Part shown: positions 1 to 64,000 of the stretch, piece by piece
Layout of the letters: every line of letters begins with the position of its first letter
How positions within the stretch are numbered: position 1 is the first letter of the stretch
Source of the DNA: Rhodocollybia butyracea
Lineage: Eukaryota; Basidiomycota; Agaricomycetes; Agaricales; Omphalotaceae
DNA length: 64,000 nt
NCBI GenBank assembly: GCA_015501585.1
Contig: JADNRY010000060.1
Span: 186,001 to 250,000 of the forward strand
Direction: 5' to 3'
The notes under the pieces: generated by a model
What the model was told of the DNA's origin: nothing
Databases searched by the model: none
What the model saw: only the letters and a program-made list of their open reading frames with translations
Made by a program: the position numbers and the translations under genes

Positions 1-494
<494 letters not shown>

Positions 495-1417
495 GACTTG
501 CGGCGTTGGGTGTTTTACACGATGAGCTCAAATATTTGGTCACATTGATGACAGAAACTGTATAGCTGATTTCCACGCCTCAGGATCAGGTGATAGCCTG
601 GCGCTTACCGACCTGTATCAATTGCTCAGTAAGTCAAAGCTAGCTACACATTTACACTTCGTTGCTTTTCTGTACGCAACACTACTACCAAAAGCAAATT
701 GACCAATATCATCTTCACTTTTTTTAAAAAAGAAGTTGAAACTTCGACAGTAAAGAGGGGGACTGTCCAGTTACTGGATTCCGGCGACTTGAAATCTGTA
801 TCAAGTTACAATTTCTGTTCCGGTCGCCCTCTTGCGAGCGCGGGCTTCTTCACCCTCGTCTCTCTTTCTCTTATTACTCATCTGGGTTGCCTCTTCCTTT
901 TTCCTGGAGAACCTCATCTCGTCTTTAGCTGCTTTACGGGACCTTAACCTTTTAGACGTGCGCGCGATGCTCTCTTTTCTGCCTTGATATTATCCTCTTC
1001 TCTACTGTGCAAATGATCCGGTGCAATGCACATTGCCTCGAGTCTAATGCCTGACATCACTGTCTAACTTGGTCTCCAAGGATGGCTGGCAGCTATTAAT
1101 TCATCCGTTGTCGTCTTCAGCATTTTTGTTAAGGAAAGGGTAGCAAGTGGGTGATTATAGGTGATTATCCATGTCTGGGTCCTAGATATCAACGTGGTGG
1201 TCTTTACATATTTCGGAGGCCCGTAGCCTGATCGTCGCTGTCATCGTCTTCGAGCTCGCTGTCTGGGCTGGAATAACTCGCTCTAACGGCCAAGATACAC
1301 CGACCACAGAAAAATTGCTTCCGGTGTGGGTCCAAGTATTCGCAACGTGACGTGTTTGGTTGTTGTGTGTTCTTTCTCTTGTTATTAACATTTTATTCTT
1401 ATTACCACTCCCTTGCT
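495..1417. other. intergenic region between the divergent RPL4 and P-loop genes
   Basis: Holds the divergent promoters of the ribosomal protein gene (minus) and the P-loop NTPase gene (plus). Apart from a possible broken minus-strand ORF at 801-1123, listed separately, I see no supported gene. Small ORFs on the plus strand have no recognisable features. Confidence 0.4.
801..1123 (-). pseudogene. possible remnant of a small basic protein gene
   Basis: On the minus strand a reading frame opens at 1123 (MLKTTTDELIAASHPW...), meets an in-frame TAG after 19 codons, continues with MSGIRLEAMCIAPDH and shifts frame near 950 into a basic, charged stretch (RSRKAAKDEMRFSRKKEEA, then NKRKRDEGEEARARKRA) ending at 801. 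The joined pieces read like one Lys/Arg/Glu-rich protein with a nonsense codon and a frameshift. I do not recognise the family, and composition bias alone could produce it. No start context or splice sites rescue the frame. Treat as a weak call. Confidence 0.2.
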
Positions 1418-4400
1418 ATGTCTTTCACTGAAGATGATACGAGCAAGTATCTTTCAGAATACTTGACGGCTATTTGGGCCGACCTAGAACCTGATCCAGC
1501 GCTGGTTTCGGTACAGTGCTGCGCGGTTTTACTGGAACGGAATTCTGATCTACGAGGGTTAGTGGAAAAGGCTTGCATAGAGAAAGATTCGAATATCCTG
1601 AAGGATACTGGTGTGCTGAATGTTTACTTAGCGTGCAGTAGACTCTTAAAATGCTCCATCTTTTCAGATTTACCCCGTCATCCGCGTCAAATGATTTACA
1701 ACCTAGAACAATTTCGGGTTGTTTTTAAGTTTCTGGAAACTATGCGCGTACCCATGGAGAAGATTGTCGATGGCACTGCGTTCGAGAATTTACCTCGGTG
1801 GAATTTAAAAGCCCCTTTGGCTGTGGATAATCCGGATGTGGCAGAGCATATCAAGAAACTCAATATCCATTCCAAGTATCCGGAAAGCGAGCCCTTACTC
1901 TTAATTCATGAGAACGGAAGCTTTCAGTCGGACCCGGAACTCAATGAGCGACTGGAACAGATCTTTTCTCCAACACGAAACGCGTTTGTTCTTTCTTTGT
2001 GTTATCGAGTGATTTTGTTGAAATCCTACATCCTAGACTTCTAGTAAACTCGTCGGGTACCGGCAAAACGAGGCTTTTGTATGAAGGCCTTTGTAAACAT
2101 TGGGGTCTGTTTTTCACGGCGGTGGTCGACTCTTATGGGCTGGGTTCTACTGATGTCTACGGAACTTTCGAGGACCTCCGGCTTAGCCGACTGCCTACGC
2201 CTGTTCTAGTTGGCGATGCTGCTGTTTATAACTCAGAGGCATCATTACAAAATCAAGGAGTTGCACGCCGGGCATTCAGTGAGACGTTGTTGGCACGGCT
2301 CCTTGTCTTCAAGTTATTCGTTAACTCAATGGCCAAAGGAGAAATCGAGGAAATACATAAGACTCGGTGGTTTCTCGCTCAGATTCAACCTCTTCTTTTT
2401 GGCGGAAAGTATGGAAGTTTGATGGCCGCACTTTCTTGGTCTCCTGCTAGCGATTCTCTCCTTGCTGATTGCATTTCACAGTGCTTGGAAGACATTGCAG
2501 TTGTCTTCTCTCGTAAATCGATGAATCCCCATATCTTTGTTGTTCTTGATGAGGCAAATGCCATGGCTGGATCGCTTGTGCATGCTTTCCGAGATACTCA
2601 TGGCCCTCATCCAGTGCTCAACAAAATCTTAGAAACTTGGAATTCTCATTTGCGCAATAAACCCTTCACAATTGTAGTCGCTGGAACAGACATTCCCAGA
2701 ATGTACTTTAGAGAGGATGGGTGGAGTCAATGGCACTGGATATCTTGTACTGGCGCTTTTACCAATATTAATGATCAGCAACGATATATCCTCAAATTTT
2801 TACCGGGTACCCTAGTCGATTCTCCTTCCGGTCAGCATCTTTTACATCGTAAGTGGGTCTGGCTTCGCGGGAGGTAGTGTATCACCCCTTCGCAAAGATC
2901 TTTAATTGATCATACTTTCACAGACATCGTTTCACTGCAGCATTCATCTCCACACTCGTGGAGAACGGATTTCAGAGTCCTCATTATCTAATGAACACTT
3001 ATCTGAGGCAGTTCACCGGTTTTTGGCCTACAGATGCTGATGAATTCCTGCGCACTGAGGTGCCACGACGTTGTCCAGAATTTGATGGTCTTCCATTAAG
3101 CCAACTAGATCACTGTGAGTCTGATTTGTTTACGAGAGTCAACCACCCGTCAAGTACATAACTTACGCACCAACATGCAACATATCCTCATGAAGCACTT
3201 AATCAGGGATTATCGCTTCACTTCTTCAGTATCTCTAGACATACTTTGCGTGTCAATGGGTTTTGGACATTTCATTGACAACAAAATGGCAACCATCTCT
3301 GCGGAAGAACCGCTAGTGCTGGTTGCGACTGCACAGTGGCTCTCGGAGAAATCTCTGTTAGTTCCTGACTTGGACAACTTCCTTTCATCTTTCCACTTTT
3401 CGGATGAACCTCTAGTATACAAATCGGATTATCTCGCCCTCGCAACTGCACTCTGCTTCAAAGCCCCTCATTTAATCTGTGACATTTTCTCCTTCTCCAC
3501 TTCTTCACTACCTGTGTGGGCATCCCAGCACGCACGGCTTGTTGCACTGCGTGGAAGGGGAGAAAGTGCCCGAGAAACGGTCGTTGAATACTCGCCCAGG
3601 ATAGCTTCTCAGTTAGTTTTCACTGCTTCACATGCCGCCGAGGTGCTTGACTGGATGGAGGATGCTCGTGGATTCCTTTCTGCAAACACATCGGGCAGGA
3701 CGCGACGACACTATACTTCATATTGAGGCTGGAGGACTATACTCGATGTTGGGTTGCCCTACGAGCAGTCCCTGATGATGATGATGATACAGCTCATATT
3801 GCCACAATACAGGGTATAGGGAATGGAATGACTTCCACCGATCTTCTTGCAGAGGTAGGTTGTTCCAGGTTAGACCACAAGCATTCTAACAGTAACGCAC
3901 CAGGATGACACATCGAATGAAGGAGTTCTTGAGGAGGCTCTCCGAACACTGCCAGATCGGCACCCTGAGATAGGATTGCTCCGCGTTCTAGTCTCGCTTC
4001 ACGACAAAATCAACCTTGAAGAACTAGAGTTCGATACTTCCGATACCTATCCTGTTGTCTCTTTCAATATCCCCATGATTCGTGACGCTATGAAAAACGT
4101 TTCGCAAAAGGATGTTCTTTCCGGGTTGGTCGTCTCCATTATCAGCGATATCGGACAACATCGTCCGCCGGAAACCGAGTCGGAACCTTCTGTTTCATAC
4201 AGGCCGCCTACTGAAGAACTTTCCGCTGAAGCCTCAACCCTTACAGTGCCATCTCGTCGTACTAAAACTTCGACATCTTCGAAACGACGATTCAAGCCGA
4301 GTCCTAGGGAGACTTCGCCTTTGATTGCAACTGCCACCAGATCTACCAAACGGAAAGCTGTTCCTGATGTCGACTCTGAACCGCCCAGTACGGGTAGTAG

Positions 4401-4896
4401 GGGACGTCTTTCTGGCCCTTCAGCCGAGTCATCGGGAACAGCTATATCATCTCGCGCAAGACGTCGGGGTAGTGCTACTCGACAATCAACCATATCACAA
4501 TCCATGAATGAAGCAGCGGAGGAATCGGATATTGGTCGTACCCTACGAGGTGCGACGACAAGGACGACCCGTCCGTCTTCTAGTGTAGCCGGCGCTAAAA
4601 GGTCAAGACTTGGTGATGATGATAACTCACCATCGGCAGTAACCCGACTAAGTATCAAAAAGTCAAAGGGTGATATTCATAGTGTTGATGAGGGTGCTCC
4701 CTCTCATAAAAGCACCATAAAATCAACTCAAGATCGCAGTGGCCCTAATGCAACTAGGTCTTCTCCTAGAAAAATCCTCAAAAGCTCTTCAGCGGCGGAT
4801 ATTGCTCCGAAAAGCACTGGAGGAAGGTCGACAGAAGTAAACCCTCGACAAGGAGACGTGCTGCCACCGTGCCAGAACGTTTACTATATAATCTGA
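1418..4896 (+). CDS. P-loop NTPase domain protein with Ser/Lys-rich tail (frame break near 3.7 kb)
   Basis: Exons 1418-1983, 2037-2873, 2924-3114 and 3155 onward join in phase. Exon 2 opens with a Walker A motif (SSGTGKTRLL, about 2050-2080) followed by EGLCKHWG, and about 160 residues later a Walker B-like VVLDEAN (2535-2560). This layout resembles the large, lineage-expanded basidiomycete P-loop protein group that includes Crinkler-type NTPases; that link is from memory of the family, not from a search. The last 250 residues (4.0-4.9 kb) are low-complexity Ser/Thr/Arg/Lys with KRKAVP-like basic clusters, suggesting nuclear location. Between about 3660 and 3900 the coding signal moves through all three frames (DWMEDA in one, DDTILHIEAGGLYSML in another), which no GT-AG intron I can find explains. 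The gene may be frameshifted, or an error may be present. The last intron joins LLAE to DDTSNEG near 3855-3903. Confidence 0.7.
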
Positions 4897-5333
4897 GGTC
4901 AACAACAAGTAGTTAAACTGTTATTGCCAAACCTTTAGGTTGGGCTCTGTAGACGAATGTCTTCATATATACATTAATTGTTGGCTGTGTCCCAATTCTT
5001 ACTTTGACTTCATCTACTTAGTTACAGACGCTTATATCGGTTTCCCTTCACCTCCATATTACTCCTCTACTGAATCCCAGAAATATGCTATCTTGCTGAG
5101 ATCACATTCAATCCTTCAAAACTTGTTCATAAACGCAAAGCCATGTTTCTGGAGCATACTAACCCCAGCTTAATGAAGTCAGGGGAAAACAGAACACACG
5201 CCTCAAGTGCCTAGTAAACTTATGCCTGTTAGATTTTTGTATACTTCTCGATTCCCTCCACTCTGCAGCTACTACTTACTACAACTTACGATACAGCCGT
5301 TTAGACGCCCATCATCTTCATCGATGTCAGTCG
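4897..5333. other. intergenic, no feature seen
   Basis: Separates the P-loop gene from the F-box gene, both on the plus strand. Only short uninformative ORFs are present. Confidence 0.4.
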
Positions 5334-6967
5334 ATGTCAGTGTCACTTTTCCAACCACACGCCAGCCTGGATATCAACTTGGAAACGATTCTAGTGCAAC
5401 TTCGTCAGCTGCCAGATGGGCTTTCAGATAGGCAATACTCATACATACTGCATCTTATCCGGCTGGCCGACAAAGATATTAACGAATACACTACAGAAAT
5501 ATCCCGTTTGGAATCCCAGCTCTCATCTCTGAAAGCTCAGTGCGAGCGGGTAGAACGTCAGAAATTGGCCCTTCACTCCCTTCTCTCACCCCTCCGAAGT
5601 CTTCCCAATGAAATCTTGACCATCATATTCCGCTGCGCCTGTCTAGGAAATAACTCGGTTAGCTGCTCGAATCCTGGATTTGTCTACACTATCAGTGCTG
5701 TATGCAGTCGATGGTGCCATCTAGCCATCGACTCCTCAGAGCTGTGGGCGAATTTCCGATATACGTTCTACTCTGAAGAAATGTTTCGCGTCAGAATGGA
5801 GCCTGTTCTAGGCCTTTACCTTGAGCGCTCAAAGCAGCAGCTGCTAACACTCGACATTGACGCGCACGAGTATTGGGAGTCGCAGGACAGGTCCAATCCT
5901 ACTATGCAAAAGCTTGCAGAATACTCAGCCCTGGCAACATGTAACCTTTCGTTGCATCTCTTTTTCAGAAGAGCTGTATCCTATCCTGCACAACATAAAC
6001 TTGCCTGCGTTGGAATATTTCATGATCGTACAAGTGATTCCAGTGGAAATTGAGTTGAATTTGTTGATCGTACAAGTGATTCCAGTGAAAATTGAGTTGA
6101 ATTTGTTGTCACTTGCCCCAAAGCTATGTGTCCTTGGTGCGGATGATAAACTCAGCTCGACCAATACCCCACTCTTAAAACAGATCAAGACTTTGACGTT
6201 TGGAACGTACTTTTGGGGTGGTGTGTTAGACTTTTGTCCGCAACTACAAGGTCTTGTTCTAGACCATTGTTTCATCCATGGCCCATGGGGCAAAAGAGTC
6301 ACCCTATGTAATGCTGAACCTTACTTCGCTGACAATCACAGAGACGGACAACACTAGATCTACATTTTCTGATGCATTTTCACTTCTTACCGCTCCGGCA
6401 CTCGATTCCCTGGAACTACGATTGAACACGAGGAAGTATGTGTCTAATCCAGTTGCATCTATTGAGGCATTCTTGGCTCGTTCAAGATGTACTTTGGGAA
6501 TTTTAGTCCTTGATGGGGTGTCGATTGTTGATGAAGAGGTGATAGCGCTTCTGAAACAGCTTCCCTCGCTTATCCAACTCACCATCATGGACTCGCTCAA
6601 CAGCCAAGCCACACTTCCGGTTACAAAAAAGCTTGTTGAAAGCCTCCATGGCCATCGACATAGCGCTCTCCACCCCACATTTATACCCATCATTCCAAAG
6701 CTTCAGTCCATAACTTTGGGAGTGCATTCTCCTGGATTCGATGCAGAATTGTTTGTCAACATGATTGCCTCTCGTTGGTTCCCAGATTCTGATGAATACT
6801 CTGCGTTGAACGCCGGGGTCTCGTGCATGCGGTCCGTCGAGTTGTTCCTCTCGAAATCATGTAATGACGCAGACTATATTGGGTTAAATCAGTTTGAGAA
6901 GGTCGGAATGTGCACTGTAGTGAAGAAGCGGCTTGCTTATAAAATGCGTAACTATAATACTTGTTGA
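5334..6967 (+). pseudogene. F-box/LRR-like protein gene with two frameshifts
   Basis: F-box proteins of this type are the substrate receptors of SCF ubiquitin ligases and are strongly expanded in mushrooms. The start at 5334 gives an N-terminal coiled coil (ISRLESQLSSLKAQCERVER), then the F-box (LRSLPNEILTIIFRCAC, then SAVCSRWCHLAIDSSELWANF). C-terminal leucine-rich segments follow (LTSLTIT, LGILVLDGV, LPSLIQLTI). The protein-like frame shifts once near 5925-5940 (conserved PWQHVTFRC lies one frame over) and again near 6300-6312 before NLTSLTI. Neither shift is removed by a plausible intron. Each shift needs one base removed or two added. A 42-nt in-frame duplication sits at 6024-6107. Most likely a recently decayed member of the family; sequence error is the alternative. 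Confidence 0.75.
6024..6107 (+). repeat. 42-bp tandem duplication inside the F-box gene
   Basis: Two adjacent 42-nt units (6024-6065 and 6066-6107) differ at one position. The length is a multiple of three, so the encoded 14-residue segment IVQVIPVEIELNLL is repeated in frame. Confidence 0.95.
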
Positions 6968-7712
6968 ACTAGACGACTGTTATAATTGTACATATAAATT
7001 CTCATTCCTTCAATGAAAAGCTGGTAAGTAAACCAAAGTACTTAAATCAGACCAATGAGAGTGACCCCTCAGTTCATAGCAACTACTTTGAAGGAGGCAG
7101 TGTGTTCTTAGTAGTTCTTGGTACGGGTGCTCGACTCTGCTTCATCGTTATATGCCTTCTTACTTCTCCCTTAATGGCCGTATTTCTTTTTATTATCCCA
7201 CCGCTGAATCAGAAATGCTCATGTTAGGATTTACGACCTTAGCGCCCAATATATCTTGCTTTGATACGTGGAAACGATCCCTATAATAGTAATTCCATTA
7301 TAATTTTGCTATTGCCAGTAATAAATCGAACGACCAAGACTATGAGTACAAGGTTCAGGTAATACGCCCAGGCTGAAATCCTGCCATCGATGAAAGGGTA
7401 TCTCGAATGGATCCTGTTCAAGATGCATACGTAGAGCGCAACGAAAACTGAAACTCAAATCCAAAAGGAGAATGTAAAATTAACAATTCCAGAACGTAAT
7501 TTCAGTGAGGTATCTTACATGTCTTGGTAACGAACTGTTTTTCTAGTTGGTGACGCGTCCCTTCTCGTCCGAGACTCAAAACTGCCTTTTCTCGAAGTGA
7601 ACCTTCCTAATGTTCGAGCCCACCGCAATACCGATTCCCTCTCCTCTGAACCAGTTCGGCAGCGATTGAAAGAGCGTGATCGAATGACTATGCGGACGAA
7701 GAAGGACTGGGT
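6968..7712. other. intergenic, no gene seen
   Basis: Lies between the 3' end of the F-box gene (plus) and the 3' side of the orphan gene (minus). AT-rich, no conserved ORF. Confidence 0.4.
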
Positions 7713-7874
7713 GCGAATGAAAGCTTGATTGAAGGACGCGTGCAGGAGAGTAAATGAGTGAATTTCTATTTGGGCCTATGATATGAAGTGGTAGCAAATG
7801 AAAGCTTGATTGAAGGACGCGTGCAGGGAAGTAAACGAGTGAATTCCTAGTTGGGCATATGATGCAAAGTGGTA
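7713..7874. repeat. 81-bp tandem repeat, two copies
   Basis: Copies 7713-7793 and 7794-7874 are adjacent, differ at roughly a dozen positions and have a period of 81 bp (27 codons). They overlap the 3' end of the orphan gene on the minus strand: its stop codon at 7847 falls in the second copy. Confidence 0.85.
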
Positions 7875-8569
7875 GCGTGTGATGCGGCGTAATCTCTAGC
7901 TCCATGTTTCGCGTATAAGTTACGCGACATCCTAGAACTCGTGCCAAAATGTGGAGGAGGAGTAGAGAACGAGGTCGAAGAGTGGAAGGTACTGTTCAGA
8001 GGTAAATTGTCAGCGATTGGGTTGTGCCATGTAGGAAAGAACTCGGAAGGCAGTTTGAATCGTTCAGGAACAGGTAGGAATACGAGCGAGTTTTCCGAAT
8101 GAAAGATAGAGGGATTAGAACTTCCGGCGTTGGCATCGACATCGTCTTCGCGTTTGATTACACGACCGTCAGCTTCGCAGACTATATCAGAGCGTCCGTA
8201 GTTCTCAGCTTCAGGTTGGCACTGTATATAGCGCAACAGTTCATACGTCGCCGTGATTCCAGATCGAGCTTCCAAACAACAATTATCATAATCCAACTGC
8301 CAGCGCACTTGATCCTGATGCGTCTCGACATAGTGCATATATTCGGCTTCCGTTTCTTCGAGAATTTCTCTGAGTTCATCTGTAAGGCGAGGCTCCAATA
8401 CGCGTAGATGCGGACGCATATACGGAGGTATTGAAGGAATGGTGGGTATTTGACGCGTCGCAAGTTTGCCTGGTTTTCTTCGCGGCTTCTGCTCGAGTTC
8501 GGTGAGATTAATTCCAGTGGTCTGGTCAGTGTTCTCCTTGTCTTCAGAAATCATCGTGGTCGTGAACAT
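7847..8569 (-). CDS. hypothetical protein, 240 aa
   Basis: A single uninterrupted frame from ATG at 8569 to a stop at 7847. I do not recognise a family. The N-terminal third is basic and proline-rich (EQKPRRKPGKLATRQ), the middle is acidic and helical (LTDELREILEETEAEYMHYVETH), and the C-terminus is Ser/His-rich without membrane segments. The stop lies in a tandem repeat, so the C-terminus may have been changed by the duplication or by an unrecognised intron. The long open frame and non-random composition favour a real gene, probably lineage-specific. Confidence 0.5.
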   Translation of the reverse strand: MFTTTMISEDKENTDQTTGINLTELEQKPRRKPGKLATRQIPTIPSIPPYMRPHLRVLEPRLTDELREILEETEAEYMHYVETHQDQVRWQLDYDNCCLEARSGITATYELLRYIQCQPEAENYGRSDIVCEADGRVIKREDDVDANAGSSNPSIFHSENSLVFLPVPERFKLPSEFFPTWHNPIADNLPLNSTFHSSTSFSTPPPHFGTSSRMSRNLYAKHGARDYAASHATTLHHMPN

Positions 8570-9134
8570 TGAGATAAGCGCTCAAGTTCCTAAGTCACGT
8601 TCTCTTTTCTGGCCGATCTCACTCTCCTGCTCAACTCCTGCTGAAGAAATTTTATACTCAAGTATTGTTTTTTTTATATGAATACGGGGTTTTGCTATGC
8701 CACGGAAGCTATGCGATCTGATTAATGTCACCATGATCACGACGGAAGGGGAAGTGACCAACGATTCGGAGGGGGAAAAGAATTGTGCACTGCGCCTGCA
8801 TCTGGCGCAACTAACGATCCATGGCGGGACTCCGAGTCCCAGATCCAGTTGAGAGCGAATTTGGTCAACACCACGGCCTTGAGGTAAGTCTTTGCAGTGG
8901 TCGGCTTCACCCAAGAAAGTTGGAGGGAGCGAGAAGTAATTTAAGGGAGCGGCTTGGAGGGAAGGCCGTAGAGGTGATGTCTCGCTTGGACGTAGGACGG
9001 AATGCAGGGACAGTGTGGCCAGATTGAGTCTTTGAAATAGGGGCTGAAGCTTGAAGCGCTAAAGCCTTAAAGCGTTTACTCTATGTGGCACGTGGCAGTG
9101 GCAGTGAACACTTTCGCGTTGTTCACCATTAACC
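8570..9134. other. divergent promoter region of orphan gene and clathrin light chain
   Basis: No supported gene; the short ORFs here show no conserved features. Contains the upstream regions of both flanking genes. Confidence 0.4.
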
Positions 9135-10170
9135 ATGGCTGATTTTCTATCTTGTGCGCAACGTTCTCTTAATTTTTCAACAGCTAACTAACATACTGTC
9201 ACAGCTGGAAGCAACGATGAAATTGACTTTGACCGCGCCGCTTCTGCCTTCCCCGACATTTCTCTCGATGGCTCAGGCGATTTTGCTGCCATACCACATG
9301 CCACATCACCGGTCGCTCCAATACCGAGCTCTTCTGGTTTTTCCTTCGATGACTTTGACACCTCACCAACGCCAGCTGCTCCACCAGTGAAGGTTACGGG
9401 AGATGATGAGATTGAAAAGTTTGAAAGCGAATTTCCGGATATTGAAGTACCTGTGAGTCTGTACGCTTTATACAGTACCTTCAGAGATACAAACTTTGCT
9501 GCTGTTTCATTCGCTTCCATGCTATTCGTTTACTAACAGACATCTCATAGTCTTCTGTCCCAGTAATGCAACATCAGACCTCGCAGTCATCCTTTGGTGG
9601 TGCATTTGCTCCTCTTCCTCATCAATCCGCGGTACTTTCTACACCAACTTTAGTCCATGAGATTCCAGAGGAAGAACCAGAGGTGATCAAGTACGTCACT
9701 CCCATCCTACACGAACTCTGTTCATACGATTAACCACTTCTGCACCTCTAGGGAATGGCGCCGCAAACAGGCAGAAGAAATCGCTGCTCGTGACGAAGCT
9801 TCTAAAAAACGCCAGAACGAAACCATCGCAAAGGCGGAGAAGGCTATTGATGATTTCTACGAAGAGTATGCCGCAAAGAAGGAGAGGAACATCCGAGAGA
9901 ACAAGTCCGTTTACTTTGCCTCGCGTATTACATGTGCTGACTACGACGTCAATCAGGGACAGCGAAGCCGATTATGTCCAATCTCTCACCGAATCCCTAT
10001 CTGTCGGTACAACCTGGGAGCGCATCTGCAAGCTCGTCGAACTCGAAAATTCCCAATCCAAGACTATTGCTCGTACTGGTGCTGGAACCACCGACATAAC
10101 TAGGTTCAAGGAGGTGTTGCTGAGGTTGAAGAGGGAGGGAGACATGGCCCCTGGCGCTGCTGGATACTAA
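9135..10170 (+). CDS. CLC1: clathrin light chain
   Basis: Binds the hub of clathrin heavy chain and regulates coat assembly in endocytosis and trans-Golgi sorting. Exons 9135-9153, 9205-9452, 9551-9690, 9752-9904 and 9957-10170 join in phase to 257 aa. The first coding exon is only 19 nt and gives MADFLSS; the next gives the acidic NDEIDFDRAASAFPDISLDG. The central helix that binds heavy chain is seen in EEPEVIKEWRRKQAEEIAAR and the KAIDDFYEEYAAKKERNIRENK stretch. The C-terminal region has TTWERICKLVELENSQSKT followed by DITRFKEVLLRLKREG, as in fungal light chains. Convergent with topoisomerase II, 730 bp apart. Confidence 0.95.
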
Positions 10171-10900
10171 ATCGAGTTTCCCCTGCTTTATAATGGGCGA
10201 TAGACACACATTACAGTCGTTCCATTTTCCATTTAATATGTTTACTGGATTGATTTCGCTAATTTTTGTGCATGATGAGGACTCCAAATTCGATGTCTGT
10301 ACGAAGGTCAGTCACTAGGTTTTCAATGTCAATGGCGTAAACACCAAAGTCGCACTGGGCACGAGTTGGAGAAGTACTCCTCCCGTTTATTCAAGCATAT
10401 CCAGTACCTTAAGGTACTTTCTCCGGTCACGGCCGTTAAAGTATCTGGAGTAGAAACTTAGATAGTATTGTCCATTTTCGTATTTATTTAAGTAGACCAG
10501 ACTCAAACCCAGTCGTGGCGGTAAACGTGCTTCCAAATATCAATCGCCCTAGCAACGAAACGAACTATACCAGCTGATAGAGGTGCAATGTTGGAAAGCA
10601 TAGCTGTTCCCTGAACCTTTATCATTATCAACCTACGAAACTACGAAACAACTTCGGTTTCAATCCGGTACTGGTATCAAGATAACTGTTTGAAAACCAT
10701 ACAAGCAACCTGAAGTGCTGGCAGCCGATGATCCTATGTTGGAATGGATCATAAACTGAAACGCGACGGAAAATAAAAATATGATATTAAGAGTCGAGCT
10801 TCTAGCAGCATGCTGAGTGAGTATACTTAAAAATAAGGGAAAAAAGCTATCAAAGTACATTTGGCGCGGACAACGGAGGAACGATGGGAAGGAAAGAAGT
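10171..10900. other. convergent 3' intergenic region
   Basis: Lies between the stops of clathrin light chain (plus) and topoisomerase II (minus). No ORF with recognisable features; presumably 3' UTRs and terminators of both genes. Confidence 0.4.
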
Positions 10901-13900
10901 CTAATCGTCATCAACGAACAAGGAACCGTCGCCCTCCTCATCGTCCGATGCGATATCTATATAGGCCTTTGCCTTACCTCGAGCAGCTCGTGAAGGTGGA
11001 GCACGAGGGGGAGGTTTAGGCAAGTCATCATAAAAGTCCATCTCATCTTCCGAGTCCGATTTAATGATAGTTGGTTGGGTTTTCTTTGGCTTGGGCGGAG
11101 AGGCAGGCTTCATGCTCTTCGAAATCTTCCTTGGCTGAGGCGCTTTGGGTTTCGCGTTCGCATTCTTTGACGAGCCAGCCGAACCAGAATTGGAAGACGC
11201 ATCCACAATCTTCTTTTTCTTGACTGGTACCGGCGCATCGCTGTCCTCGTCAACGTCCGGGCTAAACAAGCGTCAATGACGTGCGAGGATATAAATTGTT
11301 CTGGCATACGTTTTCCTTTTAGGCGCAGGTTTTGCTTTCGCCTTGCCTTTATCTCGAGGCGCAATCTCAACTTCAGAATCGGACTCCACCGTCTTTTTAG
11401 CGGTCGCTTTCTTGGCGACCGGCTTGTCCTCCAAATCGCTGTCCATGCCTTCGTCTTCGCTCTCCTCCTTCTTAGCCTTTTTCATCGCAGGCTTAGCAAC
11501 AGGAGCTGGAGCTGCTTTCTTCTTCGCCGCCGCCTTCACAGGCTTAAAGTCGTCGTCGTCGTCGTCATTTCCACGTCTTCCACCTGCGCCAATAGACTTG
11601 CGGGTCTGAAGAACACCCTGTTTACGTTTGCCTTTCTTAACGGCAGCATTGCTAGCGTTCATCTTCAGCTGGAATTCTTCCTCGGTGCGCTGAGAATTGA
11701 GTTAGCGAAAGATGTATCGGAGGAAACCGGGAAGTACTTACATGCCAGTCTTCCAAAAACTTATCCAGGTCTGCATTCCATAGATCCTTCGGTGTCTTTC
11801 CGAGAAGAGTGACCAGGTGTTGTTCCTGGTCGCCACTTTGTTGACGGAGTTTATCGATCTATCAATAAAGTATTAATGGAACATCGAGTTCTAACGAAAT
11901 GTAACTTGCCTTTTCTTTCGTCAAACTGTAAATAGGCATGTTTAGTAAGTAATCAAAATCACTGGTGGCCCCAGCGGGCTCTTCCTCTTCTTCAACCTCT
12001 CCCTCAGCCTCGTCTGATTTGGCAGCCTTGCGTGGTTTCGGGAATGGCTGGAATTTGTGGTTCCGCAGGTCAGCAATGATGTCGACCTTCTTTCGAGCCG
12101 AAACGACAAGCTTCTTGTCGACAATCATCTGTATGAAACGAGCCTGGTTGTTCAGACGGTCTAGAACGAGCTGAATTTGTCCAGCTAGATGATCCTGTTC
12201 AACAATAGTGATAAGTTGGTGTAGTGAAGACACAGAGTGCACATACTTTGCGTTTTTGGTAATAAGCAAGTCGAGAGGGATAGAATTCCTCCAAGATTGC
12301 TTCGGGTGAATCGTATCTTCGAATTTTACTATCCATATCGAAGCAAATCATGTTACTAGTGGCGACCTTGGATACGAGTTTGAAGTATTCGACCAGTCCC
12401 TTTCCCTCCGCCTTGACAAGTTCTTTCGCTTCCATCTGAATCACGAAATGCACATTCTCATTAGCATGATGCTCTTGGTAGTTCTATTAGATGATGATAC
12501 GAATCAGTCCAGTACAAAGAACAGAGACGGTAAAAAATCACCTTCACAGCACCTTCGCCTTTCTCCCCCACCATCATGCCCTCCAGTTCGGCTTTGAAGT
12601 TCTGGGTCCACTTGTGGATTGGAAGCTCAGTTATCTCGACGGTGGTTTCGTCTAGTTTCGTTACAACTCCGCAGACTTCATACTTGTTCTTCGACGTTTG
12701 TTTAATTTCGCCTTTAAATCCTCGCCACCAAGGGTGCATCGGGACAAGTTCTTCGTCATTCATGAGGCGTCTGATATTAGCGACGATATCAACTGGATTG
12801 AAACCAGGAATGTTTGTGCTCCAGCCTTACAAGGGCGATGAGTTGATAGTGTATTAACGAACCAGAGAATCACTAACCTGTTCCAATGCCCTCAGCGCCG
12901 TTAATCAAGACCAAGGGAACAACGGGCATATAAAATTCAGGCTCGATTATTGCGTTGTCTTCCTGCTGACTGTTGAGTAGAGCATCGTCATCAGGGTGGA
13001 AGATCGCGCGTGCTATGGGCATTGGGAGGGTGTTGATGTACCTGCCAGAGGCATGATCCTTGCCCCCTGGTCGCGAGTCCCAAATTGACCACTCGGGTTC
13101 ATCAAATTCAAGTTGTTGCTGCCTACGAAGTCCTGCGCTAGGCCTACAATGGTTTGAGTCAAGCTGACCTCGCCGTGATGATAGGCCGCATGCTCAGAGA
13201 TGTATCCGACCAATTGCACGACCTTCATAAAGATGAGCTTCAAGTCAACATTCAATCATATTCCAAGAACAGACCTTGATCTCCTTCTTCAGATTACGCT
13301 TGAAGCAAGCCCACATAATTTTTCGTTGACCAGGCTTCAATCCGTCAGCCATTGAGGGAATAGACCGAATGTTATCTGCCATCGAGAATAGAATAAGTTC
13401 CTTGTTCACGAAGTCGGAATATGGAATTTCAGTAAGCGTGTGGTCCAAGAACGTTCCAGGCTACAGAAGCTTGAGTCACGCCACAAAGTATTCGAGCTGG
13501 AAGAGATGTTACCTTGAACTGTCGAAGCCACTCCTTTCGATCGTCCGCTTTCTTCTTGCTGAAAGCCAACTCTATCAGGTCCCTGTCTCCTTCTTGAGTA
13601 GGGGCGAAAGGAATGACATGTTTGGCCATATCACTAAAGTAGCCTCTAGCATCTGCATCGGTACTGGTACCCAGACCCTGAGTAATAATGAAAAACGTTG
13701 TTGATATGCAAAGGGCGAGCACAACAAACCTTGAAGTACTTTGCGTCCCATTTCTCTGCGCCGACTGTGTCTTGAGCCCACTGCTCAAACTCAGGAATGG
13801 TGAAAAAATCTTTACGTTGTTTGCCTTTGGTGACCTAGAACTCGAGTCAGGGCTGATAGTAGCGACATAAGCCTACGAACTTACACGGATAATTGGTGTA

Positions 13901-16142
13901 ACGAATTCGACTAAGAAGTCAGGTATTTTGAGGAGCGACGGGTAAAAGTGGTCAAGGAAGTTGATCAAGAGACCCTTGATATGAGAACCATCATGGTCCT
14001 AGAGTTTTTGGTAAGCATGGATCTATATTATCGAAACCTGACATTACCTGATCAGTCATGATCATCAAACGTCCATACCGCAAGCTCGAAATGTTCGAGT
14101 AATCCTTGTTGTGCTGCAGACCCATAATCTTCTTTATATTTTGAATTTCCTCGTTCTTCATTATCTGGTCATGTCGAGCTTCTCGCACGTTCAGCAATTT
14201 ACCGCGGAGGGGGAATACACCAAAGTTGTTACGGCCAACCACACCAAGACCAGCGATCGCAAGAGCTTTGGCGGAATCTCCCTCAGTGAGAATTAGCGTA
14301 CAGTCCTTCGCATTCTTTGTCCCAGCATTGTTAGCGTCGGATAGCTTGGGTAAGCCAGTTAACCTATGAGCGCTTGAGATTAACAAACTGCTGACGGAGA
14401 CGAACACTGACCGACTTCGTTTACTTCCATCAGTTTTCTTGATTTGCTGATCAGCTTTGAACTTCGCCCAGTTTAGGATATTGTCAACGATAGGAGATTT
14501 CTGGACTAAGGAGAGTATCAGAAACCATGCTAGCTACATCAAGCGAAATGATACCTTTTTTCATGAAATCTTCTGTTAACACAGGCTTGGTTCCAAATTT
14601 GGAAGCAGGAAGAGTGAGAGTCTCTTTCGTTTGACTGTCGAAGGTGGGGTTTTCGATGAGAGAGTTAATGAAGATCCACATATGGTTCTTGATCTGGCCA
14701 GCTTTAACAGTAGCGGCTTTGTTCTTCTTTCCTATTGCAGCGATGAGATTCTTCGCTATCTGGTCGGCGATAAGATTAACATGCGTTCCACCCTTGGTAG
14801 TGGATATAGAATTGGCGAAGGAGACGTGCATGAAGTTACCATCGGAAACGGCGAACGCAACTTCCCAACGAGGGCTGATCTGCTCATAGATGATAGTCGG
14901 CTTCAATTGGGCAGCGCCACCCGAGTTATTCGCAGCCTCAGCCGCAGCAGAGTTCAGATACAACTCTACGTACGACTTGAAATTCTTGACCTTCAGTCGC
15001 TCGTCATTAAGGAAAACCTTGACGTTCTTCACTGTACCCGCCATATCATAGACTCGCTTTCGAAGGAGCCCGGCTGTGTCTTCATCGATCGAATCCATCC
15101 CGAATCGTTTGAGATCAGGCCGGAATGTGACACGAGTGAACTCCTCGCCTCTCGCGTTCTTGGTAATCTTTGCTTTTCCGCACTTGCTCATGTTTTCTGT
15201 CCACGTCTGCTTGTACTTTTGGGAGGTGGATTTGTCGGCAGTTTCGACGCTGAACTCGTGAGAGTAGATGTTGGCAAGTTTGGCACCGTAACCGTTACGA
15301 CCTCCGGTTAGCTTCTTTTCATCGTCATCATAGTTAGAACCCGACAAGAGATGTCCAAACACCATCTCCGGGATGTATATTTTTTCGCGGGAATGAATTT
15401 CGATAGGAATGCCCTTGCCATTGTTGTACACGGATATGGTGCCCTCCTCGATGTCGATATTGACTTTGAGCGTGTCCATATTGGGGTCGTTGATCTAGAG
15501 ATAAAGTCAACCAACGGAGAGCCGTCCTATAGAAGGTGATGCACCTTATTATCAGCCGCATTGACAAGAATTTCATCAACAATCTTGAAGAAACCGGGGA
15601 CATATTGCACGTCGCGGTAAACCATGCGCTTTGCATTCTCATCGTAAGTCCACATCATCTGTGTGATTGTCTCTACGCTCCCAATATATGAATCAGGTCG
15701 TTTTAGGATGTGCTCCAGTTGGGTAAGCTGCGAGCACAATCAGTCGTCCGTGATTGAACATTGTACACAGAGAGAATATACCTTCTGGTACGTGTCGGAT
15801 ACAGTCTTCTTCTTTCGAGAGGGTCCAGGTTCATCCTGCATTGCCGGAACATCGTCGTCCATTTCGTCCTCCTCCAAAGCATCGTCTTCTGCATTGTCGT
15901 CATGGTCAGCAAGGACTTTCTTCTTCGGTGCAGGTTTTGCTTTCCCTGCCGTGGCCGCCTTCACTTTGGGAGCAGTGGTCGCTTTAGTGGCCTTGGGCTT
16001 AGTAGCCTACCAAATCATCTAAGGTCTTGATAAACAGCGCACCAAATAAAACTCTTACCTTTTTGGGTGCAGGTCTGTAGTCGTCAGATTCGCTGCCACT
16101 GATATCTATTACATCAAAGTTTTCACCCTCTGAAGAGCTCAT
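10901..16142 (-). CDS. TOP2: DNA topoisomerase II (ATP-dependent), with one frame break
   Basis: Homodimeric nuclear enzyme that passes one duplex through another; essential for chromosome segregation. Exons (plus coordinates): 16059-16142, 15782-16006, 15545-15727, 14555-15494, 14412-14505, 14048-14363, 13885-13998, 13730-13834, 13513-13677, 13275-13460, 12878-13222, 12542-12825, 12247-12483, 11910-12194, 11742-11858, 11310-11689, 10901-11261. Order of motifs: GHKL ATPase (DEILVNAADNK, then GGRNGYGAKLANIYS), TOPRIM (LTEGDSAKALA and MIMTDQDHDGSHIKG), winged-helix region with the catalytic Tyr in GRYI (codon 13038-13040), tower and a Lys/Asp-rich nuclear tail ending SLFVDDD. The exon sum is 4421 nt, one short of a multiple of three. 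The deficit maps to a run of five G (minus strand, 13063-13067) where the conserved GGKDHAS needs six. Intron 11859-11909 has a GC donor. Confidence 0.93.
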
Positions 16143-16500
16143 GGTGAAAGCGCGCGGAGAGATGGCGGTGAAGGTTGAGATCAACAGTCGCGTGTTAAAT
16201 CTGTGATTTTGTTGACGAAGCACGTGGTCTCGCGTTTTTGGCAAAATTCCCACCCTAAAATTTTTACAGCTCCGGGCCACAAGCAGCATGAAACCTCTAG
16301 AACCACAACTTCAACAGTTGGGCTCTGTAGAATGACCGCTAATCCTTGAAATAAGATATGATAAATAAGTAGTAGGTCGCTTGTGCAATGTCGTGGTTGG
16401 AAAAAGAGATGATGTCGGGGATATGAGTCATTCAATGTACTAAGTACTTAATTAACCACCATCACCATCACCGCACTATTTAATGCACTGGTGTTAAGGC
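16143..16500. other. intergenic, tandem minus-strand genes
   Basis: 358 bp between the stop of the ABC-F gene and the start of topoisomerase II, both minus strand. It must hold the TOP2 promoter; no motif stands out with confidence. Confidence 0.4.
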
Positions 16501-19500
16501 CTAAGGCTTCACCTTGATGTTGCTCACAATCAAACTCTGAATCAACAATGAGTAACTCACTTTCCAATCAAAAAAAAAATAGACGGACCTTGTAACTCTG
16601 AACATCTCCTCTAAACTTGCTAACAGTACCATCGGCGCAGACCCACAACTACAAATCGAATGAGGGATGATAGAAGGAATCTTGAACACGAACTGACCTC
16701 TGATGCGACTTTTGTGATGAATCGTTCGTCATGCGAGATAATGATAACACCTCCATTCCATGAACTCAGCGCTTCCATGAGAGCATCCAGACCCTGTCGA
16801 GGGCATGAGCAGTAGGGGCATAGTTCTCGAAACAACTCACCTCGATATCCAGATGATTAGTAGGCTGGGTACCCCGACATATCAGTCACACGAGAAAATG
16901 TAGAGCCTGAAACACAGTACCTCGTCCAGCAATAGGATATGTGGTCGTTGAAGGGAGAGGACAGCAAAGGCCACGCGAGACTTTTGGCCTCCACTCAAAG
17001 TCCCAATTAACTGAAGTCTAACAAATGTCTGAGAATGGCCCGACTTCAAGTGAAGAGCTAACCAACCCGGTCATGCCACTGATTTGGAAGTTTCCAAGGT
17101 GCTGTCGATACTCCTGCTCGGTCTTTCCAGGAAATTTAGAGGCCAAGAATTGAACGGGTGACATTGTAGGGATGAGTGAGTCAACGTGATGCTGGGCGAA
17201 ATATCCCCTATGAGCATTCGTTAGAGCAATAGCATAGTCACCACCAACTGTGTACTTACACTCGAAGCCGGCCATTTCGGTTCACCTGTCCACCTAACGG
17301 ATTCAAATCTCCGGTCAAGATCTTGATTCTACAGGGAGTAGGATCAACGATGCAAAGTCAATGTTCCACCGAATGTCTAGACATACAGCGTGGATTTTCC
17401 TGAACCATTGGCACCAACGATGGCGATTCTTGAATCCAAGCCAACGTCGAAACTGACACCTTTCAGAACTACTTTTTCGGGGGAGTATCCAAAAGTTACT
17501 TCCGACATCTGCAACAGAGGAGGCGATATCTTCTCCGTTTCGGGGAACCTGATGCATCATTAGATCAGTGGAAACAAAGGATAATCAACCCATACTTGAA
17601 ATTCTCTGTTTCATCTTCTTCAGGTGGTTGAAGATCAGGGAGCTGTGCTAGATCAGTAAAAACTCGGCCCAGTAGACTGAGTACATTACCTTTTCCAAAA
17701 TCTTGATTTTTGACTGGGCCTGGGCGGCTACAGAGAGCATCAGCATATTATTTTTTCGAAAACGACGTTGCTGACCCCGGTTAGCATTATATCTCCATCG
17801 ATCAATAAACGCTTGTAGATGCTTTCGATATTCCATTTGAGTATCATACTCTTTTCGTAGGTTGCGATCCCGCTCGGACTTGGTGGAATAAAACTGTGTA
17901 AAGTTGCTGGAAATAGATCAGTCACTGTCCACAGTTCCAATATCCACCCGTGTTACCCTTTGTAGTAGTCAAGTCTACCCGAATGTTGATGAACAATATC
18001 CGTCGCTACTGCATCACTGCGTAGCATGAGTCAGTCGACAGTTGTTTTGCTATCTCGTATACGCACAGGAAAGCACGGTCGTGAGATCTAAATGAATCTG
18101 ATTAAGTAACAACGTGGCCAAGTTTTAAGCAAGACTTACACAACTAGAAGCGTCCCTGCCCAAGTTTGAAGATAGTCTTCCAACCAGGCGAGGGCGTTCA
18201 AATCGACTTCATTCAAAGAAATGAGCTCGAAGCTTACTTGTCAATAAGACCAAGATACGCACTGTGGTTGGAAGGTTCATCCAGTAGCAGAAGAGCAGGC
18301 TTCATACTGAGGGTTTAGTGTAGGCTCAATGGTTGGTGGAGACATCTACCTTAACGAACAATGCACGCGCTAGAGCCAGACGCATTCTTGTGCTTCTATC
18401 AGCCTTGCTACATTGAAAGCTTGATATTACTCACCGCCAACCACCACTGAAGGATTTCGTAGGCCGATTTTGATCTGCTTCATCAAAACCCAGACCTTTC
18501 TCAGCAAGTCAGTGGATGCATCAAGAGAAGAGGGGAAGATGTAAGCGTTACCCGCAAGCAATGCGGCAGCCCTAGCTGGTCCACTTTCCGCGTCCATATC
18601 AGAAAGGCGCGCGTGCACTTCGGCGAGTCGTGCTGAAGCTTCTTCTCGCGCATCTTCGAAGCGCTTGTCATCGCCCTCAGATTCGAGTTCGCTTAATTTG
18701 GAATTAAGCAGTGCTTCTTCTTTCAACAGGTGGTCACGCCAAACATCAGCTTTCAACACAGAATCTATGGCGATTGTATCGTCTCCGACTATCTAATTTG
18801 GATAGTCGGAAAAGGACAGCGAGTCATTTGAGTAGACACACCTCTTGCTCAACGAAAAGAATGGTAATATGCGCCGGAATTGGTACTTCTCTCATTGCGA
18901 TGTGACGCAAAAGTGTAGATTTACCGACACCTATAAGGTGTTAGGTCCGAGAAAATGACAAGATTGTAGCAGAAAATGTACCATTACGACCAATGAGACC
19001 ATAGCGTCGACCGTGAGCAAGAGTCAAAGTTGCGCCAGATCTTTGCAGAACCTATTAATGTTTCGACTAATCTCAGAAAATAGAACCGTACGCACAGGAT
19101 ACGATTTGAGCCGAAATTCACATCAATTGAAGGAAGATGGATGTCCTTGGTCTTGTTCCTCGAGTTGGCTGCTTCTAATGGATTTATCTTAAGAAGAAAT
19201 CAGAAGTGGAAGTCAGAATTTGGAAAATCTTCACTTTCATAAACATTTCTTCGTATGTTTGCTGTCCAATCATATTTGCTCAGTAGATATTGTCGAGCAT
19301 TACTATAACTTCTCACCTGCTTGCGATGGGCGTCCAACAGTTTGGATCCTTCATAAAGATCTCTCCTCGAACGTTTTTCTATCTTGGCCTGTACAAAATA
19401 TGAGTAATGCAGCTGTTTTTCGCGATTGACGAACATGCCTTCAGTTTCGCTTCTTGCTTCTCAAGTTTTTTCACATCCACTTTAGATGCTCTACGAAATG

Positions 19501-19901
19501 GGAGAGATATCTATGCTAAGCAAAGGACTCAGTATATTAATAACTCACTTTCCCTTATTGATTGATTCTAAATCGACACCTTCACCCAGTGCAAGCGTAC
19601 TTGATATCTGCGTCTTGCTCATGTCCATCACTTTGTCCAGTTTCTGAAGCCTGGGCCCCGATTTCTGATTTTGCCTAGTAGTGAGCTGATCTTCGAGCAA
19701 GTCTCCCAGACGATTCATGAGCTTTTCCAATTCCGCATTCTGTCCTCCAGCTAATGACTCTAGCATCTCACGGGCAACTTGAAGAACATCCTCTTCTTCG
19801 CCAGCATCATCGACCAGATAGCCTGATAGGTATTGAACAATGACTTCTTCAGTACCAGGAAAATGTGTTCTGATTTCTTCTGCGATATCTTCGGAGGACA
19901 T
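16501..19901 (-). CDS. GCN20: ABC-F ATPase, Gcn20/ABCF3 type
   Basis: Soluble twin-ABC protein; in yeast Gcn20 works with Gcn1 on ribosomes to activate the Gcn2 kinase when amino acids are scarce. Start at 19901 (MSSEDIAEEIRTHFPGTEEV) gives the Gcn20-type N-terminal domain that binds Gcn1. First cassette: Walker A GRNGVGKSTLL (split by an intron near 18.9 kb), signature SFSGGW, Walker B LLLLDEPSNHLD. Second cassette: Walker A GANGSGKSTL (about 17.4 kb), signature LSGGQKSRVAFA, Walker B ILLLDEPTNHLDIEG. The C-terminus reads YKSLIVSNIKVKP with stop at 16501, typical of the family. Many short introns; one near 19.4 kb begins with GC (AAG then GCATGT), because only phase 0 joins LKLK-like sequence to AKIEKR. 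No membrane segments. Confidence 0.92.
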
Positions 19902-20417
19902 GGCGAAGCGACAAGGCAAGTTGTCCCGATTGACGCCCAAATTTTCCCATATGTATCACAGGCGCTCAAGTGCCCAAAATTCCTTCCACCAAACACATAG
20001 AACTTCCTATCCCAACCTGATCCCAACTTTGTCTGAAATCTCCGATATATATCACCTAGCCGCAACTGTAACCACCTGTCCCTTTTTTCATTAGTAACCC
20101 GTTGGAGAAACTTCACACCGGCTTCCCCTTGGGTTCTGCAACTACTTAGATGATTTCTCTTTTGATCTTTCCTCGCGATGAAAATAGCCTATGGAGACGA
20201 GGTACTATATTATTAGAATTTCGGCCATCCTAAACGACAGAGTCGAACAGCTGCATTTTGATCTGTCAATTGATGCAAACGGATTCCGACAAGCGGTACA
20301 TGCCTGATGAAAGCATGGCTGTTGGAAACACTTACAGCAGCAGAGGCGGTGCACTTTAAGAGTGCCACTTAAAAGCTCAAAGTTGACCCCGGCTCTCAAC
20401 AGACACAAAGCGCTTTC
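19902..20417. other. divergent promoter region
   Basis: 516 bp between the ABC-F start (minus) and the single-TM protein start (plus). No ORF or motif that I can support. Confidence 0.4.
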
Positions 20418-21703
20418 ATGCTCTTCGTCAGGTTTTTATTCAGTTGCCTACTAATCTCTTTTCATTGCCAATGCGCAATCACTACTTTCGTTAATATTAC
20501 TGTCGACGACCAGTTCGGTGACCCTTCCACTCATTCACAGATATCGTATATGCCCCCAGATGCGTGGAGCATTGCACCTAACTGCAGCCATTGTCCAGAT
20601 AATCTGTCTTTGTTTCCAGCCAAAGCTTATAATCGAACATGGCACGAGTCATTTTTTGTGAGTGGTGATAAAATCCTTGTGTAATCTTTCATACTTACTT
20701 GAAATAGTCTTCAGATACAAGCAGTGGTGCCGTTCGACCTGGTACTGTCCGCTCTGCGTCTCTCCAGTTCTATGGCAAGCTTCATGTATTTGATGTGATA
20801 CTTCATTCTCATCCACACTTCAGGAAATGCAGTGTATGTGACCTGCATCATTCCGCCGTCGTCAAAGTACGTCGATGCTTTGGCTTTATCTTTGGAGACG
20901 GAAATGCTCAGTTAACCGAACGTTAGTACAACAAACGAGATGATTTTCTTCATCGATGGAGTGAGAATGGGATCATACTCTTCAGAATTGAACAGTGCTC
21001 AAGACCAATGGATGTATGATGTCGTTGTTTTCCAGAACACTTCTCTTGCAATGACAAAGCACCAGTTGCTCATACAAAGTGGTCAAGAAAATGGACCCGA
21101 TACTATCATACTTCTCGATTATATTATGTACTCGTGAGCGCTACCGTTCAAGTTCGAGGCTATAGTTGATGTCATTCCTCCTATAGTACCTATAGTTCTG
21201 ATGTCGGCAGTTCTGATGTCAGCTTCATCGCAACAAAACCCTCTTCATCGAACACTATTCAAACTGCTGCAATCATCGGAGGAGTGCTTGGAGGTCTAGC
21301 TCTAATCCTCGCCGTTGGACTGCTCATCGTTATCTATCGACGAAGAAAAAGAGAGACCCTTCCTGAAGTTGTCCAATCTCCCCACAGGGCCTGGATGTCG
21401 GTACCCAATCCTTTTTCTGTTTGCCAAAGATCCAAGCCACCACCCAAGGTGGTAACATCTAATCATCATCCCAATTCACGCCATCCTCGCCATCCTACTC
21501 CAATAGAGGGACACGATAGTCGTACGCAGTCCATTTTGGAATGGCAGCAAAACACACAACGAGCAACTTCGCTGCTTGAGCGTCCCCCTCCAGACATGTC
21601 TGAGGAGTTATCCAGTTACTATGAAGAGGCCACTGCAACGGATAGTCGACGCATCCGCACACCGCCCCCACCTCCAAGAAGATATATCATCACGAACAAA
21701 TGA
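20418..21703 (+). CDS. secreted-type single-pass membrane protein of unknown function
   Basis: Exons 20418-20657, 20708-20774, 20824-20866, 20927-21133 and 21187-21703 join to 357 aa. An N-terminal signal peptide (FVRFLFSCLLISFHCQC) is followed by an extracellular domain with N-glycosylation sequons (NITV, NCSHC, NRTW) and the segment TTNEMIFFIDGVRMG. One transmembrane helix follows (IIGGVLGGLALILAVGLLIV), then RRRKR and a Pro/Ser/Arg-rich cytoplasmic tail. This layout is very common in agaricomycetes and is of unknown role, possibly surface sensing. Intron 20775-20823 has a GC donor (GGCAAGC). The join is supported by phase at every junction. Confidence 0.85.
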
Positions 21704-21845
21704 AGCACGAGTTGACTTTACACGCTGTGTAACCGCAAGGTCTACCGTCTTTGGAGACAGGTACCAGGACAATGGGATTCACAAACATTTGCATGAACTA
21801 CAGCAAAATACTTGATCAATGTATGTACATGTACATTGGTATGAA

Positions 21846-22643
21846 CTAATGGGTTTTATTCGCTACATCTTGCGATTGACCATAGTAATAACGACGTCTT
21901 CCTAGTCCCAGGAACCATGCAATTCTGCGAGAGTGAAAAATTTGAGCGAAACTCAGAAGATGTGTAGTCACTAATCACTGACCGGACGGAAAAAAGAAAC
22001 AACGTGAACGTGATATTTCCGTGTGTTGTAGCATTCCAAGAAGTAAATTTGAACTGTACGTCGGAAGGAAGCCCAGCCACGCTTGCCAGAACACTGTCCA
22101 AGATCAATCAGCTTGTTTCAGTTGTTATTTATCATTCACCGCTGACTGCGTTAACTGCGATGAAGGATGAGTTTGAGAGGATGGAATGGAGAGGGAAGAT
22201 GTACATCTGCAATTGCTAAAGCGGTGAGGGAGGAACCAATGATTCGCTCTTGCGCGACAGGATTATTCCGAAGGGCGTCTCTCACGGCCCTGAAGACCAA
22301 GGATGATATTAATCCTAAAAGCATGTAACCTGCTGGATTGTGAACAGTATGAACATGCCAATGAGCTTTTGAACAAACAGTTGCCCAGTTGCCATACAGC
22401 GAGAGTGGTGCGAGAATCCAGAAGTCCAAGTGGCATTGACGACTCGTAGCTGGGGACTAGCTGGTGATGAAACCAAGAAGCTCCAGGCCAAAGCCAGATC
22501 ATAAGGGCAGGACTTATAGTAGAAACTATAAAGCGTAGCTCAGACACTCTTCATGGATTTGTTTACTTTTAAGCTCAAATACCAGGTTCGAAATATAGAA
22601 AGAGGAATTGATAGAATCCAGGAAGAGCCGGAAAGGTAGACAT
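21846..22643 (-). CDS. small multi-pass membrane protein, 176 aa, with an 8-nt microexon
   Basis: Found by joining exons on the minus strand: 22643-22583, 22525-22379, 22329-22205, 22154-22147, 22093-21983 and 21924-21846. Every junction is GT-AG and in phase, and the sum is 531 nt. The product starts MSTFPALPGFYQFLFLYFEP, continues VSTISPALMIWLWPGASWFH, then WQLGNCYMLLGLISSLVF, an ALAIADLTHVLASVAGLP helix and a final helix in ITFTLFLFSVRIAWFLGL before GRRRYYYGQS. Four hydrophobic helices are visible. From memory it resembles fungal DUF7704-type membrane proteins (LEP near the start, IAD-H, WN-GNI motifs). The 8-nt exon 22147-22154 supplies Leu-Thr-His in ADLTH. No single ORF reveals this gene, so automated calls may miss it. 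Confidence 0.8.
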
Positions 22644-22781
22644 GAAGACGAAGGACAAGAACGTGTCAACAACTCAGCGCAACGTAGTTTTAAGCGCCCG
22701 CCCCTTCTACAAAACGCGTTCGTTGTGTAATAAACTAAATAAATTTCGTCCTTCTAATCTTCATTTTATGCGAAATAAATA

Positions 22782-24663
22782 ATGTCTCTCCCTGAACCTA
22801 GTCTTAACTCGTCCTTAGGTATCCGTGTAGACAGTCCTGGCTCTTCTGTTTTCGACCTTCCAATACAAAACACTGCTGCAAACTCCAACTCTACGCCTCA
22901 TCTGGAGATCCGATCCCCGGCATTGGGAACTGATACCAAGGATACGCAGGACGGCTGTTTGGATATCACTTCGTTCGTTCTCATCTCTGGAGGAACAGGT
23001 GGAAACGCGATATGTACAGCATTCCCTAAAGCATGTTATGTGCTTCCTGTATCGGATGATGGCGGCTCTTCAAGTGAAATAATTCGTGTTTTGGGTGGCC
23101 CGTCTATTGGTATTGTGTTACTCCACTCAAGTCTTCTCAAGACAGCTACTCACTCATATCAAGGTGATATTCGGTCGAGATTAGTGAGGCTCATACCATC
23201 GGCTCCAGCATCATCACCGTTAAGTGCTATCAGGAATCTTTTTGGATATCGTCTTCCCCCTCATTATTCGGAACGTCAAGCCCGAGAGGAGTGGAGAGAG
23301 ATAGTTGAAGGACGAGCGAAGATCTGGTTAGGGATACCAACAGATCGAAAGGAAACTATTCGAGGTACACAGGTCTACATTTCTGGTACTATATCACTGA
23401 AATTTTTGGGTTAGGCTTTCTTGTGTACTTTGAAAGCGAGGTATTGAAGCGCGCACAGAAGAATTTCACGTTCGTCAATGGAAGGTGATCTTTACCAACA
23501 TGGTTGACTGTCTCCGATACTAACTTCCTCGCTAGCATTGGTAACTATTTTATCGCAGCCGCTCAAGGGTTTTTTCGTTCTCTTCCATCCGCGATATTTC
23601 TATTTTCTTCCATTACCAACAGCCAGGCCAATATTCTGCCTGTGATTGTTACGAATCACACAGTTACCATCGCTGCAGAACTGGTACGTGTCTACGGCGA
23701 CAATGTTATTCTATAGACTGGAAGTTGCTTTATTTACAGGAAGATGGAGAGAGAATTGTTGGGCAGTGCAACATTTCCCATCCAGTAGCTCGGGCTCCTA
23801 TGATAAATGTCATTGATTCCAATGAGGAGTGGTCTCCTCTCGATGGGCTACAAAACCGACAACAGAATGTACTCTTTCAAGCAGAGGGAAAAGCACAATA
23901 TGAGCCACTAAGCTCTCGAATATCTAGTCAGCCTACGATTTGGTTTCCAAAGCTTTCTTTATTCACTGAACTTGGTGTAGGGCTGTTATATCTCAACGGG
24001 TACGGAAATGAAATTTACCCCTCTCCAAATCCGGAGTACCTCTCCAGCCTCAGAGCCAACGATGTCCTTGTCTATTCTTGTGGCTCCCTCTGGACAAGGT
24101 CAGTTTCCCGATCAACTCTCGAAGCGTCTTTCAGATTTGGGCTCTGTAGTATCATTCCGTGCTTAGCCTTGCAAGGAGTTGCTCGCGAGATTGCTAGTTC
24201 TGCATCGCTTCGAGCAAAGATTCTTCTTCGTAAGTCATCTCCGAAACACTGAATACTCTCAGTACACTCAGAACTTGCATCAGTAAATGGCGAAAATGAC
24301 CGAGAGACTGCCGGATACACAGCTGTTGATTACATACAGTACGTTTCTTTCCTGTTCCCCAACTCTATATATCTTACTTGACATCCATACAGAGCTATAG
24401 TCCGCACACTCAATACCTTGTACCAGCCTCAACCGTTTGGCTTGGGGAACGCGGGAACCATGTATCCTGTCTCTGCGTTCATAACAGATTTAGTCTATCT
24501 CAGAGGCGGAGCAGTATCTGTCGACGTGGAGAAAATCGCATCTCTCGGTGTCAGATGCACGGAGGCGATTCCTGATGAACATAGTGTGGGACATATCATT
24601 CCCAAATTTACCGCCGACATCGTCAGACGTGCAGTGAATGAGATTTTGGCTTATGAAAACTAG
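22782..24663 (+). CDS. CofD/YvcK-like (UPF0052) family protein, 503 aa
   Basis: Exons 22782-23109, 23164-23364, 23415-23484, 23536-23683, 23740-24098, 24150-24229, 24284-24338 and 24393-24663, all in phase. The N-terminal Rossmann signature SFVLISGGTGGNA is followed by VLPVSDDGGSSSEI and the IGDIRSRLVRL motif, characteristic of the CofD/YvcK fold. Later blocks include FTFVNGSIGNYFIAAA, LYSCGSLWTSIIPCLA and GGAVSVDVEKIASLGV. Bacterial YvcK is a regulator of carbon use and cell wall metabolism, and archaeal CofD is a phospholactate transferase. The fungal members (yeast YNL011C) have no established reaction, so I assign only the family. No targeting signal is obvious. Confidence 0.9.
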
Positions 24664-25203
24664 CATTAAAGCCCCCTAACTTTGTAATTTTCTAACTTAA
24701 ACTGCTAACCTACGAGTAGGCTACGGCTGGGTAATCTCAACGTAAATTTAACATCAAAGAGTTTCTAAGTGGAGGTTGGGAGAAGGACTTCTTAGTTGCG
24801 TCGGCAGTATACATCTATCTAAAGGATTTCGACAGAGTTTTTCGCAAGGGGGATGTCAGCACCGTATGATGCAAATGGAGATTTCACTCTGCTATAAAAA
24901 TATAAAGACAAAAACAAAAATAATGGTTCAACTTCATTCAAGAGCGACGGCTGGCTTATTCTGATATCGCTGCTATTTTCAGGTTCGTTCCCTCAGAACA
25001 TTCTAAACCGTAAATCAGTCATGTGTAAACACTTCACCCTCAAAAATGTATTTTTCTACAGCTTTTATTTTATCATGGACTATGGCTCTAGGTCCTGCTA
25101 CCACTTGATTTACAAATAGTTAATACAAATGCCGCATAGATTATCCTTACATAAATACTATATGGTAGTGCTTGTTGCATTCAGCACTCAATACGTTTAC
25201 TCG
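24664..25203. other. convergent 3' intergenic region
   Basis: Lies between the stops of the CofD-like gene (plus) and the aspartic protease (minus). AT-rich; no ORF with recognisable features. Confidence 0.4.
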
Positions 25204-27121
25204 TTAGTATCGTCCCTGGTGTGGAAAAGGATCACTATATGCTGCACCCGTTGGACGATAGGGTGGCTCTGCGCCTACATCCCTTGTACCGACTGGTTGA
25301 TATGAGCCAAATGTGGGAACGAACCCACCCTCAAATCGAACATTACTCCGCCGTGTTCGCATTCTGTAAATCAAGTATCCAACCAACCCAGCGACAAGAA
25401 CTCCAGCGACACTGATAATACCGATGAACCACGCCCTATGATTGATGGGTGTGTCGGGTCCTTGCGTGCCTGTTGTGTCGGTACCGCCAAGTCGAGCGTT
25501 GACAAAATCGAGATGAGCTGCCGTACGGTTTGTTGTTGAAAGCAGCTGGATATAAGGGTCTGCAACTGAGGTGTTTGACCCATCGACAAAATCCCCGAAA
25601 TTGATAAGCAAGTAAACGTTCCTTACTGATATTTTGTTTGTGGGCATTGGAGATTAAATTCGTACATTGCATGAAAAAACTCACAAAAGGCCATTCCAAG
25701 TATAACGTCAATCCCAAAGCGCGACAAGTCGCTAGCAATTGGTTGATACTGACCAAATATTGCAGGGCTTGCTCAGGAAAGTAGAAGAGGTATTAAGAAA
25801 GAGCTACAGCTCACCCATCCATAGCAAACATCTTTTCCATCAACAACACTAGCAAATTGAGTGAGGTCGAGAGGATGAATGGGATAATCCACGCCCGAAA
25901 AAACAAATGAAACGTTGATCTCATAATTACAAGGTACCTCCCATAGATTGGATTCTTCAATAAATGAAGCACCTGGTATTTGGCCATAGAAGGCGTTGGT
26001 GATGGCAATGGGTACCTAGTACATGGGGATGATGAACGGGAAACTGAGAAAGGATGGGCAGAGTATGTACCTGAGGGCGAGTAAACCCACTGTCGAACAT
26101 GACTCTAAGCCGATCGCTATTTCCCTCAGTCAAGTTTGTGTTCAACGAGGTGAGGTTAAGCTTTTGCCCATTCGGGGCAATCACGCCTGCTGCGTCCAGT
26201 AGAGTCATCCAATGCTGTTGAGCAGCGTCCACCAATGCGGGAAGCTTTGCTTGGCTCGTCACATTGCTATACCCGGGAATAAGTTCACCGATGGTAATCT
26301 GACCAGGTTGATCATCAAGGAGGGGTACCAGGCTATTATTTTTGGTCGGTGTTGTAAAATTGTCACTACGTGAAAGCAAGATGGTGAGGATGTTGGGGGT
26401 TGTTGTATTTTGCTTGAATATCCTGTCTAATGGGGGATCGCCACTTGAAGATCCCATGGTGTGCAAAATCATAGACCCCCGCGATGGACCGAAACCTATG
26501 AGACCAGTTCCCGGTGTGTCTGCTTGCTGTTCAACTTTATTGACACTAACTTTGGGAGCCAGCATGTTATAAATGCTCTTCAGTTTAGATAATGACCAGG
26601 TCTAAGCTTACTGTATGCCTGATCATCGACCTGGTAGTCATCCAGTACCAGTGTTGCAGTATTAATAAAACCTGGGTTTCGGTATTCTAAGCTGGATAGA
26701 ATGATCGGCCGCGTAACCACATACCTGCGATTGAGCCTATGGCGTACGTGATATTCGCCGGTTTTGAAGTATTCTGTGAACCTGGAACATCGCCAATAAC
26801 CCACAAGTCCTCACTGAAATCAGAAAAGACTTTTAATATCTGCATGTAGGATGTGAGTATATGCGACGAATCTCACCTGCCAGTATCAATAATCACTTCA
26901 AACTGCTGCCCTCCGAGGGTGATATTGCACATGTATGAGATATCATGACTGTCTACTAGTGAAGCACTTCCGTTTCCCAATGAATCGGAGGTTGTGTCAC
27001 GTCTGTGAAGGAGGGGAGTAACGCTTGAACTATGAAATCGTCCAGCGACGTCAAGAGAGATCGCCCAGACCGGGATAATGGCGAATAAGACAGAGAATGC
27101 GCGTGAATTGGGCGGTTTCAT
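25204..27121 (-). CDS. pepsin-like aspartic protease with C-terminal membrane anchor
   Basis: Secretory A1-family endopeptidase. The start at 27121 gives a signal peptide (FSVLFAIIPVWAISLDVAGRF) and a short propeptide. The first catalytic loop is DTGSEDLWV, split by the intron 26814-26876; the second is FDSGFTRPQ near 26.1 kb. Exons 26877-27121, 26725-26813 and about 26612-26671 are clear, but the junction near 26.58-26.63 kb is not cleanly resolved: the strong donor GTAAGC leaves only a 34-nt intron and a phase clash. Downstream exons give ILGMAFLRNVYLLINFGDF and then one transmembrane helix (WFIGIISVAGVLVAGLVGYL) followed by RMRTRRSNVR and a cytoplasmic tail. Membrane-anchored pepsins of this kind act at the cell surface or in the vacuolar/secretory pathway. 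A paralogous remnant lies at 37918-38509. Confidence 0.85.
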
Positions 27122-27527
27122 GAGGAATGATTTTAGCGCAGCTAGAAAGGAAGCCGGTAGGGAATCGAAAGAAGGGTCTTGATGAAGGAAAACCTCAAGC
27201 TCGAGTCAAGTATCAAGACCGATGAAAACAGCGCTGAGAGATTGTGATTCGCAATGAATCAGGATCATGATGCACACGAGAGTGTTGCCATACATAGAAA
27301 AGACGGCGAGGGAGGAAGAAATCAGTGCCGGTGCATTCAATATCTGTCACATGGGCCTGGCAGGAAGTTCTTATTATGCACGTTCTTGTGCACGTTGCTA
27401 AGTACATGGATGGGACTTGTTACTTTCTGGTTTTTCTTTACCAAGTACAGGCGCACCAGGAGATAACAGAAGCCAAAAGAGATGAGCGTGTCATTTATCA
27501 ACTACTTATTACTACACCATTAATAAT
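27122..27527. other. intergenic upstream of protease and tRNA
   Basis: No supported gene. Presumably contains the protease promoter. The stretch just before the tRNA is AT-rich. Confidence 0.35.
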
Positions 27528-27632
27528 ACACCGTTGGTGAAGTGGTTATCATGCTTGCCTTCCACGACTATATGTACTACTACATGTTCCCATCGTGAGC
27601 AAGCGGCTCGGGTTCGATTCCCGAACGGTGTA
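27528..27632 (+). tRNA. tRNA-Gly(TCC) with a 33-nt intron
   Basis: Acceptor arms ACACCGT and ACGGTGT pair over 7 bp, with A73. The D stem is GTGA/TCAT, the anticodon stem CTTGC/GCAAG and the T arm TCGGG-TTCGATT-CCCGA. The anticodon loop is C-T-TCC-A-(intron)-A, so the anticodon is TCC at 27561-27563 (Gly, GGA codons). The intron is 27565-27597, inserted between positions 37 and 38 as is canonical for nuclear tRNA introns. CCA is not encoded. The exonic body closely resembles yeast tRNA-Gly(TCC). Confidence 0.93.
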
Positions 27633-28093
27633 AGTTCGTAGGCTGAGTTTTTTATATGAAACGCATACTTAAAGGTGGTAACGCTTTTAGGGTTAGCGTG
27701 AAATTTACTTGCTAAACAGTGCTAAACTCGTTGTTGCAATTGGGTTTGATTCCCGAGGGATAGGACTTTATGAGCCTGAACGCCTGACGTCTCAGAGTAT
27801 ATTCAGAATCATTTTGCCAAGTGATTAAGCGAGCGACGCGTCACGCCTGCACGCCGACGAGATTGTTGAGGCAGACCCGGCAGCTGTAAGGCACTGTTAA
27901 CGATGCAACATAGCCCTAAACCACTATGTATAGCACCGCAGCAATAAATTTTCAGGTGTTTCCAAGTATTTCGTTGCTATTGGACATGATATAGATAGTT
28001 GAAACGTTTGAAGGTTGGACACATGCCTATGTAGCGCCCAGGAGCGCTTAAATTGAAAAAGGGATGATTTGACATCGATCAGCCATTTCTTGT
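27633..28093. other. intergenic upstream of the Skt5-like gene
   Basis: No ORF with recognisable features; presumed promoter of the Sel1-repeat gene. Confidence 0.35.
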
Positions 28094-31088
28094 ATGAACA
28101 CTTCTTGGAACGTACCACCACCACCTAGACCACCGATTAACCCGGGCGCACCTAATATTCTACTTGAATCTGAAGGATTAGGACTAGGTTCACCAAAATC
28201 TTCGCCTGGTACAGCTTCTGACGGAGGTACCCTACCACATCTCGAAGACCCTTTAACAGCCCCAAGACCCTACAAGGTGGATTTAGAGGTACAAAAGAAT
28301 TTAATGAGCGATGTGAGTTCGTTTAGTCTGAGCTCTAGTTTTTGGATTGGATGGATCGCGCGAGCGTCGTCAAGCGGGTTGAAAGGCAGAACACGTTTTA
28401 ACTTTTGTTCATATTTAGATGGCTCGTAACCTAGACGAACAAGGATACGGACAACCACGAATGCAGCCACAACATAGTTTTCATGCTCCCCCCGCAAATT
28501 ACAATAGCGGATACCACCCAGGTGGATTCAGTCCATTACCTCCACCGATTCAACAACCTTGGGCTCCTTGGTCACCCGCTCTTCCAACTCCGCCACATCA
28601 GCCAGCAATGTCGCCGGCTCCGTTATTACCATATCCTAGACCAGGCTCACAATACCCACAATACGACAATAGACCAGGTGGATTCGATGGTTTACAGCCG
28701 CCACAGGTAGGCCCAACAAGAAGAGCTGTTTCTCCTGCTCCGACTATCTCCGCTCATGTTCAGCAACCACAAACTGCCTCAGATCCTCCATCACTCACTG
28801 CGCCACTTCCCACTATCCCCGCTCTCCTCACTGCAATGCCTACTACTCAGAATCCAAATCACGACCCCGCTTTACGCGTAGCTTGGGTCAGAGATGTCTT
28901 GTTTCTCGTCGAACGAGCACATGCTCAGGCTACAGGAAGTCCAGTAGGTGAACCTGCGAACGGTCCGTTTACAGACAATACATCAAAATTAGCCGAACTA
29001 GGCAGAATTGCAGTAGCCATCATACTCGAGATGGTGGGTCAGCCGGGTAATGTCCCTCCGAGCACACCTCCATACATCCCAGAGATGATCTTCCATCGCG
29101 CATCACTCTTATCCTCCGGCTTGTTTCCCCCTTCATCCCCAAATTCATCGCCAAATACAAATCAAATCAATGCTACACCTTCTAATTCCATCGCCCGCAA
29201 TCCCCGCCAGGCTTTCCGCGATTTTGAGATTGCCGCCAGAGCAGGGTATGCTAGGGCATGGTTTAGACTGGGGAGAGACTATGAGGGTTTCGGCGATTTT
29301 ACGAGAGCAAGAGAGTGTTTTGAGAGAGGCGCAAGGGGCAAAGGGAGTGCAGGAGGCGAGGCGGGGTGCCTGTATCGGCTGGGTATGGCTCATCTCCTTG
29401 GCCAACTAACGCTCCCCGCTTCACCCGAGACTGCACTGCCGCTATTGCAGAGGGCAGCATTACTGAGTACAGTTGATACCCCTCAGCCTGCATATGTATA
29501 TGCATTATTGTTGATGGGAGAGTTTAATCCTGGAGCAGACGGACAAGCGCCAAAGTTCGGAGACGATATGTTTTTGAAATTAGGTCTGATACCTCAAGAG
29601 TATGCGCATATGCAGGGCAGTTCTGGGTCAGTACAGACGTTGCTTGATAAGAAGTATGCTCATTGTTCCACAGTGTTCTACTAACCGCACGTCCGCACCT
29701 CCTCCTCTCCGCCTACCTACACTTCTCGCCCGCCCAATACAAACTAGGTCACGCGTACGAGTTTGCCAGTCCGCCATTCGAGTTCGACGCGTTGCTGAGT
29801 GTCGAGTGGTACGTACCTCAGCTTCCATCGATGTTTGGTTGCTTACACTACTCAATAGGTATTCCCGAGCGAGTCAACAAGGAGAGATCGAGGCAGATAT
29901 GGCACTCAGTAAATGGTTCCTGTGTGGCAGTCGTGTCGGTGGTCCCAACGGTGAACCACCAGACCCATCCCTTGGAGGCTTCGATAAAGACGAACAACTG
30001 GCTAGGGTCTTTGCGGAAAAGGCTGCGAGAAAGGGTTTGCCTAGTGCAGAGTTTGCCATGGGGTATTATTGTGAAGTGGGCATCGGGAATGGGGGTGTGA
30101 GGACTTTGGATGAGGCCGTGGCGTGGTATCGAAAGGTGGGTACATTCCTTTCTCGCCAACCCGAGCTCACCCTTTTTGCTCCCCGTAGGCCGAAGCACAT
30201 GGCAACACCGACGCCATCGAGCGACTCGCAGCTCTCACACAAAGTGTACCTCAGATGCTCTCCCGCCAAGAACACGATTCCATCACAGAGAGTAAACTGG
30301 TCAGGACTAGAACGCAGGCGAAGCAGAGAAGTGAAGCTCAGAAGGTTAGAGATGGCTATTTGGCAACCCAGAATCAGGGTCAGGGGCCGCCTCAAGGTCC
30401 ACAGGGTGGTCCTCCGGGTGGACCAGTACCGGCGATGGGAGGTCCTCCGGGATACAATGCTGCAGGACCAGGATATGGATATCCGGGAGGACCAGGGGGT
30501 GCAGCAAGGAGACAAGATTCGAGACCTGTGGTCGAGCTGATTCGGAAAAATACCCTCACATATGCGAATCAGGGTCCTGGTCCTGGTCCGGTACATGGAA
30601 GGTACCCGACCGAACATGCGAATACGCTTCCTCCTGGAGGTCATCGACCAATGTCCGCGCAGGGTGGGCCTGGAGGACCTAATGTACCACAGGGTATGGG
30701 GCCTGGTGTAGGACTTCGTCCTCCACGTCAAACAAGCATGCCAGGGCAGCCTGGACAACCAGCACAGGCGTTCGCTGGCGCAAATAGATACACGCTTGTT
30801 GATCCTGGGGCCAGGCCTGCACCAAATGGCGAGTCAAGGAGTGATTCAAGGAGTCCTTCGGGTGGACCCAGTGGCCGACGGCCAGCGCCGAGGAGAGGAC
30901 CGAGTGGAGGCGTTAGTATTGGTGGCGGTACGGGTGCTCCTGGTGCAGATCCTGGACCTGGAGGTCCCGTGGGTGCACCTAGCTCGGACGGGATCAGTAC
31001 TCCACCAAAGGCGGCTGGTCCACAGACATTTGCCGAGATGGGATTCACAGGGGCAAAGGTGGAGGAAGACAAATGTGTTATCATGTGA
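28094..31088 (+). CDS. SKT5: chitin synthase III activator, Skt5/Chs4-like, prenylated
   Basis: Regulatory subunit that activates and localises class III/IV chitin synthase at the plasma membrane. Exons 28094-28312, 28419-29626, 29674-29808, 29859-30135 and 30189-31088 join in phase to 912 aa. The N-terminal 270 residues are Pro/Gln/Gly-rich and disordered. Sel1-like repeats follow: AFRDFEIAARAGYARAWFRLG, AQYKLGHAYEFASPPFEFDA, YSRASQQGEIEADMALSKWF, and ARKGLPSAEFAMGYYCEVG. A Gly/Pro-rich tail ends in CVIM, a CaaX farnesylation box also found in yeast Skt5. The start at 28094 is the first ATG of the frame that splices to exon 2; it could lie further upstream. Large ORFs on the opposite strand are shadows of the GC-rich tail. 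Confidence 0.92.
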
Positions 31089-31307
31089 GATAGATACAAA
31101 TGAACCTTTATGCTTCAACAGGACTTTTGTTACGTTCTTTACTTCTTAGTGCGCATAATGTTTCTAGTACTTGCAGTTGTGGATACATATTTATTTATTT
31201 ATGTAAATACAAAGTAAAGAAAAAAGTAAATATGTAAATTGGATACAAATATACATACGATTCTTTACTAAATTCCGCGTACAGCTGGGAATCCGATCCC
31301 AAGTCTA
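31089..31307. other. 3' flank of SKT5 up to the retroelement tail
   Basis: Short AT-rich segment holding the SKT5 3' UTR; nothing else seen. Confidence 0.4.
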
Positions 31308-31477
31308 AGTAGTAGTAGTAGTATAATACGCGGCTCCGCCATCCAGCGGGGTCCCACGAGGGAACAGCCGGTCCCAAACGGGAGCCAAGCAGCGATCTCG
31401 ACCCACATAGGGAAGGTAGACTGCAAACGCTCCCGAAGGGTAGTTTGTAACTAACATAGTAGCTACGGAATAAATGA

Positions 31478-33652
31478 TTAAGGACCGTCTTCCTCCTCTG
31501 ACAAATCCGAGTGTAAGACCTGTTGTCCCTCCGAAATAAAACCTTTCCAATGACACATAACCTCATGAATAAACTTAGCTGTGGGAATAACATGATCCCA
31601 GTGGAAAATAAACTTTTGAAGATAATACAATGCTGCCGAGTCGGAAAAAGCATTGTTGACAGGTAAGGGGATGTGGCCACTGATAAGACCAAGAAAGCTG
31701 TTACGCGCAGAGGTGATCCCGGGAAGATGTAAAGAATTACATTGGAGGAAAATGTGCTGCGGCGTTTCGATGTGAGCGTTACATGCACGACACCTCTTTG
31801 AAGTCCACTCGGCATCAGAAAGGAGTCCACGTTTTGCAGGGGAGGCACGAAAGGTCAATGGTGTGGTGTCCCCACAGAGAAGCCTGGTCAGTGACAGTCG
31901 ATGTTTTGGTGAAGTCACCCGAGTGAGATAGTGGCGAAGGCATCGAACATGACGGTCACCCGACCCAGTGGACTGTGGCTCCAAGCAGTCTCGCAGAAAT
32001 GCTAATCTAGACCAACAGTTTGGACCATCAATCTTTGACTGCAGGTCCGAATCAACTTCACGGCGAATGGTGTTGACAACAGCGGTCACCCGATAGATTG
32101 GATCATCCAATAGATCATATAGCTCAGGCAAAGAAGGTCTGCCGGGGAGTTTACTAAGTGCCAGATGAAGATCAGAGAGCCAGCATGGGTGGCCCAAGCT
32201 GCGAAGATGGTCACTTTGGCGAAGAGCGACATTGGCCAGATGGGAAGGTGGGAGAGAGATGAGATAGATAAGATATTTCAGAGCCAAGATTGCACGTTCT
32301 GGGCGAATGGGCATGATACCAGTTTCAGTGAATAAGACCGTGACAATGGAGGAGTGGGATAAGCCTAGCATGCGCCGCAAAAAACGAACCTGAACAGTCT
32401 CAAGAAGAAGAATGTTGTCTTCCCAGACATCCAAGGCAATCTCACAGGCTGAGATGAGATGAGGGTCAACCAAGGCCATGAAGAGATTTTTTGCAATATC
32501 CAGAGGCATGCGATGATGGCCAACCAGAAGATCGCAACCTGTGATACCTCGAGCGGCGGAGACCGCTGAAGTTCGTTTTGCAAAATAGTGGGCGGTGAGA
32601 ATGTCCCGATGAGTAGACTGGAAGTGTACGCCGACGTAACATACACAGTCCTTGAATTTCAGGACCTCCCCAGCAAGAGTCAAAGTGGGAAGGATCAGAG
32701 GTAACGTACCAAACAGCATAATCCAAGTTTTGCTTGAGCTAATGGAAAGATTGTTATCAAAACACCATCGTTCAAAGGTGTTAAGGTGACGCTGGAGGCC
32801 CACGGGAGTTCGAGAGATCAGGATAATGTCATCTGCATGTTCAAGGTGGGAAATGATGATAGACATAATTTCCATGTCTGCAGGGTCAAAGGAGAGATGA
32901 AAAGTGGAGAGAAATATATTCCAAAGTGTAGGAGAAGAAGGATCGTCATCGCCCATGAGAACACCGCAAAGAGCACGGAAATGTTCCGACAGTTCACCAC
33001 CATGAATTAAAACATACGACATTTTGTCGTACAGAGTCCATAGCCAATCAAAGTACTTGCCTGTCAAGCCAGCATTTGCGAGCTTGTTCCAGAGCGAACT
33101 CTGGTTTACCAAAGGGAAGGCATTAGAGATATCCACAAAAGCAACATACAGGGGCTCGTTTGCAGCACGAATAGTTTCAATCAATGTTCGGAGAATGAAG
33201 GTGTTGTTGTTGGTATGGTAGCCCGCCCGGAAACCATTCTGGGATGAAGGGATGGTGCCAGCAACCTCTAAAGCTTGGCGCAATTTCAGGTGTACCAGCA
33301 ATGATGCAAACTTTAACACACAGCTCTCCAAGGCAATAGCACAGTAGTTCATAGGGTCTGTTGGATCCTTACCTGGTTTTGAGAGAGCGATAATAATCGC
33401 AACAAGCCAGGATGTAGGAATTTGGCGCCCACATACTGCGCGTTGGAATAGGGGAAGTAGGATGTCATTGTCGATATCCTTAAGGAGGTGGTAGGTGGCA
33501 AAGTCGATACCGGTAGAGTCGGAGTGATCCGTTGTCTCTAGATAACTTTTAATCTCAGCGATATCATTGAGGGAAATGTCTTCATTGAATGAGGGAAATC
33601 TTGAGGGGGGAGAAGGGAAAGGAATCTGATTGACCAGGTGCTCCTCCAACAA
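31478..33652 (-). CDS. reverse transcriptase of the non-LTR element
   Basis: A 724-codon open frame. Reverse transcriptase motifs in order: PVNYC-like block (KDPTDPMNYCAIALESCVLK), QNGFRAGYHTNNNTFILR, the catalytic FVDISNAFP (about 33.1 kb) and HADDIILIS (about 32.8 kb), then LSISSSKTWIMLFG. A C-terminal zinc-binding motif CRACNAHIETPQHIFLQC (CX2CX8HX4C) follows near 31.75-31.8 kb. The frame is separated from the upstream RNase H frame by a single in-frame TGA (CAA-TGA-TTG), so the two were probably one protein. Both catalytic aspartates of the ADD box remain. There are few disabling changes within this frame, so decay is modest here. Confidence 0.85.
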   Translation of the reverse strand: MLEEHLVNQIPFPSPPSRFPSFNEDISLNDIAEIKSYLETTDHSDSTGIDFATYHLLKDIDNDILLPLFQRAVCGRQIPTSWLVAIIIALSKPGKDPTDPMNYCAIALESCVLKFASLLVHLKLRQALEVAGTIPSSQNGFRAGYHTNNNTFILRTLIETIRAANEPLYVAFVDISNAFPLVNQSSLWNKLANAGLTGKYFDWLWTLYDKMSYVLIHGGELSEHFRALCGVLMGDDDPSSPTLWNIFLSTFHLSFDPADMEIMSIIISHLEHADDIILISRTPVGLQRHLNTFERWCFDNNLSISSSKTWIMLFGTLPLILPTLTLAGEVLKFKDCVCYVGVHFQSTHRDILTAHYFAKRTSAVSAARGITGCDLLVGHHRMPLDIAKNLFMALVDPHLISACEIALDVWEDNILLLETVQVRFLRRMLGLSHSSIVTVLFTETGIMPIRPERAILALKYLIYLISLPPSHLANVALRQSDHLRSLGHPCWLSDLHLALSKLPGRPSLPELYDLLDDPIYRVTAVVNTIRREVDSDLQSKIDGPNCWSRLAFLRDCLEPQSTGSGDRHVRCLRHYLTRVTSPKHRLSLTRLLCGDTTPLTFRASPAKRGLLSDAEWTSKRCRACNAHIETPQHIFLQCNSLHLPGITSARNSFLGLISGHIPLPVNNAFSDSAALYYLQKFIFHWDHVIPTAKFIHEVMCHWKGFISEGQQVLHSDLSEEEDGP

Positions 33653-34264
33653 TCATTGCACATGATTGAAGTTTGGCGCTGTCAAGTCCGGTGGATTCAT
33701 TCGAGGAACAAAAACATTCAGTAGTTGATCCAATGAGACATTGGAATGCGGCAATTCCGGATAGCGAGTACTTTTGTAGAACTGCCAGAATGCAAATGGA
33801 CCCTTGGCAGCTTTGGCGCAGAGCTTGGAAAGAAAGGAGTCCTGGTGTCCGCGCTTGTGAAATCGGCCCCTATGACTAAACCGGACTGCAGAAACATGGT
33901 TACGAGGTGGCTGTTCCAGAGCTGTGGACTCTGGGAGGGAAGTGGACACTTTTGGGATGTCAGATGGAATGGGAGTAGTGAACGGAGGGGGGGGATGGTG
34001 GCTGAAATAATCCAAAACGGACCCTGGGCAAGGGAAAGGCTTGGAGCAGCCGAGCTTTGCTAGATGATCTGCCGCGTCGTTATGTGAATTACCTGTATGG
34101 GCATGCACATGAATAAAAGTAGTAGAGGCATCAGTAATCTCGTTCACTTGAATCATGAATTGAGAGACGCTGGTTTTTCGCTCCATAATGGAAAGAAAGA
34201 CGGAAGAAACAGAAGAATGCGACCGAGTTCGAAAACCACTCAACTTCATCCATCCAAAGTGCAC
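33653..34264 (-). pseudogene. RNase H-domain remnant upstream of the reverse transcriptase
   Basis: The frame carries the C-terminal end of an RNase H fold (VHAHTGNSHNDAADHLAKLG, with the His and last catalytic Asp) and a linker GFRTRSH...PELPHSNVSLDQLLNVFVPRMNPPD that leads into the reverse transcriptase. The N-terminal half of the RNase H fold is missing. A TGA at the end separates it from the RT frame. Members of this agaricomycete family known to me also place RNase H before RT. Confidence 0.65.
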
Positions 34265-34959
34265 AAGATTGGCATAACATGGCCTTTTTCATTGTGCAGG
34301 ACGATCTAAGGGACTTCAGTTTCCCATCCAAATGGTCAATGGTGCTGCACTCAACATTCATTGTCCAACTACCTCAGCTGTGACACCACTGTTGGGACTA
34401 AGGGATGTTTAAAATGCTTACTATGCCCTTCCTTCTTTCTCCTAGTCAAAGTCAGTTCTGATGTAGATACAAAAAGTCGGCTGCATGCGATGAACTACCA
34501 TGAAAACATGTCACTCTAAACTCAGACACTCTTACACACAAGAGTGTGGACAAAGAGGGAGACAATAAGGGTTAGACTAGATTTTGTGCTCGAAGATGGC
34601 CAGGTTCCTTCCTCGCATTGGGAAAACTGGACCTTAGCTGGGCTGCTCTTACGGGTGCCACCTTCTGTTAAGACAACGGGAGCTTTTTCAAGAAAACAAG
34701 CGAGGTGGAGACAGCGCCGTCATTACCGATCTTACCATTTCTTACTTTTGCCTCAATCTTGAGCATTTTCAACCTGCACCAAGTGGGCAAGGCAAATACT
34801 CTTAGGGTGGAACAACGGTAGAACGGATACTATAAAATTGGTGCAGTAAGTTAACAAAAAAATTGTTTGTGCGAGTAGAATGAAGTAATTGTACAAACCG
34901 TAAAGATACTGATAGAAACACAAGACAAATCGTTCTGGAACAGAGAAAACGGTTTCGCC
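34265..34959. other. intergenic, possible retroelement debris
   Basis: Between the element and the stop of the Ost-alpha gene. A minus-strand ORF at 34131-34361 may be a frame-shifted piece of the RNase H region. Nothing else supported. Confidence 0.35.
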
Positions 34960-37423
34960 TCAAGCCCAAGGATTGCCATCATCTAACTCAGATCGAGGCA
35001 TAGCATACACCGGTGGCGTAGTTGCGCGGGCGACAACAACATCCGAGGTGTCTCCTTCTATCCCAACACCAGTGAGGGTCTCCCTATCTGGGACTTCCGT
35101 TTCCAAATTCACACCCTGGCCGCCTAGCACAACATGCTCGACAGCACTATCAATTGGTTCCCTTTCATCTTCTATCCTTTCAGCAATCTCCTCCCCGGCT
35201 TCTACTCGTTCCTCATCACCGACACCGTCACCCTCCAACTCGAGCTCTCCCCTCTCTTCAGGCCGCCCTAGGTCATCTCGTGCGACAAACCCTCGTCGAT
35301 AGACTTTCCGCAGACTATGGCCTTTCTTGGAGTCATTATTATCTTTGGCTTCAACCACTAAATCGACAGCATCTGGAGGAAGGGGCGGATTGTGGGGTGT
35401 AGAAGAGTTTTTCCTGGATATTGGATCAGGCGGACTTCGCATTGCTTGAGCAGCTCCAGGACTTCCTGCAGGAGTCGACCCAGAGGAGGATGCCCGACCA
35501 GGGGTAGCAGCGCGTTCTACTCGAGCTCTGACATGCGGGGACTGGGAATGAGTCAATTCAGATTTCGAGACTGAAGGGCTTTTCTGATTTGCCCTGTGCT
35601 TTGCCCACTGCATTTTAACCGCTCCAGGGATCTTCCTCTCCTCGGTCTCTAGCTCCATATCAAGAACCCTCTCCTCTCTTTCATTGTCAAAGGGTACTTC
35701 CCTGCTGCTGCCGCCTCGATCATAGGTTGTCCCAACGGCACCATAATTACCGGATGCGTGTCTTTGGTTGATACTAACGAGTCCTTTTGATCCACGGATG
35801 GGAGAGAACCACGCCCCGTGTTCATCCCGTAGTATCCTTTCTTCTTCGTCCCACATTGCGGCTCGTGCAAACTCGGTGCTGGCGTCAATACATGGGTAGT
35901 TGTAATCGCCAAAGAGGTAACGTTTGCAATGTGCATAGAGCTCCTCGTCTTCTTCATTGAGATCACCAAACGGCAGTTCAAAACCCTCCTCCCCGACGCG
36001 TGAAGATGACCATAGATCAACCAGTTCATCTCGTCCATCTACCATATCCGGTGCAAGATGAACCACATCCTCCTCCTCTGCCTGTAATAGAGGAGCATGA
36101 ACGTCTTCACCCTGATCCCTTCCAGCAACCTTTTGTACAGCTCGATTGATGCCTCGTTCGATTTGGCCTGGAGGCTCGGCTGCATTCAAACTTGGCAACC
36201 AATATTTCCCCTTGCCGCCTTTGCTATATCTCAATCCCGCGCGTATTCTTCGTTCTCTCCCGAGACCTTGATGCATGAATCCTTCAGAAGGTTCAAATTC
36301 CCGGTAATCCATCCCCTCTCCACGTAGTGTCGCCTTGGTATCCTCTATCACATCTTTCACACCAAAGGCGTCCCTGAAGGCATAGGAGATTGGCATCCGA
36401 CCAATGTAGGTCTTGTCACGATCGATAAAGTCCGTATGAGAGAACGCAAACATGTGGGCCACAGCGAAGAATGGCATCTCGACGCAAATCAGTGTATCGG
36501 TGAGACCGAGTGAAATACTCTCGGAATCTGTGTAAGGACCTAGATGTTTAATAGCACCTGCGGCGACGATGATAGAGATGGCGATGGATTGCCAGAACGA
36601 GAAGAATAAGATTCCCTTTACACAAAGAAATTTCGGTACGGGACGGAAAGGCTTCAGGTCGTCATTGACACATAACCAGAACATGGCAAGACAGTACAGG
36701 CTGAGACAGATACTGATATTGTAGACGATGCTGACGTAGAGATAACCGGATTTAGCTCGCAAATCACCCTCGTTGAACTTTCCGCAGGCTTTGAGGATCA
36801 TTGTGACAACTGCTAAGATCGGCTTGACCTGCACATACTCTGTAAGATAATAATCAGCCAGGGTTAAGACGAGAAAGGGAAATGCGTACGCACGCAGTAT
36901 GCCTCGTTTCAAAAAGAGGAACGTATATGGGTCGCTGACATCAATTTCTCGTTTAAACAAGTTGATGGGAAATGGTGGATCCTTAGGCGGTCGGCCGTGC
37001 AATAGGATTAACAAGGACCGCTCACCGCCAAGGTAGGACAGTAAAAGGACAAAAAAGCAGTATATAACATACGCCTATAGGATAATTAAAGAAGACACTT
37101 CGACTATCGAACTATGAAACTCACTTCATATATATCTCGGACGGCGTCAATGAAGAATGCAGCTTCAAGCGAGAACAACGAAATGAAGGATGAGATAGCG
37201 TAGATGGGAACCATCACCATAATCCGGACAACCATGCTGAAGCCGAAATCAGTTTCAATCTCTTTTGTAACGTCGAAACTCACCGTTGTAGATATGGTTT
37301 CCTGTAATTCTTGAGTTGAAGAAATATGCCAGTGGCAGAAATCGCTACAGCAAACAGGGTTGAGATACCTGCAAGAGCCAGCACCGCTATGGGAAGCCTT
37401 GATCCTGCGCCGTCTCCCCACAT
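34960..37423 (-). CDS. TMEM184/organic solute transporter alpha-like (DUF300) membrane protein
   Basis: Exons 37284-37423, 37125-37236 and 34960-37074 join in phase to 788 aa. The N-terminal half has about seven hydrophobic helices: IAVLALAGISTLFAVAISAT, MVVRIMVMVPIYAISSFISL, YVIYCFFVLLLSYLG, FPFLVLTLADYYL and others. Family hallmarks include LEAAFFIDAVRDIYEAY, LHGRPP, KACGKFNEGDLRAKSGY and FLCVKGILFFSFWQS. Animal Ost-alpha exports bile acids and steroids; fungal members have no proven substrate. The C-terminal 500 residues are a long disordered Ser/Pro/Glu-rich cytoplasmic tail. The start at 37423 (MWGDGAGSRLPIAVL) is supported by splicing to the second helix. Confidence 0.9.
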
Positions 37424-37917
37424 TGCTCTGTAGTCGAAGTTGAAAGAACAGCAGTAGCGATGACGGTATGCACTTCAGCGGGCCGAAACCTCCTAAACAC
37501 GCTCACGTTTCTCGGCCACAGCTTTGTCTTCTTTTTCGCACATAAAACTTAAAGAAACAACACCTAGGCTATGGGCATGTCTGGTGTCACTGGATAGGTC
37601 AAGAATAATTGAGTCGGGCTGACTACCACAAGTCTCCCCTCAAGCAAGGGAGCTGTGACTTGGCCAGTGTGACCAAGCTTTCAAAGTAGACACGCAAGCT
37701 CAAGTACGCGCTCATCCACTGCCAGTCCCTAGACATCGCGATTCGGCGTGTCAGGTTCGCCTGGCATTGCAAGCTAGCTATTATCTGTAAGGAAATCCAC
37801 CATTATCCGACTGAAACGTCCAGAGTCTTGGGCGCTGAGCGCTGAAGCGTCGCACATATAAAGGGTCTGATACTTTTCTCCTCCCTTCTCACTTGCCTTT
37901 TTTTCATTCTATTTATC
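37424..37917. other. divergent upstream region of the Ost-alpha gene and protease pseudogene
   Basis: Contains a TATA-like ACATATAAAGG at about 37853-37863, roughly 60 bp before the pseudogene's old start codon, which suggests its promoter survives. No other gene seen. Confidence 0.45.
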
Positions 37918-38509
37918 ATGAGATTGCCACATTCTCCAACCGTCTGGTCTCTGCTGTATAGGCTGACATCCTCCACCAATGCCATCTCTTTTGATTTATG
38001 GAAGACCCAATCGTGCCCGTGATACTCTTTCCAAAGGAGACCCCGGATGCGTTTAGAAATGGGAGTGCGTCACTGTTTGACATATCAGACATTGTCAATT
38101 TTGTACTGTCGGCGGTAAAGACACAACTAGTTCGCAAAAGCCACTTGTTCCGGCGAATCAAGGCCAGACTTCCGGAAATAGTACAGGCTCAACTGGCAGC
38201 CTATCCGACGATCTGTCTTGTACCAGTGGAAATGGCAGCACTACGCCGGTTTATCAGAGAACCTGGTTTATTGTCGTGGTCAGTGTCATGGGTGTGATCG
38301 TACTTGTTTCCGTGGCGTTCCTGGTCCTCACTCCTACTCGACGGACTCGACGAAGTAACGTCCGGTCGGAGAGTGCATTCGTTCCACCTATGGGATCGTA
38401 CAAGCCGATTATTATGAAGGATGACGGTCACGGTGCCGAGGTCGGAGCGCCTATCTCTCAGTTCCGTGGGTCTGGCGAAGAGAGTGGATATCTTGACCCT
38501 TACTCATGA
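37918..38509 (+). pseudogene. aspartic protease remnant lacking the catalytic core
   Basis: The 5' third preserves, with shifts of frame, the leader and propeptide of the protease at 25204-27121: NAISFDL matches WAISLDV, and NGSASLFDISDI matches NGSASLVDSHDI. A frame-shifted CTVGGK-like stretch follows where the intact gene has NITLGGQ. The sequence then jumps straight to the C-terminal module: WFIVVVSVMGVIVLVSVAFL (transmembrane), RRTRRSNVR and FVPPMGSYKP, matching WFIGIISVAG, RTRRSNVR and FVPTFGSYQP. Both catalytic loops, about 300 residues, are absent. Several in-frame stops confirm loss of function. A TATA-like site upstream remains. Confidence 0.8.
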
Positions 38510-39062
38510 CAGCACTCATGAACGAGCCCACTGACCGGGGAGCATATCTTCCTATCATACTTATATTTGGACTGTAGATTATTTGCATGCTGCAGTAGCA
38601 AACATTCATTATCTACGTATTTGATAGTATTGCAGTTCCACGAGAAACTAGACCAAGATTATTAAGAATTCTCTGTTGTGGAAATTGGATCGTGGACAGA
38701 CTGGTATGGATCTGATATCGAGCCATCAAGAAGGCAGTCATCCCGACATTCAACCAGTACCGTAGCAAATGGTCCGGGTGATCCCAGGCCACAGTCGCTC
38801 GGTTAAGAATGGACATGATTATCAGCCACGCTATGATCCAAAAGCTCTACCAAAGGCAGAGACCGAGAATTTTTTTTTGAATTTCAGAGGGAAAAATTGT
38901 TCGATGAAAGACACCTAATTGGGGGGTGTCCAGCTGGGCTCACTCCCACAACCAGAATTCGATGCGCGGAAACATAAGGAACGAATGTCAGATAAATGGG
39001 GGGTACACAGTTACTAAATCAGAGAACATGTACAATTACAAAAACAGGTATCCTAGCCTCCA
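38510..39062. other. intergenic, no gene seen
   Basis: Between the protease remnant and the stop of thymidylate synthase. No conserved ORF. Confidence 0.35.
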
Positions 39063-40069
39063 TCAAACGCTCATCTTCATGGCAATTGAAGGATGAGGAT
39101 TATATCCTTCCACTACAAAGTCGTCGTATACAAAATCTTCAATATCATCGATTTCCTCCCTGGCCCATTTCAGCTTGGGAAACACCCTCGGTTCACGCTC
39201 CAGCTGTGTTTTGAGCGCATCTACATGATCGCGGTAGACATGGGCGTCACCGAGCTGGATAATGAGTTCGTGAGCATCTGTACCAGTAACCCGAGCCATC
39301 ATGTGGGTAAGTAGAGCGTAAGACGCGATATTGAACGGGATACCAAGACCTAGGTCAGCAGAACGTTGGTACATAAGACAGGAGAGTTTGGGTTTTTGGG
39401 AAGTGTTGGGAGGAGGAAGGTGTACATAGAATTGACACAGGAGGTGGCAGGGCGGAAGGGCCATGAGGGGGATGTCTGGAACGAATAAGCAAAAGGGAGA
39501 AGAATAAACGCGTTAAGACGCGTACCTTTAGGATTCCATGCGCTCATAATGATTCTGCGATCAGTCGGATTTTCTTTGATCTTTTGTATACACTCCCGAA
39601 GCTGGTCAGCACCTTGTCCAGTGTAGTCTCCGTCGCAGTCTGTGTATTCGGCACCAAAATGTCTCCATTGGAAGCCGTATACAGGCCCAAGATCTCCTTC
39701 GCGTCGATGGCCCAGGCCACGACTCTCCAAGAAGGCCTTAGAGCCATTCCCATCCCAGATTTTGACACCCTTTTTCGTCAAAACTGTGGAATCTGTGCAA
39801 CCGTGGACGAACCAGAGGAGTTCTTCAATGATCCCACGAAGAAAGGTGCGCTTTGTGGTCAGAAGAGGTAGCGTCGAGTCTGAGAGGGAAAATCTGAGAT
39901 TTGGAGGCGCGAAAAGCGAGAGGGTGCCGGTTCCTGTGCGGTCTGGACGAATGTCGCCTGTGGACAAGACGCGTCTGATAAGGCTAAGGTATTGATATTC
40001 ATCGTGTTCTCGATGATCATCGGTCTTTATGTGTCCATTGGCTGGTAAAGACAAGTTACTGGAGTTCAT
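39063..40069 (-). CDS. thymidylate synthase
   Basis: Converts dUMP and methylene-tetrahydrofolate to dTMP and dihydrofolate, the only de novo source of thymidylate. Exons 39526-40069 and 39063-39475 join in phase to 318 aa. Signature blocks: [15 protein letters not shown] (phosphate-binding loop), [54 protein letters not shown] with the catalytic Cys codon at 39447-39449, [20 protein letters not shown] and [16 protein letters not shown]. Full length is as usual for the family. The frame stays open upstream to an ATG at 40186 that would add 39 basic residues. I prefer 40069 because the divergent mago gene starts at 40197. Confidence 0.96.
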
Positions 40070-40196
40070 GGTTGTTTGTTGAGAGGAGTTTGTCACGGTT
40101 CGCGTGACAAGACGTGGAGAGAAGGTGAGTGTGACGTGACGAGCTGACGAAAGCTGCCTGCGGTTTGTTACTTTTTTCCCAACCACATCTTTCTCA
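40070..40196. promoter_or_regulatory. compact bidirectional promoter, thymidylate synthase / mago nashi
   Basis: Only 127 bp separate the two start codons, which point away from each other, so both genes must share this interval for initiation or overlap in their leaders. No clear TATA box was seen. Confidence 0.6.
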
Positions 40197-40962
40197 ATGG
40201 ATAACGACCCTTTTTATCTTCGGTGTGTACAAGTGCTCGGTTGCTGAATCTGAGTTGACGATATAGTCTGCTTATAGATACTAGTATGTGGCCTTCTTAT
40301 AATCTGCTCGACCACTAATGGACTAACGGCGCTCAAAAAAGTACTGGACATTCAGGAAAGCATGGCCATGAGTTCCTCGAATTTGAATACTCTCATGGTC
40401 GTTTGCGATATGCCAACAACTCAAACTATAGGAATGATAGTCTAATTCGCAAAGAGAGTAAGTGCTATCGCTGTACTTTGATATTCTAGTTCTGACATTT
40501 TTGGTCGTCGTCTACAGTGTGGATCAGTCCTCTTGTGATCAAAGAACTCAAGAGAATTATTGAGGCCAGTGAGATTACAAAGTACGTCGCCGAACACCTT
40601 GACTGGGCACTATTAAATTTTCTTCCTTCAGGGAAGACGATACCAACTGGCCCAAGAAAAATATTGTCGGAAAGCAGGAGCTTGAGATTCGGATTGGGAA
40701 TGATCATATTGCGTTCGAGGTATGTGATCTCATTCTTTTCCATCCATGGTTCTGACAGCTTTTGTAGACGGCCAAAATTGGCTCGCTTGTCGACATTCAG
40801 GACAGCGAAGACCCTGAGGGTTTGCGAGTGTTTTATTATCTGATTCAAGATTTGAGAGTGCGATTTTTTTTTGGTGTTTGATGCTCGATGCTCAAAGGTT
40901 CACGTCCACAGTGTCTTGTATTTTCGCTGATATCTCTCCACTTCAAAATCAAGCCCATTTAA
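40197..40962 (+). CDS. MAGO: Mago nashi, exon junction complex subunit, with a 6-nt microexon
   Basis: Forms a heterodimer with Y14/RBM8A in the exon junction complex. Seven exons: 40197-40222, 40278-40283, 40342-40457, 40518-40581, 40632-40719, 40768-40857 and 40912-40962; total 441 nt, 146 aa, the exact length of the human protein. Conserved blocks: [70 protein letters not shown] and the C-terminus HFKIKPI. The second exon is ATACTA only, bounded by CTTATAG and GTATGT; without it the invariant Tyr-Tyr of RYYTGH is lost. Introns are 48-60 nt. Confidence 0.95.
40278..40283 (+). other. 6-nt microexon of mago nashi
   Basis: Upstream exon ends in CG, the microexon is ATACTA and the next exon starts TACTGG. 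Joined they read CGA-TAC-TAT-ACT-GGA, i.e. Arg-Tyr-Tyr-Thr-Gly, as in Mago of other eukaryotes. Flanking signals are strong: acceptor TTATAG before it, donor GTATGT after it, and a CTAAC branch site at 40323-40327 in the downstream intron. Confidence 0.9.
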
Positions 40963-41387
40963 AGCGTACCAGTTTCTTTTCTTTAGCGAGGACTGTGCAA
41001 GACGGAATAGTAGTATCTCGAGCTTCAAGAAAACGCGCGTGGTGGAGATTTTCGTGAGTACTATCGTTCATTCTGGTTTCGTCGTATTGATTCTAGCTTG
41101 CAGGTTGATCCATATCGATATCCATACGTGCCTAGTACCTACATAAGTACACATGTTGCTGTAAATATTATTTAAATAAAATGTGGATGTTGTCAAAGTA
41201 TGATGATGATTTCACGTGCCACGGCAGGCGGCTACTCAAGACTCAAGAGTCAAGACGCTCGCCACTAGTATCAGTACTACTACCAGACTCACCGTACTCC
41301 CCTACTTTTTGAAGGTGGGCCAGAGAGAAAATAATAAAGTCTCGTTCTTAATGCCCAAGGTACACCAGATATCTGACTTTGGATACG
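40963..41387. other. intergenic between mago and PEX19
   Basis: Holds the mago 3' UTR and the PEX19 promoter; no further gene seen. Confidence 0.4.
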
Positions 41388-42645
41388 ATGTCGGCCGCAG
41401 GAACAAGGCCCAATTTGCAGATCGACGCCGATGAAGATTTAGATGAACTTGATGGCAAGTAAAGAAGTCTCCGCGTTTTCTAACTCACAACTTTCTTACT
41501 CTTCAGACGTCTTGTCTGAATTTGCACAAAATACAAAGTCAAAAGGTTCTCAAGGCATACCGCCACTATCCCCGCTAGTCTCTCCTCCTCCTCCTCCGCC
41601 CACAGCAACAACAACGACAACATTTGGCAGGCCACGAACGAATACCCGTGTTGATTCTGCACCAATCTCTGTTCCTGGGAGTGGGATTTTGCCATCTGCG
41701 TCTGCAGAAAATGAAGAGGCTGCACTTTCGGACGAGTTTACGCGTGAATTGGTACGGAATATGCAGGATCTCATGAAGGAACTGGCAGAGGAAGGAAAGG
41801 TTTCGGAGGAGGAAATTGTCGAAAAGGACGATTTGGGAGCACAGACTGAAGAAGAATCGAAGCAAAAGGAATCGGAACGTCTGATGAAAGCCGCTTGGGA
41901 GGCAATGTTGATTGAAGGTATGAATGGAATGACGGAGGATCCAGTTTCGGCGGCTTCGACCTCAAAGGATACCAATGATTTTCAGAGTAAGATCAAGCAG
42001 ACGATGGACAAGCTCAAGAAGAGCGAGGATAACTTGAAAGTAGGAATTGTATACTTTCTCTTCAAGTATTATATAGTGCTAATCTTCGTTTCTTGTCTAG
42101 ACCTCATCGTCGTCTACTGGATCTGGTGGCCCTGAAACACTACAAGGATTACTTGATTCTCTCAAAGACCTTGGCTTAGATGATTTAGGCGGGGAAGGTG
42201 AGGAGGATGAGGCTGAGCTTGCTGGCTTTCTCGAAAATATGATGGGACAGTTGATGGGTAAGGAAGTGTTATATGAGCCGTTGAAGGAATTGAACGATAA
42301 GGTGGATTATTGCTCATGTTTCTGTTCTCTCATCTAACTGTCTACAGTTTCCTGATTACCTCCAAAACCCACCTACGCCGCTTTCTACGGCCGACAAGGA
42401 GCGCTACTCGAAACAGTATGAATATGTACAGCAAATCTTGGCAATATTCGAAGAGCCTGGATACGATGAGAATAATCAAACCACAGGAGCCAAGGTTGCG
42501 GAATTAATGGGAGAGGTGAGTTTGTAGTCTGTGTTCTTTCGTCGCCTGCGCTGATTCCTTCCAGATGCAAAACTATGGTGCCCCACCTGAAAGTATCATG
42601 GGCCCTATGCCTCCTATGCCAGATGGGGGATGCGTTGTTTTGTGA
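41388..42645 (+). CDS. PEX19: PEX19, peroxisomal membrane protein import receptor
   Basis: Cytosolic, prenylated chaperone and receptor for peroxisomal membrane proteins; docks on Pex3. Exons 41388-41454, 41507-42039, 42101-42301, 42348-42515 and 42565-42645 join to 349 aa. The acidic N-terminus (DADEDLDELDDVLSEF) is the Pex3-binding part. The C-terminal cargo-binding domain contains FLENMMGQLMGKEVLYEPLK, FPDYLQ and QQILAIFEEPG. The protein ends GGCVVL, a CaaX box; the final Leu would favour geranylgeranyl over the farnesyl group used by yeast and human Pex19 (inference from known enzyme preference). The first intron (41455-41506) has a GC donor, GCAAGT, and is required for the frame. Confidence 0.95.
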
Positions 42646-42947
42646 ATGTAAGTGGAGTGTATTTCAGCTTGTAGGAAATAATGTACATGGTACTGTTCCC
42701 TGATTCTGTGTATTTATGGTGAAAAGCATACATAGTCTGGGATGCTTTACAAACCGGCCGTTACTTCTTTTGGTTTTTGGTTTGTTTCTCCTTGAAAAGC
42801 ATCATGTATTGGACAGCATAATGGCAGTTTATGACTGACCAAACTCATCAATCCTTTGAAGTCCCATCTGGAGTAATATCAAAGGGATAAGTGTTGGGGA
42901 CTGAGTGAGTGTGCGTATGAGTATGTGCATGAAGTTCGATACGCGGC
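42646..42947. other. intergenic after PEX19
   Basis: 302 bp with the PEX19 3' UTR; no ORF with recognisable features. Confidence 0.35.
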
Positions 42948-43307
42948 TCAGAGACTTCGTGGTGAGGATGAGGTGTAAATGCGTTGACACTCAGTTCCCT
43001 GAATGAAACTTATCAACCCTGGAACGACTCTCCTCATGGGCTCTAACATTCGTTCAATGTTAGAATGGTTGTCTGGGGTAGGGAAATGGACAGCGTGAAT
43101 GCTCAAGAGGCTAGGCAATAGCGTGCTGAACAGTAGTAAACTCACCAAATTGCCTCCGTCCCTCACCAGCAACACATATGTAGTACAACGAAACACACTC
43201 AGCCAGCTCTGTGTTCACTTTGTCAGCCAATTTTTCCCTCAGATTCTCCAGCTTCTTCCCGTCACCAAAAGCCTTAGCGGTAGAAGAGGACTCAAGAGGG
43301 GTGACAG
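42948..43307 (-). pseudogene. 3' part of an unidentified gene, cut by the copia insertion
   Basis: Minus-strand sequence flush against the left LTR reads as coding: TPLESSSTAKAFGDGKKLEN, then LREKLADKVNTELAECVSLY and YICVAGEGRRQF, a GT-AG intron (43073-43145) and DNHSNIERMLEPMRRVVPGL, ending at 42948. The same frame remains open across the TSD into the sequence right of the element (55698-55815), where it hits a stop, so upstream exons, if they exist, must lie further right. I do not recognise the protein. The balanced amino-acid composition and the clean splice junction argue for a real gene; homology would settle it. Confidence 0.4.
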
Positions 43308-43588
43308 TGTTGGAGTATACTCTGTACGTACGAGGTTCAGTACACTTCGCTTTGACATCTCTTTATTGGTATACGCCGCTAGCTTACTATATACTGTACA
43401 GTTGGTACTATACCACGCTAGACGGCGTCTTCGAGCTGTCCTCAGTTGGTTTTCTTTACCCACTGAGGTGAGCTCGTTCTTATTTATTCTGTTCACCTAA
43501 CTTACGATACATTCTAGTTTAATTCGTTTCTACAGGTATTATAATATAGTTGGTTTTCTTTACCCACTGAGTTTAATTCGTTTCTACA
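43308..43588 (+). repeat. 5' LTR of the old copia element
   Basis: 281 bp. Contains the A - intron-like - B - spacer - A - B layout at 43446-43589 described separately. Retains many CpG dinucleotides that the 3' LTR has lost. Confidence 0.93.
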
Positions 43589-43589
43589 G
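43446..43589 (+). other. LTR intron-like unit followed by its own spliced form (element 1)
   Basis: A1 (43446-43467) is followed by a 50-nt segment (43468-43517) that begins GTGAGC, has a CTAAC branch-like site at 43497-43501 and ends TTCTAG. B1 (43518-43535) ends CTACAG. A 14-nt spacer GTATTATAATATAG (43536-43549) follows, then A2 (43550-43571) and B2 (43572-43589) directly joined. A1 equals A2 and B1 equals B2 in sequence, so the second unit is the first with the GT...AG segment precisely removed. The 3' LTR keeps the same layout. Confidence 0.9.
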
Positions 43590-43602
43590 ATTATGAGACT
43601 TG
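43589..43602 (+). other. primer binding site of the old copia element
   Basis: Sequence right after the LTR, GATTATGAGACTTG, is close to GGTTATGAGCCC, the complement of the initiator tRNA-Met anticodon stem-loop. This suggests priming by a half tRNA, as known for Drosophila copia and Ty5. Confidence 0.55.
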
Positions 43603-43652
43603 TTCTCTAACTGAAAGAAAGAAAAGAGAGAACAGCAACGAAAATAACCAAA

Positions 43653-44939
43653 AATGTTGTTTGGAAATTCATTGAATATATCTAGACTCCCGGACGAGAA
43701 ACAGCTTGTCTGTGAAGAAAATTGGAGACTGTTCTGGAACTGTCAAACGGGAAATCTTGTTCATTGTCCAGTTAAAGGGACTAGCTGGCTACATAGACGG
43801 TACCATACCCAGACCGCAGCCAACTACATACCCTACTGTCTACCCACAGACACAGCCCATGCTGTTGTATAGCCCAACCCCATGCTTCGAGGAATGGGAG
43901 TCTCGCGACAGGCTTGTCACCGGGGTGATTATTTCAAACATCGTTGACCCAACTAGTCTAGGCATCAATGAGACCAAGCGTGCTTCGAATTGCACACCTC
44001 GTGAAACACTTTGAAAAGCGTGACGAGGCCCGTATCCACCTCGCAGACACCTCCCTTTGTAACAAAAAATTTGATCCTGCTGAGTCGACGATGGAAGACC
44101 ATGAGAAAAGGATGTGTAACCTCCTGAAGAAGGTAAACAACCTTGGAGGAACTATCCCAGATGCGCAATTCCATTGTATCATGCTTGCGTTGATACCTAA
44201 CAAGTGGAAATTCTATGTACTGAATATGCCAGGAACATCGAGTGCTGACACATTCACATATCTCCATACCTTGTGGATACAGAAGGAGGAAGAGAGGAAA
44301 GATGGGGAGAGGGACACGAAAGCGAGTCAAGGCACTCATGGCTGCGCACACACCCACGAATCCTACACCTCAATCCACAAACCAACAACCTTTCACCTGC
44401 CACAACTGCGCAACCAGCACATCGCAAGGAAGTGCTGGGCCAAGGGTGGCAGCATGGAAGGGCAAGGGCCAAAACACAGCCAACAGTACAAAGTGAAAAC
44501 CAAGCCAAGAGCAAATGCAGCTGAGACTGATGACAAGGATGCATCTACACCCATGGCCACATACGTGATGTCCGTCAAAGCACATAGTGACTTGGGTACG
44601 TCAATATCCATCCCAAAACCTGTACCCAGTGCTGACACTGAGGGCAGGCAACATAATCCCATTCTAGGGAGCTCACTTCAGCAAGGGGTTGGTGACAAGG
44701 ATGTAGATAAAGATGTACCTACTCATAAAATAGTCACACCCGAAGACTGTATAGCCTGTTGGGGTAGTACATTACTGTATTCGCCTTCCAGACCCGCTAT
44801 TCAAATATTTCTTGACTCAGGTGCCTCTGAGCACTGCTGGGTACAAAAATCAGACTTCGTTGAATACAAGGAAGTAGTGCCATATCAGGCGATGCTGGGA
44901 AATTCCAAATCCATGGTATTAGGACAATCCAGTTCATAA
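43653..44939 (+). pseudogene. gag-protease remnant of the old copia element
   Basis: Gag-like sequence (KVNNLGGTIPDAQFHCIMLA, ALIPNKWKFYVLNMPG) runs through at least three frames. A CCHC zinc knuckle (CHNCATSTSQG and AHRKEV... in different frames near 44400-44440) is broken by a frameshift. The protease active site remains readable as FLDSGASEHCWV near 44810. Not translatable as one protein. Confidence 0.8.
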
Positions 44940-44989
44940 CTTGTGTAGTTGATAGCAAGAGGAAAATACAACTGAAGGCGGTAAAACAC

Positions 44990-46381
44990 ATGCCATCCTT
45001 CAGACACAACCTAATATCCATACCCACCCTAGACAAGAAAGGAATGCGAGGTGAATGGGGAGATGGAATAATGACGGTTAGGACACCTACGGATGAGGTC
45101 ATACTCCAGGGTTTTGGCCAGAGGAAGATGTATGAAGTTGAAGTACTAGAGTTGGGAGTGGTATTAGCAAACTACTCAAGGTTGAGGGACAGACCAACCA
45201 ACATTCTCACCTGGCACTGCCAACTGGAGCATGTATCAATATTTCAGATACTGCGAATGGCAAACCAGAAGCTGGTGGACGGACTAAACATATCTAGTTG
45301 CAATATCCAGGGCATGTGCAAAGACTGCCTATATGGCAAGGTGACAAAGTGTCCATTCAATGAGGTGCTGACACACAAGTCAGAGGTCCTAGAGGGAGTC
45401 CATATTGACCTGTTTGGACCAGCCTGTACCCAAACCCAAGGAGGAGCAAGCTACCTGATGTTGTGCACCGATGGTAGATCTTCTTTCAGAGTGCCGTTCT
45501 ACCTATCAAACAAGCAAAAAGAAACTGGGGCAAGGATGCTACACAAATATCGGGTGATGGCCAAGACACAGATGGGAAAGAAGCTAAAAACTATCTGTAT
45601 AGATGGTGGAGGCAAGCTGAACAACAGCCTAGTGGATGAGTACTGTGCAGAACATGGCATACTTATAGAGAAAGTGCCACATGACTCATCTGCAGCAAAT
45701 GGGGTAGCTGAGTGAGCCTTTCACACAGTAATGGAAGGTACACGTACAATGCTAGAGGACTCAGGCATGCCATACTCCTTCTGGGGAGAAGCCTTGTCCA
45801 CATTCATCTACGTCGATAACTTCATCCCATCAGCGCAGTTCCCCGACACCATACCAATCGAGGTGTGGACCCAGAAAAGACAGGACATTGCCCACCTAAG
45901 GCCTTTTGGTTGTGACTGTTGGGCCACGCTGCCACAGAGGAGAACAGACAGAAAGCTGGGCCATCAAGCAGTCAAAGGAAAATTACTGGGGTACATGGGC
46001 AGGAGAGGGTATCATATCTGGGTACCAGAGACAAAATCCATTGAGGAATCTCACAATGTGATGTTCGAGGAGGGAGAGCCCCACCGCACAAGGGAAAAGA
46101 TGATGGGAGAAGACGGAGGAGAGGATAATGTCCCTGCTGGCAATGGGCATAATAACCCTGAGCCTAACAGACAGGCCAATGACCCTGCACCTGCGGAACA
46201 GGCACCTAAAGTACAACAACAGGTACAAGTGCCACATCTGCATGATGAAGTGAATGTCCCCATAAACAAACCTGAAGCCCAAGTGCCGCCAGCACCTGTA
46301 CCACCAGAGGACAATGGCCCCTGCTGCAGCGGCTTTTGGAGAGCAGAGAGTACGAAGAATGAGAGGAGAGAGGATGTGTGA
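44990..46381 (+). pseudogene. integrase remnant of the old copia element
   Basis: Contains the zinc-binding N-terminal part (TWHCQLEHVSIFQILRMANQ and CKDCLYGKVTKCPF), the core domain (GVHIDLFGPA, CIDGGGKLNNS) and, after a TGA at 45713-45715, the continuation MEGTRTMLEDSGMPYSFWGE. In intact copia integrase the second motif reads DNGGE, here DGGGK, so a catalytic-region change is visible too. Confidence 0.8.
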
Positions 46382-47393
46382 CTGGTGAGATGTGGGCAAG
46401 TGAAGATGGCCCAAACCCACTCGTACTGATTGTAGACAGCCCATACAGCTTTGCAGCATTGATGGGAGACCTCTGGGTCCCGGCATTGTACAAACAAGCC
46501 ATGAAACATCCAGAACTATGGCTAGCCCCAATGGAGAAAGAGTATAACATGCTCAGGGAAAAGGAACGTTGGGAGTTAGTGCCGCTGCTGCCAAATGCCA
46601 ATCTTACTGGGGGAAGGTGGACATATGCCATCAAGTTTGACGCCAACAGGAATCTCCTAAAGCAAAAAAGCTAGTATGTTGCACAGGGATACACCCAGAT
46701 CCAAGGGCTGGATTACAACCAGATGTACAGAGGAATAGCTTGCATGGAGTCAGTTCGACTTGTACTGGCAATCATGGTGGTACTAAAGCTATCCATATTC
46801 CAAGTGGATTTTACAGTGGCTTTCCTCAATAGTCCAATAACACATGACGTGTACATGAAACAGCCAGAGGGATTTGTCAAACCTGGAACCGAACACCTGG
46901 TTTGCAAGCTCAAGAAATCAATCTATGGCACAATGCAGGGTAGCCACAATTGGCAGGAGATGCCAGCCGCAGGGTATAAGGAAGATGGATTGGTGACATC
47001 ATAAGCTGACCCTTGTATCCGATACCGCCATGAAGGTGGGGAGTACACCATTACCAGCACATACAGCAACAATGTCTGTGGAGGCTCATTGACAGGGACA
47101 GGATATGCCAGAGCCATCAACAACCTCGGAAAAAGATGGGAGGCAAATGAAGTGCATACCAAGGTACTCCTAGGAATGACCATCATGCAGAACCCAGTAA
47201 CAAAGGCAATTACAATATCTCAGAGGGCCTACTTCATACGGATGCTAACACATTTTGGACTGGATAATGTACGGCGAGGCAACACACCAATGCCGCCAAA
47301 TGTCACACTCACCGAGTCACCAAACCCACTGCCCGAGGAAGAAGCTGCCTTCATGAAAGACAAACCATATTGCCCCATTGTCGGATCCTCAAT
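46378..47393 (+). pseudogene. reverse transcriptase remnant of the old copia element, 5' part
   Basis: Frames joined by stops at 46672 and 47002 read WTYAIKFDANRN, YVAQGYTQIQGLDYNQM, IFQVDFTVAFLNSPI and KQPEGFVKPG, typical copia RT. The catalytic YxDDV box reads YSNNVCGGS (about 47067-47093): both aspartates became Asn, consistent with G-to-A changes. The frame breaks off at the nested insertion after SSMWGQ and resumes at 54765. Confidence 0.85.
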
Positions 47394-47414
47394 GTGGGGC
47401 CAAGAGGCAATGCT

Positions 47415-50400
47415 GTACCATTATTGCAATGTAGGGTGGCCGTGGCCAGAGCTTGCATTACAATTTAGGGCAGTGTCTGCTGTAGCAGAAAGGTGACCCT
47501 ACATTGCAATGTGGCATAAGTCACAGCATGGCTTTTGAAAAATTACTGGATTAGGGAATTTTTTGCTCTGTGTAATATAGAGCTGGGTTTGCATGTCACA
47601 TCACATCTGTTTTAGCTAAATTTGGAAATAAAAAAGTCACCATATTGAGCTATAGCTAAAGCGGCAGTGCCGGTGTACATTGATCCGGTCATGTGACCGG
47701 TGGATCTCAGTTTTGGACAGCTTCGATAAAATCAGTCATTTATGGGCCCATTTTGGACATTTCTGGAGTGGTAGCAAGCAGGACCCTGATAGTAGGTGCT
47801 TATGACCTGTGGAGGTTCAGATAAAAAGTTCGGATAATTTTGGCCAGTTTGGAAAGGAAGTTAGCTTAGTAGGGTCCAGTAGGGTCAGATTTTGAATGAT
47901 TTATGAGCAATTTTTTTGGCTCCAGGTGCATCAAATAACTACCACAGCCACTGAGCAAAATTTTCCAGCCGATTTTACAAGATTTTATGCCTCTACTGGT
48001 AGAAAAATCCGGCCTGGGACTAGGCTATGTACAAGTTCGGATAAAAACTGGGTCAAAAGTGAAAATTTGGTTTGGATAAAAACTGGGGCCCCCGTACATG
48101 ACATTTTCACCTATTATCAGGGGTCCTTAGCAAGCCCAAAAAAGGCTATACACAATGTATTAATATTTGAGCAGTGTACCTCGGCCCATGGGGTGCTGTA
48201 ATGGGTTGGATTGAACAAAAAGATTTAGATTACCTTCGGTCAAAGCTGTACATCACTGCCTAATTTGGAATTCCAGCAAAGCAGCCTAAAAAGCCTGCTT
48301 CTACAGTTGATATTCTCCCTAATCAGAGTGTACATGGTGTCATTAGATGTATAATAGGTCCCTGAAGCAAAATTAAAGCCATAGCTCCGGTCAAAGCTGT
48401 TTTATTACCATATTTAGAATACCAGCAAAGCGGCCTAAAAGCATGCTGGTGCCTAGGTATTCCCTCTAATACCAGTCTGTACAGTGATTATACATGTACA
48501 ATAGGTACCTGAAGCAAAATTAGGGCAGGTATGTGGGTTAATAGTGGCCCTGCTTCGAGGTTTTGGCCTGTGGCTGTGCTGTCAAAAGTCGAAGTAACAG
48601 TAGGATATTTTACATACTAGTGATACAGGCATAGTGTCTGCACAAAATATATATGCCTGAAGTAAAACTAGGGCATTACATGGCAGGAATAAGCTGTAAT
48701 TACCAGCTAATAGGTCGGAGTAGGTCAAAGCTGTATGTCCAAATAGGGAAATATATAGGTGGTGTTGAGTCAAAGTTGGGGTCAGTAATGGCATGAATTC
48801 TCAAGGGGTAAGGCTTGAAGTGTATATCTGGGTACTGTAGTATGTTAACTACATCTGCAGGTTGTTATACTCATCATTCTGTGTCCAGGAGGAGGAGCAT
48901 AGAGTGATCAATGGTTAGTAACCATCAAAAATCGCATTTTTTGGGTGATAAAATGCTAATAGTGAGTGCTTAAGTGAAGTAGGCCCTCAAGGCGAGGTAG
49001 GTATACTGGAATACATGCTAGACCTTCGTTCCATGTCCAAGAGTGATTAATATGGTACTAGAAGCGATGGTATGGATTGATTTTTCGATATCTTGCCTAA
49101 AAAGTCGATTTTTGATGAATTAACATGGAATAGTGAAGCCTTTAGAGTACCTAAGGCGCTGAAAGTGCTCATACATACTGTACTATATAGTCTCAACCTG
49201 TGCCATACCGACGAACGATTTATATGGCCACAGGAGCGATGGTATCTTATGTTATTTTTGAAAAAATGTGATTTTCAGTTAGTAAAACATGAATAGGTGA
49301 TGCTATGCAGCTCCAATAATGCTAAAACTTTGGGAATCAAGTCTTCGAATTCTATTAAGTGAGTTCAAGTCCCTACAACAACCCCTGGGTATGTCAATAG
49401 CATGCTCATGTTTTAAGTGTTCACATAGATATCTGTAGTTAGCTCAAAGTTCAGATCATATTATTGAGATGTGTATAGCCAGACTTTTGAGTCTAGAGGA
49501 CATCTAAATGATTCGAAGATATGATTCCCAAGTTTTGAGCATTATCTGAGATGTATAGCATGTTCCATTCATGTTTTATTAGCTGAAAATCGCATTTTTT
49601 CGAAAATAACATAAATATCAGTGAATACCATCGCTCCTGGGGCCATATAAATTATTCGTCGGTATGGCACAGGTTGAGACTATATAGTACAGTATTTATG
49701 AGCACTTTCAGCGCCTTAGGTACTCTAAAGGCTTCACTATTCCATGTTAATTCATCAAAAATCGACTTTTTAGGCAAAATATCGAAAAATCAATCCATAC
49801 CATCGCTTCTAGTACCATATTAATCACTCTTGGACATGGAACGAAGGTCTAGCATGTATTCCAGTATACCTACCTCGCCTTGAGGGCCTACTTCACTTAA
49901 GCACTCACTATTAGCATTTTATCACCCAAAAAATGCGATTTTTGATGGTTACTAACCATTGATCACTCTATGCTCCTCCTCCTGGACACAGAATGATGAG
50001 TATAACAACCTGCAGATGTAGTTAACATACTACAGTACCCAGATATACACTTCAAGCCTTACCCCTTGAGAATTCATGCCATTACTGACCCCAACTTTGA
50101 CTCAACACCACCTATATATTTCCCTATTTGGACATACAGCTTTGACCTACTCCGACCTATTAGCTGGTAATTACAGCTTATTCCTGCCATGTAATGCCCT
50201 AGTTTTACTTCAGGCATATATATTTTGTGCAGACACTATGCCTGTATCACTAGTATGTAAAATATCCTACTGTTACTTCGACTTTTGACAGCACAGCCAC
50301 AGGCCAAAACCTCGAAGCAGGGCCACTATTAACCCACATACCTGCCCTAATTTTGCTTCAGGTACCTATTGTACATGTTTAATCACTGTACAGACTGGTA

Positions 50401-51089
50401 TTAGAGGGAATACCTAGGCACAAGCATGCCTTTAGGCCGCTTTGCTGCCATATATATTTCCCTATTTGGACATTCAGCTTTGACCTCTTCCTGTAATAGT
50501 GCCTTATTCCTGCTATATAGTGCTTCAATTTCGCTTCAGGTACATATATTTTGTGCAGGAACCATGCCTGTATCATCAGTACTGTCAAATATCCTACTGT
50601 AATTTCGACTTTTGACAGCACAGCCACAGGTCAAAACCTCAAAGCAGGGCCCATTATTACCCATACACCTGCTCTAATTTCGCTTCAGGCAGCTACTGTA
50701 CATGTATGAACACTGTCTAGACTGCTATTAGATAGAATACTTGTGCATAAGCAAGCTTTTAGGCCGCTTTGCTAGCATTCTAAATATGGTAATAAAACAG
50801 CTTTGACCGGAGCTATGGCTGTAATTTTGCTTCAGGGAGCTATTATACATCTAATGACACTATGTACATCCTCATTAGCAAGAATATCTGCTGTACAAGC
50901 AGGCTTTTTGGCCGCTTTGCTGGCATTCCCAATTAGGCAGTGATGTACAGCTTTGACCGAAGGTAATCTAAATCTTTTTGTTCAATCCAACCCATTACAG
51001 CACCCCATGGGCCAAGGTACACTGCTCAAATATTAATACATTGTGTATAGCCTTTTTTGGGCTTGCTACCACTCCAGAAATGTCCAAAA
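47415..51089. repeat. giant palindrome centred near 49435
   Basis: The minus-strand ORF at 48582-48794 and the plus-strand ORF at 50076-50288 are identical, placing the symmetry axis at about 49435. Arms are nearly perfect from 48500-49290 and 49575-50370, with a diverged central 280 bp. The left arm has a 356-bp segment (47773-48128), bounded by direct AGCAAG repeats, that is absent from the right arm (junction near 51062-51067). The right arm instead has a diverged tandem duplication of about 345 bp (about 50110-50790). The distal right arm continues at 54411-54753. Confidence 0.88.
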
Positions 51090-54000
51090 CACCTCAACAT
51101 CACAACACCCAGTTGATATAGACATGCCAAGCCGGGTGGGGTGTGGCATTGATGCAGCAATCAATTATCTCAATTCCCTCACACTGCCAATAATTCGGCT
51201 AATATTGTGAGTTAAATACTAATAAAGAAGTCGATAAAGACCATCAAGTGATCACTGGCACCATTATCATCCCTCTCCGCCTATCTCATTACAGCTCATT
51301 ACCCAAGTACAATGACTTTCCGCGCCGTGTACAGTGCATTCAGCATTTTATAACGAAGCTTTTTTGTGACGTTTTAAATACAACAAATGCTATTTAGGTA
51401 CTGCCGTTGGCCTTATTCACTGCCGCCTGCTGCTTCATTGCTGACACCTGTGGGTCTTTTTTTCGACGCAGACCATTGACCTTTCTTTGCTTCCGTTTCC
51501 TCTCCCGTTGGCGCCTGAGACTACAAATGAATTCACAAATGATGAAGTACCTCCAGGCCGAGCAATGCTTGGCAATGTTGCTGCTGGAGCTGGAGCATTG
51601 TTGTGTGAGTCAATGGTAGGATGGCCCGAAGCTGGGGCTCCTTCTTCTTGCGCTGGGGACACCTGCCCTTCGCTGGTGCTTTTTTTTAGTGACCGGTGCC
51701 TTTGCGCTATTCGCTTCCCAGGCTTCAAACTTGGAAGTCATCATCTTGTAGAAATGCGCTGTCCCAGACTTCCAGCTGTCAGTGAGCAGATGAACTTCAG
51801 CAGAGGTGGCCAGGTTGCTGGGACTTTTGAGAGTGTCCAGCGGCCAGTTCTTGACAACAACTCGGAACTTCCTGGCAATATGCTCCAAGAAAACATACGA
51901 AGAACTTTTTGTCTTCCTACACATTCATCTGTGAGTGGTTAAGCAAACTCAAAGACGTTTCACTTTTGGACTCACTCAGCTTGGACTTGATGAGAGCAGC
52001 CAGTTTCTTTTTCTGTGCTAGAAGTTGTTGTGCATGCACACCTATTGCCAAGCGGTAAGCTCACCCGCTACTTGTGCTCACTCCGACTTGTACTCCTGAT
52101 ATTGTATATCCCTCCAGCCTCTTTGCAAAATTCTCAGCGGAAACCTTCAACCCCGGACTTGAGAAATCATCCTTACTAATTCGGCAAACAAGGGGCTCAT
52201 TAAAGTGCGTAGTATCCGAGCATACCAGCCTATGACCAAGAAGCCTTCATCACCTGCACACATGGTCAACGGGCTCAGCGCGTCCGCCATTAGTTGCAGC
52301 TTACCTAGTTTTTTAATAAAAAGGCACTTACCTCCTGTGTTACTATGTTGTCGAACATTTGTCGAACTTTAAGCGCGTGTTGTGGAAGGTACCCAGTGCA
52401 ATGTTATGACGTCTGGAAGTTTGCAAACTTGGCCGCTGGGAGATGGGTATGAACTTACTTTGTACTCTCGATGACCTTGGACTACATACATAGCTAAATA
52501 CTCCGCCTTCCAATGAAATTCTATAATTTTTTGTGCTTGAATGAACTTGAAAGGTCATTAGGAGGTTCCGGCCCGTGATCTCCAAACTCGAGCTCACCAC
52601 TTGTAACGTTGACCAGAGTTGATCTGTGATACTTTTCACTGGTTTGGCAGCAGGAACATGTTTGTACAGGTGTAAATAGGGTGTATTAGTATTCCTACAC
52701 CCATTGTAAAAGTGACAGATGAGTAAAAATTGGTTTGATGTTTAAGACAAACTCGAGTTACCAGATGGTATGATTCTTCACAAGCTTCCCAGCCAAAAAA
52801 TACAACCTCAATAAAAAATAACATTTCATTATAGATATGCATGAGTTGACTCTAACTGTACTGCAACTCGTGCTTTTGACAACCATGCACACTAGAAAAT
52901 GCACGCGCAATCCCCAATTTTCCGAAATCTCAACCAGGATCCTCAAGTATTCTCTTCATATAGATATAGCTACGGCTGGATTTGAGACACAATTTAGTAT
53001 ATTTATCAAATGATAACAGGTTCGCATATTGGCTTGCCTTGAAGGAGCAGCCCTGCTGTACATACAGTTATCTAACCTTTCAACGTGTGGAGAGGCTCGA
53101 TTGAAAGGTTTTATAAAACTGACACCTCAGTAAGGTAGAAAATATATTTATACAGCTATTAAAAGCCATGCGCCCACCTACCCATGCTCATGTATGTCAA
53201 GAAGGACAAAGGCACATAAAGGTACACTTGCCGACGCACCTGAGCGGGCAGTCTTGTTAACTTTCCCACGGTGTTTTATTGCTTCTCGTTCCGTTATCCC
53301 TTCGAAATGCATCAATTCAAGTTTCATAGCCTCTATTTTTAAGTAGACTTCTGAGGTCAAAATTCAAGAGTGCAAGAAATTGAGTTTGTTTACAACAGGG
53401 AATGCACATCTACAAAGCAGTACACGAGCTTTGACAAGCAATTGACAAGGGCAACTGAGCCTTTGCTTGTTGATTCACGAGGAGTACCTCGTGCCAGATT
53501 GTGTACATCGCATGATGATATCTAGGTCATATCTAGGTTAAAACCACAACCATCCACAGCGGAAGTAATGTTGGGGTATGTGATAATTTGAGGTCGGTCT
53601 GAGTCATGACTCGTTGGATCTCTACTCAATATAGGCCTCGGTGAGAGCAGGCTCCCAGGATGCATTGAGCCTCTTAGTATCCGTCCATCCTGCGCCTTAC
53701 GATATTTGCTGGTGCGGAATGTCAGACATCAAAACTTTTGAGAAGAGCATCTTTAGTCGTGAATAACTGTCGGTCACAGCTGTGTCATATAATGTTATAA
53801 ATAATTTATTGCCTGCACCTTGGTAATGATTACAAGTAAGCAGTGTTCAGAAAGAACATTCAGCTGGGCATAATACGCGGTGTGGAACAGATTACATGAA
53901 TTTATTAATGAGATAGGCGGAGAGGTGGGATGATAATGGTAAACGGCACAAAGAAAATCTACTGCCAGTGATCACTTGATGGTCTTTATTGCTAGTATAT

Positions 54001-54402
54001 ATCTGCAGGCAGTAGTGAATCAGGTCAGTGCCTGAGTAGTAGTATTTGTTGTACATATGTAAATACTTCGGGCAAAAGCTTCATAAACTCTGAATGAACA
54101 AGCACCGTATGCGATGAAAGAACTTGACCTTCAAGATACATAGTTATGTAACAAGATAGGCGCAGCGCTGAGAGCAACGGCTACTGGCACAGCGAAAGTC
54201 TGCCGGTGGTCACTTGATGATGGTCTTTTTTTGCTAAGTACTACTATGGCTTGCGGCTCAACTTCTTTATTAGTATTTAACTCACAATATTAGCCGAATT
54301 ATTGGCAGTGTGAGGGAATTGAGATAATTGATTGCTGCATCAATGCCACACCCCACCTGGCTTGGCATGTCTATATCAACTGGGTGTTGTGATGTTGAGG
54401 TG
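51090..54402. mobile_element. TIR DNA transposon remnant nested in the palindrome
   Basis: Bounded by an 8-bp duplication GTCCAAAA (51082-51089 and 54403-54410). Terminal inverted repeats start CACCTCAACATCACAACACC and extend for about 150 bp, up to the AATAAAGAAG near 51230 and its complement near 54262. The uninterrupted left arm of the palindrome shows the empty site (around 47750-47770). The 3' side has an extra internal copy of a subterminal stretch (about 53900-53995 and 54170-54230). No transposase frame was found. The 8-bp duplication fits hAT or KDZ-type elements; the superfamily is not settled. Confidence 0.85.
51610..51924 (-). pseudogene. captured gene or transposase fragment inside the third element
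   Basis: Minus-strand stretch KFRVVVKNWPLDTLKSPSNL followed by LTDSWKSGTAHFYKMM and a basic tail. It resembles, from memory, a segment (GWP-SPSNI-LR-AWKSG) frequent in agaricomycete transposon-associated hypothetical proteins. Only about 100 residues remain, without a complete domain. Confidence 0.35.
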
Positions 54403-54764
54403 GTCCAAAATGGGCCCATAAATGACTGATTTTTCGAAGCTGTCCAAAACTGCGATCCACCGGTCACATGACCGGATCAATGTGCACCGGCACTGCCGCT
54501 TTAGCTATAGCTCAATATGGCAACTTTTTTATTTCTAAATTTAGCTAAAACAGATGTGATTTGACATGCAAACCCAGCTCTATGTTACACAGAGTGAAAA
54601 ATTCCCTAATCCAGTAATTTTGCACAAGCCTGGCTGTGACATATGCCACATTGCAATGTGAGCTCACTTTGCTGTTATGCCTGGGACCACCCTAAATTGT
54701 AATGCAGGCTATGGCCACATCCACCCTACATTGCATTATTGGTACAGCATAGGGTGGGGCCAAG

Positions 54765-55417
54765 TATGCACGAGGCCAGACATGGCATATGCAGCAGGTA
54801 AGCTGGCACACTACCAACTCAACCCTGGGAGACAGCACTGGGAGTGCATAGAATGGCTAGCAGGATATATCCTACACACACTTGACTACTCGATTACCTA
54901 TCATTGCCCATTACCAACCAATAACACTAAAGGATCAGGGCTGAAACCACATGGATACTCAGACTCAGACCATGGGGCATGCAAGGACACATATTGTTCC
55001 ACATCGGGATATGTCTTTTTCATGGCAGGCGCACCCATATCGTGGAGTTCAAAGCGCCAAGCAACCGTCGCACTCTTGACAGTTGAAGCAGAGTACATCA
55101 CGCTCTTATGTGCTATGCAGCAGGCAGTATGGCTAATGTCTTTCCTTTCAGAGGTGGACCCAGAACAGGAGGGGCCCGTGGAGATGATGGGAGATAACTT
55201 CAGTTCAGTATGTCTCACCGAGAACTTGAAGAGACACGCATTGGTGAAGCATATCAAGATGCAGCATCATTATGTCCAGGAAAAGGTAGCAAGTGGGGAA
55301 GTAAAGGTGGTGAGGATACAGTCGGGGGAGAACATTGAGGATATATTTACCAAAGCATTGAAAAGTATGATCCATTTGAAAATGGTTTCTATTCTTGGGT
55401 TAGATTGTATGGAATAG
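54765..55417 (+). pseudogene. RNase H end of the old copia polyprotein
   Basis: Continuation of the copia frame after the insert: CTRPDMAYAAGKLAHYQLNP, then the RNase H fold YSDSDHGACKDTYCSTSGYV, SWSSKRQATVALLTVEAEY and the C-terminal HIKMQHHYVQEKVASGEV, DIFTKAL. This part is intact to its stop at 55417, just before the polypurine tract. Confidence 0.88.
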
Positions 55418-55423
55418 GGGGGG

Positions 55424-55697
55424 TGTTGGAGTATACTCAATATGTACAAGGTTCAGTACACTTTGCTTTGACATCTCTTTATTGGTATACACTGCTAGCT
55501 TACTATATACTGTACAGTTGGTACTATACCACGCTAGATGGCGTCTTCAAGCTCCCTCAGTTGGTTTTCTTTACCCACTGAGGTGAGCTTATTTATTCTG
55601 TTTGCCTAATTTACAATACATTCTAGTTTAATTCCTTTCTACAGGTATTATAATATAGTTGGTTTTCTGTACCCACTGAGTTTAATTTGCTTCTACA
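55424..55697 (+). repeat. 3' LTR of the old copia element
   Basis: 274 bp, the same layout as the 5' LTR including intron-like segment, spacer GTATTATAATATAG and second A-B copy. Numerous CpG sites of the 5' LTR are TpG or CpA here. Confidence 0.93.
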
Positions 55698-56814
55698 GAC
55701 AGTTGGCAAGGAAAACTTGAAGTGGTTCAGCGACAAAAGGAGTAAACATTCAGAGGAATTGGGGAAATGGCAATATATTTTTCCCCTTAGACTGAGATTC
55801 AGATAGATTCCTCAGCAAAACAGAGTCTTTAACTAGCCCAACAGCCGCTATACACATCTGGCTTTGCAGTGCTCCACTTTGCATGTTTTAAGCTCTTCTG
55901 GGATTTTGATGGCTCAGTTTCATAGGTTGTCCAACCAGGAAGACAGTAATATAGCAACCTGAAAGACATTAAATTTGACTGTACAATACATCAAATAATA
56001 CTGTCTAGACAGGCAAGATAACTGGCAAAGACAGTAAGGATTCCTGCATTCTCAAGAACTGTCTTAGCCCGTAGCCATTACTGTCCTAGGGCAGTTATAT
56101 AAAATCCCGTTATATTTGATGTATCTACACATGACTGATACTAGCTCGCTTCACTTCTGCATACGCATCGACCAACCGACCAAACACACATCCTGTGTTA
56201 AGAAAAATAACTTACCTATTGATGCTGCTGCGCAAAGTGGAAGTTGTCAGTCAGGTTTCAGAAGTTCTACCATAAAGTTGCAAGAGTCAGAACCGTGAAA
56301 CTACGAAAAAAGAAAAAGAACAAGAGACTTACCCATTTGCAGGCACAAAGTGAGTCATCTTTCAGCTGTCAGAGTCCTGAAACAGAGTTGTCATCAATCA
56401 TGAGCATGAAGAGGGTGACAGGCGAAAGAAGAGATCACTTACATTTCCTAAGATTGGCTAGTGCATGAAGTGCAAGCTGTAGGTCAACTTCCAGGAGGAG
56501 TCTTAAAATAAGGTTGTCATCATTGAGAATACTACCTGAGACTAATCAATAGTGAGCTTGCAGTCACCAGCAACGGTAACATGTTTAACTGTGATGACAT
56601 AGTCACAATGTTTGTTGTACAAAGCGATCAAGAGAGCTTTGGTGCTGCTTGACCAAGAAGTTAGAACTTAAGCTGGGCAAGGCCAAATCTGGGTCCAATG
56701 GCAGTGGCAAAGACAGACCTGTTCTTGAGGCTGTTTACAGGACTATCAACACCAGGAACAATAATACTGCATGTCTTGGCATTCACAGTCCTAGAGATAA
56801 CTGCATGAATGGTC
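55698..56814. other. repeat-rich intergenic between the two copia elements
   Basis: Only short ORFs; two weakly similar stretches contain GTTGTCATCA. No supported gene. The left 120 bp may belong to the gene interrupted at 43307. Confidence 0.35.
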
Positions 56815-57162
56815 TGTTGGATATTCGGTCCGCGGTATATGGCCGCCGGTATGTACAGCTCCAATACCGAGTAGATATCAGACCCGAGTTCTTATCATTT
56901 GTTTTAACTTTTATTTCACTGATACGGATTTCTACTTATACTGTACGTATCGACGTTCCCTTCTTTTCCTCAGCCTTCATCACTTCTGGCTGAGGTATGT
57001 CTATTATACTTATGCTCTATGTCCATTATGCTCATACTGTACCTATAGCTTAGTTGTACATCGTACTAACGTGTCTCTTAGGTATGGTAATATGATTTAG
57101 CCTTCATCACTTCTGGCTGAGCTTAGTTGTACATCGTACTAACGTGTCTCTTAGTTCCAACA
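56815..57162 (+). repeat. 5' LTR of the young copia element
   Basis: Starts TGTTGG, ends CCAACA. Carries the duplicated intron-like layout at 56974-57154. Confidence 0.96.
56974..57154 (+). other. LTR intron-like unit followed by its own spliced form (element 2)
   Basis: A1 (56974-56994) is followed by a 54-nt segment (56995-57048) starting GTATGTC and ending CTATAG, then B1 (57049-57081, contains ACTAAC and ends CTCTTAG). A 19-nt spacer GTATGGTAATATGATTTAG (57082-57100) follows, then A2 (57101-57121) joined directly to B2 (57122-57154). A2-B2 is A1-B1 with the GT...AG segment exactly missing. A longer alternative intron, 56995-57081, would use the ACTAAC branch site. The 3' LTR is identical. 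Confidence 0.9.
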
Positions 57163-57178
57163 GGTTATGGGCCCCGAG
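57163..57178 (+). other. primer binding site of the young copia element
   Basis: GGTTATGGGCCCCGAG directly after the LTR matches the complement of the initiator tRNA-Met anticodon arm (GGTTATGAGCCC) with one difference that a G-U pair would tolerate. Points to half-tRNA priming. Confidence 0.65.
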
Positions 57179-57261
57179 TCCGCCTGATACAGCCAGCCTT
57201 ATAGTGATTACCGGAATCGAATCTTTTATCTTCTCTTCCTGCATAACCCTCGTCTCTATCG

Positions 57262-60200
57262 ATGTCTACTACCCCTTCCGCTCCTACTACCCAACCTACT
57301 CAGACTACTTCGAGTACACAGACCACTATGACCGCGCCGACTATTCCGAGTGATTGGACCATCCCTAGTGGTGGAAATTCACTCTTCCCTCGTGACACTA
57401 AGCTCAAAGGTGAAACAAATTTTTCGTCTTGGTCTGCCGTCTTCCTCGCTGGTGCTCGCACAGTAGGATGTCAGTCTATTTTGTCGGGCGCGCTTGTTTG
57501 TCCTTCCGATACCGACACTAAGTATCTTATCTGGCAACGGATGGATTCTTATATGATGAACATGCTTCTCCAGTGTATCTCTGAGAGCATGGTCAGCATG
57601 GTAGAAGGTCTTACGAGCGCCGCCGCCTATAAACGACTTTCGGGTACTTATGGTCCTCAGGGTTCTGGTCTCATCATGACGTTCTTCTCCCGACTCACCC
57701 GCCGACTTCCGCTCCAGCATAGCTTTGATTCTTTGTCCGCCCATCTTCAGGGTTTCGAATCTGCTCTGCAGGATATCCGGAAAGCTGGGTACGTTGTGGA
57801 GGAAGGGTTTGCCTCTGCTATTCTTGTCACTACTCTCCCCAATGAGGAAGGTGCGACCGGGTCTTGGCACACCTGGATCCGCAGTTTCTCTCTCACCTCC
57901 AGCACTACTCTTGAGTCGACTGTCCAACAGATTTTAGGTTCTTACCGTTCAGCTCATCCTGACGAGAACTCTAATTCCGGCATGTCGAACGTAGAAGCCG
58001 CCGTCGCTGTGCTCGAACGCTCCTATGCGGCCCGTGGAGATTATTATTGTGTCAACTGCCACACTCCCGGTCACACCAAGGATTTTTGCCGTAAGCCCGG
58101 TGGTGGGAAACATGCTATGGAGGCTAAGGGAGGTAACAGAAAGGGGAAAAATAAGAAGAAGGGCAAAGAGAAAGCCCACCATGTGGATAGTGGGGGAGGA
58201 GGTGAAACTGAGCAGTCTACCTCATCACATTTCGTAGAATCTTCTTCGGGCGCCAATATTATCGATTTCTCTGCTTACCCGGTGACCGAGACTTCTACAA
58301 ATGTGAATTCCTCCCAGCCTATGTCTGAGTCAGTGTATCCAGCTGGTACTACTGCCGATAGGCCTCCCATCATTATCGACTCTGGTACTACGTCTCACAT
58401 TCATTCTGTTCGTGCCGACTTCATGTCTTTCCACCATCCGGCCATTTCTCAGAAGGTTACTGGATTTGGTCATGGTACTATGAAGATTGCAGGTCGAGGT
58501 ATAGCCGTTTTTCTTGCGCGTCGTCGCCATCGTCAACTTGTCCGTCTCAATCTGAAGGACACTGCTTTCGTTCCTGACTCCTCTCCTACCCTCATTTCCG
58601 TTTCCCGACTCGACGAAGCTAAGTGTTATACTGTCTTTGGCGCAGGGAAATGTGTAACATTCAGTAAGGATGATGCTGGTACTTTTATCCAGCGCCTTAT
58701 TGATGAGGAGGATGTTGTTTTCACTGGAACGAAGGACGATTCTCGACTTTATCACCTTGACTCTGCTCCCTCCACCTCTGCGTTTACATCTTCCACCTCG
58801 GACAAACCTCCGCTTTACTCCAAACTGGTTCAGCTTCATAACGAGCTTGGGCATTTGAACTATCCCGCTTGTCGTGACTTGTACCGTTCGGGTACGCTTG
58901 AGGGGATGACCGTGAAACTTACGGCCTCAGAATTGGCTGCAGAACCCCCCATCTGTGACGCCTGTGCGCAGGGAAAGCTCACCCGTGCGCGCTTTCCTGA
59001 ATTGAACTCTAGAGCTTCAGAGCCACTGGGCCTAGTTCACTCAGATCTTTGGGGACCAGCTCCGGTCTTGACCACGACCGGCATGGGGTATCTCATCACG
59101 TTTCTTGATGATTGCTCCCGTATGGCTTGGGGTTACTTGCTTCGCCGCAAGAGTGATGCTTTTACTGCTTTTAAGCAGTGGTTAGTTGAAGTAGAGAAGG
59201 TAACCGGCAAAAAGTTGAAGGTTTTCCGCACTGACAATGGTGGGGAATATATAACCAACGAGTGGCGCGATTGGATGAAGGAGCATGGTATCCGCTGGGA
59301 AAAGACCGCTCCTTACACTCCTGAACAGAACGGCCGTTCTGAGCGCCTCAATCGTACAATTTTTGACCGGGTACGCACTATCCTTATTCACTCTCAACTT
59401 CCTCTCTCTATGTGGGGCTACGCTGTCTGGTACATTCTTAATATCCGTGCCCGGACTTATGCTAGTCCTCTACCTAAAGGGGAGACACCCTATCATCTCT
59501 GGTACAAGAAGCACCCTGACCGTCGAAAATTGCATTCTTTTGGATGTAAAGTTTGGGTATACAACAACTCGCAGGAGCATAAACTTGACGCTCGTGGTAC
59601 TCCTGGTATTTTTCTAGGTTTTGACGAGACTCGGGTGGCATACTATGTGTACACGCCAGGTAAAGGTGTACGTTCAGCAATCTCTGTGAAGTTTGATGAC
59701 AACACTAATGGAGATGGACTTTTGAGCGCCGCGGGGGAGTCCTATGATTATTCGTCTCTCAAAAATCCTACTTATAAAGATGACAATGAGTTTTCCCCTA
59801 TAACCGCTCCATCCGCTCTCCCACCTGACCCTCCTGTTCCTGTTCCTCCTGCTACTCCTCCACCTCGTGCCCCTCGTCCTAATCCCCGCATGCCTTCTGA
59901 TGCTACACCTGCTAAGACTCGCTCTCGTGCGAGAGCAGAAGTCCAGCCACAGATTGATGAGGATATTCCTCCGCATGTTGAGCTTGATATGGATGATAGC
60001 GGGGATGAGGGGGAGATGCCCGAACTGGCTCATATCTTGAGTGGTGAAATTCCATTCAATGTTTCGCAGGCTCTCAACTCTCCCGATCATGCAGAGTGGG
60101 AAGCCGCTTGTCATTACGAGCTTAACCAGCTCTTGGAGACTGGGACTTACTCTCTCGTTCCACCACCTCCTGACCGTAAGGCCATTGGTACACGCTGGGT

Positions 60201-61626
60201 CTTCGCTATCAAGCGCAATGCCGACACTCAGGCCATTGAGGTCTACCGAGCTCGACTTGTAGCTCAGGGTTTTACCCAAATTCCGGGTATTGACTTTGTC
60301 GATATCCACGCTCCGACTGCTCGTATTGAATCCATTCGTGGTATTGCAACCGTAGCGGCCATCCAGGATTGGGAAATTCATGTCATTGATGTGAAATCTG
60401 CTTATCTTAATAGCACCATCCCTGATGACCAGCCAACGTATGTGAAGCAACCACCCGGATTTGCAGTCAGAGGAAAGGATTCGTGGGTTTGGAAGCTTAA
60501 CAAGGCACTCTATGGACTTAAGCAGTCTGGTTTTCTCTGGTATGAGAAACTAAAAAGTGTTTTGGTTGAACTTGGCTTTCAGGTTTGCATTTCCGATCCT
60601 TGTGTCTTCTTTCGTCGTTCTTCCGATGGAATAATCATCATTGCAACTCACGTCGATGATCTAGCTCTCTTTGGTTCCTCCATTCTACAGATTATTCAAT
60701 TCAAGGATGAGTTCCGTACTCATTTTGATATCTCGGATAAGGGGGAGATCTCTCAATTTTTGGGTATGACTGTTACTCGTGATAGATCTGCTCGAACCAT
60801 TTCCTTTTCCCAATGTTCCTACATCTTGTCTCTCATTTCCCGTTTCCGACTCGATGATGCTCACCCCGTTGGAACACCCATGGAAAAGACGGTATTGTCC
60901 AAAGCTGATTGTCCTTCTGATGATTCTCCTGAACAGAGAGAGATGCGCTTGGTGCCCTACGCTGAAGGTGTTGGTTCTCTCATGCACGCCTCCACTCGAA
61001 CGCGCCCGGACATCACTCGCAGCACCCAACAAGTAGCGCAGTTCATGCATAATCCCGGTCATATCCACTGGAAAGCAGTGAAACGGATTATTCGCTATTT
61101 GAAGGGGACTGTTGACTTCGTCCTCGTCCTTGGTGGCAAGTCACTCCTTTTCTTTGCCTATACCGACTCCAACTTTGTTGATCACCTTGAACATGGTCGT
61201 TCGGTGTCTGGCGCCGCCCTCACTTTCGGTACAGGTTGTTTTTCCTGGTATACGAGGAAACAGACTGCTGTTGCGACTTCCACCAGTGAAGCCGAATATT
61301 ATGCAGCTGGATCTTGTGGTAGGGAAGTTGTTTGGTTCCGCTCCCTTCTCCAGGAACTCGACTTCACTCAACCTGAACCAACTCAGATGTTTGTTGATTC
61401 ATCTTCGGCTTTGAAGAACATTAATTCCGACCAAGTCACTAATGCAAACAAACATATCAAAATTCACCACCACTGGATTCGTGAAGCGGTTCATTGCGGT
61501 GATATTCAGACAGCTGTTGTTGCTTCTAGGGATAATGTCGCCGACATATTCACCAAAGCTCTTGATGGTGAAACTCATCGACAGGCAACTCGACTACTGG
61601 GACTTGTCCCAATGCATTCTCGTTGA
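57262..61626 (+). CDS. copia gag-pol polyprotein, 1454 aa, intact
   Basis: Single frame from ATG at 57262. Order: gag with zinc knuckle CVNCHTPGHTKDFC (CX2CX4HX4C, near residue 255); aspartic protease IIDSGTTSHI; integrase HHCC region (HNELGHLNYPACRDLY, CDACAQGKLTRA) and D,D,E core (HSDLWGPAP, RTDNGGEY, NGRSERLNR); reverse transcriptase (WVFAIKRNAD, VIDVKSAYLNS, THVDDLALFGSS); RNase H (AYTDSNFVDH, TSTSEAEYYA, HIKIHHHWIR). The protein contains no stop or missing catalytic residue that I can see. The leader of 99 nt holds the primer binding site. The opposite-strand ORFs are shadows. Confidence 0.97.
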   Translation: MSTTPSAPTTQPTQTTSSTQTTMTAPTIPSDWTIPSGGNSLFPRDTKLKGETNFSSWSAVFLAGARTVGCQSILSGALVCPSDTDTKYLIWQRMDSYMMNMLLQCISESMVSMVEGLTSAAAYKRLSGTYGPQGSGLIMTFFSRLTRRLPLQHSFDSLSAHLQGFESALQDIRKAGYVVEEGFASAILVTTLPNEEGATGSWHTWIRSFSLTSSTTLESTVQQILGSYRSAHPDENSNSGMSNVEAAVAVLERSYAARGDYYCVNCHTPGHTKDFCRKPGGGKHAMEAKGGNRKGKNKKKGKEKAHHVDSGGGGETEQSTSSHFVESSSGANIIDFSAYPVTETSTNVNSSQPMSESVYPAGTTADRPPIIIDSGTTSHIHSVRADFMSFHHPAISQKVTGFGHGTMKIAGRGIAVFLARRRHRQLVRLNLKDTAFVPDSSPTLISVSRLDEAKCYTVFGAGKCVTFSKDDAGTFIQRLIDEEDVVFTGTKDDSRLYHLDSAPSTSAFTSSTSDKPPLYSKLVQLHNELGHLNYPACRDLYRSGTLEGMTVKLTASELAAEPPICDACAQGKLTRARFPELNSRASEPLGLVHSDLWGPAPVLTTTGMGYLITFLDDCSRMAWGYLLRRKSDAFTAFKQWLVEVEKVTGKKLKVFRTDNGGEYITNEWRDWMKEHGIRWEKTAPYTPEQNGRSERLNRTIFDRVRTILIHSQLPLSMWGYAVWYILNIRARTYASPLPKGETPYHLWYKKHPDRRKLHSFGCKVWVYNNSQEHKLDARGTPGIFLGFDETRVAYYVYTPGKGVRSAISVKFDDNTNGDGLLSAAGESYDYSSLKNPTYKDDNEFSPITAPSALPPDPPVPVPPATPPPRAPRPNPRMPSDATPAKTRSRARAEVQPQIDEDIPPHVELDMDDSGDEGEMPELAHILSGEIPFNVSQALNSPDHAEWEAACHYELNQLLETGTYSLVPPPPDRKAIGTRWVFAIKRNADTQAIEVYRARLVAQGFTQIPGIDFVDIHAPTARIESIRGIATVAAIQDWEIHVIDVKSAYLNSTIPDDQPTYVKQPPGFAVRGKDSWVWKLNKALYGLKQSGFLWYEKLKSVLVELGFQVCISDPCVFFRRSSDGIIIIATHVDDLALFGSSILQIIQFKDEFRTHFDISDKGEISQFLGMTVTRDRSARTISFSQCSYILSLISRFRLDDAHPVGTPMEKTVLSKADCPSDDSPEQREMRLVPYAEGVGSLMHASTRTRPDITRSTQQVAQFMHNPGHIHWKAVKRIIRYLKGTVDFVLVLGGKSLLFFAYTDSNFVDHLEHGRSVSGAALTFGTGCFSWYTRKQTAVATSTSEAEYYAAGSCGREVVWFRSLLQELDFTQPEPTQMFVDSSSALKNINSDQVTNANKHIKIHHHWIREAVHCGDIQTAVVASRDNVADIFTKALDGETHRQATRLLGLVPMHSR

Positions 61627-61633
61627 GGGGGAG

Positions 61634-61981
61634 TGTTGGATATTCGGTCCGCGGTATATGGCCGCCGGTATGTACAGCTCCAATACCGAGTAGATATCAG
61701 ACCCGAGTTCTTATCATTTGTTTTAACTTTTATTTCACTGATACGGATTTCTACTTATACTGTACGTATCGACGTTCCCTTCTTTTCCTCAGCCTTCATC
61801 ACTTCTGGCTGAGGTATGTCTATTATACTTATGCTCTATGTCCATTATGCTCATACTGTACCTATAGCTTAGTTGTACATCGTACTAACGTGTCTCTTAG
61901 GTATGGTAATATGATTTAGCCTTCATCACTTCTGGCTGAGCTTAGTTGTACATCGTACTAACGTGTCTCTTAGTTCCAACA
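61634..61981 (+). repeat. 3' LTR of the young copia element
   Basis: Identical to the 5' LTR over 348 bp. Confidence 0.96.
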
Positions 61982-63052
61982 TGGTCAGTGTCTGCCGAAA
62001 CACAAAAACCAGCGAGATTTGTCCTTGACAAGCTCCTATGCCTTTCATCACTCAGGAGTGAATAAGTTAGCCAAAAACTCAGGCCACAGGCCCATAAATT
62101 AAGCAGATCATGAAATGCTATGTACTGAATACATGCATGTAAAAACTAAAGGAATGCATACTATAAAACAGAGTTGAAAAAGAAAAGACAAAACAAACAT
62201 ACATTGGTTTGTACAGTTACATCAAGTTAGAAAGAGGGAGAGGAGGGAGGGTGATGAAAAATTGACTTGATCAAGCAAGATCTAAGTCAGATATCAGTCA
62301 GTATACAGTACACAGGCAAAAAACATCGATCTAAGCGCACTGAGAGCCCTGATATCTAAGATCTAACAACTAGGTCAACTTCAGAGGCTGTAGATGTGTA
62401 TAGATCTGTTATGGATGTGTTATGGGCTCTGTTCAGTGAAAGATCAGTTAGATCAGTGAAAAAGCGCACCAATTCCTTTGATCTGAGACTCTGTGAGCAA
62501 AAGCTAGAGTCTGTGCAGTCAAAAGGAGGTGCTGTGAGGCGATGTTTGAGCTATCAGAGCTGTATAGAGTGGACAGATGTCCTTACCAGTCACCAGAAGT
62601 GAAGTTGATGGTGGGGGAAGGAAGGAAAGAAGCACAGGATCTTGTCAGATTTCTAATCATGTTCTCACAGGCCTCTGCTCGGAACTCCGGCACCTGTGAG
62701 AGCTAGAAACTCGACTAGACACTGGCTGATCATATGTCCAAAGTGGCAGCTGACCAGAGGTGGTCATGTGCTGAAAAACTCGAAATGCAAAGTCCAAGTT
62801 AGAGTGCTGGATTTTGAAAATGAAATCACAGAAGAACAAAGATAGGTAGCACTTCGGTTATTTTTGCGATTTGTTAAGGACATGATAGAGTACCTATGAC
62901 AGTAATAGCAGGACCGCACGGTACTGCAATGAAGCATGCCGGACTTGCAATGAATTCATGTGCACTGAAAAGTGATGAATTGTGCATTGCAAGTCCTGGA
63001 TGGTATCTGTTGTTTGCAGAGGCCTTCAGAAAGTCTCCCTACCCTTGGAATC
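61982..63052. other. intergenic, no gene seen
   Basis: AT-rich with runs related to AGATCTAAGTCAGAT. A 12-bp inverted repeat GGACTTGCAATG / CATTGCAAGTCC lies at about 62940-62998. No ORF with recognisable features. Confidence 0.35.
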
Positions 63053-63663
63053 TAGAGATGTCCATGAGTCCAAGTCTTCACAAGTACTCACAGGTAAGAT
63101 CCGTGGGAAAACCTGCAAGTATGTGACTTGCAGATCCCAGGATCCGTTTCCCACGGGTCAGGCACGGGTCACAAGTCAGACATTTGCAATTTTCGGTTGA
63201 CTTGCAAGTACTTGTGTGACTTGTGCAAGCAAAATGAACTCATATATTTGTTGTTGATGATCAAAACTTACAGTAGTTAATAGTATCATATTTATTATAG
63301 TACTTATCAAGTACTGCCACATATGTTTGAGGTTGTAGACAGCTCACGGCAATTGAGTGCTTATTTTAGCGCTCAATTGCCGTGAGCTGTCTACAACCCA
63401 AAGCCTAACTGTCAGTACATTTTTACTTCATACCATAGTATGAAATTAGTGTAACAAGTAAAGTACAGGTTTTTAATAGCATTATACACTGTATCCAAGT
63501 AAATAATGGTAAATACTTGTGAATATAGCTGTAACTACTTGTTTAGTGTGCAGATCCACAAGTACTTGTGAGTCAGTGACCTGTTTCCCACGAGTCAGCC
63601 ACGGATCACGAGTCAGGCCTTTTAGGCCACAAGTACTTGGATCCGGACTCGTGGACATCTCTA
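63053..63663. mobile_element. hAT-type MITE
   Basis: Perfect 11-bp terminal inverted repeats TAGAGATGTCC / GGACATCTCTA, extending imperfectly inward (GAGTCC, CAAGTACT), are flanked by an 8-bp duplication TTGGAATC (63045-63052 and 63664-63671). Both the 8-bp duplication and the YARNG-like terminus (TAGAG) are hAT hallmarks. 611 bp, no coding capacity. Confidence 0.88.
63331..63398. repeat. 30-bp stem hairpin inside the MITE
   Basis: Arms 63331-63360 and 63369-63398 pair over 30 bp with one G-T mismatch around an 8-nt AT loop. It lies near the middle of the MITE and may be a smaller inserted palindrome or part of the MITE itself. Confidence 0.9.
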
Positions 63664-63837
63664 TTGGAATCTGCCTTCATGTTGATACCAAGCAGTGAGC
63701 AAATGCAGGCTAAGAGGCTTAACATCAGGAAAAGCCATTTTTGCCTAGGTGACCCCAGAGTGGCCTAAAGCACACTAGGTGACATATGAATCCTATGGCA
63801 TCCTAGGAATTTGGGCTCGTCCCTTGCCAGTCAAGGC

Positions 63838-64000
63838 TCTTGAGGATTCCCCAGGGTATCCTAGGTTATCCTAGGAAGCCCCAGGGTATCCTAGGTTATC
63901 CTAGGAAGCCCCAGGGAAACTCCAGGACAACTTTGGGAACACCTGGGCAGACCTGGGCAGACCTAGGCTTGCCTAGGATACCCCAGGGAATCCTCAAGAG
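63838..64000. repeat. CCTAGG-rich foldback repeat at the window edge
   Basis: Starts CTCTTGAGGATTCC at 63838 and ends with the inverted GGAATCCTCAAGAG at 64000. Between them lie two copies of a 30-bp unit rich in CCCCAGG and TATCCTAGG (about 63850-63910), then an AGACCTGGGC repeat. It may be a complete small foldback element or the left end of a longer one beyond the window. Confidence 0.7.

What the first reader, a model, noticed from the sequence alone, without database searches (positions are those of the whole stretch)
56974..57154. A second, unrelated copia LTR shows the same A-intron-B-spacer-A-B architecture
In the young element the GT...AG segment 56995-57048 is precisely absent from the second A-B copy. 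A and B sequences do not resemble those of the old element, yet the spacers share GTATnnTAATAT, each starts GT and ends AG, and A1 in both is preceded by CCTCAG. Two independent LTR families with the same design argue for a conserved or recurrent mechanism rather than chance deletion. The sequence alone cannot say whether splicing happens now.
Basis: partly seen in the sequence, partly recalled or inferred. Interest (0 to 1): 0.88.

Follow-up and report, generated by a model that had tools for sequence, protein, structure and literature searches.

The report
Retrotransposon ends built from spliced RNA
A group of fungal jumping genes seems to carry introns inside its own end repeats, together with an intron-free copy of the same stretch that is rewritten from spliced RNA at each jump, although such elements are thought to have to avoid copying spliced RNA.

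Summary
In the young copia LTR (56815-57162), segments A and B occur first as A-[GT..AG, 54 nt]-B and again, after a GT-starting spacer, as A-B without that segment. Fourteen LTR types of this genome, in 7 clearly different groups, share the plan with different A and B; within a type the two copies are identical (11 of 14) or nearly so. A GT..AG placement of the missing segment exists in 14 of 14 types, CTRAY branch motifs in 10 of 14. In the young family three B changes are mirrored exactly 73 nt away, and the base before A2, not the one before A1, is the most variable of the LTR. I infer that the leader starts at A1, that intron 1 (A|B) and probably intron 2 (spacer+A2+B2) are spliced out, and that the spliced strong-stop DNA lands on the intron-free A2-B2 of the 3' LTR, rewriting it each cycle while intron 1 is kept upstream. 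LTRs lacking one or both introns exist. No RNA data and no second fungal genome were available. Intron 2 is the weakest step.

The parts
56815..57162 (+). 5' LTR of the young copia element (348 bp, TGTTGGA..TCCAACA)
   Evidence: identical to 61634-61981; 5-bp target duplication TGGTC at 56810-56814 and 61982-61986
56972..56994 (+). A1: inferred first exon; CTC|AG at its start is the inferred transcription start; hairpin CTCAGCC..GGCTGAG
   Evidence: left edge of the A1/A2 identity; hairpin arms pair at 7 or 8 of 8 places in 14 of 14 types
56995..57048 (+). intron 1, GTATGT..CTATAG, 54 nt
   Evidence: absent between A2 and B2; GT-AG placement in 14 of 14 types; CTRAY in 10 of 14, not in this one
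57049..57081 (+). B1: inferred second exon, ends TCTCTTAG before GTATGG
   Evidence: repeat of B2
57082..57154 (+). inferred intron 2 = spacer + A2 + B2, GTATGG..CTAAC..TCTCTTAG, 73 nt
   Evidence: GT after B1 in 16 of 16 types or classes; CTAAC 16 nt before the end here
57082..57098 (+). spacer; its last base (LTR site 284) is the most variable base of the LTR
57099..57121 (+). A2: inferred start of the landing pad for strong-stop DNA
   Evidence: identical to A1
57122..57154 (+). B2
   Evidence: identical to B1 here; mirrored changes in L085 and L087
57163..57174 (+). primer-binding site GGTTATGGGCCC (half tRNA-Met type, recalled, not tested)
   Evidence: sequence directly after the 5' LTR; the same follows 10 LTRs, which that script recognised by it
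57262..61626 (+). Gag-Pol reading frame, 1454 aa, copia order (rve before RVT_2)
61634..61981 (+). 3' LTR: A1 61791-61813, intron 1 61814-61867, B1 61868-61900, spacer 61901-61917, A2 61918-61940, B2 61941-61973
43308..43588 (+). 5' LTR of the old element, same plan: A1 43444-43467, intron 1 43468-43517, B1 43518-43535, spacer 43536-43547, A2 43548-43571, B2 43572-43588; G at 43589 is the first base of the PBS and completes an AG
55424..55697 (+). 3' LTR of the old element, same plan, decayed (B1 and B2 differ); target duplication GACAG with 43303-43307

Best explanation
The LTR carries a split R region. Inferred cycle: (1) transcription starts at A1 (CTC|AG). (2) In the 5' leader intron 1 (between A1 and B1) and intron 2 (spacer-A2-B2, ending at or near the LTR/PBS border) are spliced out, leaving A-B-PBS. 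(3) tRNA-primed minus-strand strong-stop DNA is a copy of this short spliced leader. [quoted passage not shown] (5) A new LTR therefore keeps intron 1 and receives an A2-B2 freshly rewritten from spliced A1-B1, so both copies evolve together. Shown from DNA: the layout in many LTR types, a GT-AG placement of the missing segment in each, concerted change, the hotspot at the A2 edge, the reduced LTR forms. Inferred: start site, splicing itself, landing on A2-B2, a poly(A) site beyond A2.
For: (a) 14 of 14 LTR types (7 groups) have a GT..AG placement of intron 1, 41 of 42 rows; CTRAY in 10 of 14, in 5 of 7 groups (shuffle means 2.8 and 1.7; reached by 0 of 2000 and 0 of 3000 shuffles). (b) Spliced A1B1 and A2B2 are identical in 11 of 14 representatives; F4 has one difference, F7 one base of length, F13 two. 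Types differ from each other at a mean of 19.5 of 42.9 columns. Over all 14 close pairs of types (6 or fewer differing columns) 42 of 54 differences are alike in both copies; all 12 exceptions are in pairs with F4 or F13; pairs are not independent. (c) In the young family changes at LTR sites 248, 246 and 247 are mirrored at +73 in L085 and L087. C437 has the 248 change in B1 only, in both LTRs; C775 has it in B1 and B2 in the LTR read, and its other LTR has the same mismatch count. (d) Site 284, just before A2, holds 17 of the 24 single mismatches in an 80-base stretch (15 A, 2 C, 0 G), many of them the two LTRs of one element; the base before A1 is invariant in 30 distinct LTRs held. (e) Reduced forms: A-B only in C594 (3' read, 5' by pattern), C839 (5' by pattern, 3' by spacing), C1227 (5' LTR) and C431 (3' read as L063; 5' has the intron-free A-B, what follows was not read); A-B-spacer-A-B in L059/L082, both LTRs read, target duplication AGTTT; A-intron-B in L078 and, by position, the C558 5' LTR; an extra 73-nt unit in C279 and C1109. 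(f) Where the 5' side was read in other types (L081, L082, L083, L084, window old element) the LTR ends in CA and the first G of the PBS completes the AG of intron 2.
Against: No RNA evidence. Intron 2 has CTRAY in only 3 of 16 (null 1.9, p 0.29); YTRAY gives 12 of 16 (p 0.0003) but YTNAY 12 of 16 (p 0.19), so the result depends on the motif chosen. The AG of intron 2 is also formed by chance in the 3' LTR: the base after CA is G in 11 of 23 loci. Intron 1 is equally present in the 3' LTR, and why it is not spliced there is unexplained. The A-B, A-intron-B and extra-unit forms could arise by recombination between direct repeats. Some B changes are not mirrored (L087 site 329 and an insertion at 235). 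Some elements have unlike LTRs (C661, C1115, C1227, C558), which one standard cycle does not give. In L032 the left arm of a hairpin around the repeat start lies outside the repeat. One genome only.
Confidence: 0.66

Rival explanations
1. End-to-end jump: the RNA is polyadenylated at the end of the spacer, and the spliced strong-stop DNA is joined to that 3' end without homology, creating A2-B2 anew each time.
For: The left edge of A2 coincides with the inferred RNA start and is the mutation hotspot; spacers are AT-rich.
Against: A GT at the start of every spacer (16 of 16) is not required; no A tract is left at the junction; the A-B and extra-unit forms look like homologous landings.
Confidence: 0.1
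2. Two start sites: A1 makes spliced mRNA, A2 makes the genomic RNA, so that R begins at A2 as in a conventional LTR and A1-intron-B1 is only an mRNA leader, somewhat like the separate RNA pools of BARE.
For: The hotspot lies at A2, not A1; BARE has separate RNAs for translation and replication (PMC3735527, abstract and passages).
Against: Does not explain why A1-B1 and A2-B2 change together.
Confidence: 0.1
3. One splice from the A1 donor to the AG at the end of A2 gives A1-B2; intron 2 does not exist.
For: A ends in an AG, and one event gives the same spliced product.
Against: B1 would not be kept identical to B2, yet it is in 13 of 14 representatives, and new B changes are mirrored.
Confidence: 0.06
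4. An old tandem duplication with ordinary gene conversion or slippage between repeats; the GT..AG segment is a relic.
For: Direct repeats recombine readily; several reduced forms fit.
Against: Conversion would be expected to carry the intron into A2-B2 at times; none of the 28 readable loci of the 30 shows that (the scan itself selects for abutting A2-B2, the remaining loci were read by eye); branch motifs are kept.
Confidence: 0.07

Closest known systems
Ty1/copia LTR retrotransposons
   Same: rve before RVT_2 in one frame, TG..CA LTRs, 5-bp target duplication, PBS-like sequence directly after the LTR
   Different: A-B (inferred R) is present twice, once split by an intron, and the 5' leader is inferred to be spliced before reverse transcription
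BARE, barley copia (PMC3735527: abstract and passages seen)
   Same: copia element with a spliced transcript and distinct RNAs
   Different: its intron lies in the coding part, only unspliced RNA is replicated, and the paper says retrotransposons must avoid packaging and copying spliced RNA
Foamy viruses (PMC3694450: abstract and Background section seen)
   Same: major splice donor inside R, hence present in both LTRs
   Different: a single R in what I read; nothing there has the spliced leader rebuild the LTR
Penelope-like elements (PMC3846280: passages seen)
   Same: retroelements noted for keeping introns through retrotransposition
   Different: other RT class (recalled); the reason proposed there is an antisense template
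Ogre (seen only as named in PMC3735527 passages)
   Same: LTR element with a spliced transcript
   Different: splices between reading frames, not in the LTR

Membership tests
Ty1/copia LTR retrotransposon | integrase upstream of RVT_2 reverse transcriptase in one polyprotein | tested here: met
   rve 586-687, RVT_2 962-1209 of 1454 aa
Ty1/copia LTR retrotransposon | identical LTRs TG..CA with short target duplication | tested here: met
   348-bp LTRs identical, TGGTC
Ty1/copia LTR retrotransposon | tRNA-type primer-binding site after the LTR | tested here: inconclusive
   GGTTATGG (young) or GATTATGAG (other types read) follows the 5' LTR; no tRNA gene in the window to compare
Ty1/copia LTR retrotransposon | single continuous R shared by both RNA ends | tested here: inconclusive
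   the DNA layout has A-B twice, once split by GT..AG; RNA ends, which define R, are not testable here
Spliceosomal intron (intron 1) | GT..AG ends and branch motif | tested here: met
   GT-AG placement in 14 of 14 types, CTRAY in 10 of 14 against shuffles; the young element itself lacks CTRAY
Spliceosomal intron (intron 2) | GT..AG ends and branch motif | tested here: inconclusive
   GT 16 of 16; CTRAY 3 of 16, YTRAY 12 of 16, YTNAY 12 of 16
Spliceosomal intron (both) | removed from RNA | not testable with these tools
   no RNA data
BARE-type separate RNA pools | two start sites with different RNA fates | not testable with these tools
   no RNA data
Penelope-like element | Penelope-type reverse transcriptase | tested here: not met
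   the reverse transcriptase matches RVT_2 over its full profile

The most novel reading that the evidence does not exclude
A lineage of LTR retrotransposons replicates through spliced RNA as a rule: its R region is written in DNA as a split gene, the intron survives because the spliced strong-stop DNA lands on an intron-free R copy that is itself part of a second intron, and that copy is re-made from spliced RNA at every jump. In several types the second splice acceptor is completed by the first base of the primer-binding site, so that it is guaranteed only at the 5' end of the RNA, where the landing pad must go, and left to chance at the 3' end, where it must stay.
Probability: 0.5. Interest if true: 0.92.

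Novelty: new variant of a known kind. Interest (0 to 1): 0.84.

Why it matters
LTR elements are held to depend on unspliced genomic RNA (passages of PMC3735527 and PMC10309623). If this reading is right, one lineage has made splicing part of reverse transcription and has solved the intron-loss problem by duplicating R. Each LTR then records its last transposition: the A2-B2 copy is a cDNA of the parent's spliced leader, so start-site shifts, splicing choices and generation steps could be read from genomic DNA. Programs that treat the LTR as one U3-R-U5 unit would misplace R in such elements.

Tried and rejected
Outside this genome: 29 pattern hits in viral contigs, none with the layout in 267,607 bases, both strands; 4 stretches matched peptide words of the copia protein there, none a relative. 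The other whole genomes on hand are prokaryotic, so no second fungus was tested. Considered that the spacer is a second primer-binding site (loose likeness to GGTTATG); set aside because the likeness is lost in most spacers, by eye. Considered a cap-derived G at the A2 edge; none was found. Considered one duplicated locus for the unlike LTRs of C661 and C1115; their upstream flanks are unrelated (403 of 1500 positions alike). Paper searches for introns in LTRs or spliced templates: 0 papers; 5 of 5,466 listed; 20 of 44; 10 of 32; 4 of 4; 1 of 1; no listed title or abstract start describes this. The lists were capped and the library holds open-licence papers only, so this does not show that it is unpublished; the hit was not read. 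Dropped rows: L087 has an indel at intron 1 and gave no GT-AG placement (1 of 42 rows); the window's decayed 3' LTR of the old element is not in that table; repeat hits of L052 upstream of its LTR were ignored. In one search some A segments (L056, L057, L065) are cut short by the repeat finder; restores their starts. Of the 30 loci L021-L050, 10 are the young family with the layout, 5 (L031-L035) have a tandem unit with GT after the first copy and no intron 1, and 15 showed neither in the stretch held.

Full report
The young copia element of the window (56815-61981) has two identical 348-bp LTRs, a 5-bp target duplication TGGTC and an open Gag-Pol frame of 1454 aa with rve before RVT_2. Of 40 LTR matches scored in the genome, 19 have the full score. 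The LTR contains A1 (56972-56994), a GT..AG segment of 54 nt, B1 (57049-57081), a spacer starting GTATGG, then A2 and B2 directly joined and identical to A1 and B1, and eight more bases to the LTR end.

Is it chance? A scan for two repeats whose second copies abut while the first lie 25 or more bases apart gives three hits in the 64-kb window, all LTR copies (43444, 56972, 61791), none on the other strand and none in 511,947 shuffled bases. In 267,607 bases of unrelated viral contigs, both strands, it gives none.

Is it confined to two copies? No. Searching the window's own 95.6-Mb genome with the RVT_2 family and with the old element's protein gave 30 loci each. Of the 30 from the protein, 24 have the full layout (23 by the scan, L051 by eye), 4 are reduced forms (L058, L059, L063, L078) and 2 are undetermined (L066, L080). 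Of the 30 from RVT_2, 10 are the young family with the layout, 5 have a tandem unit followed by GT without intron 1, and 15 show neither within the stretch held. A pattern for one lineage matches 81 places, its reversed control none; in at least two printed matches (C428, C448) the rest of the layout is not visible.

Fourteen LTR types were compared; the closest differ at 2 columns of A-B, and at a cut of 6 columns they form 7 groups. A GT..AG placement of the missing segment exists in all 14, in 41 of 42 rows. The borders are ambiguous by a few bases, since A and intron 1 both end in AG, and the script chose the GT-AG placement among about five allowed. The segment is 47-55 nt long and holds CTRAY in 10 of 14 types, where shuffles give 2.8 or 1.7 depending on the position window. 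The young element's own intron 1 is among the four without it. A1B1 and A2B2 are identical in 11 of 14; F4 has one difference, F7 one base of length, F13 two. Types differ from each other at a mean of 19.5 of 42.9 columns. In the 14 close pairs of types, 42 of 54 differences are alike in both copies; the exceptions all involve F4 or F13. The pairs are not independent.

Concerted change is visible within the young family. L085 has the same change at LTR sites 248 and 321, L087 the same two changes at 246-247 and 319-320; the sites are 73 apart, the distance of B1 and B2. Not mirrored are 329 and an insertion at 235 in L087. C437 has the 248 change in B1 only, printed for both of its LTRs; the C775 LTR that was read has it in B1 and B2, and its other LTR has the same number of mismatches to the 80-base probe. 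This fits a model in which B1 and B2 of a new element come from different parental LTRs and B2 is then rewritten from B1; the direction is inferred.

The left edge of A2 is marked. Of 67 places matching an 80-base stretch around A2 with up to three mismatches, 30 match exactly and 24 have one mismatch; of these 24, 15 have A and 2 have C at the base before A2, and G was not found. Many are the two LTRs of one element. The A occurs on the common background (L038, L042) and on that of L089, the C on the common background (L045) and on that of L085, which I read as at least four events. The base before A1 does not vary in the 30 distinct LTRs held. T and C alternate at the same base between otherwise like copies of other types (L053/L054 against L055/L073; L060/L061 against L059). 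C is the base before A1, as expected if some transcripts start one base earlier; the A is not explained by that. This marks the A2 edge as the place where the end of first-strand DNA meets its new template.

Intron 2. B1 is followed by GT in 16 of 16 types or classes, and spacer-A2-B2 is 48-73 nt long. In the young family B2 ends in AG inside the LTR. In the other types whose 5' side was read (L081, L082, L083, L084 and the old element of the window) the LTR ends in CA and the first G of the PBS completes the AG. After the 3' LTR that base is host DNA: not G in 12 of 23 loci, G in 11. The young family and the class of L031 have CTAAC at a suitable distance. Over all 16, strict CTRAY is not enriched (3, null 1.9, p 0.29), YTRAY is (12, null 5.0, p 0.0003), YTNAY is not (12, null 9.7, p 0.19). 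Intron 2 is therefore likely in some types and unproven in others; its main support is that a leader A-B-PBS is needed if the rewriting is to conserve length.

LTR forms that partial splicing or another landing site would give are present: A-B alone in C594 (3' read, 5' by pattern through the PBS), C839 (5' by pattern, 3' by spacing), C1227 (5' LTR by pattern) and C431 (3' read; 5' has the intron-free A-B); A-B-spacer-A-B in L059, both LTRs read, target duplication AGTTT; A-intron-B in L078 and, by position, the C558 5' LTR; one extra 73-nt unit in C279 and C1109. All but the L059 form could come directly from recombination between repeats, so they agree with the model without proving it.

Mechanism proposed: start at A1; splice A1|B1 and B1|PBS; copy the short leader from the PBS; land on A2-B2 of the 3' LTR; extend through spacer, B1, intron 1, A1 and U3. 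This keeps intron 1, rewrites A2-B2 each cycle and keeps length constant. Unsolved: why intron 1 is kept in the 3' copy of the RNA, where polyadenylation occurs, what the hairpin at A (14 of 14 types) does, and how elements with unlike LTRs arise.

Known systems. By proteins and ends it is a Ty1/copia element. BARE is spliced but replicates unspliced RNA (PMC3735527, abstract and passages). Foamy viruses have their splice donor in R (PMC3694450, abstract and Background). Penelope-like elements keep introns by another proposed route (PMC3846280, passages). Cer1 is described as exporting unspliced genomic RNA (PMC10309623, passages). None of what I read describes a duplicated, intron-split R. 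The searches that listed nothing like it were made, with capped lists, in an open-licence library.

Noticed in passing
G000 C661 and C1115; C1227:186890-191102; C558 (L087): Elements whose two LTRs differ: 5' T and 3' A at the base before A2 in two unrelated insertions; a 5' LTR of A-B only, or by position A-intron-B only, with a 3' LTR that has spacer and A2-B2. One standard round of reverse transcription gives equal LTRs.
   Followed up: partly
L031-L033 and L034-L035, 3' LTRs: Two other copia classes have a tandem unit in the LTR whose first copy is followed by GT and whose second ends in CAG, with no intron 1: possibly the same design in a simpler form.
   Followed up: partly
L032, 3' LTR: An 11-bp inverted repeat encloses the start of the repeated unit; its left arm lies outside the repeat and its right arm holds the CACTAAC motif. 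Imperfect in L031.
   Followed up: no
C368:114635-114687: A place that matches intron-1 end, B and LTR end of the young family with three mismatches and no spacer-A2-B2; its surroundings were not read.
   Followed up: no
window 48128-51068: Large inverted repeats (838 nt at 98%, and others) between the LTRs of the old element.
   Followed up: no
window 56815-61981 and G000: The young copia family is recent: 19 of 40 scored LTR matches have the full score, and several copies have frames of 1458-1459 codons. L015 and L017 look like solo LTRs.
   Followed up: partly
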